Shown here in pieces: positions 1-64,000 of a DNA stretch of 64,000 nt. The translations under genes were made by a program, and so were the position numbers. The notes under the pieces were generated by a model, which saw nothing but the letters and a program-made list of their open reading frames with translations, made no database searches and had not been told where the DNA came from. Source of the DNA: an uncultured Paracoccaceae bacterium (lineage in GTDB: Bacteria > Pseudomonadota > Alphaproteobacteria > Rhodobacterales > Rhodobacteraceae); assembly GCA_947503935.1 (NCBI GenBank), contig CANNFR010000002.1, forward strand, positions 62,001 to 126,000, written 5' to 3'. Positions within the stretch are counted from its first letter, which is position 1. Each line of letters opens with the position of its first letter.

Positions 1-309
1 CAGGCCATATCGCGCCCGGATGTCCGACACGCGGTCTGGCGTCTCGGCCCCGTGCAATTGCAGCATATCCAGCGGCACGGCATCGATCAGCGCGTCCAGC
101 GCGGCGTTATCCATATCGACGACAAGGGCAACCTTGGCGATACCCGGCGGCACGTGGGCGGCCAGATCGGCGGCCTGGGCCAGGTCGATGTTCCGGGGTG
201 ATTTCGGAAAGAAGGCAAAGCCCAGATAGGCTGCGCCGGCAGCCACGGCCGCATTGACATGAGCGGCCTCGCGAAGGCCGCATATCTTGACACGAATGTT
301 CTGGCTCAT
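1..309 (-). CDS. trpF: Phosphoribosylanthranilate isomerase, N-terminal part (3' end outside window)
   Basis: Converts N-(5'-phosphoribosyl)anthranilate to the carboxyphenylamino-deoxyribulose phosphate in tryptophan synthesis, in the cytoplasm. Only the first 103 residues are visible; the family is usually a little over 200. The start [15 protein letters not shown] carries the hallmark KICGL motif with the catalytic Cys at position 10. FFPKSPR (about 33-39) and LQLHG (about 83-87) are typical phosphate-barrel signatures. The gene is the last visible member of the minus-strand block aroA-cmk-rpsA-ihfB and starts 10 bases after the LapA-like gene stops, so co-transcription is likely. The reading frame is open to the window edge. 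Confidence 0.93.
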
Positions 310-319
310 CTGGCCGGGT

Positions 320-682
320 CTATCCCGCCTTGCGCGGTTGCTCAAGCAGCGCGAGGACATCGTCCTCGGGGTCGTCCTGCTTGACCTTGAGGCGGCTGAC
401 CTCACGCTCAAGCTTGGCAGCCTTGCGCTTGGCCTCGGCCGCAGCGGCGCGATGCTTATGCTCGCGCAGCCATTCCCAGACAAAGCCCACCAGAAGACCC
501 ATGACCACGCCGCCGAAGACGACCAGGAACAAAGGTAGCTGGATCGCCCAAGTCAGGCCCATAAATGCGCCCATCTCCTCGGGGAGCAGCCGCAGCGTGA
601 CCATCCCGCGATTGGCCAGTGCCAGGACCAGAAGGCCGAGACCAACCACGCCGAGGAAGATATAATTCAGAATGCGGATCAT
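320..682 (-). CDS. LapA-family (DUF1049) inner-membrane protein
   Basis: A 120-residue membrane protein. Two hydrophobic segments, about residues 5-22 and 45-68, are followed by a charged, Lys/Arg/Glu-rich cytoplasmic tail (about 75-105) that looks like a coiled coil. This is the layout of the lipopolysaccharide-assembly protein A (LapA/YciS) family, which in E. coli works with LapB in LPS assembly and LpxC control; that role is carried over from the family and is not shown here. The start codon overlaps the ihfB stop in an ATGA junction at 679-682. The position directly behind ihfB matches the ihfB-lapA pairing seen in many proteobacteria. Confidence 0.8.
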
Positions 683-966
683 GTGCCGCCGCCGTTCAGC
701 CGATCACGTAAAAGCTTGCCGGTCTTGAAAAACGGAACGTGTTTTTCCTCAACCTGCACGGCTTCGCCGGTGCGGGGGTTGCGACCCGTCCGTGCGTCAC
801 GTTTCTTGACCGAGAAGGCGCCGAAGCCGCGAAGCTCAACCCGGTCACCCCGGGCCATGGCTTCGATGATCTCTTCGAAGATCGTATTGACGATGCGTTC
901 GACATCGCGCTGATAGAGATGCGGGTTCTCGTCAGCTATCTTTTGAATCAGCTCTGACCTGATCAT
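679..966 (-). CDS. ihfB: Integration host factor subunit beta
   Basis: A 95-residue DNA-bending protein of the HU/IHF family that pairs with IhfA. The N-terminal helices begin [17 protein letters not shown]. The [11 protein letters not shown] stretch (about 46-56) and the arm [20 protein letters not shown] (about 61-80), with its DNA-intercalating Pro, are diagnostic. An in-frame extension to 1026 exists but was rejected: the ATG at 966 has a strong ribosome site GGGAGGGG eight bases upstream, and the length then matches the family. It is separated from sppA by a 249-base gap that probably holds its own promoter. Confidence 0.95.
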
Positions 967-1163
967 GCGTGAAACCCCTCCCGGAAGAATCGGAACTTTC
1001 GTTTTTATGTCGTGCCCCTCGGCCAAAACTATACGGATAATTCCGAGGGTAAGAAACTAGGTCAACGTAAAAGGCCACGGAATACAGCCGTAAATCGCTG
1101 ATTTCCGTAGCAGAATATGCCAACATGTTACAAGTTGCAGCATTTGACAGGTGCAAAATCGCG

Positions 1164-1196
1164 TTAACCTTCGTTAACCGCGAAACGATTCGTTTC
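1164..1196. promoter_or_regulatory. TTAA-N6-TTAAC repeat and small hairpin between sppA and ihfB
   Basis: Between the sppA stop and the ihfB start lie two GTTAAC copies (TTAA at 1164, TTAAC at 1174, six bases apart) followed by a 6-bp hairpin GAAACG-ATT-CGTTTC at 1182-1196. The hairpin sits just behind sppA and could stop or slow transcription, although it lacks a T tract. The spaced TTAA pair resembles the CtrA site TTAA-N7-TTAAC but its spacing is one base short. Assignment to CtrA is only a suggestion. Confidence 0.3.
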
Positions 1197-1215
1197 TGAG
1201 GTCAGGCAATCGGTC

Positions 1216-2139
1216 TCAGCGTGCAACCGACATCAGACGAAAGCCCGACAACCAGGTGTCGGCCTCACTCCGCACGTCACGCAGAAGGGTACTGACACTG
1301 GGGAACACGCCTTCATCCGCTTGCGTCGGCTGCCAGTTCCTGATCGGCAGATCGTCGAATTCCGGGTCAACGTCACCAAGATAGCTCAAGACCGTGTCTT
1401 CACCGCCAATCGCGTCAACCAGACCAAGCTCCAGCGCCATGCGGCCCGTGTAGACACGCCCGTCGCCAACCTCGGCCGCGCGCTCGGCAGTCATGTTACG
1501 GCGCTCGGCAACGAGGCCCAGAAACCACTCCTGACTGTCGGCAATCAACGCCTGCGATACGGCACGTTGCTGAGCGCTATCAGGCAGGAAGGGCGACGGC
1601 CCACCCTTCACATCGGACGACCGGACCGTCACCATATCAATCCCGACATCGTCGAGCAGCTCGGTCACGTTCGGCACCTGCATGATCACACCGATCGATC
1701 CGGTCAGCGTGTTGCCCCGCGCCACGATATGATCGGCGGCCAAAGCGGTAATATAGGCGCCAGAAGCAGCCGCCTCGCCCATCTGGGCCACAACCGGCTT
1801 TTCGGCGGCAACCTTGCGGATCGCCTCGTACAAAGCCTCGGACCCAACGGTCGTGCCACCACCAGAATTGATGGTCAGAATCAGTGCGCGGGCATTGTCG
1901 TCTTCGGCGATCTCGGCCAGATCGTAATCGCGCAGACCGTCATCGAAGATCATGCCGGAAATCTCGTAGCGCGCGATATGTGGCCCGGCCGGCCGACCAT
2001 CACCCGCGAAATAGGCGCCCGCCCCGATCAGCGCGGCCAGAACCAGCACGCTGACGAAGATGCCGCGCCAAAAGCCCGAGCGGCGCCATTTCCGGCGCCG
2101 CTCTTCGTAGGTTTCGCGATCGAACGCGTCTTCACTCAT
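1216..2139 (-). CDS. sppA: Signal peptide peptidase SppA, short form (S49 family)
   Basis: A membrane-anchored serine protease that degrades cleaved signal peptides. The 307-residue protein has a charged N-terminus, one membrane segment (about 25-46) and a single S49 domain. The Ser-Lys dyad is visible as Ser126 in EAAASGAYI and Lys178 in SSDVKGGPSPF. NSGGGTTVGSEAL (about 91-103) and TGSIGVIMQ form the active-site core. The ATG at 2139 was chosen because it overlaps the rpsA stop by eight bases; upstream in-frame codons lie inside rpsA. It is the short SohB/SppA36K type, not the tandem E. coli SppA. Insertion between rpsA and ihfB suggests shared transcription with rpsA. Confidence 0.88.
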   Translation of the reverse strand: MSEDAFDRETYEERRRKWRRSGFWRGIFVSVLVLAALIGAGAYFAGDGRPAGPHIARYEISGMIFDDGLRDYDLAEIAEDDNARALILTINSGGGTTVGSEALYEAIRKVAAEKPVVAQMGEAAASGAYITALAADHIVARGNTLTGSIGVIMQVPNVTELLDDVGIDMVTVRSSDVKGGPSPFLPDSAQQRAVSQALIADSQEWFLGLVAERRNMTAERAAEVGDGRVYTGRMALELGLVDAIGGEDTVLSYLGDVDPEFDDLPIRNWQPTQADEGVFPSVSTLLRDVRSEADTWLSGFRLMSVAR

Positions 2140-3814
2140 CCTTGCCACGCAGAGCTGCGCCCAGGATATCGCCCAGCGAGGCGCCCGAGTCGGACGAGCC
2201 GTATTGTTCGACGGCTTCCTTCTCTTCAGCGATCTCACGCGCTTTGATCGACAGGCCCAGCTTGCGGGCCTTGGCATCCACGTTGGTCACGCGGACATCG
2301 ACCTTGTCGCCCACGCCGAAGCGCTCAGGGCGCTGTTCGGCACGATCCCGGCTGAGGTCCGAACGGCGGATGAACGACTTCATGCCGTTATATTCCACCT
2401 CGATCCCGCCATCCTCGATCTTGGTCACCTCGACGGTGATGATCGAGCCGCGCTTGACGCCATCGATGGCTTCCGAGAACTGATCGCCACCCAACGCCTT
2501 GACGCTGAGCGAGATACGCTCTTTCTCGACATCCACTTCGCTGACCGCCGCCTTGACGATATCGCCTTTGCGGAAGTTCTGGATCACGTCCTCGCCACGT
2601 TCGTCCCATGACAGGTCCGAGAGGTGCACCATGCCGTCGATATCGTGGTCGAGACCGATGAAGAGGCCAAACTCGGTGATGTTCTTCACCTCGCCCTCAA
2701 CCTCGGTGCCGGCCGGATGCGTCTCGGCAAACAGTTCCCACGGGTTGCGCATGGTCTGTTTCAGGCCCAGCGACACGCGGCGCTTGGATTGATCGATCTC
2801 CAGCACCATCACTTCGACTTCCTGGCTGGTTGAGACGATCTTGCCGGGATGCACGTTCTTCTTGGTCCAGCTCATCTCCGAGACATGGACCAGGCCTTCG
2901 ACGCCAGGCTCAAGCTCAACAAATGCGCCGTAATCGGTGATGTTGGTGACGCGGCCGGTATGCACCGACTCAAGCGGGAACTTCTCTTCCACCGTATCCC
3001 AAGGATCGGATTGCAGCTGCTTCATGCCAAGGCTGATGCGGTGCGTTTCCTTGTTGATCTTGATGACCTGAACTTTCACGTTCTGGCCCATTTCCAAGAT
3101 CTCGTTGGGGTGGTTCACCCGGCGCCAGGCCATGTCGGTGACGTGCAGAAGCCCGTCAACACCGCCAAGATCGACGAACGCGCCGTATTCGGTCAGGTTC
3201 TTGACCACGCCGTCGACCACATCGCCTTCCGACAGCTTGCCGATCACCTCGGCGCGCTGCTCGGCGCGGGATTCTTCCAAGATGGCGCGGCGCGAGACAA
3301 CGATGTTGCCACGGCGACGGTCCATCTTGAGGATCTGGAACGGCTGCTTGAGGCCCATCAGCGGGCCGGCGTCGCGCACGGGGCGCACATCAACCTGAGA
3401 GCCGGGCAGGAACGCCACGGCGCCGCCAAGGTCGACCGTGAAGCCACCCTTGACGCGGTTGAAGATCGCGCCGTCGACACGCTCTTCAGCGGCGTAGGCC
3501 TTTTCGAGACGATCCCAAGCCTCTTCACGGCGCGCCATCTCACGGCTGATCACGGCCTCGCCACGGGCGTTTTCGACCTGGCGGAGGAACACCTCAACCT
3601 CGTCACCCACGGCAACCTCGGGCGCCTGGCCCGGTTCTGCGAATTCTTTCAGCTCGACGCGGCCTTCCATCTTGTAGCCCACATCGATGATGGCCTGTCC
3701 CGCCTCGATGGCGATGACCTTGCCTTTGACAACGGACCCTTCGTCGGGCGTGTCGATCTCGAAGCTTTCATTCAGGAGGGCTTCGAATTCCTCCATTGTC
3801 GCTTTAGCGCACAT
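2132..3814 (-). CDS. rpsA: 30S ribosomal protein S1
   Basis: The 560-residue S1 protein binds mRNA leaders on the small ribosomal subunit. It consists of six S1/OB-fold repeats spread over about residues 25-530; clear repeat cores are YGAFVDLGGVDGLLHVTDM, YGAFVELEPGVEGLVHVSEM and FGLFIGLDHDIDGMVHLSDL. The start MCAKATMEEFEALLNESFE is preceded by AAAGGAAA about 11 bases upstream; a second ATG six codons in (3799) is a possible alternative. The 259 bases between it and the next minus-strand gene leave room for its own promoter. It sits between cmk and ihfB as in many proteobacteria, with sppA immediately after it. Confidence 0.97.
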   Translation of the reverse strand: MCAKATMEEFEALLNESFEIDTPDEGSVVKGKVIAIEAGQAIIDVGYKMEGRVELKEFAEPGQAPEVAVGDEVEVFLRQVENARGEAVISREMARREEAWDRLEKAYAAEERVDGAIFNRVKGGFTVDLGGAVAFLPGSQVDVRPVRDAGPLMGLKQPFQILKMDRRRGNIVVSRRAILEESRAEQRAEVIGKLSEGDVVDGVVKNLTEYGAFVDLGGVDGLLHVTDMAWRRVNHPNEILEMGQNVKVQVIKINKETHRISLGMKQLQSDPWDTVEEKFPLESVHTGRVTNITDYGAFVELEPGVEGLVHVSEMSWTKKNVHPGKIVSTSQEVEVMVLEIDQSKRRVSLGLKQTMRNPWELFAETHPAGTEVEGEVKNITEFGLFIGLDHDIDGMVHLSDLSWDERGEDVIQNFRKGDIVKAAVSEVDVEKERISLSVKALGGDQFSEAIDGVKRGSIITVEVTKIEDGGIEVEYNGMKSFIRRSDLSRDRAEQRPERFGVGDKVDVRVTNVDAKARKLGLSIKAREIAEEKEAVEQYGSSDSGASLGDILGAALRGKDE

Positions 3815-4073
3815 ATGAGTTTCGTTTCCTTTACGTCTGTTTTTCGGGCCAAGCGGTTGTATCCGCCGGTCTTGAGGTTTGGTCTTTACCGCAAAAGGGG
3901 TTCCGCAAAGCAATCAGGGCCGGTGGTTCTCCCCGACCCTGCATATCCTCGCGTCATCCGGCTCTGGCGGCCTGTTCGACGGCGCCTCTATAGGGCCTTC
4001 TGCCGTGCCGGGCAAGAGCCAAGAAATATGGGCAAATTACCGCCCAAAAGCCGCTGATGGCTGGCGAGGCGCT

Positions 4074-4628
4074 TTAGATATCCTGGCCGCGTTCCAGCAG
4101 CCGGTCGATCAGCTGACGTTGCAGGGGCAGGCTGTCGCCGCCGCCAAACTGCATTGCGCCACCGGTATAGAGGCTTCCATAGGTCTTGGCGACATTCACC
4201 GTCTGACCAAGCCCAAGAATGAATTGATCCCGCTCCAGCGCAGCCAGCGGGTGGATGAACACCGCCCAGACCTGCCCTTGCGCCACCGCATAGCGCGCAT
4301 CAAGCGCGGTGTCGAAATTGGCGCGCATCATCCGCATCAGCTCATCTTCGGTCAGGCCCTCGGCGGACCGGATCGGGACCATGGCGCGCATGCGATCATT
4401 TGCGGGGTCGGTGATGATGAGGACAGGCGCCTCCTCAATTGTCAGCTGAAAGAGATTGCCTTGGGAAACGGCCTTGTCATCCAGCGCGAAGACGATTTCG
4501 GCCATGCGCGAGAGCGTCATCGGCGGCTCGGCCACATCGGCATCGGGTGCGGTCTGGGCGTTCGGAGCGGCGGCATTCATGGCCCAGATCAGGGCCACGG
4601 CGGCCAGAACGCTGAAAACTCTGATCAT
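4074..4628 (-). CDS. Exported protein of unknown function
   Basis: A 184-residue protein not assigned to a family here. It begins with a signal peptide (MIRVFSVLAAVALIWAMNAAA, cleavage probably near residue 22-25). The mature part is a mixed alpha/beta domain with strands such as LFQLTIEEAPVLIIT and VWAVFIHPLAA and ends in a charged helix. The ATG at 4628 has AGGAGTG eight bases upstream, which decides against the longer in-frame start. It lies between cmk and rpsA on the same strand, so it is probably part of that block, but no residue pattern points to an enzyme. The length and strand pattern resemble small YbjN/secretion-chaperone-like folds; this is a weak guess. Confidence 0.72.
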   Translation of the reverse strand: MIRVFSVLAAVALIWAMNAAAPNAQTAPDADVAEPPMTLSRMAEIVFALDDKAVSQGNLFQLTIEEAPVLIITDPANDRMRAMVPIRSAEGLTEDELMRMMRANFDTALDARYAVAQGQVWAVFIHPLAALERDQFILGLGQTVNVAKTYGSLYTGGAMQFGGGDSLPLQRQLIDRLLERGQDI

Positions 4629-4714
4629 TGGGGCACTCCTCACCGGGCTGTTTCGCAGGGACAGGCTAGCCGCTGTCGCGGACTGCACCAAACCACGGTT
4701 CTGTGAGGTCGGCC

Positions 4715-5332
4715 TTACGCAGGCAGCCCTGCCTGAATGGCAGCGATGGCCTGGGCGGTCGCTGCGTCAATCGACAGCGCGCTTGTATCGAGGAGAACAG
4801 CATCGGCGGCGGCGCGCATGGGGGCCAGGTCGCGCCCCGCATCCCGACTGTCGCGGATGCGCATTTCGTCCAATACCTCCGCCTCGGTCACATCGATACC
4901 TTTACCGGTCAGTTCCTTCCAGCGGCGGTGCGCGCGCACTTCATCAGAAGCGGTAACATAGAGTTTTACGTCAGCCTCAGGGCAGATGACCGTACCGATA
5001 TCCCGGCCGTCCAGAACTGCGCCGCCCGGGCCCCGTGCGAAGCTGCGCTGGAAGTCGACCAGGGCCTGCCGCACCTCTGGCAGAATGGCGACTCGGCTGG
5101 CGGCCTGCGCCACGTCCGGCGTCCGGAGGTCGCCACCAGTGAGGTCGCCGGGCGTCAGCGCGCGGGCGGCTTGTGTCGGATCGGCGCCGTTCAGAACCTT
5201 CAAGCCGACGGCGCGGTAGAGAAGGCCAGTATCGAGATGCGCAAAGCCGAAATGCTGCGCCACGGCCTTGGAGATCGTGCCTTTCCCCGCCGCTGCGGGC
5301 CCATCGATGGCTACCGTAAACTGCACCCGCAT
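4715..5332 (-). CDS. cmk: Cytidylate kinase
   Basis: Phosphorylates CMP and dCMP to the diphosphates using ATP, in the cytoplasm. The 205-residue protein has the P-loop [12 protein letters not shown] (about 7-18), the substrate motif [12 protein letters not shown], the DGRDIGTVI loop (about 128-136) and the lid residues [13 protein letters not shown] typical of Cmk. The ATG at 5332 was preferred because the protein then begins [12 protein letters not shown], exactly at the P-loop strand, and AGGGG lies close upstream; an earlier in-frame start would add 18 unlikely residues. It precedes rpsA, a widely conserved neighbourhood (aroA-cmk-rpsA). Confidence 0.96.
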
Positions 5333-5405
5333 ATCCCCTATTGGCGCCGGACGTCCGGTGGCTGTGTAGCTTGCGCGATCAGACAAGTCATCGGGTTTCC
5401 GGCCG

Positions 5406-5816
5406 TCAGGACGGGTCGAGAACCTGCGTCGTCAGAACCGGGTCATCGCCATCGGCCTGTGGCAGATCATCGGAAAGGTCATAATAGGCGCCCTTGTCGG
5501 CGCAGAAGATATGCCCCGCCAGCCGCACGCCCGGGTCGCCGTCAATGGTGCCTGCAAAGATCGACAGGTGGGTTCCCGGCCCGTCCCAGAACAGGTTCGA
5601 CCCGCAGACCGGGCAGAAGCCGCGACGCGCTGTGGGGCTGGATTGATACCATTGCACCTGCCCCGTGATCTGCACATCGCCCCGCGGCGCGGCTGTGGCG
5701 GCCACGTAATGGCCGGACGTCTTGCGGCATTGGACGCAATGGCAGGCGATCACCGGGCGGAGCGGCCGCGGGGTTTCAAACCTGACCGCGCCGCAGAGGC
5801 AGCCGCCCCGGATCAT
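5406..5816 (-). CDS. GFA/CENP-V-fold zinc protein
   Basis: A 136-residue member of the glutathione-dependent formaldehyde-activating (GFA) superfamily. The family's cysteine pattern is complete: C6 and C8 (GGCLCGAV), C25, C27 and C30 (CHCVQC), and C68 and C71 (FCPVCGSN), binding two zinc ions. True formaldehyde-activating activity has been shown for very few members, so the substrate is unknown. The start codon overlaps the aroA stop (ATGA at 5813-5816), and cmk follows 73 bases later, so it is probably translated with aroA. A second GFA-type gene lies at 36146-36565. Confidence 0.85.
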
Positions 5817-7162
5817 CTGTTGGGCCGCGTGATGCTGGCGCCGAGGGCGGCCATCAAGCCTTCGAAAGCGGGAAAACTGGTGGCGATGGGCGAGGCGTCA
5901 TCAATGGTGACCGGCTTTTGCGCGGCCAGGCCCAACACCAGAAAGCTCATCGCGATGCGGTGGTCGAGATGGGTGGCGCAGGTGCCGCCACCGGGCACGC
6001 CGTCCGGCCCCGTGCCGTGGACGATCAGCGTATCCTCGTCCTCCTCCACCCGCACGCCGCAGGCCTCAAGCCCGCGGGCCATCGCGTCGATCCGGTCGCT
6101 TTCCTTCACGCGGAGCTCCTTGACGCCGCGCATGGTGGTGGTGCCTTGGGCCAGGGCTGCAACGACGGACAGGACCGGGAATTCATCGATCATGCTGGCG
6201 GCACGCGCGGGTGGGACCTCGACACCTTTGAGGCTTGAGAATTTCACCGCCAGGTCGGCCACAGGCTCTCCCCCCTCTTCGCGGGGGTTCTGAAACGCGA
6301 TATCGGCGCCCATCTCGACCAATGTCGTGTAAAGGCCATTGCGGGTCGGGTTCTGGCTGACGCCCGGCACCAGGATGTCCGACCCCTCTACGATCAACGC
6401 CGCGCAGACCGGGAAGGCCGCCGAGGAGGGGTCACGTGGCACGGCGACCGTTTGCGGCGTCAGTTCAGGTTGGCCGGTCAGGATGATCGCGCGCCCCTCA
6501 TCGGTGTCCTCGAACCGAAGGCCGGCACCGAAGCCTGCCAACATCCGCTCGGAATGATCGCGGGTCGCCTCACGTTCGATCACCACGGTCTCGCCCGGCG
6601 CGTTGAGGCCCGCGAGCAGCACCGCCGATTTCACCTGCGCCGAGGCGACGGGCAGCGCATAGCGCACCGGCACCGGATCAGCCGCGCCGACGATCGTCAT
6701 GGGCAGGCGGCCGCCCTGGCGCCCATAGGCGCGCGCGCCGAAGAGGGCCAGCGGGTCGGTCACCCGGCCCATGGGGCGCTTGTTCAGGCTGGCATCACCG
6801 GTGAACGTGGCCGTGATGGGTAAGGTCGCCATCGCGCCCATGATCAGCCGCACACCCGTGCCCGAATTGCCGCAATCGATCACCTGCGCAGGCTCGGCAA
6901 ACCCGCCGACACCGACGCCATGCACCTGCCATTCGCCCGGGCCCAGATGCTGCACATCGGCGCCGAAAGCGCGCATCGCGGCGGCCGTGTCCAATACGTC
7001 CTGCCCTTCCAGAAGGCCGGTGATCTTCGTCTCGCCGACAGCCATGGCGCCCAGGATCAGCGCGCGGTGGCTGATCGACTTGTCGCCCGGCACCTCGGCC
7101 GTACCTTTCAGCGGCCCGCCCCTGCGGGAGGTCATCGGAATTGGGGTGCCGTGGCCGGACAT
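5813..7162 (-). CDS. aroA: 3-phosphoshikimate 1-carboxyvinyltransferase (EPSP synthase)
   Basis: Sixth step of the shikimate pathway: shikimate-3-phosphate plus phosphoenolpyruvate gives EPSP. The 449-residue protein has the N-terminal [12 protein letters not shown] (about 25-36), the central [13 protein letters not shown] and the C-terminal LRVKESDRI motifs. The N-terminal part ([27 protein letters not shown]) resembles class II (CP4-like) enzymes. The loop reads [10 protein letters not shown], with Gly101 where CP4 has its tolerance-associated Ala100. The start at 7162 has GAGGCA upstream; an internal ATG at 7135 is an alternative. It is the first gene of the minus-strand block, with a 133-base gap to the divergent glycosyltransferase. 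Confidence 0.96.
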
Positions 7163-7295
7163 CGGGTTGCCTCGCGATTGCTCGGCTGCCTGACTAACCG
7201 ACAGGCGCGCAGGGGTAAATCCGCGAAACGCATCTGCTTGTCAGCGACGCGGCGGGGCGTCATGAAGGCGGCGCAGCGCTTTTCATGGGGGCCGG

Positions 7296-8225
7296 ATGAC
7301 CGACACGCCCGAGGTGACCATCTTGCTGGGGATCTATAATGGCGCCCCCTGGCTGGCCGAACAATTGGACAGCTTTGCCGCGCAGGAAGGCATGCGGTGG
7401 CGGCTGATCGCGTCCGATGACGGCTCAGCCGACGCCAGCGCCGAGATCTTCGGCGCCTTTGCCCGGAACCATCCCGGCGCGTGCCAACTTGAGCAAGGCC
7501 CCGGACACGGCCCGGCGCAAAATTTCCTGCATCTCTTGCGGTCGGCGCCCGAGAATTCCGAATACGTGGCGCTCTCTGATCAGGACGACGTCTGGCTGCC
7601 AAGAAAGCTGTCGCAGGCTGTCGCATCACTGGCCCACCACCCGGCCGATCGCCCGGCGCTTTATGCCGGGCGCACGATCATCTGCGACGAAGCGCTGAAC
7701 CGCACCGGCCTGTCGCCGCTGTTTCAGCGCCCGCCCTCGTTTCGCAACGCATTGGTGCAAAGCATCGGCGGCGGCAACACGATGGTTCTGAACCGCGCGG
7801 CAGCGGAGCTTGTCCGCGCGGCCGCCGGCGAGGTGGATGAGATCGTGATGCACGATTGGTGGCTCTATCAACTGATCTCGGGCGTCGGCGGCACGGTGAT
7901 CTACGATTCCGAGCCCATGCTGCTCTACCGTCAACATGGCGGCAATCAGGTCGGCTCGAACGCCTCGCTGCTTGCACGGTTGCACCGCGCCCGGATGGTA
8001 GCCGGCGGGCGTCTGAAGCGATGGAATGCGATTAACGTCGAAGCCCTGCAGGCCTCATCCCACCGGCTGACGCCGGATAACCGCGATGTGCTGGCCCGCT
8101 TCGCCGAGGCGCGCACAGCCCCGTTGCGCCGCCGCGTGCAATTGCTGCGCGCGCTCAAACTCTACCGCCAGACCCGAGGGGGCGATGTGTCCTATTGGGC
8201 CGCCGCCCTGGCCGGACAGATTTGA
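7296..8225 (+). CDS. Family 2 glycosyltransferase
   Basis: A 309-residue GT-A-fold glycosyltransferase using a nucleotide sugar, probably on a cell-surface glycan. The N-terminal TILLGIYNGAPWLAEQLDSF, the nucleotide-binding SDDGSADAS (about 40-48) and the metal-binding SDQDDVWLP (about 94-102) are the classic GT2 signatures of rhamnosyl- or glucosyltransferase-like enzymes. The acceptor-side MHDWWLYQL motif is also present. There is no membrane segment. It stands alone between divergent aroA and a convergent phosphatase, so its glycan is unknown. It is distinct from the tandem GT2 pair at 22.5-24.7 kb. Confidence 0.85.
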   Translation: MTDTPEVTILLGIYNGAPWLAEQLDSFAAQEGMRWRLIASDDGSADASAEIFGAFARNHPGACQLEQGPGHGPAQNFLHLLRSAPENSEYVALSDQDDVWLPRKLSQAVASLAHHPADRPALYAGRTIICDEALNRTGLSPLFQRPPSFRNALVQSIGGGNTMVLNRAAAELVRAAAGEVDEIVMHDWWLYQLISGVGGTVIYDSEPMLLYRQHGGNQVGSNASLLARLHRARMVAGGRLKRWNAINVEALQASSHRLTPDNRDVLARFAEARTAPLRRRVQLLRALKLYRQTRGGDVSYWAAALAGQI

Positions 8226-8227
8226 TG

Positions 8228-8968
8228 TCACGCCACGGGCGGTAAGGGCAGCCTGCCGTCCGCGGTCAGCAACCAGGCCTCGCGCCCCTCGATCGCCACG
8301 GCGGAAAGCGGCCCGCCGAAGGCCGCCGAGCTATCGATGTTCAGCCGGTTGCCGTAATGGGTCGCCTGATCGATGGCCGTGTGGCCATGCACGATCAGCG
8401 CACCGTGGTCGGCGGACTCCATCAGGAAGGGGTCCCTGATCCAGACCAGATCATCCTCAACCTGATCGACCATGGGCACGCCGGGGCGGATGCCGGCATG
8501 CACGAAAACCGCCTCACCCATCTCATGCCAAAGCGGCAGAGTTTCGATGAAATCCAAATGCTCGGCCGGAACGCGGGCCAGGGCCTCGGCATGGACCGCT
8601 TCGGGCTCCTCAAAAGGCGCTGACGAAACGCCGTAAGACGCCAGAGTGTTGCGCCCGCCAAGGGCCGGATGAAGCCAGGCCAGTTCGGCCCGCAAAACGG
8701 AATCCTGATAGGCCGGATCGGCCATGAAGCCCGCAAACATCCGGTCGTGATTGCCTTTCAAGACGATCCAATTCTCGCCCCTGGCCATGCCATCCATCAG
8801 ATGCTGGATCACGCCGCAACTGTCAGGCCCCCGGTCGACCAGATCGCCCAGGTGGATGACAGGCGCCTCGGCGGCGCCTGTTTCCCTGCGATCCGCTGCA
8901 ATCAACGCATGCGCCAGTTGCAGCTTGCCGAGGTGCCCATGGATGTCGCCGATAGCATAGATCGTCAT
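8228..8968 (-). CDS. PPP-type metallophosphoesterase (Ser/Thr phosphatase-like)
   Basis: A 246-residue calcineurin-like phosphoesterase. The metal-binding motifs are in order: GDIHG (Asp8, His10), GDLVDRG (Asp42), GNHDRM (Asn73, His74), HAGI and HGHT near the C-terminus. This places it with bacterial PPP protein phosphatases and ApaH-like enzymes; whether it acts on phosphoproteins or dinucleotides cannot be read from sequence. Its start codon overlaps the serA stop (ATGA at 8965-8968), so it is translated behind serine synthesis genes. It ends two bases from the convergent glycosyltransferase. Confidence 0.88.
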   Translation of the reverse strand: MTIYAIGDIHGHLGKLQLAHALIAADRRETGAAEAPVIHLGDLVDRGPDSCGVIQHLMDGMARGENWIVLKGNHDRMFAGFMADPAYQDSVLRAELAWLHPALGGRNTLASYGVSSAPFEEPEAVHAEALARVPAEHLDFIETLPLWHEMGEAVFVHAGIRPGVPMVDQVEDDLVWIRDPFLMESADHGALIVHGHTAIDQATHYGNRLNIDSSAAFGGPLSAVAIEGREAWLLTADGRLPLPPVA

Positions 8969-10566
8969 GATGTCGGCACGTCGAAGGCCAGCGGCTTGAC
9001 CTGCTGGAACATCCCCGTCGCCATCAGCTTGTCGATCACCGGCTGCGGGATCGGATCGTCGACATAAAGCAGCGCGATGGCATTGTCGCCCCGCGCCGAC
9101 CGGCCAAGGGTGAAGTTGGCGATGTTCACGCCGTTCTCACCCATCGTCTGCCCCAGGGTCCCGATAATGCCCGGCACGTCCTCATTCGTCGTGTAGAGCA
9201 TGTGCGACCCGATCTCGGCGTCGATGTTGATGCCCTTGATCTGGATGAAGCGCGGCTTGCCGTCGCTGAAGACAGTCCCCGCGATCGAGCGTTCCCTCTG
9301 GTCCGTCACCACCGTCAGCTTGATATAGCCATCGAACACGCCGGATTTCGCCTGGTTCGTGGTGGCGACCTTGATGCCACGCTCTTTCGCGATGATCGGG
9401 GCCGAAACCATGTTCACATCCGGGTTCGTCGCTTTCATGATGCCCGCGATGGCCGCGCAGTTCAGCGCCGCCAGGTTCATCTCGGACACGACGCCATCGT
9501 AAAGCACGTTGATTGCCTTGATCGGCTCGTCCGTCATCTGGCCGACAAAGGCGCCCAGATGCTCGGCCAGTTTCAGCCAAGGGCCCATGATGGCGGCCTC
9601 TTCGGCGGTGACCGACGGCATGTTCAGCGCGTTTTGCACCGCGCCCGTCAGCAGGTAATCCGACATCTGCTCGGCCACCTGGATCGCCACATTCTCCTGC
9701 GCTTCACTGGTGGACGCGCCCAGATGCGGCGTGACGACCACGTTCGGCAGATGGAACAGCGGGCTTGCGGTGGCGGGTTCCGTGGCAAACACATCCAGCG
9801 CCGCACCGGCGATCTGGCCCGATTTCAGCGCCTCGGCCAACGCGTCTTCGTCGATCAGCCCGCCGCGGGCACAGTTGATGATACGCACGCCTTTCTTGGT
9901 CTTCGCCAGATTCTCGGCCGACAGGATATTGCGGGTCTTGTCGGTCAACGGCGTATGCAGGGTGATGAAATCGGCCCGGGCCAGTAATTCGTCCAGCTCG
10001 ACCTTTGTCACACCCAATTGTTTGGCGCGCTCCTCGCTCAGGAACGGATCGAAGGCCACCACCTTCATCTGCAGGGCGACGGCACGGTCGCAGACGATGC
10101 CGCCAATATTGCCGGCGCCGATAACGCCGAGGGTCTTGTTGAATAGCTCGACCCCCATGAAGCGGTTCTTCTCCCACTTGCCGTCATGGGTCGAGGCGCT
10201 GGCCTCGGGGATCTGGCGCGCAACGGCGAACATCATCGCGATGGCATGCTCGGCCGTGGTGATCGAATTGCCGAAGGGCGTGTTCATGACGATGATGCCC
10301 TTCTTCGAGGCGGCGGGGATGTCGACATTGTCAACCCCTATGCCCGCCCGGCCAATGACCTTGAGAGTGTCAGCCGCAGCGATCAGCTTTTCGGTGGCCT
10401 TGGTTGCCGACCGGATGGCGAGACCATCGTATTGGCCGATGATGTCACGCAGCTTCTCTTTGTCCTTGCCGATATCGGGCATGTAATCGACATCAACGCC
10501 ACGGTCACGGAAGACCTGAACGGCGGTTTCGGAAAGCTTGTCGGAAACGAGAACGCGGGGTGCCAT
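8965..10566 (-). CDS. serA: D-3-phosphoglycerate dehydrogenase
   Basis: First step of serine synthesis: 3-phosphoglycerate to 3-phosphohydroxypyruvate with NAD+. The 533-residue length shows the long form with an extra intervening domain plus a C-terminal ACT domain (about 455-530). The Rossmann motif GVIGAGNIGGIV, the catalytic NCARGGLIDE and HLGAST are present. The start was set at 10566 because AAGGAGG lies six bases before that ATG; the ATG two codons upstream overlaps the ribosome site with no spacing. serC lies upstream on the same strand, separated by a long hairpin, and the phosphatase gene overlaps downstream. The ACT domain suggests serine feedback control. Confidence 0.97.
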   Translation of the reverse strand: MAPRVLVSDKLSETAVQVFRDRGVDVDYMPDIGKDKEKLRDIIGQYDGLAIRSATKATEKLIAAADTLKVIGRAGIGVDNVDIPAASKKGIIVMNTPFGNSITTAEHAIAMMFAVARQIPEASASTHDGKWEKNRFMGVELFNKTLGVIGAGNIGGIVCDRAVALQMKVVAFDPFLSEERAKQLGVTKVELDELLARADFITLHTPLTDKTRNILSAENLAKTKKGVRIINCARGGLIDEDALAEALKSGQIAGAALDVFATEPATASPLFHLPNVVVTPHLGASTSEAQENVAIQVAEQMSDYLLTGAVQNALNMPSVTAEEAAIMGPWLKLAEHLGAFVGQMTDEPIKAINVLYDGVVSEMNLAALNCAAIAGIMKATNPDVNMVSAPIIAKERGIKVATTNQAKSGVFDGYIKLTVVTDQRERSIAGTVFSDGKPRFIQIKGINIDAEIGSHMLYTTNEDVPGIIGTLGQTMGENGVNIANFTLGRSARGDNAIALLYVDDPIPQPVIDKLMATGMFQQVKPLAFDVPTS

Positions 10567-10598
10567 GGGCATCCTCCTTCATGCAGGAAAACAAAGGG

Positions 10599-10665
10599 CG
10601 CTCATCGTCCGCTTCGCGGCTCTTCGCTTGCCTCGCGAAGAGAAGCCGAAGGCGCACGATGAGCG
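10599..10665. repeat. Long imperfect hairpin between serC and serA
   Basis: The 105-base gap between serC and serA is mostly one inverted repeat. The outer arms CGCTCATCGT (10599-10608) and ACGATGAGCG (10656-10665) pair perfectly over 10 bp; the interior (CTTCGC...GCGAAG) pairs imperfectly around a short loop near 10628-10633. There is no T tract, so it is not a standard intrinsic terminator. It could be an attenuator, an RNA-stability element, or a copy of a dispersed intergenic repeat. Confidence 0.6.
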
Positions 10666-10671
10666 ATTGGG

Positions 10672-11829
10672 TCAGGCCGCCTTGCTCTGAGCCGCCAATT
10701 CAGTGCGATAGGCCCACTCGATCCAAGGCATCAGCGCCTGGATGTCGGAGGTCTCAACCGTCGAACCGCACCAGATGCGCAGGCCCGGCGGCGCATCGCG
10801 ATAGGCACCGATATCGAAGGCCACCCCTTCGGCCTCGAGCCTTTTGGCGACGGCCTTTGCAAAGGCCGCACCGTCGAGAATCGCCGGATCGGTGAACTTC
10901 AGGCAAACACTGGTCGTTGACGCCGTGGCCGGGTCATCGGCCAGATTGGCAAGCCAGTCGGCCCCGGTCACGAAATCGGCCACAGCCGCTGCATTCGCGT
11001 CGGCGCGCGCCACAAGGCCCTTCAGCCCGCCGATGGACTTGGCCCAGTTCAGAGCGGCCAGGTAATCCTCAACCGCCAGCATCGAGGGCGTGTTGACTGT
11101 CTCGCCCGCGAAGATGCCCTCAATCAGCTTGCCGCCCTTGGTCAGACGAAAGATCTTCGGCAGCGGCCATGCGGGCACATAGCTCTCCAACCGCTCAACG
11201 GCCCGAGGCGAGAGGATCAGCATCCCATGCGCCGCCTCGCCGCCCAGCACCTTCTGCCAAGAGAAGGTCGTCACATCCAGTTTGTCCCAGGGCAGGTCCA
11301 TCGCAAAGGCGGCACTGGTCGCGTCGCAGATGGTCAACCCGGCGCGATCTGCGGGGATCGCCGTGCCGTTCGGCAGACGCACGCCGCTGGTCGTGCCGTT
11401 CCACGTAAAGACGACATCGGTATCAAAATCCACTTCGGCCATGTCGACGATCTGGCCGTAATCGGCCGTCTTGATCTCGGCATCGATCCTCAGCTGCTTC
11501 ACGACATCGGTCACCCAGCCTGCGCCAAAGCTCTCCCAGGCCAGCATCGTCGCCTTCCGCGCGCCCAGAAGCGACCACATCGCCATCTCGACCGCGCCGG
11601 TATCCGAGGCGGGTACGATCCCAATGCGATACCCGTCGGGAACCTGCAAAACCTCGCGGGTCAGATCGATGGCTTGCTTGAGCTTGGCCTTGCCAACAGC
11701 CGCGCGGTGCGACCGGCCCAGAGGCGCGTCAGCAAGCAGATCATAAGAGTAGCCGGGGAATTTGGCACAGGGGCCAGAGGAAAAACGCGGATTGGCCGGC
11801 CGCGTGGCCGGTTTCGGTGCATCAGACAT
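10672..11829 (-). CDS. serC: Phosphoserine aminotransferase
   Basis: Transfers the glutamate amino group to phosphohydroxypyruvate, the second step of serine synthesis. The 385-residue PLP enzyme carries the PLP-lysine motif [10 protein letters not shown] (about 195-204) and the substrate-binding [11 protein letters not shown] near the N-terminus. It belongs to the alphaproteobacterial-type SerC group. The ATG at 11829 has GGAAGGA about six bases upstream. A longer in-frame start would run through the structured leader and was rejected. It is followed by serA on the same strand, the gene order associated with the serC RNA motif in alphaproteobacteria. Confidence 0.96.
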
Positions 11830-11834
11830 GGTAT

Positions 11835-11886
11835 CCTTCCAGATATATGCCCCTCGTTGGGGAGGGGTGTCCCACTGGCGGGGATA
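11835..11886 (-). promoter_or_regulatory. Candidate serC leader RNA motif (two small hairpins before the serC ribosome site)
   Basis: Reading the minus strand toward serC, a hairpin TCCC-loop-GGGA (bases 11884-11881 with 11873-11870) is followed by a strong hairpin CCCCTC-CCCAAC-GAGGGG (11867-11850). Then come ATATATCTGGAAGGA and the start codon. Two compact hairpins directly before the ribosome site of a serC-serA unit is the published architecture of the alphaproteobacterial serC RNA motif. The assignment rests on position and shape; a covariance-model match was not computed. Confidence 0.6.
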
Positions 11887-12179
11887 CGCCCGATCACCTT
11901 TTCGCACAAGCTGGAAAATGGCGCCGATGCGACAGAATTTCGATCAAAAGCGATGCGAAGGCCTAAGGGCTCATGCGCAGGAACGGCGTGGGCCCTCCGT
12001 TGCGTTGAGTGTGCGAAAAGGGCAGGCAGGGAAACGGACAGACGCGGTCTCGCCAAGCTTGAATTTTGCTGATAGTCTCGCGGCCGCAAGGGTAGGGTTT
12101 TGCGGCATTGACTCGCATATTCACTCTGGCAAAAACATTTTAAGGTCGTGACCGACACATTATCAGGCAGGGGTCCTTT
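11887..12179. other. Intergenic region between serC and vgrG
   Basis: About 290 bases separate the serC leader from the divergently transcribed vgrG. No supported gene was seen on either strand. The region must contain the promoters for both directions; no convincing -35/-10 pair was identified. AGGGG lies about eight bases before the vgrG ATG. Confidence 0.5.
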
Positions 12180-14243
12180 ATGAACGCTCCTTTTAAGCAA
12201 GACGGCCGGATGGGCCGTTTGACGACGGTTTTGGGATCAGATCATCTGGTCCTTCTGCGGTTTTCAGGCAGCGACCACGTAAACGGATTGTTCGAATACA
12301 AGGTCGAAGCCCTCTCGGCCGAAGAAAACATCGACTTCGATACGTTGATCGGCACCCATGCCAGTGTGGAATTGGCCACCCGCCATGGCGACCCGAGCCA
12401 GTTTGACGGCATCGTCACCTCGGCCCGCTGGGCCGGCGCGGGCGAGAACGGCAACCGCTATGATCTGATCCTGCGTCCCTGGTTCTGGCTGGCCGGCCGG
12501 CGGCGCAACCAGCGGATTTTCCACGAAAAGACCGTGGTGGAAATCCTGACCGAGCTTCTGTCGGACTATTCCGGCCTGAGCGACCCGCATGTCGAGAACC
12601 GTTTGCGCAACGATTATCCGGTGCTGGAATACACCGTGCAATATCGTGAGAGCGACCTGGATTTCGCCTGCCGGATGATGGAGCGCTTCGGGATTTCGTA
12701 CCACTTCACCCATGCCGCGGGCGCGCACACTCTGGTGCTGACCGATCAGGTGGAAGCCCATGACGAGATCGACGGCGAAAGCCGGCCTTACCGGGGTGTC
12801 AGGGGTCACCACGGATCGGATGAGGAGCATTTCTGGGAATGGGCGCCCGAGCGCAACCTGACGACCGGCGCGGTGCGGCTGACGGATTATAACTTCAAGA
12901 CCCCCACCGCCGCGATGGAGACCGACCGGACCGGTGATGCGAGCTATGAGCATGGCCAGATCGAGGCCTACGATTACCCTGGCGATTACCTCGACCAGCG
13001 GCAGGGCCGTGGCGTGGTGGGCCTGCGCACATTGCAAGAGCGCAATGCCGACCGGCGCCACCGCGCGACGGGTGACTGCACCTCGCTCAGCGCCGGTCTG
13101 ACCGTTGCCCTGACGGGCGATGAGGTGCCGGGCGCGACGGGCGAGACCTATCTCTGCCTCTCAGCCGCGCATTCCTATGTCTCCGATTCCTACGGTTCGG
13201 GCGGGGCTGAAAGCGACGGGTTCGCCTATTCGGGCCAGTATGTCTTCAGCCCGGTCACCTCGCCCCCGGTGCCGCTCCGCCGGACGCCGGTGCCCTTGGT
13301 CCACGGCCCGCAAACGGCTGTCGTCGTGGGTGAGGGCGAGATCGATTGCGACGAATACGGCCGCATCCTGGTGCGCTTCCACTGGGACCTCGACAACGCC
13401 TACTCGATGCGCTGCCGGGTCAGCCAGAACTGGGCCTCGAAAGGCTGGGGCGGCATGGTGATCCCGCGGATCGGGATGGAGGTTGTGGTCGAATTCCTGG
13501 AAGGCGATCCTGACAAACCGCTGGTGACGGGCTGTGTCTATAACGGCCGCAACGATGTGCCCTATCCCCTGCCTGCGAACAAAACCAAAAGCACGTTCAA
13601 GACCGATACCCATCAGGGTGAGGGCTTTAACGAGTTGATGTTCGAGGACGAGAAGGATCAGGAACTGATCTACATGCACGGCCAGAAGGATCAGCTGGTC
13701 GAGATCCTCAACGATCGTGACAAAACCATCGGGCGCGATCAGACTGAATCGGTTGGGCGCGACAAGACCATCACGGTCGGGCGCGACCATACCGAAAGCA
13801 TCGGTCAGGACGCCCGCCACAACGTCGCCCGCGATGTGATGTATGAGGTTGGCCGCAATCAGCAGGAAAAGTACGGCAAGGACCATGTCCATTACGTCGG
13901 CAACATCCACAAGCAGGACATTTATGCCGACCATCAGGTCAAGGTCGGCCGCAATGTCGAAGAGACGGTGCTGGGCAGCTACAAGCTGGACGTGAACCAG
14001 CGGATCACCAACAACACCAAGGTCCACACTTTGATGGCGTTCGAAAAGTTCGTGATCAAGGGCCCCGGTGGTAAGATCACCATCGATGGCAGCGGCATCA
14101 CGCTTGAGGCGCCATCGATCCGGCTGAAAGGCGCGGTCTCGATGGGCGGCGGTGGCGGTGCTCAGGTGCCGACCTTGCGGGGCGCAGCGAACGACAAACT
14201 GCCGCTGGTTGAGGAATGTCTTGCGCAAAAAGGGGATGAGTGA
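12180..14243 (+). CDS. vgrG: VgrG/TssI type VI secretion spike protein
   Basis: Forms the trimeric needle tip of type VI secretion, or of a related contractile injection device. The 687-residue protein has the gp27-like domain at about 10-360 (LLSDYSGLSD; MMERFGISYHF). The gp5-like OB fold follows (DEYGRILVRFHWD; SQNWASKGWGGMVIPRIGMEVVVEFLEGDPDKP at about 395-450, quoted in two parts). A beta-prism with repeated VGRD/VGRN units runs over about 510-610. There is no C-terminal effector extension; it ends soon after the needle repeats. It is directly coupled to a PAAR gene (TGATG overlap), but no other secretion gene, adaptor, effector or immunity gene is nearby. Confidence 0.93.
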   Translation: MNAPFKQDGRMGRLTTVLGSDHLVLLRFSGSDHVNGLFEYKVEALSAEENIDFDTLIGTHASVELATRHGDPSQFDGIVTSARWAGAGENGNRYDLILRPWFWLAGRRRNQRIFHEKTVVEILTELLSDYSGLSDPHVENRLRNDYPVLEYTVQYRESDLDFACRMMERFGISYHFTHAAGAHTLVLTDQVEAHDEIDGESRPYRGVRGHHGSDEEHFWEWAPERNLTTGAVRLTDYNFKTPTAAMETDRTGDASYEHGQIEAYDYPGDYLDQRQGRGVVGLRTLQERNADRRHRATGDCTSLSAGLTVALTGDEVPGATGETYLCLSAAHSYVSDSYGSGGAESDGFAYSGQYVFSPVTSPPVPLRRTPVPLVHGPQTAVVVGEGEIDCDEYGRILVRFHWDLDNAYSMRCRVSQNWASKGWGGMVIPRIGMEVVVEFLEGDPDKPLVTGCVYNGRNDVPYPLPANKTKSTFKTDTHQGEGFNELMFEDEKDQELIYMHGQKDQLVEILNDRDKTIGRDQTESVGRDKTITVGRDHTESIGQDARHNVARDVMYEVGRNQQEKYGKDHVHYVGNIHKQDIYADHQVKVGRNVEETVLGSYKLDVNQRITNNTKVHTLMAFEKFVIKGPGGKITIDGSGITLEAPSIRLKGAVSMGGGGGAQVPTLRGAANDKLPLVEECLAQKGDE

Positions 14244-14506
14244 TGGTTCCCATCGCGCGTCTGGGTGATACCCACGCCTGCCCCCGCTGTGGCAAGACCC
14301 CCAACGTGATCGAGACGGGGGGCTCGGCCCTGATCGACGGGCGCCGCGTGGCGCGGGTTGGCGACAAGACATCCTGTGGTGCGACGATCATCGAAGGGTC
14401 GTCACTTGGCACCGACAACGGCAAGCCCGTGGCCTATGTCGGCTGCAAGACCTCGCATGGCGGCGTGATCGTCACCGGCTCACCCACGCACGTCATCAAG
14501 CCGTAA
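14243..14506 (+). CDS. PAAR-domain protein (spike tip)
   Basis: An 87-residue protein consisting of a single PAAR domain, the sharpening cone that caps VgrG. It begins MVPIARLGDTHACPRCG, has repeated beta elements (ALIDGRRVARVGDKTSCG; KPVAYVGCKTSHGGVIV) and conserved Cys/His residues suited to the single metal site at the tip. The ATG at 14243 overlaps the vgrG stop (TGATG); a GTG one codon earlier is possible. No toxin domain is fused to it. The next gene, an exonuclease starting 121 bases downstream, does not look like a cognate effector. Confidence 0.9.
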   Translation: MVPIARLGDTHACPRCGKTPNVIETGGSALIDGRRVARVGDKTSCGATIIEGSSLGTDNGKPVAYVGCKTSHGGVIVTGSPTHVIKP

Positions 14507-14627
14507 GCGGCCCTGTCCGTTAGCCCTGTGTCCTGCATGATTGGCAATTGCCCGATCAGCCTCTATCAAGAGGCCGAATTCCCGTCGGGTTGATCGTTCT
14601 GCCCGAGGGCTCGACAAAGGGAACAAG

Positions 14628-15242
14628 ATGACCATCCATCTTCACAAGCATGACTTGCCAGAAGGGCTTGATCTGGGGCCGTCGGTGGCGATCGACACCG
14701 AAACGATGGGCCTGGTGCCGGGGCGCGATCGGCTGTGCCTGGTGCAGCTGTCTTCGGGCGACGGCACCGCGCATCTGGTGCAGATTGCCAAGGGCCAGAC
14801 CGAGGCGCCGCGGCTGACGGCGATGCTGGCCGATCCGGACGTTCTGAAGCTGTTTCACTTCGCGCGGTTCGATATCGCGGCCCTGCAATCTGCCCTCGGG
14901 GTGGTTACCCGGCCGGTCTGGTGCACCAAGATCGCCTCGCGGTTGATCCGCACTTATACCGACCGCCATGGACTGAAGTACCTGCTGCAGGAACTGCTTG
15001 AGGTCGATATCTCGAAACAGCAGCAAAGCTCGGATTGGGGCGCCGAGGATCTGACCGAGGCGCAGATGGCCTATGCCGCCTCTGACGTGCTTTATCTGCA
15101 TCGTCTGAAAGAGGCGCTTGAGGGGCGGCTGGCGCGTGAGGGGCGGACCGAGATCGCGCAGGCCTGCTATGATTTCCTGCCGACCCGCGCCGCGCTTGAC
15201 CTTGCGGGGTGGCCTGACACCGACATATTCGCGCATTCATGA
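14628..15242 (+). CDS. RNase D-like 3'-5' exonuclease
   Basis: A 204-residue DEDD-type exonuclease with only the catalytic domain, lacking the HRDC domains of full-length RNase D. The motifs are VAIDTETMGLV (Asp, Glu; about 23-33), HFARFDIAALQ (Asp; about 78-88) and YAASDVLYLHRL (Tyr and Asp; about 152-163), giving the DEDDy set. Probable role in 3' trimming of stable RNA. The ATG at 14628 follows AAAGGGAACAAG. The stop overlaps the kdsD start in an ATGA junction, so it leads the kdsD-lptC-lptA-lptB operon. Confidence 0.87.
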   Translation: MTIHLHKHDLPEGLDLGPSVAIDTETMGLVPGRDRLCLVQLSSGDGTAHLVQIAKGQTEAPRLTAMLADPDVLKLFHFARFDIAALQSALGVVTRPVWCTKIASRLIRTYTDRHGLKYLLQELLEVDISKQQQSSDWGAEDLTEAQMAYAASDVLYLHRLKEALEGRLAREGRTEIAQACYDFLPTRAALDLAGWPDTDIFAHS

Positions 15243-16204
15243 ACCGCGATACCTTCCTTGCCACCGCCCGCCGCGTGATCGCCCGCGAAGCCGACGCGCT
15301 TCAGGCCTTGGGCCCGGCGTTGGGCGACAATTTCGCCGATGCGGTTGAGCTGATCCTGGCCGCCAAGGGTCGGGTCATCGTCTCTGGCATGGGCAAATCG
15401 GGCCATATCGCCCGCAAGATCGCGGCGACGCTGGCCTCAACCGGCACGCCTGCGCATTTCGTGCACCCGGCCGAGGCCAGCCATGGCGACCTCGGCATGA
15501 TGGCCGAGGGCGACGTGGTGCTGGTCTTGTCGAACTCGGGCGAAACGCCTGAACTGGCCGACCTCATCGCCCATACCCGCCGGTTCGGTATTCCGATGAT
15601 CGGCGTGGCCGGGCGCCCCAACAGCACGCTGATCACCCGCGCCGATGTGGGCCTGGTTCTGCCCGAAGTGCCCGAGGCGTGCGAGACGGGCTTTGTGCCC
15701 ACCACCTCCACCACCATGACGCTGGCCTTGGGCGATGCGCTAGCCGTGGCCTTGATGGAGCATCGCAGCTTTACGCCCGAACATTTCCGCAACTTTCACC
15801 CCGGCGGCAAGCTGGGGGCGCGGCTGGCAAAAGTGTCCGACCTGATGCATGGCGGCGAGGCCGTGCCGCTGGTGTCCGCGACCACCCCGATGAGCGACAC
15901 CCTGCTCATGATCAGCCAGAAAGGATTTGGCGTTGTGGGGGTGACGGCCCCCGATGGTAGCCTTGCCGGTATCGTAACCGATGGCGATCTGAGGCGACAT
16001 ATGGACGGGCTTCTCGATCATACGGCAGGCGAGGTGATGACGGCCAACCCCCGCACCATTGCGCCGAACGCTCTGGCCGAAGAGGCTCTGGCGCTGATGA
16101 ATGGCAACAAGATCACCTGTCTTTTCGTGGTCGACCCGGGCGACAAAGGGAAGGCATCGGGCATTCTGCACATCCACGATTGTCTGCGTGCGGGCATCGC
16201 CTGA
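15239..16204 (+). CDS. kdsD: Arabinose-5-phosphate isomerase (KpsF/GutQ family)
   Basis: Interconverts ribulose-5-phosphate and arabinose-5-phosphate, the first step toward Kdo in lipopolysaccharide. The 321-residue protein has an N-terminal SIS sugar-isomerase domain (VIVSGMGKSGHIA, about 47-59; VLVLSNSGETPE). The catalytic-site HFRNFHPGGKLG (about 182-193) and two C-terminal CBS domains (about 205-318) follow. Its start overlaps the exonuclease stop, and lptC follows after three bases, so Kdo supply and LPS export are genetically coupled. kdsB, a later Kdo gene, lies at 25.8 kb. Confidence 0.94.
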   Translation: MNRDTFLATARRVIAREADALQALGPALGDNFADAVELILAAKGRVIVSGMGKSGHIARKIAATLASTGTPAHFVHPAEASHGDLGMMAEGDVVLVLSNSGETPELADLIAHTRRFGIPMIGVAGRPNSTLITRADVGLVLPEVPEACETGFVPTTSTTMTLALGDALAVALMEHRSFTPEHFRNFHPGGKLGARLAKVSDLMHGGEAVPLVSATTPMSDTLLMISQKGFGVVGVTAPDGSLAGIVTDGDLRRHMDGLLDHTAGEVMTANPRTIAPNALAEEALALMNGNKITCLFVVDPGDKGKASGILHIHDCLRAGIA

Positions 16205-16207
16205 CAG

Positions 16208-16816
16208 ATGGCGACCGGGGGCAATGCCTATTCCAACTTTGTGGCCTGGGCCAAGATCGTGCTGCCCCTGTCGGCCCTGGCGCTTCTGGCCACGCTTTTC
16301 CTGATTGCCCGCCGGATCAACCCCGACGATGCGCTGAATTACACCGAGGTCGATGTCGAACAAATCGCCCGCGAGGCGCGGATCGGCGCACCTGAATTTT
16401 CGGGCGTCACGGCAGACGGCACCGTCATCTCGGTCGCGGCCGACGTGGCACGGCCCGACCCCGCGCGGCCGGGCCGGATGACGGCGGATGGCTTGTCGGC
16501 CCGATTCGAAATTCCGGGCGGCAGTCAGGTCGATGCTGCGGCGGGCGCGGGCTCGGTCGACAGCCCGGACCAGCAGATGGAATTGACCGGCGGGGTCGAG
16601 ATCAACACCTCGACCGGGTATCGCATCGCCTCAGACGGGCTGACGGCGGCTTTGGGCCTGACAAATCTACGCTCAAGCGGGCCGATCACCGCCGATGGGC
16701 CGCCGGGCAGGATTGAGGCGGGCGCCATGGTTCTCAGCCAGAACCCCGATGACCCAAACAGCTATCTTCTTGTTTTCAACGGCGGCGTGAAGCTGGTATA
16801 CACTCCCCCAGATTAG
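16208..16816 (+). CDS. lptC: LPS export protein LptC
   Basis: A bitopic inner-membrane protein that passes LPS from LptB2FG to LptA. The 202-residue sequence has one membrane anchor (about 15-33, VLPLSALALLATLFLIA) and a periplasmic beta-jellyroll part (about 60-195) with short beta-taco repeats such as MELTGGVEINTSTGYRI. Sequence conservation is weak in this family; position between kdsD and lptA supports the call. It starts four bases after the kdsD stop without a clear ribosome site, suggesting translational coupling. Confidence 0.82.
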   Translation: MATGGNAYSNFVAWAKIVLPLSALALLATLFLIARRINPDDALNYTEVDVEQIAREARIGAPEFSGVTADGTVISVAADVARPDPARPGRMTADGLSARFEIPGGSQVDAAAGAGSVDSPDQQMELTGGVEINTSTGYRIASDGLTAALGLTNLRSSGPITADGPPGRIEAGAMVLSQNPDDPNSYLLVFNGGVKLVYTPPD

Positions 16817-16826
16817 GGAATTGGCT

Positions 16827-17330
16827 ATGTATTCTTCGCTTCGGAGGCTTCTTGCCGCCGCGATTCTCGCGGGCTGTCCGGCATGGGCCTTGGCGCAGGG
16901 CACCGAAGTGGCCTTCGGCGCCTTCACCCATGACAGCACGCTGCCCGTTGAGGTCACCGCCGAAAGCCTGGCGGTCGACCAATCGGACGGCACGGCGATC
17001 TTTTCCGGCAATGTGGTGATCGGCCAGGGCGAGATGCGGATCAGTGCGGGCCGCGTGCTGATCACCTACGCCGAAGGCGGCGATGCGACGGGCCAGGTGG
17101 AACGGCTTGAGGCCTCGGGCGGGGTCACCTTGGTCAGCGGCGCCGAAGCGGCCGAGGCGAGCGAGGCGGTCTACTCCATCGAAACGGGCGTGATCGTCAT
17201 GACCGGCGATGTGGTGCTGACCCAGGGCCGCAATGCGCTATCTTCCCAGCGGCTGACAGTGAACCTGCAATCGGGCACCGGCGTGCTGGAAGGTGGCGTG
17301 CGCACAATCCTGCAAACCAACGCGCCATGA
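16827..17330 (+). CDS. lptA: LPS transport periplasmic protein LptA
   Basis: Periplasmic bridge protein of LPS transport. The 167-residue protein has a signal peptide (MYSSLRRLLAAAILAGCPAW, cleavage near ALAQG at about residues 21-25) and the OstA fold with repeated beta strands, for example DGTAIFSGNVVIGQGEMRI and ETGVIVMTGDVVLTQGRN. The ATG at 16827 was chosen because AGGG lies eight bases upstream; a TTG two codons earlier is too close to that site. The stop overlaps the lptB start (ATGA at 17327-17330). Confidence 0.9.
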   Translation: MYSSLRRLLAAAILAGCPAWALAQGTEVAFGAFTHDSTLPVEVTAESLAVDQSDGTAIFSGNVVIGQGEMRISAGRVLITYAEGGDATGQVERLEASGGVTLVSGAEAAEASEAVYSIETGVIVMTGDVVLTQGRNALSSQRLTVNLQSGTGVLEGGVRTILQTNAP

Positions 17331-18088
17331 CGGCCTCGCCCGACCTCTCTGTCGCGGGCGGCGCGGCTGGCCTGAAAGTGGTCTCGCTCCGCAAGAGCTA
17401 CCGCAAGCGGCCTGTCATTCGCGATGTCTCGATGGAATTGGGGCGGGGCGAGGTCGTGGCCCTGCTTGGCCCCAACGGATCGGGCAAGACCACCTGCTTT
17501 TACTGCATCGCGGGCCTTATCAATCCCGAAGGTGGTCAGGTCAGCATTGATGGGCGCGACGTGACGCTACTGCCGATGTATCGCCGCGCCAAGCTGGGCA
17601 TCGGCTATCTGCCGCAGGAGGTTTCGATCTTTCGCGGCCTCAGCGTGGAAGACAACATCCTCGCCATCCTCGAAATCTCGATGAAGGACCGGCACAAGCA
17701 GCGCGAACGTCTTGAGGAATTGCTCAGCGAATTTTCCATCGAGCATTTGCGCCGCGCGCCCTCGGTCTCGCTGTCGGGCGGCGAGCGGCGCCGCGCCGAA
17801 ATCGCCCGCTGTCTGGCCGCCGACCCGAAATACCTGCTGCTGGACGAGCCTTTTGCCGGGGTCGACCCGATCGCAGTGGCGGAGATCCGCGGCCTTGTAC
17901 ATGACCTCAAGGAACGGGGCATCGGCGTGCTGATCACCGATCACAACGTGCGCGAGACGCTTGAGATCGTCGATCGCGCTTATATCCTGCACGATGGCAC
18001 CGTGATGATGAGCGGCACACCGGAAGAGGTGGTGCGCGACGAGAATGTGCGCCGGGTTTATCTGGGCAAGAATTTCCGGATAGGTTGA
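17327..18088 (+). CDS. lptB: LPS export ABC transporter ATPase LptB
   Basis: Cytoplasmic ATPase driving LPS extraction together with LptF and LptG (not in this window). The 253-residue protein has Walker A GPNGSGKTT (about 48-56), the signature SLSGGERRRAEIARCL, Walker B YLLLDEPFAGVDP and the switch histidine in LITDHNVRETLE. Compared with E. coli it carries about 15 extra N-terminal residues before the ABC core. The gene ends the kdsD-lptC-lptA-lptB run; 218 bases then separate it from hpf, where many proteobacteria carry rpoN. Confidence 0.95.
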   Translation: MTASPDLSVAGGAAGLKVVSLRKSYRKRPVIRDVSMELGRGEVVALLGPNGSGKTTCFYCIAGLINPEGGQVSIDGRDVTLLPMYRRAKLGIGYLPQEVSIFRGLSVEDNILAILEISMKDRHKQRERLEELLSEFSIEHLRRAPSVSLSGGERRRAEIARCLAADPKYLLLDEPFAGVDPIAVAEIRGLVHDLKERGIGVLITDHNVRETLEIVDRAYILHDGTVMMSGTPEEVVRDENVRRVYLGKNFRIG

Positions 18089-18306
18089 TCGGCCCCTCAA
18101 CGATCCAGTTGACAGCACCCCACGACTCGGCGCCAAATGAGCGTGATGAAACCCGGTCTCTCCAGGTTAGGTAGTGCAGCACGGCAACCCGCCGCGCATG
18201 GCACTTGCCAGACCCAGGGTGGATACCAATCTGACATTAAAGACCTTTTCCACCGCAACGCCGTATTCCCGGCGCGCGGTCCTGCGTAACGACGATGGGA
18301 GGTACC

Positions 18307-18882
18307 ATGCTCTACCAGATCACCGGAAAACAGATCGATATCGGCGAAGCCCTGCAAACCCATGTGAAGACCGAAATGGGCGAGGCTTTGGGCAAGTATG
18401 CAGGCCGACCAACAAACGCTCAGGTGATCTTTTCTAAATCCGCCCATGAATATGTTTGCGAGGCCACGGTGCATCTGTCGACCGGGCTGACGGCTGCCGC
18501 CAAGGCCCACGCGACCGAGATTTATGCCGCTTTCGAAGCGTGCAATGAAAAGATGGAAAAGCAACTGCGACGTTACAAACGTCGGCTGAAGGATCACCAC
18601 AAAGAGCGATCACAACCGGTTGAATTCGACGGCGTGGCGTCCTATATCCTCGCCGCATCGGAAGACGAAGAATCGGACGAACCCGAAACGCTCCAACCCA
18701 TCATCGTGGCCGAGATGGAGACGCGGCTACCCTCGCTCTCGGTTGGTGAGGCGGTGATGCAAATGGAGCTGGGTGGTGAGGCCTTTCTGGTCTTCAGGAA
18801 TGAGAAACATAGCGGCGTGAATGTCGTCTACCGCCGCGACGATGGGAATGTCGGCTGGATCGACCCCACGCAAACGAAATAA
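18307..18882 (+). CDS. hpf: Ribosome hibernation-promoting factor, long form
   Basis: Binds and inactivates ribosomes in stationary phase or starvation. The 191-residue protein has the N-terminal RaiA/YfiA domain (MLYQITGKQIDIGEALQTHV to about residue 105, ending RRYKRRLKDHH). An acidic linker and a C-terminal dimerisation domain (about 130-188; SVGEAVMQMELGGEAFLVF) follow, so it is the long form that makes 100S dimers by itself. The ATG at 18307 has GGGAGG five bases upstream, deciding against an earlier in-frame ATG. ptsN follows 50 bases downstream. Confidence 0.93.
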   Translation: MLYQITGKQIDIGEALQTHVKTEMGEALGKYAGRPTNAQVIFSKSAHEYVCEATVHLSTGLTAAAKAHATEIYAAFEACNEKMEKQLRRYKRRLKDHHKERSQPVEFDGVASYILAASEDEESDEPETLQPIIVAEMETRLPSLSVGEAVMQMELGGEAFLVFRNEKHSGVNVVYRRDDGNVGWIDPTQTK

Positions 18883-18932
18883 GTCTGCAAACGTGCCATA
18901 AAATTGCACGTTTTGCATCGGAAAAGAGGCTC

Positions 18933-19397
18933 ATGCAGCTATCCGATATTCTAAAGCCCGGTGCCGTGAAGGTTGTGAGCAACCTGACCAGCAAGAAGCG
19001 GCTTTTTCAGGATCTGGGCGATCTGTCCGCCTCGATCTATGGTCTGAATGCCAATACGGCCGCCGATGCCTTGCAGGAGCGTGAAAGTCTTGGCCCAACG
19101 GGTGTGGGCCACGGCGTGGCCCTGCCGCATGCCCGTATCGCTGGGGTGGAAGAGGTGTCGGGCGTGTTCCTGCGCCTTGAGAAGCCGCTTGATTTCAACT
19201 CGGTCGATCGCCAGCCGGTGGATCTGATCTTTGCGCTGTTCGCGCCTTTGGATTCGGGCGTCGATCACCTCAAGGCGCTGGCATTGGTGTCGCGCACGTT
19301 GCGCGACCCCTCAATCTGCGCAAAGCTGCGGGCGAATGGTGACGCCTCGACGCTGCATGCGGTTCTGACCGAGGCGCCGGGCGTCAAGGCTGCTTGA
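18933..19397 (+). CDS. ptsN: PTS IIA-Ntr nitrogen/potassium regulatory protein
   Basis: Phosphocarrier of the regulatory nitrogen PTS (PtsP-NPr-PtsN). The 154-residue EIIA fold has the phosphorylation site His66 in GVALPHARI, preceded by the conserved RESLGPTGVGHG. The order hpf-ptsN is the usual one, normally with rpoN just upstream. The 3' end overlaps the convergently read sulfotransferase gene by 14 bases, so the two transcripts may interfere. Confidence 0.93.
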   Translation: MQLSDILKPGAVKVVSNLTSKKRLFQDLGDLSASIYGLNANTAADALQERESLGPTGVGHGVALPHARIAGVEEVSGVFLRLEKPLDFNSVDRQPVDLIFALFAPLDSGVDHLKALALVSRTLRDPSICAKLRANGDASTLHAVLTEAPGVKAA

Positions 19398-20814
19398 TCC
19401 AGCCCCAATCGGTGAACCCGAACGCGTCGTAGTCGCGCGCATAAGCCGCGCGGCAGGCCGCCTCGACCTCTTCGTCGTAGATATCGGCCAGCGTAAAAGG
19501 CCCCTCCGTCGCGGTATCGGCCGGGATGGCGGGGGGTTTTTGCCCGATCTGCATGGCGATTTGGGAAAGCCCCTCTTTCAGACGATCCTCGCGGATCAGC
19601 ATGTCCGGCGGGTTGAAGGTGGAAAAGCCCTGCACGATGGTCTGCTGACTGGCCCAGGCCCCATCCACCCTGATCGAGGTGCGGCCGGCCAGATTTGCCT
19701 TCACGAAATCCAGATAAGCCAGAAATGCCGTGCGATGGGCCTTTCGCGTGTAGGTATCGTCGATCGTCTCGGGCAGAGGCAGACCGAGGTTCTGGATCAG
19801 CTGCCCCCGAATACCCAAATAGCTTTGTGGAGTCGTGGCGAGGATGTATTGGCAAAACGCCCGGTGCGCACGCGCAAGCGGATGGCTCAGCACGGTAAAG
19901 CTACGGTAATCAAACCGCTGCGCACGCCAGTCGCGCAACTTGTCGCGATTGAAATCGCGGATCAGATCACCTTTGCCAAACGCCGCCATCCAGCCTTCAA
20001 CGGTCTCAATGGGCCCCCCCTTGATCGGGAGAAACAAGAGCGGCGCCTTTGCGGCCGCGACGTAAGTGGGTACGGCCGGGCCACGGCGCGGATCGTTCCA
20101 TAGCCCCAGCCCGGGGTTCATCAGCTCCAGCCGATTGAGGGCCTGGGCCGCGTCTTCGGGGTTCAGGACTTTGTCGGCCAGCGCGACCGGGTTCTGCCGG
20201 ATCAGTTTGGCGCTGGCCTTCTTCAGCCGGCCTTCAACCCCCAACCACTTTGCCAGCCCGTTCAATACCTTGACGTCCGACAAATCATCGTAATCGATCT
20301 GGAACGCGGTTTGCCCGCTTGTCTGCAAATGACGGCGAACATCGCTGTAGAATGCGAAAAGCTCTTCAAAATAGCTCTCGAACTGCGCCTGATCGAAGTG
20401 AATCTTGGCAATCTTGCGCTGCTTTTCCGATCTGAGCAGCCATTGCCCCGTCTTCGATGCGATCCCGAGCGATACGAAACTCTCTACAGGATTGCGGCTG
20501 AGAACGATCTTTGCGCAATCGGGATCGTCCATCACCGCCTTGAAGGCGCGTGGATCATGGCCCTGGAAAAACCGAAAGCCCGATAGCCCCTCGGTCTTCT
20601 TATGCATCCGCCGGAGCAGCATGGCAGGCTTCTGCTCGCGCCGCTCCATCGTGACGCCCAACATGGCGTCCTGCCCCTGGCGGCCGATGAAATGAGGGTT
20701 GAACACCTCGCCATAGGAGGTGATGCCGTCAATCTCGTTCAGGCTGGCTTCAAGGTAATTCGACCCTGTGCGCATGGCTCCGAGGATCACGAAGGAATGG
20801 AAAACGCGTGTCAT
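19384..20814 (-). CDS. PAPS-dependent sulfotransferase-like protein
   Basis: A 476-residue protein whose N-terminal ~210 residues match the sulfotransferase fold. The 5'-phosphosulfate loop reads VILGAMRTGSNYLEASL (about 9-25), and the 3'-phosphate site reads KIVLSRNPVESFVSLG (Arg107, Ser113). The C-terminal half is unassigned; it may bind the acceptor. Relatives are often labelled NodH-like, but the acceptor is unknown. It is the last gene of a minus-strand run with three glycosyltransferases, starting seven bases after the upstream gene ends, so a sulfated glycan is the natural guess. The ATG at 20814 lacks a strong ribosome site, consistent with coupling. No signal peptide is seen. Confidence 0.75.
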   Translation of the reverse strand: MTRVFHSFVILGAMRTGSNYLEASLNEIDGITSYGEVFNPHFIGRQGQDAMLGVTMERREQKPAMLLRRMHKKTEGLSGFRFFQGHDPRAFKAVMDDPDCAKIVLSRNPVESFVSLGIASKTGQWLLRSEKQRKIAKIHFDQAQFESYFEELFAFYSDVRRHLQTSGQTAFQIDYDDLSDVKVLNGLAKWLGVEGRLKKASAKLIRQNPVALADKVLNPEDAAQALNRLELMNPGLGLWNDPRRGPAVPTYVAAAKAPLLFLPIKGGPIETVEGWMAAFGKGDLIRDFNRDKLRDWRAQRFDYRSFTVLSHPLARAHRAFCQYILATTPQSYLGIRGQLIQNLGLPLPETIDDTYTRKAHRTAFLAYLDFVKANLAGRTSIRVDGAWASQQTIVQGFSTFNPPDMLIREDRLKEGLSQIAMQIGQKPPAIPADTATEGPFTLADIYDEEVEAACRAAYARDYDAFGFTDWGWIKQP

Positions 20815-20821
20815 GATGCTG

Positions 20822-22525
20822 TCAGCCCACCGCGTAGGGCCGGCGGCGCCCGGCATTTTGGCGCGGCGCGATGTCGGCGTCAGCCGGGAAATCGCCCATC
20901 AGGTAAGGGTTCATTCCTTCATTGCGGAGCTTTTGCAAAAACCGGCCGAACCCGGTCAGGTCCACCATGCGCGGCGCTTCTGACAGGCGGCGCGCGCCCC
21001 TTGGGCCGATCTCATCCATGATCATCTGCAAGGGCTCCATCGGGGCGTCTACGAAGTCCGCCAGCGACCAGATATGGACCTGTGCCTTCACCTGCGGGCT
21101 GCGAAGCTGGGTCAGATACTGGGCCTCGATCGCCTGCAATTGTGCCGCCTCAGGGCGGATCGCCGCGAAATCGCGGCCGGATTTGAACAGCGGCACAGCC
21201 CAGGCGCCGCTGATCACCGCGATGCGCGCATTGCGATCCGAGGCCAGGAACCAGCAGATCCGCTGGTTGTCGCCAGGCCCGAACTGAAAACATTGCCGCT
21301 CGCCCCGGGTGTTCCAGATCAGATTGGTCAAGAACCCTTCTGGGTCGTAATCGCGCAATTCGGCGGCATCGGACAAAGCGCCGTTATAGGTTGTCTCACC
21401 ACCGGCAAAATGGACCCGATCCGGCGCGAAAAGATGCCCATGCACGCGCCCGCCCGCCTGCCTTTCGATCCATCCCTCGAAATCATCGAAAAGCTCGGCA
21501 AAGCCCTGGAATACCGAATAGGGCGCGCAGGTCTTGCCGTTCTCCCAACCATCGCGGGGAAAGCGGCTTTGCATGCGCAGACCCGCCCGGCCATTCGTCC
21601 GCCGTTCGGTCGCCTTGGCAAACAGCTTGTCGATCTTGCCTGGGTTCGGCTCGGCATTTTTCGTGACCGCGGGGTCGTTGGACAGAAAACTGTCATAAAG
21701 CGCGTCGGCGCGCGGCCAGATCTTGCGCGCCACAAAGCAATCGGATCGGCGCAGAAGCTGCAAGTGATCGTTGTAGAACACATGCGGCTTACCCTGAAAA
21801 TCGAACTTCGACAGGGTCAGCGACCGGCTTTCGATCTGGGTTGAGTGGCGCCGTGTCAGCGTCTGGAAATAGCTTTCATCCGGGATCCAGACCTTTGAGA
21901 AAAACCGATCATGCTCAGGCCTGTTCGGGTCATCCAGAATAGCGGTCAGCGTCTTCTGCGTCAGGCACCACCATTGCGAGCCGAGATGCGGCTGCAGCCC
22001 CTCGGGCATCCGGCGCTTCATCCCGAGGCGCCGCTGCAAGTGGACGTAGGCGTCGAAGAGCCTGCGCTGACGGCGCCAGGCGAAGGGAAAGCGGTAGGTG
22101 AAACGTTCGGTGCTGAGGCCGCCGATCGTCCAGGCGACATCCTGGGTTGTCACGCTTTCGATGAAGTCGGTCTTGGAATGCCGATCCAGATAGGCCTGCA
22201 ACTCTTGCACCGGGCGCAGGGGCAGGCAGGCGCCGGAAGCCAGATAGACATGGCCCACATCGGGAAACTCGGTCAGCATAAGCCGGCTTGCCGCAAGCGT
22301 TGCCTGCACGATTGACCATGTGCCCCATTCACAGGCATGACGCGGCGCGAACCGAACCGCTTCCAAGCCGGACAATTCGGCGACGAAGCGGTCGTGATCG
22401 GCGGTCGGAACATGTCTGTCGACATGGATCACAATGGGACAGCCGCTGGCGGCCCAATGCCGCGCGACCTGGGCCGACCGCTCAAGCGAGGCGTGGACAA
22501 GCAGGATGAAGCCCACATTCCTCAC
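20822..22525 (-). CDS. Core-2/I-branching-type glycosyltransferase with extra C-terminal domain
   Basis: A 567-residue protein. The N-terminal ~280 residues resemble the GT14 core-2/I-branching beta-1,6-N-acetylglucosaminyltransferase family. Supporting motifs are GFILLVHASLERSAQVARH, VIHVDRHVP, the HVYLASGACLPLRP motif (about 92-105), LGSQWWCLT and PDESYFQTL. Residues about 300-540 form a second domain (YSVFQGFAELFDDFEGWIER; GDNQRICWFLASDRNARIAV) that was not identified. Its start overlaps the stop of the upstream GT2 gene (ATGA), and a sulfotransferase follows. Branching of a surface polysaccharide is plausible; donor and acceptor are unknown. No membrane segment is present. Confidence 0.78.
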   Translation of the reverse strand: MRNVGFILLVHASLERSAQVARHWAASGCPIVIHVDRHVPTADHDRFVAELSGLEAVRFAPRHACEWGTWSIVQATLAASRLMLTEFPDVGHVYLASGACLPLRPVQELQAYLDRHSKTDFIESVTTQDVAWTIGGLSTERFTYRFPFAWRRQRRLFDAYVHLQRRLGMKRRMPEGLQPHLGSQWWCLTQKTLTAILDDPNRPEHDRFFSKVWIPDESYFQTLTRRHSTQIESRSLTLSKFDFQGKPHVFYNDHLQLLRRSDCFVARKIWPRADALYDSFLSNDPAVTKNAEPNPGKIDKLFAKATERRTNGRAGLRMQSRFPRDGWENGKTCAPYSVFQGFAELFDDFEGWIERQAGGRVHGHLFAPDRVHFAGGETTYNGALSDAAELRDYDPEGFLTNLIWNTRGERQCFQFGPGDNQRICWFLASDRNARIAVISGAWAVPLFKSGRDFAAIRPEAAQLQAIEAQYLTQLRSPQVKAQVHIWSLADFVDAPMEPLQMIMDEIGPRGARRLSEAPRMVDLTGFGRFLQKLRNEGMNPYLMGDFPADADIAPRQNAGRRRPYAVG

Positions 22526-23532
22526 GCCCAGTTCCCCTTTGACATCAGGCCCAGAATTTCAAGCTGGCGCCAGTTGATGTATTTCTCGCTCCACTTGCAC
22601 CAGAAATCGGGGTTGTCACGCAGGCCTTTGGCATAGGCGCGGTATTCGTGGCTGGCGGCGTAGTGCTGGCGGCGGATCAGCTCTTCTTCGGCCTTCGCGC
22701 TGAACGTGTGCAGGAATTTGGCGTGCAAGAGACAGCCCGAGGCCTTTTCGCCCCCCCATTCCTCATAGATCTGGTTCAAGCCCCGCGGCAGCAGCATGTG
22801 GGTTGAGCTGACATAGGTGTAGGCGCGGTGCCACCGCACCAGCGGGATCTTGTTCAGCGCAGGCGCCCGTTCGGGGCGCTTGGCGAAGAAGGCCCGCGCC
22901 CTTGGGCCGCCTTGAATCCACAGCTCGCGCAGTTTGTCGTTGCGTTTGAAGACGTAATTGCCGCTGTCAAACCAATTGGCGATTTCGAACGGATTGTCCC
23001 CTTCGCGATAGGTCACCGCGTCGATCCGGCCCTTGGGATACATATCGATCAGCATGGCCGGAAAGGTGCGGATGGACGAGGCATCCAGCCAATCGGTTAG
23101 CGCCTCAAGCGGGCGTGTGTCGCTGAACGGATAGACCAGAAATTCGTCCGCATCGACCGTCAGGCACCAATGCCCATGGCCATGCTTGCGCAAAAGCCAG
23201 TTCATCCAGTCCATGCCGAACCGGGCGCGTTTGTAGCTGGCCGACGTGCTCCAGAGCGAGACATCGGGCTGCTCGACCAGATAATCGCGTGTGCCATCAT
23301 TCGAGGCATTGTCGACGAACAGGAAATGCCGCACGCCGAGATCGCGGTAATACTTGAGGAAATAGGGCAACCGGATTCGTTCATTTCGGATCGTGCAGAA
23401 CAACAGTACATCTTGGCTGCCAATTGCGCCCGTCCGGTCGGCAATGGCGCGCAACTCGCGCCGCTTGCGCAAGGCACGCAAGCGCCAGCGCTTGCGCTGA
23501 AGCCTCAGACCATATGATTCAAGCAGGCTCAC
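22522..23532 (-). CDS. GT2/GT92-like glycosyltransferase, tandem copy A
   Basis: A 336-residue glycosyltransferase with a basic N-terminal helix (RKRWRLRALRKRREL) and the GT-A core: LFCTIRNERIRLPYFLKYY, HFLFVDNASNDGT and the metal site WCLTVDADEFLVYP. A C-terminal region contains KIPLVRWHRAYTYVSSTH. It is a clear paralogue of the next gene upstream: HGHGHWCLT-DADE-YP and ALTDWLD/ALTDHLD align without gaps. The start was set at GTG 23532, which has GGAG about six bases upstream; no ATG fits the family N-terminus. The gene overlaps the branching transferase by four bases. Confidence 0.8.
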   Translation of the reverse strand: MSLLESYGLRLQRKRWRLRALRKRRELRAIADRTGAIGSQDVLLFCTIRNERIRLPYFLKYYRDLGVRHFLFVDNASNDGTRDYLVEQPDVSLWSTSASYKRARFGMDWMNWLLRKHGHGHWCLTVDADEFLVYPFSDTRPLEALTDWLDASSIRTFPAMLIDMYPKGRIDAVTYREGDNPFEIANWFDSGNYVFKRNDKLRELWIQGGPRARAFFAKRPERAPALNKIPLVRWHRAYTYVSSTHMLLPRGLNQIYEEWGGEKASGCLLHAKFLHTFSAKAEEELIRRQHYAASHEYRAYAKGLRDNPDFWCKWSEKYINWRQLEILGLMSKGNWA

Positions 23533-23624
23533 CGATACTCCACACTCATATTTCCACGGTCTTAACCTAGAATATCTTGATGAATGCTTTCGCGCGACCC
23601 GTAATCGCGTTTTCCTGGAAAGCC

Positions 23625-24650
23625 CTAGGTCCAATCTCCGCGAGACATCAGGCCCATCGCCTCAAGCTGTTGCCAGCCCTCGTAGCGGGCCGAATGGCTG
23701 TTCCACAAAGTCGGGTTCGCGGCGAGATCATCATAGTAATCAGTAAAGAGGGCGCCGTTTGCAAAATGCTCACCCCGCTCCTTCTCCTCGCGCGACCGCT
23801 CCACGACGATGTCGAGGAACTTGGTGTGCAGCAAAACGCCTGACAATTCAGTGGCGGCCGGGCCGTCGTAAAGCCTGTTCAGCCTTGGCGGCAGCGCGGA
23901 ATGGGTGGAGTTGACGTAGACAAAGCGGCGGTCCCACTTCATCAGCGGGATCTTGTTCAGCGTCGGCGCGCGGCGCGGATCATCTTGAAAGAACACCCGG
24001 CGGCGCACCCCGCCCTGCACCCAGAGATTGTCCAGAGGCTGCTGCCGCTGCTTGAAAAAGGGGCCCGCATCGAACCAGGCCAAAGCCTCAAACGGATCGG
24101 CGCCTGCGGTGTAAACCGCATCCGCCAGCGGGCCCTTGGGATACATATCCATCATCAGCGCGCCGAGACCCGCCTTGCCGGTCTGATCCAGATGGTCGGT
24201 CAGCGCGCGTAGCGGCCGCGTGTTCCAATGCGGATAGATGAAAATCTCATCGGCATCCAACGTCAGGCACCAATGCCCGTGCCCATGGCGGATTTGCAGC
24301 CAAGTCAGCCAGTCCAGCCCAAAACGCGAGGCCTTGTAGCTGGTCTTTGTCTGCCAGAGCGAGACATCAGGTTGATCGGCCAGGTATTCGGTCGTGCCAT
24401 CATCACAGTTATTCGCCACGAACAGGAAGTGACCGACACCCAGCTTGCGATGATGGTCAAGAAAGAACGGCAGCCGCACACGTTCATTTCGAACCGTCGA
24501 GAAACACAGGATCGCACCGGGTTCAATTGCCCCGCTGCGATCGTGAAGCTGTTCTAGCTCACCACGTTTCCGGAACGCCCGGAAAAGAAGCCTGCGCCGC
24601 TTCCAGCGCATGCGGTAGGCAACCCAGGCGCGGTGCAATACGCCCGTCAC
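23625..24650 (-). CDS. GT2/GT92-like glycosyltransferase, tandem copy B
   Basis: A 341-residue paralogue of the downstream gene with the same core: LCFSTVRNERVRLPFFLDHH, HFLFVANNCDDGT, WCLTLDADEIFIYP and KIPLMKWDRRFVYVNSTH. The likely start is GTG at 24650; the next ATG (24611) has no ribosome site. The GTG lies inside a perfect 7-bp inverted repeat (24649-24666), so initiation may be limited by structure. galU ends 26 bases upstream on the same strand, giving the order galU-GT-GT-branching GT-sulfotransferase. Copies A and B differ enough that separate substrates are possible. Confidence 0.78.
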   Translation of the reverse strand: MTGVLHRAWVAYRMRWKRRRLLFRAFRKRGELEQLHDRSGAIEPGAILCFSTVRNERVRLPFFLDHHRKLGVGHFLFVANNCDDGTTEYLADQPDVSLWQTKTSYKASRFGLDWLTWLQIRHGHGHWCLTLDADEIFIYPHWNTRPLRALTDHLDQTGKAGLGALMMDMYPKGPLADAVYTAGADPFEALAWFDAGPFFKQRQQPLDNLWVQGGVRRRVFFQDDPRRAPTLNKIPLMKWDRRFVYVNSTHSALPPRLNRLYDGPAATELSGVLLHTKFLDIVVERSREEKERGEHFANGALFTDYYDDLAANPTLWNSHSARYEGWQQLEAMGLMSRGDWT

Positions 24651-24666
24651 AGGCGATTTCGCCTGT
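24649..24666. repeat. Perfect inverted repeat at the glycosyltransferase B start
   Basis: ACAGGCG-ATTT-CGCCTGT (arms 24649-24655 and 24660-24666) lies between the galU stop and the next gene and includes most of the GTG start codon. On the minus-strand RNA it would form a 7-bp hairpin with a four-base loop, able to weaken translation of the glycosyltransferase or protect the galU 3' end. There is no T tract. Confidence 0.5.
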
Positions 24667-24676
24667 CAGCCATGCC

Positions 24677-25570
24677 CTACTGTGCGGCCTTCCGGGCCGC
24701 GACCATCCGGGTCAGATAGTCCCAGAACTCCGGGCCCAGATCATCGCGCGCCAGCCCGAAGGCCACGGTGGCCTGCAAGAACCCGGCCTTTGACCCGCAA
24801 TCGTAGCGTTGCCCGCGAAACCGATAGCCATACACGTTGTTCGACTGCGCGATCTCTTCCGCGATGGCGTCGGTCAGCTGAATTTCACCGCCCGCGCCGC
24901 TTTTCATCCGGTTGAGGTTCTGCATGATCGCTGGCGTCAGAATGTAGCGCCCGATCACCGCCAGGTTCGACGGGGCCGAGCCCTCGGCCGGCTTCTCGAC
25001 CATACCTTTCACGTGGACAAGCGGGCCCTTCTCCTCCTGAATATCCAGAATGCCGTAGGCTGACGTCTTCTCGGGCGGCACCTCCATCGCGGCCACGATG
25101 TTGCCCCCGGTCTCTGCAAAGGCCTCGACCATTTCCTGCAAGCAGGGCTTCTCGGCCGCGATAACGTCGTCGGGCAAGATGACCGCGAAGGGTTCATTGC
25201 CCAGAAGACGCCGCGCGCACCATACGGCATGGCCAAGCCCAAGGGCCTTGTTCTGCCGCACGTAAGCGATGGCGCCGGAATCCATATTCGTGCTTTTCAG
25301 CATGTCCAGAAGGTCGGTCTTGTTCTTTTTGCGGAGCGTGCTTTCCAATTCGGGCGCATTGTCGAAGTAATCCTCAAGCGCGCTTTTGCCGCGCGAGGTG
25401 ACGAAGATGAATTCCTTGATGCCGGCGGCCCGTGCCTCATCAATCGCGTATTGGATCAGGGGGCGGTCGACCAATGTCATGATCTCTTTCGGGATCGATT
25501 TGGTGGCCGGCAGGAACCGGGTGCCCAGCCCCGCGACCGGAAAAATCGCCTTGGTAACCTTGCGTTTCAT
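24677..25570 (-). CDS. galU: UTP-glucose-1-phosphate uridylyltransferase
   Basis: Makes UDP-glucose from UTP and glucose-1-phosphate, the donor for many surface glycans. The 297-residue protein shows KAIFPVAGLGTRFLPATKS (about 5-23), the sugar-binding PKEIMTLVDRPLIQYAIDEA and the substrate-site GMVEKPAEGSAPSNLAVIGRY, given here in its parts GMVEKP and NLAVIGRY. The ATG at 25570 has GGAGG nine bases upstream; a longer in-frame start was rejected. It is the first gene of the run leading to the glycosyltransferases and sulfotransferase, and 184 bases separate it from kdsB upstream. Confidence 0.96.
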   Translation of the reverse strand: MKRKVTKAIFPVAGLGTRFLPATKSIPKEIMTLVDRPLIQYAIDEARAAGIKEFIFVTSRGKSALEDYFDNAPELESTLRKKNKTDLLDMLKSTNMDSGAIAYVRQNKALGLGHAVWCARRLLGNEPFAVILPDDVIAAEKPCLQEMVEAFAETGGNIVAAMEVPPEKTSAYGILDIQEEKGPLVHVKGMVEKPAEGSAPSNLAVIGRYILTPAIMQNLNRMKSGAGGEIQLTDAIAEEIAQSNNVYGYRFRGQRYDCGSKAGFLQATVAFGLARDDLGPEFWDYLTRMVAARKAAQ

Positions 25571-25754
25571 CCGGGGTTCGCCTCCTTCACTCGCAACTGT
25601 TTCGCGCCGCGTCATAGGGCCAATTGCGGTATCGCCGCAACCCTGACACCGATCGGTAACGAAAGTCTTGCCGTGTCAGCTTTTGTCTACCACAAACCGC
25701 CAGAATTTGCTTGGGTTCCGGGGAAAAACCCGCAGGGCAGCCCTGACATCCGGT

Positions 25755-26555
25755 TTATGGCAGGCCCATTTCCGCCATCATTGCCTCAAGCCGCGGCACG
25801 TCTTCGGGGTTGTTCAACTCCCAAAACTGGCGGCCCCGCGCCTCGACCTCAACACACAAGACATACCGCCCGCGCTCAAGAAACCGCAGCTGCTCCAACC
25901 CCTCCAACCGCTCAAGCGGGCCGTCCTCCCAGCGAGGATAGGCTGCCAAAGCCTTGGGCCTGTAGGCATAGACGCCGACATGATGAAACACGGGCGTCTC
26001 CGTATCGTCTTCGTAATCGCGCCCAGTGTACGGGATGACCTCTTTCGAGAAATAGAGCGCCCGTCCCCCCTGCCCGAACACCGCTGTCGTGCCGCCGACG
26101 CGCCCTGCCGCGCGATCCTCGCGAAAGCCGCGCAGGGCGGAGCCTTCGGTGCGTAGGACGGGCGTGGCGATGTCTGCCTCGGGCGTGGCTTGCAGCCCCT
26201 CGATCAGTGCTTCGACGAACCAGGGCGGCGTCAGGGGCGCGTCGCCTTGCAGGTTCACCACCATGTCGTAGCCGCCGCCCAGCGCGGCATGGGCCTCGGC
26301 ACAGCGTTCGGTGCCGTTGCGGGCCTGGGGCGAGGTCATCACGACCTCGGCGCCAAAGCCATGGGCGGCGTCCCGGATGCGGGCGTCATCGGTCGCCACA
26401 ACCACCTTTTCGACGCCAGAGACCTGGCAGGCAGCCGCCCAACTGCGCTGGATCAGGGTCTGTTTCACGCCGGTCGCGCCCGTCAGCTCAACCAGCGGTT
26501 TGCCGGGATACCGGATCGAGGCATAGCGCGCGGGGATGACCAGAAGAACCGACAT
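25755..26555 (-). CDS. kdsB: 3-deoxy-manno-octulosonate cytidylyltransferase
   Basis: Activates Kdo with CTP to CMP-Kdo for LPS or Kdo-linked capsule. The 266-residue protein starts MSVLLVIPARYASIRYPGKPL, the typical nucleotide-sugar pyrophosphorylase motif. NLQGDAPLTPPWFVEALI (about 100-117) and FHHVGVYAYRPKAL are further KdsB signatures. It differs from the usual KdsB in several loop residues, so a related cytidylyltransferase acting on another 3-deoxy sugar cannot be excluded. The start codon overlaps the cysQ stop (TGATG), so the two are translationally coupled. Confidence 0.88.
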   Translation of the reverse strand: MSVLLVIPARYASIRYPGKPLVELTGATGVKQTLIQRSWAAACQVSGVEKVVVATDDARIRDAAHGFGAEVVMTSPQARNGTERCAEAHAALGGGYDMVVNLQGDAPLTPPWFVEALIEGLQATPEADIATPVLRTEGSALRGFREDRAAGRVGGTTAVFGQGGRALYFSKEVIPYTGRDYEDDTETPVFHHVGVYAYRPKALAAYPRWEDGPLERLEGLEQLRFLERGRYVLCVEVEARGRQFWELNNPEDVPRLEAMMAEMGLP

Positions 26556-27349
26556 CAGGGCGCTTTCAGATCGACGCCGGGCGCGTGGGCGATGAAGAAC
26601 GGGTTCTCATAGCCCGGCTTGCCGTAGGTGAACGTGCTATGATCATCAAACCGCACCATCCGCCCGCCGGCCGCCCGCAAAACGGAGTCTCCGGCGGCGG
26701 TGTCCCACTCCATCGTGCGGCCGAGACGGGGGTAGAGGTCGGCCTCACCCGTCGCCATCAGGCAGAATTTCAGCGATGATCCCGCACTTGTCATGTCGCG
26801 GACGGCATATTTGCCAATATAGGCGTCGGTGGCCGCGTCGCGATGCGATTTGGACGCCACCACCATCAGCGCGGCATTGTCGGGTGATGAGACGGAAAGC
26901 GGCTCTAATACACCCGGTTCGGGGCCAAACGGGCCCTTTTCTTCCACGGCCTTTCCCTCTGCGGTTGTGTAGAACAGGCGCCCCTTGGCGGGTGCGTAAA
27001 CCACGCCACGGACGGGCACACCACGCTCGACATACGCGATGTTCACCGTGAAATCGCCGCGCCGCTGTACGAATTCCTTGGTGCCGTCCAGCGGATCGAC
27101 GATCAGGAAGTTCCCGGCCTGTTCGCCATGGGTCGCGGCCTGCTCTTCGGTCACCAGCAAGGTGTCGGGAAACGCGGCCCGCAATCCGGCCGAGATCAGG
27201 GCATCGGCGGCCTCATCCGCCTCGGTCACCGGGCTGGCATCGGATTTGCTGCGCACTTCGAAATCGGGCGCGGCGTAGATTTCCATGATGCGGGCGCCGG
27301 CCTCAAGCGCCAGCCGCCGCATCACCGGTGTCAGCTTTTCATGATCCAT
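26555..27349 (-). CDS. cysQ: 3'(2'),5'-bisphosphate nucleotidase
   Basis: Hydrolyses 3'-phosphoadenosine 5'-phosphate (PAP), the inhibitory by-product of PAPS use, to AMP. The 264-residue protein has the lithium-sensitive phosphatase motifs: VTEADEAAD (about 41-49), Glu69 in VTEEQ, VDPLDGTKEFV (about 84-94) and a C-terminal WDTAAGDSVLRAAG. The ATG at 27349 has AGGAT upstream, and a 41-residue longer frame was rejected. Its coupling to kdsB and closeness to a sulfotransferase support a role in recycling PAP made during glycan sulfation, although housekeeping sulfate assimilation is equally possible. Confidence 0.92.
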   Translation of the reverse strand: MDHEKLTPVMRRLALEAGARIMEIYAAPDFEVRSKSDASPVTEADEAADALISAGLRAAFPDTLLVTEEQAATHGEQAGNFLIVDPLDGTKEFVQRRGDFTVNIAYVERGVPVRGVVYAPAKGRLFYTTAEGKAVEEKGPFGPEPGVLEPLSVSSPDNAALMVVASKSHRDAATDAYIGKYAVRDMTSAGSSLKFCLMATGEADLYPRLGRTMEWDTAAGDSVLRAAGGRMVRFDDHSTFTYGKPGYENPFFIAHAPGVDLKAP

Positions 27350-27471
27350 CGCTATCCTGGCCTTTCGGTATTGTTGCCACGCTGCCGCGGCCTCCTTATG
27401 ATGGCGCATCAAGGGTTCAGCAAGGTTTCGGTGCCTAACTGTACCCAAACGAGATTTTTGGCACGCGCACA

Positions 27472-28290
27472 ATGTTCGAACAACGCAAGCACGAGACCAC
27501 GACAGCGTCGGCCATCGGCACGCTTGAGTTGATCTATGTCAGCACCGTGCGCAGCATCCGCAAAGGCCATAGTGCAGGTGGCCTCGGCCTTTTGGCCAAC
27601 ATCCTGCAGACCGTGGTTCTGATCGGTATCTTCTTTTTCATGTTCTCGCTTCTGGGCCTGCGCGGGTCGGCCATACGAGGCGATTTCATGCTTTACGTCA
27701 TGTCGGGCGTGTTCCTTTACATAACTCATATCAAAACTGTGGGGGGCGTCTTTTCCTCCGACGGTCCGACATCGCCGATGATGCGCCACGCGCCGATGAA
27801 TACCATCGTGGCCATCGTCTCGGCGGCGATCGGCCAGCTTTATCTGCAGCTCCTCTCGATTTTCGTGATTTTGTTCATCTATCATGCCGCGGTCACACCG
27901 ATCACGATCCATCAACCGATCGGAGCGTTGTTCTGCGTGATCATGGCTTGGTTTTCCGGCGCGGCGGTCGGCGTTGTCTTTCTGGCGGCGCGGCCCTGGG
28001 CCGCCGGTTTGGTCAGCACCGTCAAAACGGTCTACATGCGCGCGAACATGCTGGCCTCCGGCAAGATGTTCGTTGCCAACAGCCTGCCGTTCTTCATGCT
28101 ACCGTTTTTCACCTGGAACCCGCTGTTTCACATCATCGATCAGGCGCGCGGTTATACGTTTCTGAACTACAATCCGCATTTCACCACGCTCAGCTATCCG
28201 ATCATCGTGTCGCTGGTGCTGATCATGGTTGGGCTGATGGGCGATTTCTTTACCCGCAAGCACGCCTCGCTGTCATGGAGCGCCAGATGA
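27472..28290 (+). CDS. ABC-2 type polysaccharide export permease
   Basis: A 272-residue inner-membrane protein with about six membrane segments (about 38-60, 70-88, 112-140, 150-172, 200-222, 240-260) and a hydrophilic N-terminus. Overall it matches the ABC-2/KpsM-Wzm permease family that exports capsule or O-antigen chains. LELIYVSTVRSIRKGHSAG at the N-terminus and FNPLF-like FFTWNPLFHIIDQARG near the last helices are typical. No partner ATPase (KpsT/Wzt) is adjacent, which is unusual. It is divergent from cysQ by 122 bases; the SH3-domain gene starts inside its stop (ATGA). Confidence 0.8.
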   Translation: MFEQRKHETTTASAIGTLELIYVSTVRSIRKGHSAGGLGLLANILQTVVLIGIFFFMFSLLGLRGSAIRGDFMLYVMSGVFLYITHIKTVGGVFSSDGPTSPMMRHAPMNTIVAIVSAAIGQLYLQLLSIFVILFIYHAAVTPITIHQPIGALFCVIMAWFSGAAVGVVFLAARPWAAGLVSTVKTVYMRANMLASGKMFVANSLPFFMLPFFTWNPLFHIIDQARGYTFLNYNPHFTTLSYPIIVSLVLIMVGLMGDFFTRKHASLSWSAR

Positions 28291-28904
28291 GGCGGATCTT
28301 CTTCGCGCTTATCGCTGTGTTTCTCGCCGGGCCCGCACTGGCCACGCAAGACGCCTGGCCCGCTCTGTTCGACGTGAGGGGCGTTGCGGCCGACGACGTA
28401 CTGAACATCCGCGCCGAACCCTCGGCCTCTGCGCCGATCATCGGATCACTTGCCCATGATGCAAGGGGTGTCGAAGTCATCGCGCCCAATGATCGCGAGA
28501 CCTGGGGGCGGGTCAACACGATGGAGGGGACCGGCTGGGTCTCGCTCTCTTTTCTTGAGCGGCTGCCAGGACAGTGGGACGGCGCTTTCCCGGAAATCGC
28601 CGCGTGTTTCGGAACCGAACCCTTTTGGAGCGTCAGCCGCCAATTTGGCGAAATTTCACTCTCCCGACTGGATGCACCGGAACTGCGCATGGAGGAACGC
28701 TGGCACACCGGCAGCGTTGGTCGCCGCGACCGGTTCGCTTTGCGGGCCGAGAGCGGGGGCATCCTGATGACGGCGCTGATCCAGAAGGTAGAATGCTCGG
28801 ATGGCATGTCAGAGCGGCTTTATGGGCTGGAGATCGATGCCATCTTCGACGGCAACGATGACCCGATGCTGCTCTCCGGCTGCTGCTCGCTCTCAGGGCG
28901 TTAG
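28287..28904 (+). CDS. Exported SH3-domain protein
   Basis: A 205-residue protein with a signal peptide (MRRIFFALIAVFLAGPALA, cleaved before TQDAW). It has a bacterial SH3 domain at about 28-92 (LNIRAEPSASAPIIG; GWGRVNTMEG-like WGRVNTMEGTGWVSLSFL). A C-terminal domain of about 100 residues follows with a CFGTEPFW motif (about 111-118) and two paired Cys near the end, seen in other exported proteins of unknown function. It probably binds the wall or another periplasmic ligand. Its ATG overlaps the permease stop, suggesting the two are made together. Confidence 0.8.
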   Translation: MRRIFFALIAVFLAGPALATQDAWPALFDVRGVAADDVLNIRAEPSASAPIIGSLAHDARGVEVIAPNDRETWGRVNTMEGTGWVSLSFLERLPGQWDGAFPEIAACFGTEPFWSVSRQFGEISLSRLDAPELRMEERWHTGSVGRRDRFALRAESGGILMTALIQKVECSDGMSERLYGLEIDAIFDGNDDPMLLSGCCSLSGR

Positions 28905-28917
28905 GGAACAGACTTGG

Positions 28918-29565
28918 CTAATCAACGACCCTCAGGGTCAGATTGATCCGCCCTCCCTCAGGCAACAGAGACGAGGATTTGAACCGAATGCGGTCGACCC
29001 CATGATAGGCCAGCCGCGCGTCTCCGCCCAGCACCGCCACATCGCCGGATTGCAGCCAGACGCTTTCGGTCTTGCCGCCGCGCTGCGCCCCGCCCACGCG
29101 GAAGAGCCCCTCATCCCCAAACGAAATCGATACCACCGGCCATGAAAAATCGGCCTCATCGCGGTCCTGATGCAGGCCCATCCGCGCGCCCTCGCCATAG
29201 AAGTTGATCAAGCAGCAATCGGGCGGCCGGCCAAGGCCTGTCACCGCGTGCCAGATGGCAAGCACGTCTTCGGGGATCGGCGGCCAATCCACGCCTGAGG
29301 GATGCCGCTCCGCATACCGATACCCCGCCCGGTCCGAGATCCAGCCATAGCGCCCGGCAGCACTCATCCGCACGCTCATCTTCTGGCCGCGCGGCGTTAC
29401 CGGCTGGATCAGCGGCGCGGCCCTGACAATCTGGCGCAGGGCCTCCAGAAGCCGCTCTTGTTCCGCCAGGTCAAGGGCGCCTTGCCACAGGTCAACCCCC
29501 TTCAGACGCAACGTCGGCGCCGTTAACCCACCGATCTGGCGATTTTTCATGGTTTTCTCTCTCAT
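28918..29565 (-). CDS. alkB: AlkB-family 2-oxoglutarate/Fe(II) dioxygenase
   Basis: Oxidative demethylase that repairs 1-methyladenine and 3-methylcytosine in DNA or RNA. The 215-residue protein has the iron-binding H132-x-D134 in GLHQDRDE, the distal His188 in AYHGVDR and 2-oxoglutarate-binding arginines in GGRINLTLR (Arg206, Arg212). [10 protein letters not shown] precedes the first motif as in E. coli AlkB. Two starts are possible, 29565 or 29550. The gene is divergent from dnaK, and the -35 of the dnaK heat-shock promoter lies only eight bases from the 29565 start. It converges on the SH3 gene with a 13-base gap. Confidence 0.93.
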
Positions 29566-29572
29566 CGACCGC

Positions 29573-29601
29573 CTTGCAGGGCCACTACACCCCTCTTATA
29601 T
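29573..29601 (+). promoter_or_regulatory. Heat-shock (sigma-32/RpoH) promoter of dnaK
   Basis: CTTG at 29573-29576, an 18-base spacer and CTTATAT at 29595-29601 match the alphaproteobacterial RpoH consensus CTTG-N17/18-CYTATNT. The predicted start of transcription is near 29608, giving a leader of about 105 bases before dnaK. The match was found by eye; no start-site data were available. Confidence 0.75.
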
Positions 29602-29714
29602 ACCCGAAGGTCAAGCCGGTCGGGCCGCCATCCCGACCAAAACCATGGGATCGGGGTACGGTGCCGCAAACGGGCCGCGCCCCAGCATATCGCCGAAAAA
29701 GAGGACTTAAGCAC

Positions 29715-31637
29715 ATGGCCAAAGTAATCGGTATCGACCTTGGAACCACGAACTCCTGCGTCGCCATCATGGATGGTTCGCAGCCCCGCGTGATCGAAAA
29801 CGCGGAAGGTGCGCGCACGACGCCCTCGATCGTGGGCTTCACGGAAAACGAACGCCTTGTCGGACAGGCCGCCAAGCGGCAGGCCGTCACCAACCCCGAA
29901 AACACGGTTTTCGCCGTCAAGCGCCTTGTGGGTCGCCGCCTGGGCGACGCCGAGGTTGAGAAGGACAAGAAACTTGTCCCCTACGCCATTGTCGACGGCG
30001 GCAACGGCGACGCCTGGGTTGAGGTGCGCGGCGAGAAGTACAGCCCCAGCCAGATCTCGGCCTTCATCCTGCAAAAGATGAAGGAAACCGCTGAAAGCTA
30101 TCTGGGCGAGAATGTCACGCAGGCCGTCATCACGGTACCCGCCTATTTCAACGACGCCCAGCGCCAGGCCACCAAGGATGCGGGCAAGATTGCGGGCCTT
30201 GAGGTTCTGCGCATCATCAACGAACCCACTGCGGCGGCTCTGGCCTATGGCCTCGACCGCAAGGACAGCAAGACCATCGCGGTCTATGACCTTGGCGGTG
30301 GCACGTTCGACATCACGATCCTTGAGATCGACGATGGCCTCTTCGAGGTGAAATCAACCAACGGCGACACGTTCCTCGGTGGTGAAGATTTCGACATGCG
30401 CATCGTCAACTATCTGGCCGACGAGTTCAAAAAGGAACACGGCGTTGACCTGACGGGCGACAAGATGGCCCTGCAGCGTCTGAAGGAAGCCGCCGAAAAG
30501 GCCAAGATCGAGCTGTCATCCTCAACCCAGACCGAGATTAACCAGCCGTTCATCTCGATGGGCTCGAACGGGCAGCCGCTGCACATGGTCATGAAGCTGA
30601 CCCGCGCCAAGCTGGAAAGCCTTGTGGGCGATCTGATCAAGAAGTCGATGAAACCTTGTGACGCCGCGTTGAAGGATGCCGGTCTGTCGAAAGGCGACAT
30701 CGATGAGGTCGTGCTGGTCGGCGGTATGACCCGCATGCCGAAGGTCGTCGAAGAGGTGACCAAGTTCTTCGGCAAAGAGCCGCATAAGGGCGTGAACCCG
30801 GATGAGGTCGTGGCGCTGGGTGCGGCCATTCAGGCCGGTGTCCTTCAGGGCGACGTCAAAGACGTGGTGCTTCTGGATGTGACACCGCTCAGCTTGGGCA
30901 TCGAGACGCTGGGTGGCCTTTTCACCCGCCTGATCGATCGCAACACGACGATCCCGACCAAGAAGAGCCAGATCTTCTCGACCGCGGAAGACAACCAGAA
31001 CGCGGTGACGATCCGCGTCTTCCAGGGCGAGCGTGAGATGGCGTCCGACAACAAGATGCTGGGTCAGTTCAATCTGGAGCAGATCCCGCCCGCGCCGCGC
31101 GGCATGCCGCAGATCGAGGTGACCTTCGACATCGACGCCAACGGCATCGTGTCGGTGGGCGCCAAGGACAAGGGCACCGGCAAAGAGCAGAAGATCACCA
31201 TCCAGGCCTCGGGCGGTCTGTCCGATGAGGATATCGAACAGATGGTGAAGGACGCCGAGGCCAACGCCGAAAGCGATAAAGAGCGCAAGGAACTGGTCGA
31301 GGCCAAGAACCAGGCCGAAAGCCTGATCCACCAGACGAAGAAATCGCTGGAAGAGCATGGCGACAAGGTCGATCCGTCGACCGTCGAGGCCATTGAACTG
31401 GCGGTGAACGCGCTTGAGGAAACGGCCCAGGGCGACGATGCGGGCAAGATCAAGTCCGGCATCCAGAACGTCACCGAGGCCGCGATGCGCCTGGGCGAGG
31501 CGATCTACAAGGCCAGCCAGGAAGAGGCTGCGGGCGAAGCGGCGTCGGATGACGATGGCGACAACCCGCGCGGTGTCGACGAAGACATCGTCGATGCCGA
31601 TTTCGAGGACCTCGACGACGACCGCAAGCGCGGCTGA
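29715..31637 (+). CDS. dnaK: Chaperone DnaK (Hsp70)
   Basis: ATP-driven chaperone that binds exposed hydrophobic peptides, working with DnaJ and GrpE. The 640-residue protein opens with [17 protein letters not shown]. It has the linker [18 protein letters not shown] (about 380-397), the substrate-binding domain from about 395 and an acidic C-terminus ending in [10 protein letters not shown]. The ATG at 29715 follows GAGGA by nine bases; a much longer in-frame start was rejected. A RpoH-type promoter lies upstream and dnaJ follows 73 bases downstream behind a hairpin. Confidence 0.98.
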
Positions 31638-31654
31638 GCGCGGTTTGAACTTCA

Positions 31655-31686
31655 AGGGGCCGGTCTGCGGATGCGGGCCGGCCTCT
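31655..31686 (+). other. Hairpin between dnaK and dnaJ
   Basis: AGGGGCCGG (31655-31663) pairs with CCGGCCTCT (31678-31686) over nine base pairs including one G-T, around a 14-base loop. There is no T tract. A stem in this gap could reduce dnaJ expression relative to dnaK or shield the dnaK message from 3' decay. Confidence 0.45.
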
Positions 31687-31710
31687 GCCGTGCCAAGAGG
31701 GCGTGCATAA

Positions 31711-32865
31711 ATGTCAAAACGTGATTTCTACGATGTTCTGGGCGTGGCGCGGGGCGCCTCGGCCGAGGAGATCAAGAAAGCCTACCGCCAGAAGGCGAAA
31801 GAGCTTCACCCCGATCGCAATTCGGACAATCCCAACGCCGAAGCGCAGTTCAAGGAAGTGAACGAGGCTTATGATGCGCTGAAAGACCCCGATCGCAAGG
31901 CTGCGTATGACCGCTTCGGCCATGCGGCTTTCGAAGGGGGCATGGGCGGCGCGCGCGGCGGTGGGCGTCAGGCCTATGGCGGCGGTGATTTCGCCAGCGC
32001 ATTTTCGGACGTGTTCGACGATCTCTTCGGCGATTTCATGCGCCAAGGTGGCGGTGGCGGCGGCGGGCGCAGCCGGGCGGCACGCGGATCGGATCTGCGT
32101 TACAACCTGCGCGTCTCGCTTGAGGACGCCTTCAAGGGCGTTCAGAAAACCATCACCGTGCCAACCTCGATCGCGTGCACCGCATGTTCCGGCACCGGCG
32201 CCGAGGGCGGGGCCGAACCTGTGACCTGTCCGACCTGTTCGGGCATGGGCAAGGTTCGTGCGCAGCAGGGGTTTTTCACGGTCGAGCGGACCTGCCCCAC
32301 ATGCGGCGGCCTGGGCCAGATCATCAAGAACCCGTGTAAGGAATGTGCCGGCGCAGGGCGGGTCGATAAGGACCGGGCCTTGTCGGTGAACATCCCGGCC
32401 GGTGTTGAGACGGGGACCCGCATCCGTCTGGCGGGCGAAGGCGAGGCAGGTCTGCGCGGCGGCCCCGCGGGCGACTTGTATATCTTCATTGAGGTCAGCG
32501 AGCACCCGATCTTTCAGCGGGACGGTGTAAACCTCTATTGCCGCGTGCCTCTTAGCGTGGCGACGGCAGCGCTCGGTGGTGAAGTCGAGGTGCCGACGAT
32601 CGATGGCGGACGCAGTCGGGTAAAAGTGCCCGCGGGAGCGCAGACCGGCAAACAGATGCGCTTGCGCTCCAAAGGTATGCCGGCTTTGCGCGGGTCCGGT
32701 GCCGGTGACATGTTCATCGAACTGGCGGTCGAAACGCCGGTGAACTTGACCAGCCGCCAGAAAGAGATCCTGCGGGAGTTCGATAAGCTGAGCGAGGACA
32801 ACAACCCCGAAAGCTCGTCGTTCTTCAAGAAGGTTAAAAGCTTCTGGGACGGTATGACGAGCTAG
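31711..32865 (+). CDS. dnaJ: Co-chaperone DnaJ (Hsp40)
   Basis: Stimulates the DnaK ATPase and delivers substrates. The 384-residue protein has the J domain (1-70, with the HPD motif in ELHPDRNSD), a Gly-rich linker (about 75-130), four zinc-binding CxxCxGxG repeats ([32 protein letters not shown]; about 150-215) and two beta C-terminal domains. The ATG at 31711 follows GAGGG about 11 bases upstream. It ends shortly before a cluster of three hairpins shared with the convergent uppP gene. Confidence 0.97.
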
Positions 32866-32873
32866 CGACAAAC

Positions 32874-32949
32874 GAATCTTCTGCGAAGATTCAGCGGAAA
32901 TCGATTTTTCGGCGAAAAATCGTACTTTCGAATTCTTCGCAGAAGAATT
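32874..32949. terminator. Three tandem hairpins between convergent dnaJ and uppP
   Basis: Three perfect stems with three-base loops follow each other: GAATCTTC-TGC-GAAGATTC (32874-32892), CGATTTTTC-GGC-GAAAAATCG (32902-32922) and AATTCTTC-GCA-GAAGAATT (32931-32949). The first and third are also inverse copies of each other over 13 bases, so they can pair across the second. The convergent position suggests bidirectional termination; only the middle stem has a T-rich side. Confidence 0.7.
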
Positions 32950-32958
32950 GGTGCTTGC

Positions 32959-33765
32959 TCAGAGATATGCGATGCCCAACAGGACAGCGCCAAGGATCAA
33001 TCGATAGATCACATAAGGCGTAAAGCTTACTTTGGAGAGGTAGCGCATCATCAGTGCCAATGCCGCATAAGCCGCGCCAAAGGCCAAAACGGCAGCGATC
33101 GCCGCGTTGATTAGAAGGGCGAGACTGGCCTCGCTGCTTCCAACGTCGCGCACCAGCAACGCCCCTGATGCAAGCGTGATGGGGATCGACATAAGCATCG
33201 AGATACGGGCGGCGGCGTGCCTCTCAAACCCCATGCCCCGCGCCGCTGTCATCGTGATCCCGGATCGTGAGACGCCTGGGATCAACGACACCGCCTGCCA
33301 AAGACCCAGAATGACGGCTTGGCGCCGCGTCCAGTCGCCGTCGTGTTTCACCTCGGGCGATACCCGGTGCACCCACCAGAGCGCCACACCGAATACGATC
33401 ATCATCCAGCCGATAACCCTTATGTCGCGCAACGCATCGGCCCATCCCATGATCGCAATCAGCGCCCCGAACAGAACCGCAGGTATGGTCGCGATGATGA
33501 GGCACAGCGCCAGAGAGGCCTCTTGGGTCGCGATGTTTCCGCGGGCGACTTGGCCCAATCCTCGAAATGCCCCGAGCGCCTCGCCACGCAGATACAGGAT
33601 AACCGCCGCGATCGACCCCAAATGCACCGCGACATCGAGAGCCAGGTCATCTCCGGTCGTCCCGCCGATTTCGTGCAGCAATGCCAGGTGGGCAGAGGAG
33701 GATATCGGAAGAAATTCGGTGATTCCCTGCACGATGGCCAGGATGAACAGATAGAAAAGGGACAT
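32959..33765 (-). CDS. uppP: Undecaprenyl-diphosphatase
   Basis: Integral membrane phosphatase that recycles undecaprenyl pyrophosphate for wall and surface glycan synthesis. The 268-residue protein has about eight membrane segments and both signature loops: QGITEFLPISSSAHL (about 12-26) and PGVSRSGITM (about 163-172). The ATG at 33765 has GGGAG nine bases upstream; a TTG five codons earlier overlaps that site. It stands alone, convergent with dnaJ and divergent from gltD across a 221-base A+T-rich gap. Confidence 0.95.
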   Translation of the reverse strand: MSLFYLFILAIVQGITEFLPISSSAHLALLHEIGGTTGDDLALDVAVHLGSIAAVILYLRGEALGAFRGLGQVARGNIATQEASLALCLIIATIPAVLFGALIAIMGWADALRDIRVIGWMMIVFGVALWWVHRVSPEVKHDGDWTRRQAVILGLWQAVSLIPGVSRSGITMTAARGMGFERHAAARISMLMSIPITLASGALLVRDVGSSEASLALLINAAIAAVLAFGAAYAALALMMRYLSKVSFTPYVIYRLILGAVLLGIAYL

Positions 33766-33986
33766 CAGCCAGGCTCCCAAGCGAGATTTCGGGCCATCCT
33801 AGAGCAATGATTCGTAATGAAAAGCCATGAGATATGGCAGCTATACTTACCTTTATGCACATGGTGAGACGGCAGCCCCCCGGCGCAAAGAAAAATAAAC
33901 GCAATATAGGTCAGCATTAATTACTTTATTTCTTTTTCACACTACAGTAGTCAGGCCTTTCGAAACCGTTCAGGGAGGACGGGCCA

Positions 33987-35420
33987 ATGGCCGACCAGCG
34001 CATGCTCAGCTTCGTGACTGTTGACAAGGAGATGCCCGACAAGCGTCCGCCCGATTTGCGCCGGCAGGACTTTGGCGAGATCTATGCCGAATATGCCGAA
34101 GCCAAGGCGGCCGAGCAGGCCAGCCGGTGCAGCCAATGTGGTGTGCCTTATTGCCAAACGCATTGCCCCCTGCACAACAACATCCCCGATTGGCTGCGCC
34201 TGACGGCCGAGGGCCGCTTGCAAGAGGCCTATGAGGTCAGCCAGGCCACCAACACCTTCCCCGAGATCTGCGGCCGCATCTGCCCGCAGGACCGGCTCTG
34301 TGAAGGCAATTGCGTTATAGAGCAGTCAGGTCACGGAACGGTGACAATCGGTGCGGTCGAGAAATACATCACCGACACGGCGTGGGAGCAGGGCTGGGTC
34401 AAGCCCATCGCGCCCGCCAGCGAACGCAGTGAAAGTGTCGGCATCATCGGCGCGGGCCCGGGTGGGCTGGCTGCGGCCGATATGCTGCGGCGTGAGGGCG
34501 TGCAGGTCACCGTCTACGACCGCTACGATCGCGCCGGCGGGCTCATGACCTACGGCATTCCCGGTTTCAAGCTGGAAAAGCCCGTGGTCATGCAGCGGAT
34601 CGACCAGCTGGAGCAAGGCGGCGTGCAGTTTCAGCTGAATTGTGACGTGGGCAACGACCTCAGCTTCGATGCGATCCGCGGCAAGCATGACGCCGTGCTG
34701 ATCGCCACGGGCGTTTACAAATCGCGCGGCCTGAAGGCCCCTGGTGTTGGTGCCGAGGGCATCGTGCGCGCGATTGATTTCCTGACGGCATCGAACCGCA
34801 AGAGCTTTGGTGACGATGTGCCGGAATTTGACTCGGGCGAGCTGAATGCCGAGGGCAAGCGCGTCGTCGTCATCGGAGGCGGTGACACGGCGATGGATTG
34901 TGTGCGCACAGCGGTGCGGCAGGGCGCCACAAGCGTCAAGTGCCTCTATCGCCGTGATCGTGCCAACATGCCCGGCAGCCAGCGCGAGGTCGCCAATGCC
35001 GAGGAAGAGGGCGTGGAATTCGTCTGGCTGTCGGCACCGAAGGGCTTCACCGGCGACAAGGTGGATGGCGTGATCGTCGAGAAGATGCGCCTTGGCCAGC
35101 CTGATGCGACAGGTCGGCAAGTGCCCGAACTGATCGAAGGCTCGGATTACACCGAAGGTGCCGATCTGGTGATCATGGCGCTGGGGTTTGAGCCCGAGGA
35201 TCTGCCGACACTCTGGGGCGTGCCCGAGCTTGAGGTGACGCGCTGGGGCACCATCAAGGCCGATTTCCGCACCCATGAAACCGCGATCCCCGGTGTCTAT
35301 GCGGCGGGTGACATCGTGCGCGGCGCCAGCCTTGTGGTCTGGGCGATCCGCGACGGGCGCGAGGCGGCCGATGCGATGCTGGATTACTTCGCCCAGCCCG
35401 CGCAGGTCGCGGCAGAATAA
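33987..35420 (+). CDS. gltD: Glutamate synthase (NADPH) small subunit
   Basis: Passes electrons from NADPH through FAD and iron-sulfur clusters to GltB. The 477-residue protein has two four-cysteine cluster sets, C48/C51/C56/C60 (CSQCGVPYCQTHC) and C95/C99/C105/C109 (CGRICPQDRLCEGNC). An FAD motif GIIGAGPGGLAAAD (about 152-165), the NADPH motif VVIGGGDTAMD and the C-terminal GVYAAGDIVRG are also present. GGGAGG lies eight bases before the ATG. Two small genes separate it from gltB, and gltD is first, the reverse of the common gltB-gltD order. Confidence 0.97.
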   Translation: MADQRMLSFVTVDKEMPDKRPPDLRRQDFGEIYAEYAEAKAAEQASRCSQCGVPYCQTHCPLHNNIPDWLRLTAEGRLQEAYEVSQATNTFPEICGRICPQDRLCEGNCVIEQSGHGTVTIGAVEKYITDTAWEQGWVKPIAPASERSESVGIIGAGPGGLAAADMLRREGVQVTVYDRYDRAGGLMTYGIPGFKLEKPVVMQRIDQLEQGGVQFQLNCDVGNDLSFDAIRGKHDAVLIATGVYKSRGLKAPGVGAEGIVRAIDFLTASNRKSFGDDVPEFDSGELNAEGKRVVVIGGGDTAMDCVRTAVRQGATSVKCLYRRDRANMPGSQREVANAEEEGVEFVWLSAPKGFTGDKVDGVIVEKMRLGQPDATGRQVPELIEGSDYTEGADLVIMALGFEPEDLPTLWGVPELEVTRWGTIKADFRTHETAIPGVYAAGDIVRGASLVVWAIRDGREAADAMLDYFAQPAQVAAE

Positions 35421-35423
35421 CGG

Positions 35424-36149
35424 ATGCGGCGCGCTCTTTTCATAACGCTGGCCGCGCTGATGGCTCTTCCCACCCAGGCCGGTGAGTTCCGTCCGCCTGA
35501 GGGCTGCGAGGCCTGGATGACGGTGCAAACCCGCAGTTGCCGGGTGTCGCATCACTATACCTGCGCGGCTGATCCTGAGGGGTATCGCTGGCGCATTGAT
35601 TATGGCGTGAACGGCGCCTATTTCCGCGGCTTGATCGACCACGAGACGCAATGGGTCGAAAGCCATTCCAGCGACGGCACCATCCGCCGCCTGCAACCGA
35701 ACAACCCCGATCCGGCAAGTTTCTCCGAGCTGTTGGACGCCGGCAAGGACACGTTTGAGTTCAGCACGCTCGACAATAACGGTGTCCAGCGGAATGTGCG
35801 GGGGTATGACAGGCTGACGGGTGAGACCGCCGTGATTGACGGCATCACCCTGTCACGCACGCAATATGACGTGCGCGCGACAAATCCGGTTAGCGGCCAG
35901 ATCTGGCATTCGCGGGGCTTTCAATACGTCCATCCCGAATGGCGCCTGTTTCTGTCGGGCACCGGCGAAAGCGACCTGGGCGAGGGCTTTCTGCCGCGCA
36001 ACTTCACGCCTATCGACTTCATCTTTCCGGGCGAGCCTGGCTATCTGAGCACCCAGCCGCTTTACGATTGCGACGCGCTGACAGTCAAGGGGCCCAAGCT
36101 GCCTGAAGGCGCGGCTCCGGCCTCACTGACGCTGGGGGGCCTGAAATGA
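35424..36149 (+). CDS. Exported protein of unknown function, between gltD and gltB
   Basis: A 241-residue protein with a short signal peptide (MRRALFITLAALMALPTQA, cleaved before GEFRPP). The mature part has two likely disulfides: Cys residues cluster near the N-terminus (GCEAW, SCRVSHHYTC) and one lies near the C-terminus (YDCDAL). The remainder is beta-rich (GITLSRTQYDVRAT; WHSRGFQYVHPEWRLFLSG). The family was not recognised. It begins three bases after gltD and overlaps the following GFA gene (ATGA), so it is co-transcribed with glutamate synthase; a functional link is not evident. Confidence 0.78.
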   Translation: MRRALFITLAALMALPTQAGEFRPPEGCEAWMTVQTRSCRVSHHYTCAADPEGYRWRIDYGVNGAYFRGLIDHETQWVESHSSDGTIRRLQPNNPDPASFSELLDAGKDTFEFSTLDNNGVQRNVRGYDRLTGETAVIDGITLSRTQYDVRATNPVSGQIWHSRGFQYVHPEWRLFLSGTGESDLGEGFLPRNFTPIDFIFPGEPGYLSTQPLYDCDALTVKGPKLPEGAAPASLTLGGLK

Positions 36150-36565
36150 TCGAAGGACATTGCCTCTGCGGTGCCGTCACGATCCGCGCCGAAAAGGCGC
36201 CGGGTTGGGTCGGGGCCTGCCATTGCCGGATGTGCCAGCGCTGGTCGGGCGGATTGTTCCTGTGCTTTCCGGGCGAGGGCGTGACGGTTGAGGGGCCGGT
36301 GACGCGGTTTGCCTCTTCAAGTTTCGCCGAACGGGCGTTTTGCTCGGTCTGCGGCAGCCATCTGTGGATGCGCGATCTGGATTCGCCAGACGGGGCTTAC
36401 GAATTGATGCCGGGCTTGTTCGACGAGGCCGCCGACTGGACGCTCTACAGCGAGGTCTATGCGGATTGTGCCATGGCCTCGATAGACCTGACCGGCGCCG
36501 AACGCCGCGCGACCCGCACCGAATATGAGGCCAGAAAGCCCCACGTAGAGGGAGGCGTGACATGA
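36146..36565 (+). CDS. GFA/CENP-V-fold zinc protein
   Basis: A 139-residue GFA-superfamily protein with the full zinc pattern: C6 and C8 (HCLCGAV), C25, C27 and C30 (CHCRMC), C66 and C69 (FCSVCGSH). It resembles the GFA protein at 5.4 kb only at these motifs, so the two are probably separate lineages. The substrate is unknown. The start overlaps the exported-protein stop, and gltB begins 88 bases downstream behind its own strong ribosome site. Confidence 0.84.
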   Translation: MIEGHCLCGAVTIRAEKAPGWVGACHCRMCQRWSGGLFLCFPGEGVTVEGPVTRFASSSFAERAFCSVCGSHLWMRDLDSPDGAYELMPGLFDEAADWTLYSEVYADCAMASIDLTGAERRATRTEYEARKPHVEGGVT

Positions 36566-36653
36566 CCTGCCTGGACTGCTGTCTTCACCGCGGCCCAACC
36601 GGAATTGACGATCATTCGGACGTTCGCGTTTGAACCAGACAAGGAGTAACGCC

Positions 36654-39600
36654 ATGACCAAGTTGGACAAAGCCTGGGTCGCCGCCGAGGAAGCCAAGCG
36701 CGCCTTCATGGACACCCATTCGCTTTACAAGGCCGAGGATGAGCATGCCTCCTGCGGCGTTGGCCTTGTCGTGTCGATCAACGGCAAGCCCTCGCGCCAG
36801 GTGGTGCAAAACGGGATCGACGCGCTGAAGGCCGTCTGGCACCGGGGCGCGGTCGATGCCGATGGCAAGACCGGCGACGGCGCGGGCATCCATGTACAGA
36901 TCCCGGCCAAGTTCTTCTACGACCAGATCCGCCGCACGGGGCATGAGCCTGACACCGCCAAGCTGATCGCCGTGGGCCAGGTCTTTCTGCCGCGCACCGA
37001 TTTCGGCGCGCAGGAGCGCTGCCGGACCATCGTGGAGACGGAAGTCCTGCGCATGGGCCACTACATCTATGGCTGGCGCCATGTGCCCGTCGACACCGAG
37101 GTGCTGGGTGACAAGGCCAACGCCACCCGCCCCGAGATTGAGCAGATCCTGATCCGAAATGAAAAGGACATCGATGACGACGCGTTCGAGCGTGAGCTTT
37201 ACGTCATCCGCCGCCGCATCGAAAAAGCCGCCGCCGAGGCGGGGATCTTCGGCCTCTACCTTTGTTCGCTGTCGTGCCGGTCGGTCATCTACAAGGGCAT
37301 GATGCTGGCAGAACAAGTCGCCACCTTCTACCCCGACCTGATGGATGAGCGATTCGAAAGCGCGTTTGCGATTTACCATCAGCGCTATTCCACCAACACC
37401 TTCCCGCAATGGTGGCTGGCCCAGCCCTTCCGCATGCTGGCCCATAACGGCGAGATCAACACGCTGAAGGGCAACCTCAACTGGATGAAAAGCCATGAGA
37501 TCCGCATGGCCTCGTCCGCGTTCGGCGATCTTGCGGGCGACATCAAGCCGATCGTGCCGCAAGGCGCGTCAGATTCCGGCGCGCTGGATGCGGTGTTCGA
37601 GGCTTTGGTGCGCGCGGGCCGCAACGCGCCCATGGCCAAGACCATGCTGGTGCCCGAAAGCTGGTCGAAGCAGGCGGTGGAATTGCCGCCTGCCTGGCGC
37701 GACATGTATTCCTATTGCAACGCGGTGATGGAGCCGTGGGATGGGCCGGCGGCTTTGGCGATGACCGATGGCCGCTGGGTCTGTGCGGGCCTTGACCGGA
37801 ACGGCCTCAGGCCCATGCGCTATGTCGTGACCGGCGATGGCCTGCTGATCGCGGGGTCCGAGGCCGGGATGGTGCCGATTGACGAGGCGACAGTGCGCGA
37901 AAAGGGCGCGCTGGGGCCCGGCCAGATGATCGGCGTGAACATGGTCGAGGGCAAGCTCTTCCACGATACCGAGATCAAGGACAGGCTGTCGGCCGCACAG
38001 CCCTTTGGTGACTGGGTCGAGAAGATCGTCGACCTGAACGAGATGATGCGCGACGTGCCCGAACGCCCTGATTTCTCGGGGCCCGAGCTGCGGACAAGGC
38101 AGCTTGCCGCCGGCTACACGATGGAGGAGCTTGAGCAGATCCTGGCTCCCATGGCCGAGGACGGCAAGGAAAGCATTGCATCCATGGGCGATGATACGCC
38201 CTCGGCGGTGCTGTCGGAGAAATACCGGCCTCTCAGTCATTTCTTCCGCCAGAACTTCAGCCAGGTGACGAACCCGCCCATCGACAGCCTGCGCGAGCAT
38301 CGTGTGATGAGCCTGAAGACACGCTTCGGCAACCTCAAGAACGTGCTGGACGAAAGCTCGGCCCAGACCGAGATCGTGGTGCTGGAAAGCCCTTTCATCG
38401 CCAATGCGGAATTCGCCGTGATGATGGAACGGTTTGGCGATCAAGCGGTGGCGATCGACTGCACCTTCCCCGCTAATTCAGAGGCCGATGTTCTGCGGCA
38501 GGAGCTTGAACGTATCCGCGCCGAGGCCGAGGATGCCGTGCGGTCGGGCGCCGCGCACATCGTGCTGACCGATGAACATCAGGGTGCTGACAAGGTGCCG
38601 ATGCCGATGATCCTGGCGACGTCGGCCGTGCATTCCTGGCTGACCCGCAAGGGCTTGCGTACCTTCACCTCGCTGAACGTGCGGTCGGCCGAATGCATCG
38701 ACCCGCATTATTTCGCCGTGCTGATCGGCTGCGGCGCGACCACCGTGAACGCCTATCTGGCGCAGGATTCGGTCGCCGACCGGATCGAGCGGGGGCTAAT
38801 CGACGGCCCGCTGGTCGACGCGATGCGCCGCTACCGCGCGGCCATCGATGCGGGGCTTCTGAAGATCATGTCGAAGATGGGGATTTCGGTTCTGTCGTCG
38901 TATCGGGGCGGGCTGAATTTCGAGGCTGTGGGCCTCAGCCGCGCCATGGTTGCCGAATACTTCCCCGGCATGCATTCCCGCATCTCAGGCATCGGCGTCA
39001 GCGGCATCCAGCGCAAGCTGGTCGATCTGCACGCGAAAGCCTGGAAGGCCAAGCAGGACGTCTTGCCCATCGGCGGCTTCTACAAGGCGCGCCGGTCGGG
39101 CGAGAAGCACGCCTGGGAAGCGACCACGATGCACATGCTGCAATCGGCCTGCGACCGGGCGAGCTATGAGATGTGGAAGCAGTATTCGGCCGCCATGCGG
39201 GCGAACCCGCCGATCCACATCCGCGATCTGTTGGACATCAAGCCGCTGGGTAAGGCGGTGCAGATCGAAGAGGTGGAGAGCATCACCTCGATCCGCAAGC
39301 GCTTTGTGACGCCGGGCATGTCGCTAGGTGCGCTTTCGCCCGAAGCGCACAAGACGCTGAACATCGCGATGAATCGGATCGGCGCGAAGTCGGACTCAGG
39401 GGAAGGCGGTGAGGACCCGGCGCATTTCGTGCCCGAGCCCAATGGCGACAACCCCTCGGCCAAGATCAAGCAGGTCGCCTCAGGCCGTTTCGGCGTGACG
39501 GCGGAGTACCTGAACGCCTGCGAAGAGCTTGAGATCAAGGTGGCCCAAGGCGCGAAACCCGGCGAGGGCGGCCAGCTGCCCGGCATGAAGGTGACCGAGT

Positions 39601-41192
39601 TGATCGCGCGCCTGCGCCATTCGACACCCGGCGTGACGCTGATCAGCCCGCCGCCGCACCACGATATCTATTCCATCGAGGACCTGGCGCAGCTGATCTA
39701 CGATCTGAAACAGATCAACCCGCGCGCCAAGGTGACGGTCAAGCTGGTCGCGGCCTCGGGCGTCGGCACGATTGCGGCGGGCGTGGCCAAGGCCAAGGCC
39801 GATGTCATCCTGATCTCGGGGCACAATGGCGGCACCGGGGCGAGCCCCGCGACGTCCATCAAATATGCCGGTCTGCCGTGGGAAATGGGCTTGACCGAGG
39901 CGCATCAGGTTCTCAGCATGAACAATCTGCGCGGCCGCATCACGCTGCGCACCGACGGGGGCCTCCGCACCGGCCGTGACATCGTCATGGCGGCAATGAT
40001 GGGGGCCGAGGAATATGGCATCGGCACCGCGGCGCTGATCGCCATGGGCTGCATCATGGTGCGTCAGTGCCAGTCGAACACCTGCCCGGTGGGCGTGTGT
40101 ACGCAGGACAAACGCCTCCGCGCCAAGTTCACCGGTACCGCCGACAAGGTGGTGAACCTCATCACCTTCTACGCCCAGGAAGTGCGCGAGATTCTGGCCT
40201 CGATCGGGGCGCGTTCCCTTGATGAGGTGATCGGGCGCGCCGATCTGCTGACCCAGGTCAGCCGCGGCTCGGCGCATCTGGATGATCTTGATCTGAACCC
40301 GCTGCTCATCACGGTGGATGGCGCCGAAAAGATCACCTACGACCGCACCAAACCGCGCAATGCGGTGCTGGACACGCTGGACGCCGAAATCGTGCAGGAC
40401 GCGCAAAGGTTCCTGAACGAAGGCGAGAAAATGCAGCTGAGCTATGCCGTGCGGAACACCCACCGCACAATCGGCACGCGTGTATCCAGCCACATCGTGC
40501 AGAAATTTGGCATGCGCAATAACCTCCAGCCCGATCACCTGACGGTTAAGCTGACAGGTTCGGCGGGTCAGAGCTTGGGCGCGTTTGCCGCGCCGGGGCT
40601 GAAGCTGGAAGTGTCGGGTGACGCTAACGACTATGTCGGCAAGGGCCTGTCAGGTGGCACCATCGTGGTGCGCCCGCCGATGCATTCGCCCCTGGAGGCG
40701 GCTGAGAACACGATCATCGGCAATACGGTGCTGTACGGTGCGACCGATGGTTACCTCTTTGCCGCCGGGCGCGCGGGCGAGCGTTTTGCCGTGCGCAATT
40801 CCGGCGCCAAGGTGGTGGTCGAAGGCTGCGGGTCGAACGGGTGTGAATACATGACCGGCGGCGTTGCGGTAATTCTGGGCGCGATCGGGGCCAATTTCGG
40901 GGCCGGGATGACCGGTGGCATGGCCTATCTCTATGATCCCGAAGGGGCGGCACCCGTCCTGATGAACATGGAGACGCTGGTCACCTGCCCGGTCACCGTC
41001 GACCATTGGGAGGCGCAGCTGAAAGGCCTGATCGAACGGCACCTGGACGAGACCGGCAGCAAGCGCGCCGCCGCGATCCTTCAGCATTGGGAAACGGAGA
41101 AGGCGCATTTCATTCAGGTCTGTCCGAAAGAGATGCTGATACACCTGCCGCATCCCCTGTCGGACGAGGCTCATGCTGTGCCTGCTGAGTAA
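36654..41192 (+). CDS. gltB: Glutamate synthase (NADPH) large subunit
   Basis: Makes two glutamates from glutamine and 2-oxoglutarate. The 1512-residue protein begins with a short propeptide, and the catalytic amidotransferase cysteine is Cys34 in ASCGVGLVV. The FMN/synthase domain contains SGEGGEDPAHF, SPPPHHDIYSIEDLAQLIYDL (quoted in halves SPPPHHDIYS and IEDLAQLIYDL), LISGHNGGTGASP and the 3Fe-4S set CIMVRQCQSNTCPVGVC. The C-terminal GXGXG beta-helix follows from about 1240. AAGGAG lies eight bases before the ATG at 36654, deciding the start. Confidence 0.97.
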   Translation: MTKLDKAWVAAEEAKRAFMDTHSLYKAEDEHASCGVGLVVSINGKPSRQVVQNGIDALKAVWHRGAVDADGKTGDGAGIHVQIPAKFFYDQIRRTGHEPDTAKLIAVGQVFLPRTDFGAQERCRTIVETEVLRMGHYIYGWRHVPVDTEVLGDKANATRPEIEQILIRNEKDIDDDAFERELYVIRRRIEKAAAEAGIFGLYLCSLSCRSVIYKGMMLAEQVATFYPDLMDERFESAFAIYHQRYSTNTFPQWWLAQPFRMLAHNGEINTLKGNLNWMKSHEIRMASSAFGDLAGDIKPIVPQGASDSGALDAVFEALVRAGRNAPMAKTMLVPESWSKQAVELPPAWRDMYSYCNAVMEPWDGPAALAMTDGRWVCAGLDRNGLRPMRYVVTGDGLLIAGSEAGMVPIDEATVREKGALGPGQMIGVNMVEGKLFHDTEIKDRLSAAQPFGDWVEKIVDLNEMMRDVPERPDFSGPELRTRQLAAGYTMEELEQILAPMAEDGKESIASMGDDTPSAVLSEKYRPLSHFFRQNFSQVTNPPIDSLREHRVMSLKTRFGNLKNVLDESSAQTEIVVLESPFIANAEFAVMMERFGDQAVAIDCTFPANSEADVLRQELERIRAEAEDAVRSGAAHIVLTDEHQGADKVPMPMILATSAVHSWLTRKGLRTFTSLNVRSAECIDPHYFAVLIGCGATTVNAYLAQDSVADRIERGLIDGPLVDAMRRYRAAIDAGLLKIMSKMGISVLSSYRGGLNFEAVGLSRAMVAEYFPGMHSRISGIGVSGIQRKLVDLHAKAWKAKQDVLPIGGFYKARRSGEKHAWEATTMHMLQSACDRASYEMWKQYSAAMRANPPIHIRDLLDIKPLGKAVQIEEVESITSIRKRFVTPGMSLGALSPEAHKTLNIAMNRIGAKSDSGEGGEDPAHFVPEPNGDNPSAKIKQVASGRFGVTAEYLNACEELEIKVAQGAKPGEGGQLPGMKVTELIARLRHSTPGVTLISPPPHHDIYSIEDLAQLIYDLKQINPRAKVTVKLVAASGVGTIAAGVAKAKADVILISGHNGGTGASPATSIKYAGLPWEMGLTEAHQVLSMNNLRGRITLRTDGGLRTGRDIVMAAMMGAEEYGIGTAALIAMGCIMVRQCQSNTCPVGVCTQDKRLRAKFTGTADKVVNLITFYAQEVREILASIGARSLDEVIGRADLLTQVSRGSAHLDDLDLNPLLITVDGAEKITYDRTKPRNAVLDTLDAEIVQDAQRFLNEGEKMQLSYAVRNTHRTIGTRVSSHIVQKFGMRNNLQPDHLTVKLTGSAGQSLGAFAAPGLKLEVSGDANDYVGKGLSGGTIVVRPPMHSPLEAAENTIIGNTVLYGATDGYLFAAGRAGERFAVRNSGAKVVVEGCGSNGCEYMTGGVAVILGAIGANFGAGMTGGMAYLYDPEGAAPVLMNMETLVTCPVTVDHWEAQLKGLIERHLDETGSKRAAAILQHWETEKAHFIQVCPKEMLIHLPHPLSDEAHAVPAE

Positions 41193-41199
41193 CGTAACG

Positions 41200-41241
41200 A
41201 TGGGTCGCGCCCGGGGCTCTTGACCCTGCCGCGCGACCCAT
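41200..41241 (+). terminator. Hairpin after gltB
   Basis: ATGGGTCGCGC (41200-41210) pairs perfectly over 11 bp with GCGCGACCCAT (41231-41241), eight bases after the gltB stop and 15 bases before mtgA. No T tract follows, so it may act as a Rho-linked or partial terminator or as a 3' stabiliser of the long gltB message. Confidence 0.55.
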
Positions 41242-41256
41242 GGCTATGGTGCGCCC

Positions 41257-41997
41257 GTGGCAAAATCGAGGAAAAAGAAACCGGCCCCGCGCCCGTCGCT
41301 GAAATCGGCGCGGCGCAAGCGGCCCGATCGCAGGCGCAGCCGTTGGCGCTGGGTGTGGCGTGCCTTTGGCGTCGTCGTGATCTTTCCGCTGCTTTTCATC
41401 GCCCTCTTCGCGCTGGTAAACCCGCCCATCACCCATACGATCTGGGCCGAACGGCAGCGGCTGGGCAGTGTCGAACGCGACTGGGTGGCGGCCGATCAGA
41501 TCGCGCCGGTGGTGCTGCGCAGCGTGGTCGCGGCGGAAGACGCCAATTACTGCCTGCATTGGGGCTTTGACATGGATGCGATCCGCAAGGCCCTGAATGA
41601 AGGCGCCCGGCGCGGTGCCTCGACCATCAGCCAGCAGACGGTCAAGAATGTCTTCCTCTGGCAGGAGCGCAGCTGGTCGCGCAAGGCGATGGAGGCGATG
41701 ATCACGCCGGTGGTTGAGGCGGTCTGGTCCAAGCGCCGTATCCTTGAGGTCTATCTGAACGTGGCCGAATTCGGCGAAGGCGTCTTCGGGATCGAGGCCG
41801 CCGCCCGCCATTACTACGACCGCTCAGCCGCTGATCTGACCGCCACGCAAGCCGCCCGGCTGGCGGTGATCCTGCCCAATCCCAAGCGGCGCAACCCGCT
41901 CTCTCTAAGCCCCAATTTGCGCCGCCGCGCTGCTCAGGTAGCCCAAGGGGCGGAGACGATCCGCCAAGATGGCCGGTCATCCTGCTTCGAGAGTTGA
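41257..41997 (+). CDS. mtgA: Monofunctional peptidoglycan glycosyltransferase
   Basis: Polymerises lipid II glycan strands without a transpeptidase domain. The 246-residue GT51 protein has a very basic N-terminus, a membrane anchor (about 36-56) and the catalytic glutamate in SVVAAEDANYCLHWGFD (about 88-104). It also has GASTISQQTVKNVFL (about 125-139) and EVYLNVAEFGEGVFGIEAAA (about 165-184). The start is a GTG at 41257; no ATG fits. It follows the gltB hairpin and probably has its own control. Confidence 0.94.
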   Translation: MAKSRKKKPAPRPSLKSARRKRPDRRRSRWRWVWRAFGVVVIFPLLFIALFALVNPPITHTIWAERQRLGSVERDWVAADQIAPVVLRSVVAAEDANYCLHWGFDMDAIRKALNEGARRGASTISQQTVKNVFLWQERSWSRKAMEAMITPVVEAVWSKRRILEVYLNVAEFGEGVFGIEAAARHYYDRSAADLTATQAARLAVILPNPKRRNPLSLSPNLRRRAAQVAQGAETIRQDGRSSCFES

Positions 41998-42050
41998 ATT
42001 TTCAGGCGTCTGGCGTCATGACAGGCGAACGCCCCGGCCAGAGTTGACCC

Positions 42051-42716
42051 ATGACCCGATTGTATCATTTCGCCCTCTCTCCGTTTTGCCGCAAGGTACG
42101 CCTGGCGCTGGCCGAGAAGAAAATCGAGGTCGAGCTGATCGAAGAGCGCTATTGGGAGCGCAGCCAGGAGTTTCTGCGCCGCAACCCGGCCGGCAAGGTG
42201 CCAATCCTGCGGATGAACGGGCGCACGATGTCCGACAGCCAGGCGATCTGTGAATATATCGAAGAGGTGCAGCCCGACCCGCCGCTTCTGCCGCGCCGCC
42301 CCGAGGACCGATACGAAGTCCGGCGGCTGGTTGCCTGGTTCGACGACAAGTTCCAGGCCGAGGTGACCTCAAAACTGCTTTATGAGCGGGTGAACAAGAA
42401 GGTGATGGGTCAGGGCTATCCCGACTCGACCAACGTCAAGGCGGGCGCCAAGGCGATCAAGCGGCATCTGGATTACATGGGCTGGCTGCTGGACCAGCGC
42501 CGCTGGCTGGCGGGCGATACGATGACCCTGGCCGATTTCGCGGCGGCAGCGCATCTGTCGTGCCTCGATTACATTTCGGACGTCGACTGGAACCGCAATG
42601 AGGGCGTGAAGGATTGGTACGCCAAGATCAAATCGCGGCCCGCCTTCCGCACGATACTGGCCGATCAGATCCCGGGATTTCCGCAGCCCGCGCATTATGC
42701 TGATCTTGATTTTTGA
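42051..42716 (+). CDS. Glutathione S-transferase-like protein
   Basis: A 221-residue cytosolic GST-fold protein. The N-terminal thioredoxin-like domain begins MTRLYHFALSPFCRKVRLAL, with Cys13 at the active-site position. KVPIL and the glutathione-binding MSDSQAICEYIEE follow. The C-terminal helical domain (about 90-215) contains WLAGDTMTLADFAAAAHLS. Cys in place of Tyr/Ser suggests an omega/beta-type or thiol-reductase activity; the substrate is unknown. It sits 53 bases after mtgA and just before a hairpin repeat and queG. Confidence 0.85.
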   Translation: MTRLYHFALSPFCRKVRLALAEKKIEVELIEERYWERSQEFLRRNPAGKVPILRMNGRTMSDSQAICEYIEEVQPDPPLLPRRPEDRYEVRRLVAWFDDKFQAEVTSKLLYERVNKKVMGQGYPDSTNVKAGAKAIKRHLDYMGWLLDQRRWLAGDTMTLADFAAAAHLSCLDYISDVDWNRNEGVKDWYAKIKSRPAFRTILADQIPGFPQPAHYADLDF

Positions 42717-42724
42717 GGCAGAGG

Positions 42725-42780
42725 CTGGGGGGGCCGTCTGCCCCCCCAGACCCCCCCGAGGATATTTGGAAACAGGAAAG
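42725..42780. repeat. G/C hairpin plus CGAGGATATTTGGAAA box (candidate dispersed Rhodobacteraceae element)
   Basis: CTGGGGGGGC (42725-42734) and GCCCCCCCAG (42740-42749) form a perfect 10-bp stem with a five-base loop. It is followed by a C-run and GAGGATATTTGGAAACAGGAAAG. This combination resembles an intergenic element that recurs in Rhodobacteraceae genomes, from general memory rather than a search. It fills most of the gap between the GST gene and queG and overlaps the queG ribosome-site region. Confidence 0.55.
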
Positions 42781-42788
42781 GGGGGCCT

Positions 42789-43817
42789 GTGCGCCCCGAT
42801 CTGAAAGAGCGGCTTGTGGCCGAGGCGACGGCCGTTGGATTTTCTGCGTGCCGGATAACGCGGCCTGATGCGATCCCACAGGCGGCCGGGCGTCTTGCGA
42901 CATTCGTGGCCGGGGGGCGGCATGGCCAGATGGGCTGGATGGCCGAGCGAATGGAATGGCGTGGTGATCCCACCGCGCTCTGGCCCGAGGGGCGGTCGGT
43001 GATCATGCTGGCCGAGGTTTATGAGCCCGGGCACGACCCCTTAGCCGCGCTTCGAAAGCGGGATCGGGGGGTGATATCCGTTTATGCGCAGGGCGCGGAT
43101 TACCACGATCTGGTCAAGAAACGGCTGAAACGGCTCGGCCGATGGCTGATCGCCGAGGCGGGCGGTGACATCAAGGTGTTCGTCGACACGGCGCCGGTGA
43201 TGGAAAAGCCCCTCGCGCAGGCGGCGGGGCTTGGCTGGCAGGGCAAGCACACGAACCTTTTGTCGCGCGATCTGGGCAATTGGTTCTTCCTCGGTGCGAT
43301 CTTCACGACGCTGGAAATCGACCCTGACACTGCGGAAACCGAGCATTGCGGCAGCTGCACCGCCTGCCTCGATATCTGCCCGACCGATGCCTTTCCTGCA
43401 CCCTTCCAGCTGGATGCGCGGCGCTGCATCTCGTACCTGACGATTGAGCATAAGGGCCCGGTTGACGAAGACCTCAGGCCGCTTCTGGGCAACCGCATCT
43501 ATGGCTGCGACGATTGTCTGGCCGTCTGCCCCTGGAACAAGTTCGCCGCGAAAGCGCGCGAGGTGCGGTACAGAGCGCGCGAGGCCGGCTTGCCCAAGCT
43601 GGCCGATCTCGCGGTACTGGACGATGCGGGGTTTCGGGCGCGATACGCAGGCAGCCCGATCAAGCGCATCGGGCGCGACCGGTTCGTGCGCAATGTGCTC
43701 TACGCAATCGGAAATTCGGGGGATGTAAAGTTGCGCCCGGTGGCGCAAGCGCTGGCCGATGATGCCGATCTGGCCGTGGCAGATGCCGCGCGCTGGGTGG
43801 CTGCACGATTGGGGTAG
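42789..43817 (+). CDS. queG: Epoxyqueuosine reductase
   Basis: Last step of queuosine tRNA modification: cobalamin- and iron-sulfur-dependent reduction of epoxyqueuosine. The 342-residue protein has the catalytic/cobalamin region [21 protein letters not shown] (quoted in parts [11 protein letters not shown] and [13 protein letters not shown]) and two 4Fe-4S sets, [12 protein letters not shown] and [11 protein letters not shown], with Cys in RRCISYL. Residues 280-340 form a HEAT-like tail. The start is GTG 42789, preceded by AAAGGGGGG. It ends directly at a hairpin shared with the convergent unknown gene. Confidence 0.95.
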
Positions 43818-43841
43818 GCGCGCGAGGTTTACTCGCGCGCC
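43817..43841. terminator. Bidirectional hairpin between queG and the unknown gene at 43.9 kb
   Basis: GGCGCGCGAG (43817-43826) pairs with CTCGCGCGCC (43832-43841) over 10 bp around a five-base loop, starting on the last base of the queG stop. CCTTTT follows within ten bases. The convergent gene ends at 43851, so the stem can serve both directions. Confidence 0.65.
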
Positions 43842-43850
43842 CGTGACCTT

Positions 43851-44621
43851 TTAGACCTTTTCGCGCTTACGAGCGGGCTTGGCGTCCTGCCGATCGTTTT
43901 TGGTCAGCATCTCTGCCAACATGGCCGTGGCATCGGGGGTCAGCCCCTCTAGCTCACGCGACAGAATTTCAGGCCGCACGGCGATTGGCGTAAGGAAAAG
44001 CCCCGTTTCAGGCTCAAGCTCATTCACCGCGACGCCATTCGCCAAAGGCAAACTGGCCTGCGTCTGATCGGAAATCGTACCATCGGCCTTGAAATACGTC
44101 GTCCGGTTCTGCGGCGTCAGCAGCACTTTCACCGGCGCGTCGGCCTGTGGTTCAAGGACGAAGCGGCCAAAGGGATTGCCGGGGACGAACCGGAACAAGG
44201 CTGGCAAACGCAGGCGCACGTAGCCGCGCACCTCGAAATCGGGCGTGGTCAGCGGTGTCGTCTCGCCCGGCAGAGGGCCGAAGGCCGACGGCAGGACGGC
44301 AACCAGCGCCGTGCCCTTCGGCGGCACCGTCACGAACCCCGTCGAGGGCGAGAAGGTCGTACTGGTGATCGCCCCGTTCAGAACGCCTTGCTGGTTGTTT
44401 GTGCCGGGCGTGTCGACAAACACCACCGTATTGCCCGCCACGCTGCGCAGTGGATCGGTGACAGGGGCCGCAATGAAATCAAGCCGGTAGCGGTATTCTT
44501 CATCCTCAAGGTTGGTGATCTCGAGGAAATAGCCCTGGATCAGGCTGTCGACAGGCCCGGTCCCTGTGGGGGCGGCGGGCGATTGCGGTTTGAAAATCAG
44601 TTCAAAGTGAGAAACGTCCAT
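43851..44621 (-). CDS. Unknown protein, beta-rich, 256 residues
   Basis: The family was not recognised. The sequence lacks a signal peptide or membrane segment (it begins MDVSHFELIFKPQSP) and is rich in beta-prone and Thr/Pro segments (GYFLEITNLEDEEYRYRLDF; TGFVTVPPKGTALVAVLPS). It ends with a basic tail (DRQDAKPARKREKV). The repeated edge-like patterns suggest an immunoglobulin-like or jellyroll fold, which is inference only. The ATG at 44621 has GGAG about nine bases upstream. It is a single gene between convergent queG and a 280-base upstream gap, so neighbours do not suggest a role. Confidence 0.7.
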   Translation of the reverse strand: MDVSHFELIFKPQSPAAPTGTGPVDSLIQGYFLEITNLEDEEYRYRLDFIAAPVTDPLRSVAGNTVVFVDTPGTNNQQGVLNGAITSTTFSPSTGFVTVPPKGTALVAVLPSAFGPLPGETTPLTTPDFEVRGYVRLRLPALFRFVPGNPFGRFVLEPQADAPVKVLLTPQNRTTYFKADGTISDQTQASLPLANGVAVNELEPETGLFLTPIAVRPEILSRELEGLTPDATAMLAEMLTKNDRQDAKPARKREKV

Positions 44622-44901
44622 TGAAATAGCTCCAGAATAAAAATGAGAGCGCGCCGGGCTGAGTGTGAATATTGACGAAGGGCTGCCCGACGCGAGGCGA
44701 AATAAAGTGCCTCACCCTACGTTAGGCATACTAGTTAAGGTTGTCAGTTCTGGCATTCCCTACCTTCTGACCCATTGACAGATCAACTTATGGGCGATTC
44801 GGGTATCTTTAGCGCAGGCTTTGGATGCGTCGTGGATTTACACCGCGAGATCGGGCATAATGGACGTCCACAACGGATCTGATTGCACGGGAGGAGACCT
44901 G

Positions 44902-45093
44902 ATGGCCCGCCATGCTGCTGACAAGCCGCGCACATCCCACACCGGCGCGCGTCTGACCCATTATACCGAGATCGAGCGTGAAGACGGCGGGGCAAACCCC
45001 CGGACGCTTGAATTGCAACGCCGCGAGCGTGCAAGAACTGACGCCAAGCGCACCAGCGAATATCTGCGGATCGAGCGCGGCAAAACCGCCTGA
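44902..45093 (+). CDS. Small basic protein of unknown function
   Basis: A 63-residue charged protein (begins MARHAADKPRTSHTGAR; contains THYTEIEREDGG and RRERARTDAKRTSEYLR). It has no signal peptide, no membrane segment and no cysteine. The strong ribosome site GGGAGGAG six bases before the ATG supports translation; a longer in-frame start at 44821 lacks one. It precedes the PQQ-type sugar dehydrogenase gene by 72 bases on the same strand. The 280 bases upstream, toward the divergent unknown gene, hold no other supported gene. Confidence 0.6.
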   Translation: MARHAADKPRTSHTGARLTHYTEIEREDGGANPRTLELQRRERARTDAKRTSEYLRIERGKTA

Positions 45094-45165
45094 GGGGCTG
45101 ACGCGGGGAACGATCGCCCCACATATCTCGTTGATCTGTCACCAATGACAACGGGAGTTATGTCA

Positions 45166-46368
45166 ATGCGCCTTCCCCTCGCAGCCTTCCTGCTTTCCGC
45201 CACCGCGGCCGTCGCACAAAGCGCCGCGCCGGTTGAGCAAGGACCGCGCAACGCGCCGTCGCTTGAGCCCGCATTCCCCGAGCAGACCCGGGCGCCAGCG
45301 GTTCAATCCGATGTCACGCTGACGACCACCGCTTTTGCCGAAGGGTTGGAGAACCCCTGGGGCATCGCGCCCCTGCCGAATGGCGGCTATTTGGTGACGG
45401 AGCGGCCCGGCCGGCTGCGGGTAATTTCGGCCGATGGGGCCGTGTCAGAGCCTGTTTCGGGCCTGCCCGAAATCCATGCAGTGCGTCAAGGCGGCCTTCT
45501 GGATGTGGCCGTCGGCCCGACCTTTGCGGATGACCGCATGATCTACTGGACCTATGCCAAACCGATGGGCGACGGGATGTCCGTCACCGCCGCGGCGCGG
45601 GGTGTTTTGTCGGATGACATGACCGAGCTCACCGAGGTGCAGGACATCTTCGTTCAGGACCCGCCTAGCTCGACCTCAATGCACTACGGCTCGCGGATCG
45701 TCTTTGACGCTGAAGGCTATGCGTTCATCACCACGGGCGAACATTCCGCCGTGGGAGAGCGTGAGAAGGCGCAGGACAATTCCACGACCTATGGCAAGGT
45801 GATCCGCGTCAATCCCGACGGCTCGGTGCCTGCGGACAATCCCTTTGTCGATGCAGACGGGATTGACACGATCTGGAGCTATGGCCACCGCAACATCCAA
45901 GGCGCGCTGATCCATCCGGAAACCGGCCAGCTTTGGACGATTGAACACGGGCCCGCCGGTGGGGATGAGTTGAACATACCGCAGGCCGGTCTGAACTATG
46001 GCTGGCCCGTCATCTCGTACGGCGTCAATTACAGCGGCAGCGATGTGGGCGAGGGAATCGCCGCGCAGGAGGGGATGGAGCAGCCCCGCTATTTCTGGGA
46101 CCCCGTCATCGCGCCTGGCGGCATGATCGTCTATCAGGGCGAGATGTTCCCCGAATGGCAGGGCGATGTGCTGATCGGCTCGCTGAACCCCGGCGCCTTG
46201 GTGCGCCTGACGATGGACGGCGATACAGTCACCGGCGAGGAGCGTTTGCTGACGGATGTCGGCCGCATCCGCGATGTGGAGGAAGCGGCCGACGGATCGC
46301 TTTTGGTGCTGATCGACAGCCCAAATGGCGCGGTGCTGCGCGTGACGCCGGAAGGCATGTCGAACTGA
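45166..46368 (+). CDS. PQQ-dependent aldose sugar dehydrogenase (soluble GDH family)
   Basis: A periplasmic six-bladed propeller that oxidises aldoses with pyrroloquinoline quinone and calcium. The 400-residue protein has a signal peptide (MRLPLAAFLLSATAAVAQ). Typical sequence elements are GLENPWGIAPLPNGGYLVTE, SMHYGSRIVFDAEGYAFITT (the His is the likely catalytic base), WSYGHRNIQGALIHPETG (Arg contacts the cofactor) and EHGPAGGDELN. The ATG at 45166 has GGGAG eight bases upstream; earlier in-frame ATGs are too close. No pqq synthesis gene is in the window. A hairpin terminator follows the gene. Confidence 0.88.
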   Translation: MRLPLAAFLLSATAAVAQSAAPVEQGPRNAPSLEPAFPEQTRAPAVQSDVTLTTTAFAEGLENPWGIAPLPNGGYLVTERPGRLRVISADGAVSEPVSGLPEIHAVRQGGLLDVAVGPTFADDRMIYWTYAKPMGDGMSVTAAARGVLSDDMTELTEVQDIFVQDPPSSTSMHYGSRIVFDAEGYAFITTGEHSAVGEREKAQDNSTTYGKVIRVNPDGSVPADNPFVDADGIDTIWSYGHRNIQGALIHPETGQLWTIEHGPAGGDELNIPQAGLNYGWPVISYGVNYSGSDVGEGIAAQEGMEQPRYFWDPVIAPGGMIVYQGEMFPEWQGDVLIGSLNPGALVRLTMDGDTVTGEERLLTDVGRIRDVEEAADGSLLVLIDSPNGAVLRVTPEGMSN

Positions 46369-46402
46369 CGCTTTCCAATCGCCAGCGGCGGGAGTAGTCA
46401 GG

Positions 46403-46434
46403 AAAGGCCCGGGCCACGCTGCCCCGGGCCTTTT
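46403..46434 (+). terminator. Intrinsic terminator after the sugar dehydrogenase
   Basis: AAAGGCCCGGG (46403-46413) pairs perfectly over 11 bp with CCCGGGCCTTT (46423-46433), with a nine-base loop and a TTTT end. It lies 34 bases after the stop codon and 12 bases before the next ATG. It is the clearest Rho-independent terminator in the window. Confidence 0.85.
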
Positions 46435-46446
46435 CGCAAGGCACAG

Positions 46447-47370
46447 ATGAACCCCTTTCGCGGCATCCTCTTCAAGTTGGGCTCGGTCACCGTCTTCGTG
46501 GTGATGGCCAGCCTGATCAAGGCGACGTCGGGCGATATCCCGCCGGGTCAGGCGGTGTTCTTCCGCTCGCTCTTCGCGATCCCGGTGATCTTTGCGTGGC
46601 TCGCCGTCAGCGGCGAGATGGAGGGCGGCATCCGCGTGCAGAGCCCGATGGGGCATGTCTGGCGCGGGTTGATCGGGACGCTGGGCATGGGGCTGGGCTT
46701 TGCGGGTCTGGGGCTTTTGCCCTTCCCTGAGGTCAAAGCCATCGGCTATACCGCGCCGCTGCTGACGGTCATCTTCGCGGCGATGTTTCTGGGCGAAACC
46801 GTGCGCATCTTTCGGCTTGGCGCCGTCGCGCTGGGCATGATCGGCGTGCTGATCGTCCTTTCGCCACGGCTGACCGGGTTCGCCGACGGCACCGCAGACA
46901 GCGCCGCGACCTTGGGTGCCATGCTGATTTTGATGAGCGCCACGTGCGCCGCCCTCGCCCAGGTCTTCATCCGCAAACTGGTCCAGACCGAACGCACCTC
47001 GGCCATCGTCTTCTGGTTCTCGGTCACCGCTACGTGCTTGTCGCTGCTGACCATCCCCTTCGGCTGGGTGATGCCGACGCTGGCCCAGGCGGGCACGCTG
47101 ATCCTGGTCGGCCTTTTGGGCGGCGTGGGCCAGATCTTCCTCACCTCAGCCTATCGCTATTCCGACGCCTCGGTCATCGCGCCGTTCGACTATTCCTCGA
47201 TGCTGATGGCCATCGCGATCGGCTATGTCTTCTTCGACGAAGTGCCCACCGGCATCATGCTGGGCGGCGCGTCACTGATCATTCTGGCCGGTGTTCTGAT
47301 CATCTGGCGCGAGCGTCAGCTGGGCCTTGAGCGTGACCGCCAGCGCAAGGTCATGACGCCGCAGGGTTAG
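46447..47370 (+). CDS. DMT-superfamily (EamA) transporter
   Basis: A 307-residue inner-membrane protein with ten predicted segments arranged as two EamA repeats of five. Examples are VTVFVVMASLIKATSG, AVFFRSLFAIPVIFAWLAV, APLLTVIFAAMFLGE and SVIAPFDYSSMLMAIAIGYVFF. The GE motif after the fourth segment of the first repeat and FDE in the second are typical. Such carriers usually export amino acids or metabolites; the substrate cannot be read from sequence. Its position right behind a terminator suggests independent transcription. Confidence 0.88.
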   Translation: MNPFRGILFKLGSVTVFVVMASLIKATSGDIPPGQAVFFRSLFAIPVIFAWLAVSGEMEGGIRVQSPMGHVWRGLIGTLGMGLGFAGLGLLPFPEVKAIGYTAPLLTVIFAAMFLGETVRIFRLGAVALGMIGVLIVLSPRLTGFADGTADSAATLGAMLILMSATCAALAQVFIRKLVQTERTSAIVFWFSVTATCLSLLTIPFGWVMPTLAQAGTLILVGLLGGVGQIFLTSAYRYSDASVIAPFDYSSMLMAIAIGYVFFDEVPTGIMLGGASLIILAGVLIIWRERQLGLERDRQRKVMTPQG

Positions 47371-47438
47371 AAAAGCCTTTGCAAAACGCCCCCAAGGCGG
47401 AACACTGGACGCAAGTGGTACCCTGGGGAGGACGTATC

Positions 47439-47729
47439 ATGTGTCAGATCTTTGCGGGCCAACAATCTGAGGACTACGAGCCCATCACGCGGCATCTGCG
47501 GCTGAACGGGCAAAGCACCAGCATCCGGCTTGAGCAGGCGTTCTGGGAAATCGTCGATCAGATCGCCGAGGATGAGGGGCTCAGCACGCCCGCCTTCGTC
47601 TCACGCCTGCATTCGGAAGTGCTTGAATTAAAAGGCGAAGCGCGCAACTTCACCTCGCTTTTGCGCTGTGCCTGCCTGATCCGCCTGAGGCATGCGCCCC
47701 TCCACCCAGGCATGCTGGCGGCCGAGTGA
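47439..47729 (+). CDS. Ribbon-helix-helix protein
   Basis: A 96-residue protein with a short N-terminal MCQIFAGQQSEDYEPITRHLR and then the strand-helix-helix NGQSTSIRLEQAFWEIVDQIAEDEGLSTPAFVSRLHSEV (read as SIRLEQAFWEIVDQIA and STPAFVSRLHSEV; about 27-66). The CACLIRLRHAP tail follows. This is the RHH_4-type domain, common in alphaproteobacteria, likely DNA-binding, and often misnamed aryl-sulfate sulfotransferase. GGGAGGA lies seven bases before the ATG. It sits just upstream of the oxidation operon, of which it could be the regulator (inference). Confidence 0.75.
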   Translation: MCQIFAGQQSEDYEPITRHLRLNGQSTSIRLEQAFWEIVDQIAEDEGLSTPAFVSRLHSEVLELKGEARNFTSLLRCACLIRLRHAPLHPGMLAAE

Positions 47730-47736
47730 AAGAAAA

Positions 47737-47772
47737 TTGCGCTTGTAGTACCGGGCTACTACCAAAGCGCAA
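47737..47772 (+). other. Strong bulged stem-loop after the RHH gene
   Basis: TTGCGCTT-GTAGTA (47737-47750) pairs with TACTAC (47757-47762) and, after a two-base bulge, AAGCGCAA (47765-47772), giving 14 base pairs around a CCGGGC loop. It begins eight bases after the stop codon. No T run follows, so it may be a Rho-assisted terminator or a leader structure for the next operon. Confidence 0.6.
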
Positions 47773-47791
47773 AATTGGTCCGCCAAACTAA

Positions 47792-47818
47792 CCAAAGTTG
47801 ATGTCTCGCAACTTTTGG
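47792..47818 (+). promoter_or_regulatory. Leader hairpin touching the ribosome site of the oxidation operon
   Basis: CCAAAGTTG (47792-47800) pairs with CAACTTTTGG (47809-47818, one extra T) and its 3' arm runs into the GGGGAGGGG ribosome site of the VOC gene. TTGG-TCCG-CCAA (47775-47786) lies just upstream and could be an operator. Together they suggest control at the start of the operon; the regulator and signal are not known. Confidence 0.4.
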
Positions 47819-47828
47819 GGAGGGGCCT

Positions 47829-48227
47829 GTGGCCAGAGCGATTCACTCCATGATTCGCGTTCTGAACGAAGAACGCTCGGTAACATTCTATGAAAAAGCG
47901 TTTGGGCTGTCGGTGGCCGACCGGCTCGATTTCGACAGCTTCACGCTGGTCTACCTGTCGAATGCCGAGAACGATTTTGAGTTGGAGCTGACCATCAACA
48001 AGGACCAGACCGAGCCCTACGACCTGGGCAACGGCTACGGACACCTCGCCTTTTCGGTCGATGATCTGGACGCGGAACATGCACGCTTCGAGGCCGAAGG
48101 GCTGGCCCCGCGCAAGCTGGTGGCCTTCGCGCCGGATGGGGGCGAGCCCATCGCGCGGTTCTTCTTCGTCGCCGATCCCGACGGATACCAGATCGAAGTG
48201 CTCCAGCGGGGGGGCCGCTATCACTGA
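47829..48227 (+). CDS. VOC-family protein (glyoxalase I-like)
   Basis: A 132-residue vicinal-oxygen-chelate protein with the glyoxalase layout: a first module (AIHSMIRVLNEERSVTFYEKA) and a second module (GYGHLAFSVDDLDAEHARFEA). The metal ligands are His7, Glu53 in FELELT, His72 in GHLAF and Glu122 in YQIEVLQ. Glyoxalase I (methylglyoxal-glutathione) is the closest activity, but other VOC substrates are possible. The start is GTG with GGGGAGGGG upstream. It is the first gene of the 47.8-52.3 kb operon, so it may remove a reactive carbonyl made during sugar oxidation. Confidence 0.82.
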   Translation: MARAIHSMIRVLNEERSVTFYEKAFGLSVADRLDFDSFTLVYLSNAENDFELELTINKDQTEPYDLGNGYGHLAFSVDDLDAEHARFEAEGLAPRKLVAFAPDGGEPIARFFFVADPDGYQIEVLQRGGRYH

Positions 48228-48265
48228 CCCCGCCAACAAGCCAAGAAAAGCCAGGGAGGATACCA

Positions 48266-48790
48266 ATGACAGATGTGAAAGACCGAAAGGGCATGACGCG
48301 GCGCGAGCTGTTGTCGCGCAGCGTGGCGGCCGGGGGCGCCTTCGTGATCGGCGCAGGGTTCGTCGCCGGCAAGGACGCCGCCTGGGCGACCGAGATGAAC
48401 GCGCTGAAGCCGCAGAGCATGGCCACGCTGATCCAGATGGCGCGCGATATTTATCCGCACGACCACTTGGCCGACGAATATTACGTGATCGCCGTCAAGG
48501 GCTACGACGTGCCCGATATGGTGGATGAGACCGAGGCGGGCCTGCGCATGCTGGACGATGCAGCGCGCGGCAAGGGCTATGGCAGCTATCTGGATATCGG
48601 GTGGGAGCGTGACCGCGTCGACATCCTGCGCCAGATCGAGGACAGCGCGTTTTTCCAGAAGGTGCGCGGCGGGCTGGTGACGGGCCTTTATAACCAAAAG
48701 GCCGTCTGGCCGCTTTTCGGCTACGAGGGCGAAAGCTTCAGCCAAGGCGGCTACATCGACCGTGGCTTCAACGACATCAACTGGCTGTAA
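48266..48790 (+). CDS. Tat-exported small subunit of a GMC dehydrogenase (gluconate 2-dehydrogenase subunit 3-like)
   Basis: A 174-residue protein with a twin-arginine signal peptide (GMTRRELLSRS at about 9-19, then a hydrophobic stretch ending AAWATE near 42). The mature part (MATLIQMARDIYPHDHLADEYY; GWERDRVDILRQIEDSAFFQKVR) resembles the small gamma subunit of FAD-dependent glucose, fructose or gluconate dehydrogenases. In that family the small subunit carries the signal and escorts the signal-less large subunit through Tat. The next gene encodes just such a large subunit. CAGGGAGGA lies about six bases before the ATG. Confidence 0.83.
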   Translation: MTDVKDRKGMTRRELLSRSVAAGGAFVIGAGFVAGKDAAWATEMNALKPQSMATLIQMARDIYPHDHLADEYYVIAVKGYDVPDMVDETEAGLRMLDDAARGKGYGSYLDIGWERDRVDILRQIEDSAFFQKVRGGLVTGLYNQKAVWPLFGYEGESFSQGGYIDRGFNDINWL

Positions 48791-48805
48791 GGGAGGGCGG
48801 TAAAG

Positions 48806-50377
48806 ATGGCTGCACCATTTGAACTATCCGACGACAGCGTGGTTGTCGTGATCGGAACCGGCGCCGGGGGCGGGGTTTTGGCGAATGAACTGGCCCAGAA
48901 GGGCATCAGCGTCGTAGCGCTGGAGGCCGGCGGGCGATATCTGCCTGATGACTACGTCAATGATGAATGGGAGAGCTTCGGCCAGCTGGCCTGGCTGGAT
49001 GCGCGCACGACCAGCGGCGACTGGCGCGTGGCCAAGGATTTCTCGGGCCTTCCGGCCTGGATCGTGAAGGCCGTGGGCGGCACGACCACCCATTGGGCGG
49101 GCGCCTCAATCCGGTTTCAGGACCACGAGTGGAAGGCCAGCACGACCTATGGCAACGTGCAGGGCGCCAACCTTCTGGACTGGCCCATCGACGGGGCCGA
49201 GATGGCGCCTTGGTACGAGCTGGCCGAGGAAAAACTGGGCGTCACCCGGACCGGCGGGCGCGAGGGGCTGCCCGGCTGCAACAACTACCTGGTGTTCGAA
49301 AAGGGTGCCAAGGCGCTGGGCTATACCGAAGTGCATACCGGCCGCATGGCCATCAACTCGGCCGATTACGATGGCCGCCCGGCCTGCCAGCAGACCGGTT
49401 TTTGCTTTCAGGGCTGCAAATGGGGCGCCAAGTGGTCGGCCGCCTATACCGACATCCCGAAAGGCGAGGCGACCGGCAACCTCGAGGTGCGCGAGCGCGC
49501 CCATGTCGCGCGTGTTCTGCACGACGACAGCGGCAAGGTGACCGGCGTCGAATATTTCGACGCGGACGGCAACCTGCAATTCCAGGCGGCCCGCGTGGTC
49601 TGCGTGGCGGGGAACTCGTTCGAAAGCCCGCGCCTCTTGCTGAACTCGGCGTCGGCCATGTTCCCCGACGGGCTCGCCAATTCCTCGGGCCAGGTCGGGC
49701 GCAATTACATGCGCCACATGACCGGGTCGGTCTACGCCGTCTTCGACAAGCCGGTGAAGATGTGGCGCGGCACGACGATGGCCGGGATCATCCAGGACGA
49801 GTCGAAGCACGATCCGTCGCGCGGCTTTGTCGGCGGCTATGAGCTTGAGACGCTCAGCCTGGGCCTGCCCTTCATGGCCGCCTTCCTCGACCCCGGCGGT
49901 TGGGGGCGCGAGTTCACCACGGCGCTGGATGCCTACGAGAACATGGCCGGCATGTGGATTGTGGGCGAGGATATGCCACAGGAGACGAACCGCGTGACGC
50001 TGAACGCGGATGTGACCGACCAATACGGCCTGCCGGTGCCCAACGTGCATTTCGACGATCACCCCAACGACATCGCGATGCGCAATCACGCCTACAAGCA
50101 GGGCATGGCGGTCTACGATGCGGTGGGCGCGACGCGGACCTTTCCGACGCCGCCCTACCCAAGCACCCATAACCTCGGCACCAACCGGATGTCCGAGAAC
50201 CCGAGGGACGGTGTGGTCAACAAGTGGGGCCAGACCCACGACATCGCAAACCTCTTCGTCTCGGACGGGTCAGTGTTCACCACCGGGGGCGCCGAGAACC
50301 CGACGCTGACGATCGTGGCACTGGCCATCCGTCAGGCCGACCACATCGCGGGCGAAATGGGCCGGGGGACCCTCTGA
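48806..50377 (+). CDS. GMC-family FAD dehydrogenase, large subunit
   Basis: A 523-residue FAD-dependent oxidoreductase. The dinucleotide motif is VVVIGTGAGGGVLANEL (about 12-28), with LEAGGRYLP next and GGTTTHWAGAS at about 91-101. C194-x5-C200-x3-C204 (CQQTGFCFQGC) resembles the cysteine set that binds a 3Fe-4S cluster in bacterial FAD-glucose and fructose dehydrogenases. The C-terminal catalytic part has HNLGTNRMSENP, LFVSDGSVF and ENPTLTIVAL. It has no signal peptide, fitting hitch-hiker export with the preceding Tat subunit. Likely oxidation of a sugar, polyol or sugar acid in the periplasm; the substrate is unknown. Confidence 0.87.
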   Translation: MAAPFELSDDSVVVVIGTGAGGGVLANELAQKGISVVALEAGGRYLPDDYVNDEWESFGQLAWLDARTTSGDWRVAKDFSGLPAWIVKAVGGTTTHWAGASIRFQDHEWKASTTYGNVQGANLLDWPIDGAEMAPWYELAEEKLGVTRTGGREGLPGCNNYLVFEKGAKALGYTEVHTGRMAINSADYDGRPACQQTGFCFQGCKWGAKWSAAYTDIPKGEATGNLEVRERAHVARVLHDDSGKVTGVEYFDADGNLQFQAARVVCVAGNSFESPRLLLNSASAMFPDGLANSSGQVGRNYMRHMTGSVYAVFDKPVKMWRGTTMAGIIQDESKHDPSRGFVGGYELETLSLGLPFMAAFLDPGGWGREFTTALDAYENMAGMWIVGEDMPQETNRVTLNADVTDQYGLPVPNVHFDDHPNDIAMRNHAYKQGMAVYDAVGATRTFPTPPYPSTHNLGTNRMSENPRDGVVNKWGQTHDIANLFVSDGSVFTTGGAENPTLTIVALAIRQADHIAGEMGRGTL

Positions 50378-50436
50378 TATTTCAAAAACTGCGGGGGCCG
50401 CCCAAGGCCCTCGCTCATCACGTAGGGAGGAAGATC

Positions 50437-51693
50437 ATGAAAAGACTGCTGCTTTCCATCGCACCTCTGGCGCTGACGGCCGCTGCGGCCCAAGCGCAGG
50501 ACAACCTCGAGACGCTGCAAAACATGCAGCGCACCGATGCGACCTTCACCGAGATCGCCCAAGACGGCGAGCGTGCCGATGCTCTTCGCGAGATCCTGCA
50601 ATACATCAACGTGCCCGATGGGTTTGAGGTCAGCCTCTACGCCGTTGTGCCCGATGCGCGGTCGATGGCCGTGGCGCCGCAAGGCACCGTCACCTTTGTC
50701 GGCACCCGCAAGGATAAGGTCTGGTCAGTCGTTGATCGTGACCGCAATCGAGTCGCCGATCAGGTAATGGATTTCGCCCCCTCGATCACCTTCGACATCC
50801 CGAATGGCCCCTGCTTCTCGCGCGACGGGTTCCTCTACATCGCCGAGCGCAACCGCGTGCTGCAATTCCCCGCGGCCGAGTTCTTCTTCGAAGGGCCCGA
50901 CCCGGCGGTAGGTGTCGTCGTGGCCCAGGGCGAGCTGGTCCCGGCAGAAGAAGAAAGCTTCAACCACACCGCGCGGGTCTGCCGCATCGGGCCTGACGGC
51001 AAGCTCTACATCTCGCTCGGCCAGCCGTTTAACGTGCAACCTGTTGAAAAGCATGAAATGTACGATGAGATCGGCATCGGCGGCATCATCCGCATGAACA
51101 CTGACGGGTCCGAGCGCGAGGTCTTCACCCGCGGCATCCGCAACTCGGTCGGGCATGATTTCAACCCCGCCAATGGCGATCTCTGGTTCACCGACAATCA
51201 GGTCGACGGCATGGGCGATGATATCCCGCCGGGCGAGCTGAACCGCCAGACCGCCGCCGGCCAGCATTTCGGTTTTCCTTGGACCAACGCGCGGGTCGAA
51301 ATGCCCGATTACAGATCCGTTCCCCGCCCCGAAGGCGTGGAATTCATCGAACCGCAGGTCGAGATGGTTGCCCATGCCGCCGATCTGGGCATGAGCTTTT
51401 ACTCCGGCAGCTCGTTCCCAGAGGAATATCGCGGCGGCATCTTCTCGGCCCAACACGGCTCGTGGAATCGCACCACGCCGGTGGGCGCCCGGGTGATGTT
51501 CACCGCGCTCGACGAAGAGGGGAACGCGGCAGAAACGATGGTCTTCGCCGACGGTTGGCTGAACGAGGAAACCGGCGAATATCGCGGCCGCCCGATGGAT
51601 ATCGCCTTCTTGGCCGACGGCTCGATGCTGGTCTCGGACGATTTCGCCGGCGCGATCTGGCGCATCGCTTACAATCCGGCCCCCGCTGAATGA
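50437..51693 (+). CDS. PQQ-type (sorbosone dehydrogenase-like) periplasmic dehydrogenase
   Basis: A 418-residue beta-propeller with a signal peptide (MKRLLLSIAPLALTAAAAQAQ). Characteristic stretches are YINVPDGFEVSLYAVVPDAR, GTVTFVGTRKDKVWSV, GIRNSVGHDFNPANGDLWFTD (Arg and His near the cofactor site; read as GIRNSVGHDF and NGDLWFTDN) and HGSWNRTTPVGARVMF. This is the L-sorbosone dehydrogenase family, related to but distinct from the enzyme at 45.2 kb. GGGAGG lies seven bases before the ATG. The cytochrome c gene overlaps its stop, suggesting electron transfer to that cytochrome. Confidence 0.86.
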   Translation: MKRLLLSIAPLALTAAAAQAQDNLETLQNMQRTDATFTEIAQDGERADALREILQYINVPDGFEVSLYAVVPDARSMAVAPQGTVTFVGTRKDKVWSVVDRDRNRVADQVMDFAPSITFDIPNGPCFSRDGFLYIAERNRVLQFPAAEFFFEGPDPAVGVVVAQGELVPAEEESFNHTARVCRIGPDGKLYISLGQPFNVQPVEKHEMYDEIGIGGIIRMNTDGSEREVFTRGIRNSVGHDFNPANGDLWFTDNQVDGMGDDIPPGELNRQTAAGQHFGFPWTNARVEMPDYRSVPRPEGVEFIEPQVEMVAHAADLGMSFYSGSSFPEEYRGGIFSAQHGSWNRTTPVGARVMFTALDEEGNAAETMVFADGWLNEETGEYRGRPMDIAFLADGSMLVSDDFAGAIWRIAYNPAPAE

Positions 51694-52259
51694 AGGCGAT
51701 CATACTTCTGGCTCTCGGCGGGGTATTCCTCGCCGGGGCCGCTTTTGCCGAGGGCGACCGGGCCGAGGGCCGCAAGCTGGCCGGCCAATGCCGCACCTGC
51801 CACGGGCTGGACGGCTATGCCCAGATCCCCATCGCGCCGCATATCGGGGGCGAGCCTGAGGACTACCTGATCAACCAGCTGACCGCCTTCCGCGATGGCA
51901 CGCGCGAGCACGAGATGATGACGATCGTGGCGAAGACCCTCACCGATCAGCAGATCGCCGACCTCGCCGCCTGGTATGCGGGCCACACGGCCACCGTCAC
52001 CCTTTCTGCCGACCCGGGCGATGCACCCGAGGACTGTGTCGCCTGCCACGGCGCCGACGGCATCGCGCTGATCCCCATGGCGCCCAACCTTGCGGGCGAG
52101 ACCAACATCTACATCGACACCCAGCTAAAGGCCTTCCGCAATGGCAAGCGGGTGAACGAGATCATGACCCCCATCGCCGCCGGGATGACCGACACCGAAA
52201 TCCGCGCAGCCGCGGATTGGTATGCGGAGGTCGGCCTGGAGGTGGAACTGGTGGAGTAG
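51690..52259 (+). CDS. Diheme c-type cytochrome
   Basis: A 189-residue exported cytochrome with signal peptide MKAIILLALGGVFLAGAAFA and two class I heme sites, C34-RT-C37-H38 and C116-VA-C119-H120. Each is followed about 40 residues later by a Met that could be the sixth ligand (EHEMMTIVAK; NEIMTPIAAGM). The two halves are internal repeats. The start overlaps the dehydrogenase stop (ATGA). It is the last gene of the operon and the probable electron acceptor of both dehydrogenases. The A+T-rich accessory patch begins right behind it. Confidence 0.9.
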   Translation: MKAIILLALGGVFLAGAAFAEGDRAEGRKLAGQCRTCHGLDGYAQIPIAPHIGGEPEDYLINQLTAFRDGTREHEMMTIVAKTLTDQQIADLAAWYAGHTATVTLSADPGDAPEDCVACHGADGIALIPMAPNLAGETNIYIDTQLKAFRNGKRVNEIMTPIAAGMTDTEIRAAADWYAEVGLEVELVE

Positions 52260-52398
52260 ATCCGTTGGACGGCTGATACCGGGCAGCCCTGCTGCATACA
52301 AGTGTGGCTGTCCATAGCGTTTGATGAAATATCTGATAAATCTCTTATCACTCAACGCGTTGAAATCTTTGGCGATTGTATACTTGATAACCCGTCGG

Positions 52399-52635
52399 TT
52401 ATGCGGATCGGGACCGCCAGATATCAAGCATAGAGAATGCTGCGTCTAGTGATGCTACACGCGCAAGAACATTGATGCCGCGCCGCGCTCCGTCCTCGCA
52501 AGTTTCATAGATAAAATATCCGCCAAATCCTAAATGTTCGGCTTGGCTTTCTATGATGGACTCACGAGAGAGTTCCGCGATATGAATCGACCTATGGTTG
52601 TCGATTTTTGCAGTTCCAAGGTGTCCATCTTCCAT
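52399..52635 (-). CDS. Small unknown protein of the accessory patch
   Basis: A 78-residue protein (begins MEDGHLGTAKIDNHRSIHIAEL in two parts MEDGHLGTAKID and NHRSIHIAEL; ends DIWRSRSA). It has a central LGFGGYFIYETCEDG and a helical end VLARVASLDAAFSMLDIW. No signal or membrane segment is present and no family was recognised. The ATG has a good ribosome site, GGGAGAG, seven bases upstream, which lies inside the divergent gene. The composition is A+T-rich relative to the neighbours. A partner of the divergent gene is the obvious guess because their start codons overlap. Confidence 0.55.
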   Translation of the reverse strand: MEDGHLGTAKIDNHRSIHIAELSRESIIESQAEHLGFGGYFIYETCEDGARRGINVLARVASLDAAFSMLDIWRSRSA

Positions 52636-53323
52636 GCCACGCTCTCCCAATGTTCCAAGAATTTCTGCGAATGATCTTGCTGCCTACATGGTGGCGTCTG
52701 AAACGGCCAAGCAGTCTATCATTCGTCGCAACTACGAACCTCAACCCTTTGTTGTCACGCGCTATCAGGACGCACGAAGCGCCATCAAGGCCTACTTATC
52801 AGATTTGGGGAGGTCCCAGAATCCCCTAAGTGATGCTTTGAGTATGTTTGAGCAGCGCGCTGTAGACCCATCCGAGTCCGACACCCGCCAAGATGATGCG
52901 CGTCAGTCGATTGAGGTTCTGACGTCCTTGCGCGGGATGGACAACCAACTTGCGCGTTATCAGTTTCATGAGACTGGGCATTCACAGCCCAAGTTGATGC
53001 TTGCAGGCGTAGAGGTGTCAGTTCGAGTAGACTTGTGGGTATACGGGCAAAGTCGGGGGGATGAACAAATCGGCGGCGCTATCTTTAGGATGACGCAGGA
53101 TGATGGTGGGCGCAGGGCCGACATGGGGCGATATGTGGCGACACTGCTGCGCATGCACTTGGATCAAAACAACCCTACCAATAGGACGCCAGCTAACCGC
53201 CTGTGCATGGCTGTAGATGTAAGGCATGGCGAGGTCTTTGCCGCCCCGGCATCAAATGCAAGGCGAATGAACGATCTTGAGGCCGCTTGTCGCGTCATTC
53301 ATGCTCTTTGGGGTCAGTTGTAG
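52634..53323 (+). CDS. Unknown protein of the accessory patch, possible nuclease-like fold
   Basis: A 229-residue protein. Its N-terminus reads PRISANDLAAYMVASET (about 8-24), then FVVTRYQDARSAIKAYL; a central helical region and a strand-rich core follow: VEVSVRVDLWVYG (about 127-138, Asp133), IGGAIFRMTQDD (about 146-157) and CMAVDVRHGEVFAAP (about 191-205). The strand-Asp-strand arrangement recalls PD-(D/E)xK nucleases, but the Lys expected on the second strand is not seen, so this is a weak idea. The ATG shares CATG with the divergent small gene; a weak AAGGTG lies 11 bases upstream. No homologue was named. Confidence 0.6.
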   Translation: MPRSPNVPRISANDLAAYMVASETAKQSIIRRNYEPQPFVVTRYQDARSAIKAYLSDLGRSQNPLSDALSMFEQRAVDPSESDTRQDDARQSIEVLTSLRGMDNQLARYQFHETGHSQPKLMLAGVEVSVRVDLWVYGQSRGDEQIGGAIFRMTQDDGGRRADMGRYVATLLRMHLDQNNPTNRTPANRLCMAVDVRHGEVFAAPASNARRMNDLEAACRVIHALWGQL

Positions 53324-53351
53324 GTTTGTCTTTCACCAGCTTCCGCAGCTT

Positions 53352-53542
53352 TTCGTTGATGCGACCCCCGGGACAGGCACGGCCTATACCTTGCGTGCCG
53401 ACCGCCAGGGCTCGGTCATTGCAGTCACGGATCAAGCGACGGGTGAGCTGGTGACGCGCTACGAAGTATAACGCATTCGACCAGCGCGAGCAGACGTTTT
53501 CGCAGAGCGCTTCAATCTTAGAGTTCAGAAACGGTCAGCCAG
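53352..53542 (+). pseudogene. Rhs-repeat core remnant, frameshifted
   Basis: From 53352 the frame reads FVDATPGTGTAYTLRADRQG and SVIAVTDQATGELVTRYE, the typical Rhs core pattern (hydrophobic-RADxxGSVIAVTD...G...TRYEY). At 53466 an extra G breaks the frame and a stop follows; skipping that base continues YNAFDQREQTFSQSA, the expected next motif. Only this fragment remains: there is no start, no N-terminal Rhs part and no C-terminal toxin. It abuts the 3' end of the GntR gene. It is probably debris of an Rhs element. Confidence 0.6.
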
Positions 53543-54193
53543 CTACTGCGCCAGCATCTTCAGGCCCTGCGTTACATCCGTTCGCACCGCCAGGCGCAGC
53601 CCCGGCTCATCCCCGGCTTTCAGCGCGGCAATGATCATACGGTGATGCGGGGGCGGGTCGGTGCGGCCCAGGCGGCCGTAGAGCGTGCGCATGGTCGGCC
53701 CCAGTTGCAGCCAGACCGTTTCGGTCAGCGCCAGGGTGGCTGGCGCCTGGGCGCGCAAATAAAGCGTGCGGTGGAATTCCAGATTGGTGCGGATATAGGC
53801 GATGGCGTCGTGCTTGGCGACGGCCTCGGCATTGGCGCCGTTGATCGTCTGCAACCGCTCGATCAGCGCCATATGGGCCCGCGGCAGGGCGCGCGAGGCC
53901 AGCTCGGGCTCAAGGATTGCGCGGATGGCGGCCAGTTCCTCGATGCGCTCGGGCCCAAGCTCAGGGGTCGAAACACGGCCCGAGGCTGACAGCGTCAGCG
54001 CGCCCTCTGCCACCAGCCGCCGCACAGCCTCACGCGCGGGCGTCATCGAGACGTCAAATTTCTTGGCAAGGCCCCTCAGGGTCAGCGCGGTGCCAGGCTC
54101 AATCTCGCCATGCATGATCTGGGTGCGCAGGCTGCGATAGAGCCTGTCATGATGGGCAAGCCCAGTGTCAGAGCGGCGGTTGTCGATCAGCAT
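53543..54193 (-). CDS. GntR-family (FCD/FadR-type) transcriptional regulator
   Basis: A 216-residue regulator. The N-terminal winged helix-turn-helix is at about 12-75 (IMHGEIEPGTALTLRGLAKK; VSMTPAREAVRRLVAEGAL). The C-terminal FCD ligand domain (about 85-210) includes ELAAIRAILEPELASRAL and NLEFHRTLYLRA, with the histidines that usually bind a metal. The ATG at 54193 follows a perfect palindrome TGTGATCACA (54202-54211), a likely self-operator. It converges on the accessory patch and lies near the sugar-oxidation operon, which it may control; the ligand is unknown. Confidence 0.88.
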   Translation of the reverse strand: MLIDNRRSDTGLAHHDRLYRSLRTQIMHGEIEPGTALTLRGLAKKFDVSMTPAREAVRRLVAEGALTLSASGRVSTPELGPERIEELAAIRAILEPELASRALPRAHMALIERLQTINGANAEAVAKHDAIAYIRTNLEFHRTLYLRAQAPATLALTETVWLQLGPTMRTLYGRLGRTDPPPHHRMIIAALKAGDEPGLRLAVRTDVTQGLKMLAQ

Positions 54194-54201
54194 AGGGCTT
54201 A

Positions 54202-54211
54202 TGTGATCACA
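54202..54211. promoter_or_regulatory. Palindromic operator candidate of the GntR gene
   Basis: TGTGATCACA is a perfect 10-base palindrome eight bases upstream of the GntR start codon. It resembles the general FadR-type site TNGTNNNACNA. It lies in the gap between the GntR gene and the upstream metallopeptidase gene, so autoregulation is plausible. Confidence 0.5.
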
Positions 54212-54224
54212 AATATCCCGGGCG

Positions 54225-54917
54225 TCAATCCTTGAAGCGGTAGCGGTGCAGCGCCCCCCCTTCGCGCCGCAACCAGGTGCGGTGACGCTTGTAATCGGGG
54301 CAGAGGCGGTCAACGACTGCCCAGAAGGCTGGCGAGTGGTTCATCTCGACCATATGGGCCACCTCATGCGCCGCGACATAGTCCAGCACCTCGGGCGGCG
54401 CCATGATCAGCCGCCAGGAATACATCAGATCCCCGCGCGAGGTGCACGACCCCCAGCGCGAGCGTGTATCGCGCAAGGTCACCCGGCCAACCTCGCGGTC
54501 CAGCTTTTCGGCATAGCGTTCCGACGCCTCCAGCAGGCGCCGCCGCGCCGCCGCTTTCAGAAACGTCTGGACCCGCAGGGCGACGCGGGCAGGATCGGCC
54601 GGCACAAGCAGCGCCTCGCCCTCGACCCTGGGTGAGCTGATCGCGGCGGGTGTGAGTGTCAGCGGCGCGCCCTCCACCGGCAAAACCATACCGATCGCAA
54701 CAGGTTGCGCGGTGGCCTGCTCGGCCAAGGTTTGCCGGATCCAATCCTCGCGTGAGCGGGCGAAATCGAGCGCTTCGGCGATGCTGCCGCGCTGGGGCAG
54801 GGTCAGCGTCACCCGGCCATCCAGGCCCGAGACCCGCAGGCTGTACCGCCGCGCCCGCGGCGACCGTCTGACAGTAATCTCGACCGGAGGATCCCCCGGA
54901 AGGTTTGCCGATCGCAT
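54225..54917 (-). CDS. YgjP-like metallopeptidase-fold protein (M48/SprT-like)
   Basis: A 230-residue protein of the YgjP/DUF45 family. The zinc site is HEVAHMVEMNHSPAFW (about 188-203, HExxH plus a third His). The preceding RDTRSRWGSCTSRGDLMYSWRLIMAP (in parts TRSRWGSCTSRG and MYSWRLIMAP) is the family signature. N-terminal residues (VEITVRRSPRARRYSLRV) form the usual beta region. The start at 54917 was chosen because AAGGAG lies six bases upstream; longer in-frame frames exist. The true substrate is not established for this family. It is transcribed ahead of the GntR gene, 31 bases apart. Confidence 0.87.
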   Translation of the reverse strand: MRSANLPGDPPVEITVRRSPRARRYSLRVSGLDGRVTLTLPQRGSIAEALDFARSREDWIRQTLAEQATAQPVAIGMVLPVEGAPLTLTPAAISSPRVEGEALLVPADPARVALRVQTFLKAAARRRLLEASERYAEKLDREVGRVTLRDTRSRWGSCTSRGDLMYSWRLIMAPPEVLDYVAAHEVAHMVEMNHSPAFWAVVDRLCPDYKRHRTWLRREGGALHRYRFKD

Positions 54918-55083
54918 GGCCACTCCTTGACGTTTTGCCATCCACTCCCATGTAGCAGCGACCGATGGGGCTTTCATGCCCTTTCGCACAATTGAGCCAC
55001 CTTTTCCGAAAGGCTTTGACACAGCCACGTGCATATGGCACGTCGCGCCGATCAACAGCTTCGAATCCATCCTGAGGACAGAT

Positions 55084-55413
55084 ATGCCCAAGGAAGAATG
55101 GGGTGTGAAGCGTCTCTGCCCGACAACCGGCAAACGCTTCTACGACCTGAACAAAGACCCGATCGTCAGCCCGTATACGGGCGAGGTTGTCACGCTCGAC
55201 GTGCCCAAAGGCCGCACAGTCGCCGCCGACAAGGCGCCGGCCAAGAAAGTGGCCGCCGCAGCCGAAGAGGTTGAGGACGACGTGGTCCTCGATGACGACG
55301 AGACCGATGATGATGTCGAGATCGACGATGATCTGCTGGAAGACGATGACGACGACGACAGCGTCTCGCTTGACGATATCGCCGATGTCAGCGCGGATGA
55401 CGACGATACCTGA
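55084..55413 (+). CDS. TIGR02300-type acidic protein
   Basis: A 109-residue protein found mainly in alphaproteobacteria. The N-terminal part (MPKEEWGVKRLCPTTGKRFY; PIVSPYTGE) is the conserved TIGR02300 region. A basic linker (ADKAPAKKVAAAAEE) leads to a tail of about 45 residues that is almost wholly Asp/Glu. The role is unknown. The ATG at 55084 follows GAGGA by about seven bases. It is divergent from the YgjP-like gene and ends about 100 bases before tRNA-Ala. Confidence 0.85.
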   Translation: MPKEEWGVKRLCPTTGKRFYDLNKDPIVSPYTGEVVTLDVPKGRTVAADKAPAKKVAAAAEEVEDDVVLDDDETDDDVEIDDDLLEDDDDDDSVSLDDIADVSADDDDT

Positions 55414-55510
55414 CCCGTCATCGGGTTTCTGATCGGGCCTGTTTTTTGCTTGCGAAGACCGGCCCGCTTGCCTAATACGACCCCGCAGGCGGCAACGCCT
55501 GCACTCCGGT

Positions 55511-55586
<76 letters not shown>

Positions 55587-55763
55587 AATCCACTCTGATA
55601 TGGATCATACATTTGCTGGTTCTTATTTAGAACTCGGCCTTGGCGCAGCGTCATGTCCGGGCCACCAGCCGATATCGTTGCGCGGAAATTTACCATCAAG
55701 TATTGTAGCGGTCGTTGACAGCTCCGTGGCAGCGCAGGCTGAGTCTGGCTTTGGGCTAACTCA

Positions 55764-55819
55764 GGCTGCTTCGCAGCCCGATCACAGGTGCAAGCGAGGT
55801 CTGCTTGCGCAAACCTCGC
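55764..55819 (-). terminator. Two hairpins downstream of ccr
   Basis: Downstream of ccr on the minus strand are GCGAGGT/ACCTCGC (55794-55800 with 55813-55819) and then GGCTGC-TTC-GCAGCC (55764-55778). Neither has a clear T tract. The remaining gap back to tRNA-Ala (55587-55763) shows no supported gene and no repeat of the tRNA 3' end. Confidence 0.5.
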
Positions 55820-55856
55820 CAAATTTCAGCGACGACCGGCGTGGCACCGAACAGCG

Positions 55857-57137
55857 TCAGCCCTCCAACGCGTCCTCGAACGTGCGCAGGCCAATGCGGG
55901 GCGATTGGACGAGGACGGCCATGTTGCCGGGTTTGTGTTCGTTGCGCAGCATCTTGGTGTGGGCGGCGGGGATATCCTCCCACGGGAAGACCTCGGACAT
56001 GCAGGGGTCAAGGCGGCGGTCGAGCATCAGGTCGTTGGCCGAACTTGCCTGCTTGAGGTTCGCGAAATGGCTGCCCTGAACGCGCTTTTGGTGCATCCAG
56101 AGGTAGCGCGCGTCCATCGTCAGGTTGTAGCCCGTGGTGCCGGCGCAGATCACCACCATGCCGCCGCGCTTTACCACGAAGACACTGACCGGCATCGTCG
56201 CTTCGCCCGGATGCTCGAACACCATGTCGACATTGTTGCCCTTGCCGGTGATGTCCCAGATCGCCTTGCCGAATTTGCGGACCTCGCCGAACCAGTCCTT
56301 GTATTCCGGCGTGTTCACCTTGGGCATCTGGCCCCAGCAGTTGAAATCTTTCCGGTTAATCACGCCCTTTGCACCAAGGCCCATGACAAACTCGCGCTTG
56401 TCTTCGTCGCTGATCACCCCGATGGCATTGGCACCCGCGGTGTTGATCAGCTGGATCGCGTAGGAGCCGAGGCCGCCAGACGCACCCCAGACCAGCACGT
56501 TCTGACCCGGGCGCAGCTCATGCGGTTTGTGGCCGAAGAGCATTCGGTAGGCGGTGGCCAGCGTCAGGGTATAGCAGGCGGCCTCCTCCCAGGTCAGGTG
56601 CTGGGGCCGGCGCATCAGCTGCTGCGCCTGCACATTGGTGAACTGCGCGAAGCTCCCATCCGGCGTCTCGTAGCCCCAAATGCGCTGACTGGGCGAGAAC
56701 ATCGGGTCGCCGCCGTTGCATTCCTCATCATCGCCGTCGTCCTGATTGCAGTGGATCACGACCTCATCGCCGACCTTCCAGCGCTTGACCTTGTCGCCCA
56801 CGGCCCAGACGATGCCCGAGGCGTCGGACCCTGCGATATGATAGGGCGCGCCATGGCTGTCGAACGGGCTGATGGGCGTGCCGAGGCCAGCCCAGACGCC
56901 ATTGTAATTCACGCCTGCGGCCATCACCAGAACCAGCACTTCGTGGCTGTCGATCTGGGGGGTGTCGACGACCTCAACCTTGAAGGCCTGCTCAGGCTCG
57001 CCATGGCGTTCGCGGCGGATCGTCCACGCGTACATCTGCTTGGGCACATAGCCGAGCGGCGGCATCTGGCCCACTTCGTACAAATCCTGTTCGGGGGCGT
57101 CGTAGGACGCGATCGACGGGTTGGTATCGAGAGCCAT
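55857..57137 (-). CDS. ccr: Crotonyl-CoA carboxylase/reductase
   Basis: Reductive carboxylation of crotonyl-CoA to ethylmalonyl-CoA with NADPH and CO2, the key step of the ethylmalonyl-CoA pathway. The 426-residue medium-chain dehydrogenase-type protein has the Ccr-specific insert IHCNQDDGDDEECNGGDPMF (about 138-157), AAGVNYNGVWAGLG and the NADPH motif VLVWGASGGLGSYAIQ (about 213-228). VFEHPGEATMPVSVF follows in the CO2-site region. The ATG at 57137 follows AAGGAGG. The same pathway's mutase lies 1.6 kb away in the opposite direction. The 153-base A+T-rich upstream gap presumably holds the promoter. Confidence 0.96.
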   Translation of the reverse strand: MALDTNPSIASYDAPEQDLYEVGQMPPLGYVPKQMYAWTIRRERHGEPEQAFKVEVVDTPQIDSHEVLVLVMAAGVNYNGVWAGLGTPISPFDSHGAPYHIAGSDASGIVWAVGDKVKRWKVGDEVVIHCNQDDGDDEECNGGDPMFSPSQRIWGYETPDGSFAQFTNVQAQQLMRRPQHLTWEEAACYTLTLATAYRMLFGHKPHELRPGQNVLVWGASGGLGSYAIQLINTAGANAIGVISDEDKREFVMGLGAKGVINRKDFNCWGQMPKVNTPEYKDWFGEVRKFGKAIWDITGKGNNVDMVFEHPGEATMPVSVFVVKRGGMVVICAGTTGYNLTMDARYLWMHQKRVQGSHFANLKQASSANDLMLDRRLDPCMSEVFPWEDIPAAHTKMLRNEHKPGNMAVLVQSPRIGLRTFEDALEG

Positions 57138-57290
57138 CGGGGCCTCCTTCAGAAAGCTATGCCGCATCGCAGAATCAATGCGGCCTCATCCCCCTAATTA
57201 TTGGCGGCTGAGTAATTATGCAATGCTGAAACTTATGTTTTTGTAATTTTATGTCTCACAGAATCGCCAAGTGGCGGATTTTGGCGCAAT

Positions 57291-58643
57291 TTATGCCGCA
57301 GGTGCATTGGTCAGATGGCTGATCGAGGCCGCATAGAAGGTCAGAAACTCACCCTTTTCAGGGTTGGCCGCGATGCCCTGGTCGGTCTCGATCACCATAT
57401 CGCGCCGCAGAAGGCTCTCCAGCCCTTCGGCGACAATCTGGTCGGCCTCTTTCTGAACGGCCAGCTGACTCAGACGTTTGCGCACGCGCGTCTCGATTGT
57501 CTTGCGTTTCAATGGGCCTTTCGCGGCCAGCAACTGCTCGGCCACCAAGGGCACCGGCAGGACGGGCATCACGGCCCTCACCCGATCCATCAGCGTGTCG
57601 CCCAGCGCACTGATCGCGTCATTGGGCCCATCGGCCAGAAACTCGGTCAGCGACAGCGGCGCGCCGAACCCGACGGCGGCGTGGCCATAGCGGCGAAACC
57701 GCCCGGTGATGCGCTGTTTCAGATGCCGCCATGTGAAGTCGACGAGGGTGGCCAGAGGCGCGCGAAACCGCCGCTCACCCGCCTTGTTGGCCGCGATCAG
57801 CGTGCCGTCCTCAAGCACACGATCATAGTTCAGCGCAACCGGCACAAAGACCAGATCGCGCCCTTCGCCAGGGTGAAACCCGTCCAGCATATACGACAGG
57901 ATGCCTAGTTTCGGCGGCTGCACCGCGCCCGTCAGGGTCAACCCGCCCTCAGGGAACACCGCCTGCGTCACGCCCGCCTCGGTCGCCATGGCCACATAGC
58001 GGGCCAGCACCCGACGATAGAGCGCGTCTGGGGGTTTGCGCCGGATGAAATAGGCGCCCATCGCGCGGATCAACGTCTGCAAAGGCCAGATGCGCGCCCA
58101 TTCCCCCACCGCGTAGGACAGCGCGCCGCGTTCGGCCACAAGATAGGTGACCAGCACGTAATCCATGTTTGAGCGGTGGTTCATCACGAAAACCACCGTG
58201 GCCTCGGGATCGACCTGGTCAAGCGCGTGATCATAATGGGTGACGCGCACATGATAGAGCATGCCTGACAGCCAGCGCGCGGCCCGTGTGGCAAAGCCGA
58301 AATAGGCCGAGGCCGAGAAGGACGGCACGATCTCGCGCGCATAGCGCTCGGCACGCTCATGGGCCACGGCCTCGGGGACGCCTTCGGCGCGGGCATGTTC
58401 GGCCACGGCGGCCAGAACGTCGCGGTCATAGATCAGGCGCTGGATCGTATCGGCACGGCGGGCCAGCTTGAACGGCTCAATCGGGCGGGGCAGACGTTCG
58501 TTGAGGCGGGCGACCGCATGCTCCATCCGGCGGCGAAAGAACCAGCGGACGGACGGAAACAGGAAATGCGAGGCGAAAGTGACCCCTGCGAAGAGCAAGA
58601 TCAGGATGAAAAGCCAAACGGGGAGTTCGATACTCTGAAACAT
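57291..58643 (-). CDS. PlsB/PlsC-like glycerolipid acyltransferase
   Basis: A 450-residue membrane-anchored acyltransferase. It begins MFQSIELPVWLFILILLFAG (one membrane segment, about 8-30). The acyltransferase domain follows with FVMNHRSNMDYVLV (HX4D motif), the substrate loop GAYFIRRK, FPEGGLT and VPVALNYDRVLE. The order and spacing are those of glycerol-3-phosphate acyltransferases (PlsB C-terminal domain), so membrane-lipid synthesis is likely. The ATG at 58643 is preferred over a much longer frame that would overlap ecm. Its position between ccr and ecm, although conserved in some relatives, has no clear metabolic meaning. Confidence 0.83.
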   Translation of the reverse strand: MFQSIELPVWLFILILLFAGVTFASHFLFPSVRWFFRRRMEHAVARLNERLPRPIEPFKLARRADTIQRLIYDRDVLAAVAEHARAEGVPEAVAHERAERYAREIVPSFSASAYFGFATRAARWLSGMLYHVRVTHYDHALDQVDPEATVVFVMNHRSNMDYVLVTYLVAERGALSYAVGEWARIWPLQTLIRAMGAYFIRRKPPDALYRRVLARYVAMATEAGVTQAVFPEGGLTLTGAVQPPKLGILSYMLDGFHPGEGRDLVFVPVALNYDRVLEDGTLIAANKAGERRFRAPLATLVDFTWRHLKQRITGRFRRYGHAAVGFGAPLSLTEFLADGPNDAISALGDTLMDRVRAVMPVLPVPLVAEQLLAAKGPLKRKTIETRVRKRLSQLAVQKEADQIVAEGLESLLRRDMVIETDQGIAANPEKGEFLTFYAASISHLTNAPAA

Positions 58644-58782
58644 ATGGCCGACCCTTGCAGGAAAGTCGGTCGCGGTAAATCCGCCCATGCCGCAACGCAG
58701 CGAATTGACAAGGTCACGATATTGCGGGTATCCACAGGCGACGCGCAATAATATTGCGGTGCGTGATTCATGAGGCGCCTCG

Positions 58783-60741
58783 ATGACTGCAAAAGACAGG
58801 CCATGGCTGTTTCGCACCTATGCCGGGCACTCCACAGCCAAAGCGTCGAACGCGCTCTATCGCGGCAATCTGGCCAAGGGGCAAACGGGCCTGTCTGTGG
58901 CCTTCGATCTACCAACCCAGACGGGTTATGACAGCGACCACACGCTAGCCCGGGGCGAGGTCGGCAAGGTCGGCGTGCCGGTCAGCCATCTGGGCGACAT
59001 GCGCACGCTTTTTGCCGACATCCCGCTGGATCAGATGAACACCTCGATGACGATCAACGCGACCGCGCCCTGGCTGCTGGCGCTCTATATCGCCGTGGCC
59101 GAGGAGCAAGGGGCGGATATCAGCGCCCTGCAAGGCACGGTGCAGAACGACATCATCAAAGAGTATCTCAGCCGCGGCACCTATATCTGCCCGCCCGCGC
59201 CCAGCTTGCGGATGATCACCGATGTGGCCGCCTATACCCGCGCACATCTGCCGAAATGGAACCCGATGAATGTGTGTTCCTATCACCTGCAGGAGGCCGG
59301 GGCCACGCCAGAGGAGGAGTTGGCCTTTGCGCTCGCCACCGCCTGCGCGGTGCTGGACGACCTGAAAGGCAAAGTGGCGGCCGAGCATTTCCCGGCCATG
59401 GTGGGCCGGATTTCTTTCTTCGTGAATGCAGGCATTCGGTTCGTGACCGAGATGTGCAAGATGCGCGCTTTCGTCGAATTGTGGGACGAGATTTGCGAAA
59501 CGCGCTATGGCGTGACCGATCCGAAATTCCGGCGGTTCCGCTATGGCGTTCAGGTGAATTCCCTGGGGCTGACCGAACAGCAACCCGAGAACAACGTCTA
59601 TCGCATCTTGCTGGAAATGCTGGCGGTGACGCTGTCGAAAAATGCGCGCGCCCGGGCCGTGCAATTGCCCGCCTGGAACGAGGCATTGGGATTACCGCGC
59701 CCGTGGGATCAGCAATGGTCTTTGCGGATGCAGCAGATCCTGGCCTATGAAACCGATCTTCTGGAGTATGGCGATCTTTTTGAGGGCAACCCGGCGGTGA
59801 CCGCAAAGGTCGATGCCCTGAAAGACGGCGCGCGCGCCGAATTGGCGCAGATCGATTCCATGGGCGGCGCGGTCGCGGCCATCGACTACATGAAATCGCG
59901 ATTGGTCGAAAGCAACGCCGCACGGATCGCCCGGATCGAGGCCGGGGAAACTGTCGTGGTCGGCGTGAACCGCTGGCAGGCGGGCGAGCCCTCGCCCCTG
60001 ACCGCGGGCGACGAGGCGATCATGGTGGCCGATGCCAAGGCCGAGGCCGATCAGATCGCCCGGTTGGAAGCCTGGCGCGCGGGCCGCGACAACGCCGCGG
60101 TCAAATCGGCGCTGGCCGACCTGCGCGAGGCGGCGCTGAACGGCACGAACATCATGGCGCCCTCGATCGCCGCGGCCAAGGCGGGCGCCACGACGGGCGA
60201 ATGGGGCGATATGGTGCGCAAGGCCTTCGGCCAGTTCCGCGCGCCTACGGGTGTGTCGCGCAACCCCTCGAACCGGACCGAGGGCCTGGACGATATCCGC
60301 GACGCCGTCGATGCGGTCAGCACGCAGCTTGGCCGCCGTCTGAAATTTCTGGTCGGCAAGCCCGGCCTTGACGGGCATTCCAACGGCGCCGAACAGATCG
60401 CCGCCCGCGCCCGCGATTGTGGAATGGAGATCGCCTATGAAGGCATCCGCCTGACCCCGGACGAGATTGTGACCGCCGCACAGGACGACGCCCCCCATGT
60501 CATCGGTCTTTCGATCCTGTCAGGCAGTCATCTGCCATTGGTCTCGGAATTGATGGAGAAATTGCAAGCCGCCAACATTACCGCACCGGTTGTGGTTGGT
60601 GGAATAATTCCCGAAGAAGATGAAAAGCGGTTATTGGAAATGGGCGTGGCCCGCGTCTATACGCCCAAGGATTTCGAATTGAACAGGATCATGTTCGACA
60701 TTGTCGAACTGGTCGCTCCGCAAACAGTCGCGGCTGAATAA
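58783..60741 (+). CDS. ecm: Ethylmalonyl-CoA mutase (MeaA-type)
   Basis: B12-dependent mutase converting (2R)-ethylmalonyl-CoA to (2S)-methylsuccinyl-CoA. The 652-residue protein has the mutase barrel (LFRTYAGHSTAKASNALYR; VAFDLPTQTGYDSDH; about 8-430) and a C-terminal cobalamin-binding domain with GKPGLDGHSNGAEQI (DxHxxG, about 524-538), SILSGSH and VVVGGIIP. The single-chain form with its own B12 domain and the linkage to ccr identify it as Ecm/MeaA rather than methylmalonyl-CoA mutase. The ribosome site is inside a palindrome GAGGCGCCTC (58772-58781) just before the ATG. Confidence 0.94.
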   Translation: MTAKDRPWLFRTYAGHSTAKASNALYRGNLAKGQTGLSVAFDLPTQTGYDSDHTLARGEVGKVGVPVSHLGDMRTLFADIPLDQMNTSMTINATAPWLLALYIAVAEEQGADISALQGTVQNDIIKEYLSRGTYICPPAPSLRMITDVAAYTRAHLPKWNPMNVCSYHLQEAGATPEEELAFALATACAVLDDLKGKVAAEHFPAMVGRISFFVNAGIRFVTEMCKMRAFVELWDEICETRYGVTDPKFRRFRYGVQVNSLGLTEQQPENNVYRILLEMLAVTLSKNARARAVQLPAWNEALGLPRPWDQQWSLRMQQILAYETDLLEYGDLFEGNPAVTAKVDALKDGARAELAQIDSMGGAVAAIDYMKSRLVESNAARIARIEAGETVVVGVNRWQAGEPSPLTAGDEAIMVADAKAEADQIARLEAWRAGRDNAAVKSALADLREAALNGTNIMAPSIAAAKAGATTGEWGDMVRKAFGQFRAPTGVSRNPSNRTEGLDDIRDAVDAVSTQLGRRLKFLVGKPGLDGHSNGAEQIAARARDCGMEIAYEGIRLTPDEIVTAAQDDAPHVIGLSILSGSHLPLVSELMEKLQAANITAPVVVGGIIPEEDEKRLLEMGVARVYTPKDFELNRIMFDIVELVAPQTVAAE

Positions 60742-60836
60742 CCGGTTTATTTTCGAAGTTTCCGCGTCTTGCATCTGTTAACAATTGCTTTTCACGGTGG
60801 ATTTTCATAATCCCCGATGAAAAGGAGTCCCGAAAT

Positions 60837-61148
60837 ATGAAAATCGATCTTAATTCCATGTCGAAATCCGATTTGGAAAAGCTGCGTGCTGACGTCGAAA
60901 AAGCCCTGGCATCGCTGGAAAAGCGCCGCAAGGCCGATGCGCGCAAGGCCGCCGAGGAAGCCGCGAAGAAATACGGATTTTCCCTGGACGAGGTGCTTGG
61001 CAAGCAAAAGGGCAAGAAGGCCCCCGCCGCCGCCAAGTATCGCAACCCCGCCGATTCAAGCCAGACATGGAGCGGCCGTGGCCGTCAGCCGGGCTGGATC
61101 AAGAACGGGCTGGCCAAGGGCAAGAAGCTTGACGATTTCGCGATCTGA
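60837..61148 (+). CDS. H-NS-like nucleoid protein (HvrA/Spb type)
   Basis: A 103-residue protein: an N-terminal coiled coil (MSKSDLEKLRADVEKALASL; about 8-48), a Lys/Ala linker and a C-terminal AT-hook-like domain YRNPADSSQTWSGRGRQPGW (about 73-92) as in H-NS family members. Rhodobacter HvrA, a light/redox trans-acting regulator, is the best-known relative; a role in silencing A+T-rich DNA is likely but not shown. AAGGAG lies eight bases before the ATG. deoD follows nine bases downstream, with no strong ribosome site of its own. Confidence 0.9.
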   Translation: MKIDLNSMSKSDLEKLRADVEKALASLEKRRKADARKAAEEAAKKYGFSLDEVLGKQKGKKAPAAAKYRNPADSSQTWSGRGRQPGWIKNGLAKGKKLDDFAI

Positions 61149-61157
61149 CCCGACGCG

Positions 61158-61862
61158 ATGAGCATTCATATCGGAGCCAAGCCCGGTGACATCGCCGAGA
61201 CGGTGCTGTTGCCGGGCGACCCGCGCCGCGCGAAATGGGCGGCCGAGACGTTTCTGCAAGACGCGCGTCTGGTGAATGAAGTGCGGGGCATGCTGGGCTA
61301 TACCGGCACCTGGAATGGCCATCCGGTAACGATCCACGGATCTGGCATGGGGATGCCGTCGCTCTCGATCTACGTCAACGAATTGATCCGCGATTACGAT
61401 GCGAAGACCCTGATCCGGATCGGGTCCTGCGGGGCGATGCAGAAATCGGTGAAGCTGCGCGATGTGGTGTTGGCGATGACGGCCTCGACCATGTCAACGC
61501 CCTCGCGCGGGATCTTTCGCGAGCTCAGCTATGCGCCGGTTGCCGATTGGTCGCTCTTGCGGGCAGCGGCCGCCGCGGCCGAAAGCCGCGACATCGCCAC
61601 CCATGTGGGCGGCATCTATTCGTCAGACGTGTTCTACGACGAACGCCCCGATCTGAACGACCAGATGATGCGCCATGGCATTCTGGCGGTTGAGATGGAA
61701 GCGGCCGAGCTTTACACGCTGGCCGCGCGTTATGGGCGACGGGCTTTGGCGGTGCTGACGGTGTCAGACCATCTGGTGACGGAAGAAGCCCTGCCCTCGG
61801 AAGATCGCGAGCGCAGCTTTGGCGACATGGTCGAGATCGCGTTGACGGCTGCGTTTGCCTGA
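61158..61862 (+). CDS. deoD: Purine-nucleoside phosphorylase, DeoD type
   Basis: Phosphorolysis of purine (deoxy)nucleosides to base plus (deoxy)ribose-1-phosphate. The 234-residue hexameric-type enzyme begins [20 protein letters not shown]. It has the phosphate-site [23 protein letters not shown] (about 54-66), IRIGSCGAM and the ribose-site [12 protein letters not shown] (about 178-189), with the catalytic Asp in TVSDHL. It starts nine bases after the H-NS-like gene and probably shares its transcript. Confidence 0.95.
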
Positions 61863-62053
61863 GGCGCCGCGCGAGGGATCGCCCGCCCACTCCCTATTGC
61901 CACGCCAAACGACACCGCAAGCCGGGCGTGGGGCTGCCCGTGGGATGGCGCCGCAACGTCTAAGCGACGCGATTTATGATAGCCAAATACATCTTCCCGT
62001 CATGCTATGCGGTAAATTTGCCAAAGCGCCAGCCCGTGGGGCGGACAGGCGCT

Positions 62054-62083
62054 CGCCCGGCGCCTTCGGCTTGAGTCCGGGCG
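62054..62083. other. Hairpin downstream of the inositol-phosphatase-like gene
   Basis: CGCCCGG (62054-62060) pairs with CCGGGCG (62077-62083) around a 16-base loop, in the 232-base gap between convergent deoD and the inositol-phosphatase-like gene. No T tract is seen. The rest of the gap (61863-62053) holds no supported gene. Confidence 0.4.
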
Positions 62084-62094
62084 CAACCGGCTTG

Positions 62095-62871
62095 TTATGA
62101 CCCGAGCTTCTGCAAAAACGCCTTATGCAGCGCGGGCGGCGCGACCAACAGGCCGGGCGCTTGCGGATGGGGCGCGTTGAAGGCCAGCGGGGCCCCTTTG
62201 GTGTCAGTCACCCGCGCCCCGGCTTCTTCGGCGATCAGCGCCCCCGCTGCGATGTCCCATTCCCAGGCCGGGCGGAAGGTCATGGTGGCGTCGAAGCTGC
62301 CATCGGCGATGCGGCAGATGCGGTAGGCCAGCGACGGGCGAAAGCTGCGCTTCACATCCGGCACACCCTGTGGCCAATGCTCGGCCGCCAGCGCGTGCTT
62401 GGCGGACAGGATTGAGGCCTGATGGACCACCTGCTGGGCGCTGACTGCGATCAGGTCGCCGTTCAGCCTTGCGCCTTGGCCCGTGACGGCGGTGTAGAGC
62501 CTGTCGGCCATCGGCAGATAGACGACCGCGGCAATCACCCGACCGTCCTCAACCACCGCAAGGGCATGCGAAAAGCCCTTCTCGCCGGCAATGAACGCCC
62601 GCGTGCCGTCAATCGGATCGACGATGAAGACGCGTTTGGCCGACAGCCGGGCAGGGTTGTCCTCGGTCTCTTCCGACAGCCAGCCGTAGTCGGGCCGGGC
62701 GGCCAGAAGGCGGGTGCGCAGCATCTCATCCACCGCAAGATCGGCCTCGGTCACGGGGCCTGCGCCGTCGGGCTTGTCCCATTCCTTCGGGGCCTGCCGC
62801 CAGTAGCGCGCGGCGATCTCACCTGCGTCGCGCGCCGCCTCGGTCAGAAGCGCAAGATCATTCTCCGGCAA
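62095..62871 (-). CDS. Inositol-monophosphatase-family phosphatase
   Basis: A 258-residue member of the FIG superfamily. The metal ligands are in GPVTEADLAVDEM (about 38-50), WLSEETED (Glu67/Glu68), VDPIDGTRAF (Asp85, Asp88; about 84-93) and WEWDIAAG near residue 207. It could act on inositol phosphates, PAP or histidinol phosphate; cysQ at 26.6 kb is a separate paralogue. The only possible start in frame is TTG 62871, with GAGGGG eight bases upstream; it overlaps the end of the TldD/PmbA gene by 14 bases, so translation is probably coupled. Confidence 0.85.
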   Translation of the reverse strand: MPENDLALLTEAARDAGEIAARYWRQAPKEWDKPDGAGPVTEADLAVDEMLRTRLLAARPDYGWLSEETEDNPARLSAKRVFIVDPIDGTRAFIAGEKGFSHALAVVEDGRVIAAVVYLPMADRLYTAVTGQGARLNGDLIAVSAQQVVHQASILSAKHALAAEHWPQGVPDVKRSFRPSLAYRICRIADGSFDATMTFRPAWEWDIAAGALIAEEAGARVTDTKGAPLAFNAPHPQAPGLLVAPPALHKAFLQKLGS

Positions 62872-64000
62872 TCGTCAGCCCCTCGACCAGAAGGCTTGGC
62901 ACCACGCGGCTGAGATGGGTGCGCGCATCGTTGGCGGGGATGATGCGCCCCAGCATGTCGCGCAGGTTGCCCGCGATGGTGCATTCGTTCACCGGGTAGG
63001 CAATGGCGCCGTTCTCGACCCAGAAGCCCGAGGCGCCACGCGAATAATCCCCCGTCGTCGGACTGATCGTCGAGCCGATCATCGAGGTCACCAAAAGCCC
63101 TGTGCCCATCTGCGCGATCAGGTCGTCGCGGGTCTGATCGCCTTCGGTCAGCGTGACGTTGCCCACGCTGGGCGAGGGCGGCGCCGAGGTGCCGCGATAG
63201 GCATTCGAGGTGCTTTGCAGGCCCAGCTTGCGGGCCGTGGACAGATCGAGGATCCAGCGTTTCAGGACGCCATCTTCAACGATTGGATTGGGGCCGACGG
63301 GCAGGCCTTCGGCATCGAAGGGGCGCGACCCGCCGGTGCGGGCGCGGGTCGGGTCTTCGATCAGCGACAACCCCTTAGGCAGCACCGCCTCGCCCATCGC
63401 GTCCCGCAACCATGAGGCGCCGCGCGCGATGGCGTTGCCCGATATCGCGCCCAGAAGATGGCCGATCAACTGGCTCGAGACCCGTTCGTCATAGAGCACC
63501 GGATAAGCGCCGGTCGGCGGCTTGCGGGCACCCGCGCGGGCCAGCGTACGCTCGGCGGCCAGATTGCCGACGAAATCGGGCGTCGGCAGATCGGACAGAT
63601 GCGACCGGCCCTCGCCGCACCAATCCCGCTCCATCGAGGTGCCCTCGCCCGTGATCGCAACGCACGAGATGGAATGGTCGGTGCGGGTGTAGCCGCCCGA
63701 GAACCCGTTGGTGGCGGCCAGGTGCAGTTGGCGACGGCCATAGGCCGCGCTGGACTGATCGACCTGGGAAATCCCCTTGTGGGCCAAGGCGGCAGCCTCG
63801 GCCTGGCGCGCGGCGTCCTCAAGGTCGGCCGGGGTCGGCTCGGGCGCGGCATCGACCAGATCGAGCGCGGCGAGGTCCCAGTCGCGGGCCAGTTGATCAG
63901 GCTCGGCCAGGCCGGCATTGGGGTCTTCCGGCGCCTCGCGCGCCATGGCGACGGCGCGTTCAGCCAGGGCGGCCAGTGTCTCGGGCCGCGTGTCCGAGGC
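62858..64000 (-). CDS. pmbA: TldD/PmbA-family metallopeptidase subunit (5' end outside window)
   Basis: The C-terminal 380 residues of a PmbA/TldE-type protein are visible and the frame is open to the window edge (upstream residues read ASDTRPETLAALAERAVAMA). TldD and TldE together trim peptides such as microcin precursors and CcdA. Family features seen are GYTRTDHSISCVAI, YPVLYDERVSSQLIGHLLGA, GLPVGPNPIVEDGVL and the C-terminal TTGDYSRGASGFWVENG. The TldD zinc motif HExxxH is not in the visible part, as expected for the TldE-like partner. The downstream phosphatase gene begins inside its end. Confidence 0.88.
   Translation of the reverse strand, partial: ASDTRPETLAALAERAVAMAREAPEDPNAGLAEPDQLARDWDLAALDLVDAAPEPTPADLEDAARQAEAAALAHKGISQVDQSSAAYGRRQLHLAATNGFSGGYTRTDHSISCVAITGEGTSMERDWCGEGRSHLSDLPTPDFVGNLAAERTLARAGARKPPTGAYPVLYDERVSSQLIGHLLGAISGNAIARGASWLRDAMGEAVLPKGLSLIEDPTRARTGGSRPFDAEGLPVGPNPIVEDGVLKRWILDLSTARKLGLQSTSNAYRGTSAPPSPSVGNVTLTEGDQTRDDLIAQMGTGLLVTSMIGSTISPTTGDYSRGASGFWVENGAIAYPVNECTIAGNLRDMLGRIIPANDARTHLSRVVPSLLVEGLTIAGE

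Follow-up and report, generated by a model that had tools for sequence, protein, structure and literature searches.

The window analyzed here, a stretch of DNA of 64,000 nucleotides, carries five genes on the plus strand that encode a VOC protein, a small subunit, a GMC dehydrogenase, a propeller, and a diheme cytochrome c, which are separated by 38, 15, and 59 bases and, at the last junction, overlap by 4 bases (Table 1), in agreement with an earlier sequence-only reading of five closely packed genes in one direction. We regard these genes as two modules, VOC-small subunit-GMC and propeller-diheme cytochrome, which probably belong to one transcription unit. In a scan for promoters and terminators, the numbers of candidates were within those of shuffled sequences (1 versus 1.3 and 5 versus 3.4, respectively), and neither was found in the gap between the GMC and propeller genes.

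Table 1. Features of the locus and their positions in the window.
Feature	Position	Strand	Remarks
RHH_4 ribbon-helix-helix protein, probable regulator or module partner	47439..47729	+	PF13467, 82.7 bits
VOC protein, short bacterial glyoxalase I-like, presumably cytoplasmic	47829..48227	+	PF00903; 132 aa, GTG start
Tat-signal small subunit of GMC dehydrogenase, Gluconate_2-dh3/FAD-SLDH-like	48266..48790	+	174 aa, RR motif TRRELL
GMC catalytic subunit, FAD, 3Fe-4S type; proposed acetol dehydrogenase	48806..50377	+	GMC_oxred N and C; 523 aa
C-x5-C-x3-C cluster motif in GMC (Cys194, Cys200, Cys204)	49385..49417	+	
Propeller, AA12-like PQQ dehydrogenase	50437..51693	+	418 aa; GSDH 48.8 bits
Diheme cytochrome c, propeller partner	51690..52259	+	189 aa; Cytochrom_C and Cytochrome_CBB3, two CxxCH

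Family assignments of the encoded proteins

Regarding the GMC catalytic subunit, which has no evident signal peptide, the best solved relatives are fructose dehydrogenase (7w2j) and glucose dehydrogenase (6a2u), and its three cluster cysteines, which align with cysteines in the large subunit of fructose dehydrogenase, are kept in 72 of 75 loci, the window included. Since three relatives at 53-63% identity have lost these cysteines, function may vary in the wider GMC family. The small subunit of the window had no Pfam match of its own, and its best matches to solved structures (E 0.12 alone, 0.064 with a profile) were taken as chance. Among 16 aligned homologues, 9 matched PF13618 and 2 matched PF12318, all weakly (best E 0.0039 and 0.0013, respectively), and the homologue in Methylocella tundrae is annotated as a member of the gluconate 2-dehydrogenase subunit 3 family. 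Fructose dehydrogenase and FAD-glucose dehydrogenase share with the window the GMC family, the cluster motif, and a small subunit of the Tat type; the earlier assignment of an FAD/Fe-S enzyme with a Tat-borne small subunit is supported. The similarity of these sugar enzymes to the GMC protein of the window is, however, far weaker (E 5e-50) than that described below, and the substrate in the window is probably a C3 compound. Membrane-bound fructose and FAD-glucose dehydrogenases also have a triheme cytochrome subunit, which is absent from the window operon; the only cytochrome there is the diheme protein paired with the propeller.

The VOC protein aligned with glyoxalase I from E. coli (1f9z), and from the residues that we take to be the metal ligands of that enzyme, His6, Glu53, His72, and Glu123 were placed as putative ligands. 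All four are kept in 77 of 78 loci, the window included, which supports the earlier proposal that the VOC enzyme deals with a reactive carbonyl. The protein scored below the curated cut-offs for glyoxalase I (NF050074 GloA, 123.3 of 165 bits; TIGR00068, 73.1 of 120 bits), and a second glyoxalase I-like gene elsewhere in the same genome scored higher, still below the cut-off. In a streamlined 1.2-Mb genome (G340), the slot of the VOC gene is held by a TIGR00068 glyoxalase I (191.4 bits, cut-off 120).

The propeller has a Sec-type leader, as judged by eye. In Pfam, it matched GSDH with only 48.8 bits and TrAA12 with 21.1 bits, below the cut-off of 30.9, while a profile search retrieved Asd from E. 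coli (2g8s) and the AA12 chains 6jt5 and 6i1q with E values of 1e-4 to 1e-3. Profile alignments assigned the PQQ/calcium contacts of CcPDH and TrAA12 to Arg235, Asn236, Asp257, His313, His340, Trp343, and Asn344, and Arg75, His177, and Arg385 were placed by eye; all ten residues are invariant in 17 aligned propeller sequences. The PQQ-contact residues, including the HGSWN loop, are thus common to the propeller, AA12 pyranose dehydrogenase, and Asd, and homologues are annotated as PQQ-dependent sugar dehydrogenases. The propeller may, from its sequence, be regarded as PQQ-type, as had been claimed. In contrast to AA12 pyranose dehydrogenase, it lacks a cytochrome b domain and has a separate diheme cytochrome c. 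A single-sequence structure model of the propeller was discarded (mean pLDDT 31.8), and none of the 21 stretches that fit a pattern in a scan of viral contigs encoded a relative.

Conservation of the two modules

Our survey covered 244 Rhodobacterales genomes, 51 of which, including the window, contained an orthologous locus (GMC 81-100% identical; one GMC gene broken by a frame change, in G048, is included). Loci were counted by tblastn because the gene caller had overlooked some genes, such as GMC in L052 and L062. The VOC and small subunit genes were located upstream of GMC in 51 of 51 loci, and their association is, therefore, more than chance. Upstream, 49 of the 51 loci also have an RHH gene in the same orientation; that of the window lies just outside the range of the sequence-only reading, which starts past it. 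The trio is also found outside Rhodobacterales, in other families, and an RHH protein is annotated near it in P. denitrificans, P. sanguinis, Shinella, Methylocella, Caballeronia, Bradyrhizobium, and Thioclava. Annotated records label the trio as a VOC family protein, a hypothetical or Tat-signal protein, and a GMC family oxidoreductase. The expected co-occurrence of the genes across relatives accordingly held for the trio, but not for the five-gene set: the propeller was present within 4 kb downstream of GMC in only 10 of 51 loci, the window included, and a single conserved five-gene operon was rejected.

The propeller itself was detected in 36 of 244 genomes, a count that omits a 40%-identical propeller in G164 (L105), and a homologue of the diheme cytochrome was present in the surrounding stretch in 35 of the 36. 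The pair was not adjacent to GMC in 26 of 36 genomes, in one of which the distance is about 13 kb. Genomes with the propeller had pqqE more often than the others (22/36 versus 36/208, p 1.7e-7). They also had GMC more often (23/36 versus 31/208, p 3.4e-9), as did genera (16/20 versus 11/80, p 2.7e-8), these comparisons not being fully corrected for relatedness. For clade A, to which the propeller of the window belongs, the tie with GMC was weak by genome (8/19, p 0.035) and stronger by genus (8/10 versus 19/90, p 3.6e-4); clade A propellers lie beside pqqB, pqqC, and pqqE in 3 of 19 genomes and beside TRAP transporters in 5 of 19.

These distributions bear on a reading in which the trio is an acetol unit and the propeller pair is a mere neighbor with another job, on another aldehyde or an aldose. 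We consider this reading rather unlikely, although the many genomes in which the pair is not next to GMC, the fact that clade A adjoins pqq genes or TRAP transporters in 8 of its 19 genomes, and the lack of PQQ synthesis genes seen in the window organism all favor it. It accounts less well for the co-occurrence described above, for the presence of GMC in 15 of 17 genomes with clade B propellers, and for the spacing of 57-152 bases between GMC and the start of the propeller match in 9 of 10 loci (571 in the tenth). Furthermore, the GMC-adjacent propellers do not form one clade (AU p 2.4e-6, from a quick tree and for a group named after the first tree was seen), and, since they do not, the GMC-propeller junction apparently arose at least twice or one propeller took the place of another at the same site. 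The probabilities that we attach to this and the other alternative readings overlap and need not add up to 1.

Correspondence to acetol units and the candidate substrate

The GMC protein of the window was 70.6% identical to that of M. tundrae over 523 aa (776 bits, tblastn), and the VOC, RHH, and small subunit proteins were 63, 51, and 49% identical, respectively. The plasmid cluster of M. tundrae has the order diiron monooxygenase-sigma54-RHH-cytochrome c-VOC-small subunit-GMC, in which RHH, VOC, small subunit, and GMC follow the same order as in the window. Unlike the window, it has RHH and VOC separated by a monoheme cytochrome, carries a diiron monooxygenase nearby, and lacks the propeller and diheme cytochrome after GMC. 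The M. tundrae order agrees with the published numbering in M. silvestris, in which Msil_1641 is GMC, Msil_1643 a putative lactoylglutathione lyase, and Msil_1649-1651 a propane monooxygenase (PMC7364539), and this order and the locus numbers point to probable orthology of the two clusters. The deletion of Msil_1641 led to the accumulation of acetol and the loss of growth on acetone and 2-propanol; this evidence comes from the phenotype of a mutant and not from the isolated enzyme, and the authors assumed NADH production (PMC7364539). Regarding Methylacidiphilum, C3 clusters (IT6_09380-09390; Mfumv2_1600-1612) have been described to contain gmcAB, for the large and small GMC subunits, and a lactoylglutathione lyase, as in the window, and also pmoCAB3 and lactate dehydrogenase; a conversion of acetol to methylglyoxal and lactate was proposed, and the cluster of strain SolV was up-regulated 20-330-fold on acetone or 2-propanol (PMC8630023, PMC12235487). 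This likeness rests on the published description, which, in the parts consulted, does not name a PQQ propeller.

The trio also adjoins a soluble diiron monooxygenase in Azospirillum B510, A. thermophilum, Bradyrhizobium CB82, and, with VOC placed behind GMC, Skermanella; in G269, the small subunit and GMC lie beside such an enzyme with no VOC match. Since these monooxygenase-linked copies fell outside the Rhodobacterales rows in a GMC tree (quick method), the GMC tested in Methylocella appears to be related to that in the window at the level of the family and not as a near sister. A propane route in the window organism was rejected: its genome had no match to Phenol_Hydrox (PF02332), and a soluble diiron monooxygenase was present in only 7 of 244 genomes of the order.

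Considering the match to the Methylocella trio, the acetol phenotype of the mutant, and the glyoxalase I in the VOC slot, the GMC protein most likely oxidizes acetol to methylglyoxal, not a sugar. The earlier reading had instead placed the locus on the sorbitol-sorbose-sorbosone route. GMC would then oxidize a ketose or polyol and the propeller the resulting osone, as from sorbose through sorbosone to 2-keto-gulonate, which we regard as quite improbable. The nearest solved GMC relatives are indeed sugar dehydrogenases, the propeller resembles the AA12/GSDH families known for sugars, and the chemistry would be identical (CO-CH2OH to CO-CHO to CO-COOH). However, GMC matched the sugar enzymes with 174 bits (phmmer), far below its match to the Methylocella protein, a glyoxalase-like gene within the trio suits methylglyoxal, and the Methylocella mutant builds up acetol (PMC7364539). 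The logic of a sequential oxidation from alcohol to aldehyde to acid stays plausible, while the substrate was probably wrong.

It is also unlikely that the substrate of GMC is a different small alcohol or ketol, such as 2-propanol, glycolaldehyde, or dihydroxyacetone, with the glyoxalase treating, for example, glyoxal. The oxidation of 2-propanol has been proposed for the Methylacidiphilum GMC (PMC8630023), and the rarity of soluble diiron monooxygenases in the order and their absence from the window organism are in line with such a role. Nevertheless, growth and respiration data argue that a dual function is unlikely (PMC12235487), and it was acetol itself that the Methylocella deletion strain accumulated (PMC7364539).

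Proposed pathway and source of PQQ

With moderate confidence, we interpret the first module as an acetol oxidation unit and the second as a separate PQQ-type pair, and the substrate in the window organism, the electron path, where in the cell the enzymes act, and everything that the propeller would catalyze are inferred as follows. The Tat subunit would carry GMC to the periplasm, where the CH2OH group of acetol (hydroxyacetone) would be converted into the aldehyde of methylglyoxal, with electrons passing from FAD through the 3Fe-4S cluster to a c-type cytochrome. Methylglyoxal reaching the cytoplasm would be directed towards D-lactate by the VOC glyoxalase I. The second module, appended to the first, would form an independent dehydrogenase of the periplasm that uses PQQ and brings its own electron acceptor. 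Its likely role is the oxidation of an aldehyde to an acid in the periplasm, perhaps of methylglyoxal to pyruvate, which is the best candidate.

PQQ synthesis genes, which the sequence-only reading had proposed to look for elsewhere in the genome and whose absence it had listed among the results that would speak against it, did not turn up: no PqqE match exceeded the cut-off (best, 47.6 of 381 bits), and no PqqC was found by a search that detected PqqC in 5 of 5 pqqE-positive genomes. Since the genome lacks both, any PQQ in the window organism must be scavenged. A PQQ-dependent enzyme does not strictly need a PQQ-making host, and E. coli scavenges PQQ.

We also entertain, tentatively, a C3 analogue of the sorbose-sorbosone route that runs entirely in the periplasm, from acetol to methylglyoxal by the GMC enzyme and on to pyruvate by the propeller with its diheme cytochrome, with glyoxalase I as a cytoplasmic back-up, in which case toxic methylglyoxal would not need to enter the cell. 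A propeller that oxidizes methylglyoxal would represent a PQQ route for this compound, and none was found among the titles and abstract openings covered by a literature search. Tying the trio to acetol and methylglyoxal would provide a gene marker for the use of acetone-derived carbon. The microbes and enzymes that consume acetone in seawater were stated to be unknown in 2014, and low-nucleic-acid bacteria such as SAR11 were suggested (PMC4033308). The small subunit and GMC genes, accompanied by a different glyoxalase, also occurred in two genomes of 1.2 Mb that are streamlined and presumably SAR11-like.

Conservation of the locus as two modules

The five genes run in one direction with short gaps or an overlap, as the sequence-only reading had stated (38, 15, 59, and -4 bases between successive genes from the VOC gene to the cytochrome gene; see table), and a scan of the window found no terminator-like site in the gap between GMC and the propeller. 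That they form one conserved operon did not hold across the 244 genomes of the order Rhodobacterales that were sampled. A GMC 81-100% identical to that of the window was present in 51 genomes, including G048, the copy of which is split by a frame change, and another at 53-57% identity in 3 further genomes. The VOC and small subunit genes lay upstream of GMC in 51/51 close loci, joined in 49/51 by a same-strand RHH gene, whereas the propeller lay within 4 kb downstream in 10/51, the window included; therefore, the conserved unit is RHH-VOC-small subunit-GMC. No VOC gene was seen at the three distant GMC loci. A propeller at least 60% identical occurred in 36 genomes, in 35 of which the stretch fetched around it held a diheme cytochrome homologue; propeller and cytochrome are a second pair, mostly located elsewhere than the GMC unit.

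Genes of the locus, in window coordinates
Gene	Position	Strand	Basis
VOC	47829-48227	+	gene coordinates
Small subunit	48266-48790	+	twin-arginine motif
GMC	48806-50377	+	gene coordinates
Propeller	50437-51693	+	Sec-type leader by eye
Diheme cytochrome	51690-52259	+	Sec-type leader by eye

Since GMC has no evident leader peptide of its own, it is probably exported by riding with the Tat small subunit, while VOC, which also has no leader, should stay in the cytoplasm. Inverted repeats noted by eye upstream of VOC (GTAGTA..TACTAC and TTGGT..ACCAA, window 47740-47830) are possible operators, and several relatives carry a GntR-like regulator there on the opposite strand (by eye, protein cluster c8). 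A canonical, Asd-like GSDH gene (431 bits, window 45145-46368) lies 1.5 kb upstream of VOC with EamA and RHH genes between them; the window propeller is the sole other GSDH match in this genome (43 bits).

A probable acetol-oxidizing unit

A sequence comparison placed GMC with the fructose/glucose dehydrogenase type bearing a 3Fe-4S motif, its close relatives being a different group. The GMC of Methylocella tundrae is 70.6% identical to that of the window. Its cluster opens with genes for diiron monooxygenase alpha, reductase, beta, and MmoB; after an unannotated gap containing a 387-aa open frame come a sigma-54 regulator, RHH, cytochrome c, VOC, the small subunit, and finally this GMC. In M. 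silvestris, propane monooxygenase is encoded by Msil_1649-1651, and Msil_1643 is a putative lactoylglutathione lyase gene. The GMC there is Msil_1641, and its deletion slowed growth on propane, led to acetol accumulation, and abolished growth on both 2-propanol and acetone (PMC7364539). Given one gene in the gap, this numbering matches the M. tundrae order gene by gene. In published gene content, the trio also resembles a cluster of gmcA, gmcB, and a lactoylglutathione lyase gene in verrucomicrobial methanotrophs, which is induced by acetone and 2-propanol (PMC8630023, PMC12235487).

A soluble diiron monooxygenase also neighbours the trio in Azospirillum B510, A. thermophilum, Bradyrhizobium CB82, and Skermanella, in the last of which VOC follows GMC; G269 has the small subunit and GMC in this setting with no VOC match. 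Within the stretch shown, no such monooxygenase accompanies the trio of P. denitrificans, Shinella, Caballeronia NK8, or Thioclava. None was found in the genome under study either, which counts against the acetol reading. In a GMC tree built by a quick method, the family was separate from a 36% outgroup, and the monooxygenase-linked copies fell outside the Rhodobacterales rows. In three GMC relatives at 53-63% identity (L149, L144, and L071, from Thioclava, Arthrobacter, and G065), the cluster cysteines are all gone, an apparent loss of the Fe-S cluster, while the His/Asn pair, which we take to be catalytic, is retained; this, too, counts against the reading. Genome G362 (2.1 Mb) carries related GMC genes in two tandem arrays, one of five and one of four (L160 and L161; 55-58% identical to the window's).

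Alignment of VOC to glyoxalase I of E. coli (1f9z) places its His6, Glu53, His72, and Glu123 at the metal-ligand positions, and all four were present in 77/78 VOC loci, the remaining alignment stopping early; this agrees with the suggestion that VOC deals with a reactive carbonyl. VOC scored below the curated glyoxalase cut-offs; another glyoxalase-I-like gene, located elsewhere in this genome, outscored it (92 bits vs 72) yet also stayed below cut-off. Independent support comes from G340 and G614 (1.2 Mb, 32% GC), where a different protein sharing 34% identity with the window VOC occupies the slot, and a monoheme cytochrome, the small subunit, and GMC come next; the G340 copy of this protein, the one scanned, passed the TIGR00068 lactoylglutathione lyase cut-off (191.4 bits vs 120). 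The occupation of one slot by two different glyoxalase-like proteins points to a 2-oxoaldehyde product. These streamlined genomes hold the four genes as compact clusters (L151 and L152).

The sorbitol-sorbose-sorbosone route proposed earlier is probably wrong for this locus; the Methylocella relatives of the trio indicate acetol instead. The logic of sequential oxidation from alcohol to aldehyde to acid probably holds, for a C3 ketol and not a sugar. GMC would oxidize acetol to methylglyoxal, which the cytoplasmic glyoxalase would then turn towards lactate and the periplasmic quinoprotein, possibly, to pyruvate. We found no report of a GMC acetol unit combined with a quinoprotein in the open-access literature searched.

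The propeller, PQQ, and the junction with GMC

The propeller gave a weak Pfam GSDH match (48.8 bits), and a profile of 17 homologues retrieved E. coli Asd and AA12 enzymes (E 1e-4 to 1e-3). Its single-sequence structure model was of no use, and the assignment as a PQQ-type enzyme follows from sequence. The cofactor contacts described for CcPDH and TrAA12 (PMC6881789, PMC6881810) correspond in profile alignments to Arg235-Asn236, Asp257 (calcium), His313, and the His340-Gly-Ser-Trp343-Asn344 loop, with Arg75, His177 (base), and Arg385 placed by eye. All of these residues are invariant in 17/17 aligned sequences.

PqqE occurred in 22/36 genomes with the propeller vs 36/208 without (p 1.7e-7). 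The sequence-only reading had raised the question of pqq genes elsewhere in the genome; neither PqqE over the cut-off nor PqqC was found there, a point against a PQQ enzyme, the PqqC model matching in 5/5 pqqE-positive genomes. PqqE was also missing from 13 other propeller genomes, and E. coli has a PQQ enzyme though it does not make PQQ (PMC6881810). In three genomes of propeller clade A (G111, G175, and G031), the pair has pqqB, pqqC, and pqqE as neighbours (PqqB and PqqC family-scanned in G175, the others called by cluster and by PqqE/PqqC genome searches); in two of the three, PQQ-alcohol-dehydrogenase transport system genes come next (scanned in G111). Five others carry TRAP transporter genes next to or near the pair (family scans for G065, G172, G199, and G059; by cluster for G187). 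Both settings would suit a periplasmic acid-making enzyme.

GMC carriers (54 genomes, 51 close and 3 distant) comprised 23/36 propeller genomes vs 31/208 others (p 3.4e-9) and, by genus, 16/20 with the propeller vs 11/80 without (p 2.7e-8), relatedness not being fully corrected in either test. Nineteen propellers, including the window's, formed clade A (support 100/100, bootstrap not settled). GMC-adjacent propellers did not form a single clade (4-5 changes, AU p 2.4e-6, on a quick tree and for a group tested after the first tree was seen). The window propeller is the sole GMC-adjacent member of clade A, and, thus, its junction with GMC either originated separately from the others or reflects replacement in place. 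By genome, clade A is tied to GMC weakly (8/19, p 0.035) and clade B strongly (15/17, p 2.6e-9).

At the Paracoccus sanguinis locus (L133), an annotated IS110 transposase separates GMC from the propeller, the match to which starts only at residue 40 where no gene is annotated. At L104 (G047), the upstream neighbours match those of the window (clusters c55 and c56, EamA), and the next genes encode a propeller of clade B and a cytochrome; RHH, VOC, small subunit, and GMC genes are all missing from the interval between those neighbours and the propeller.
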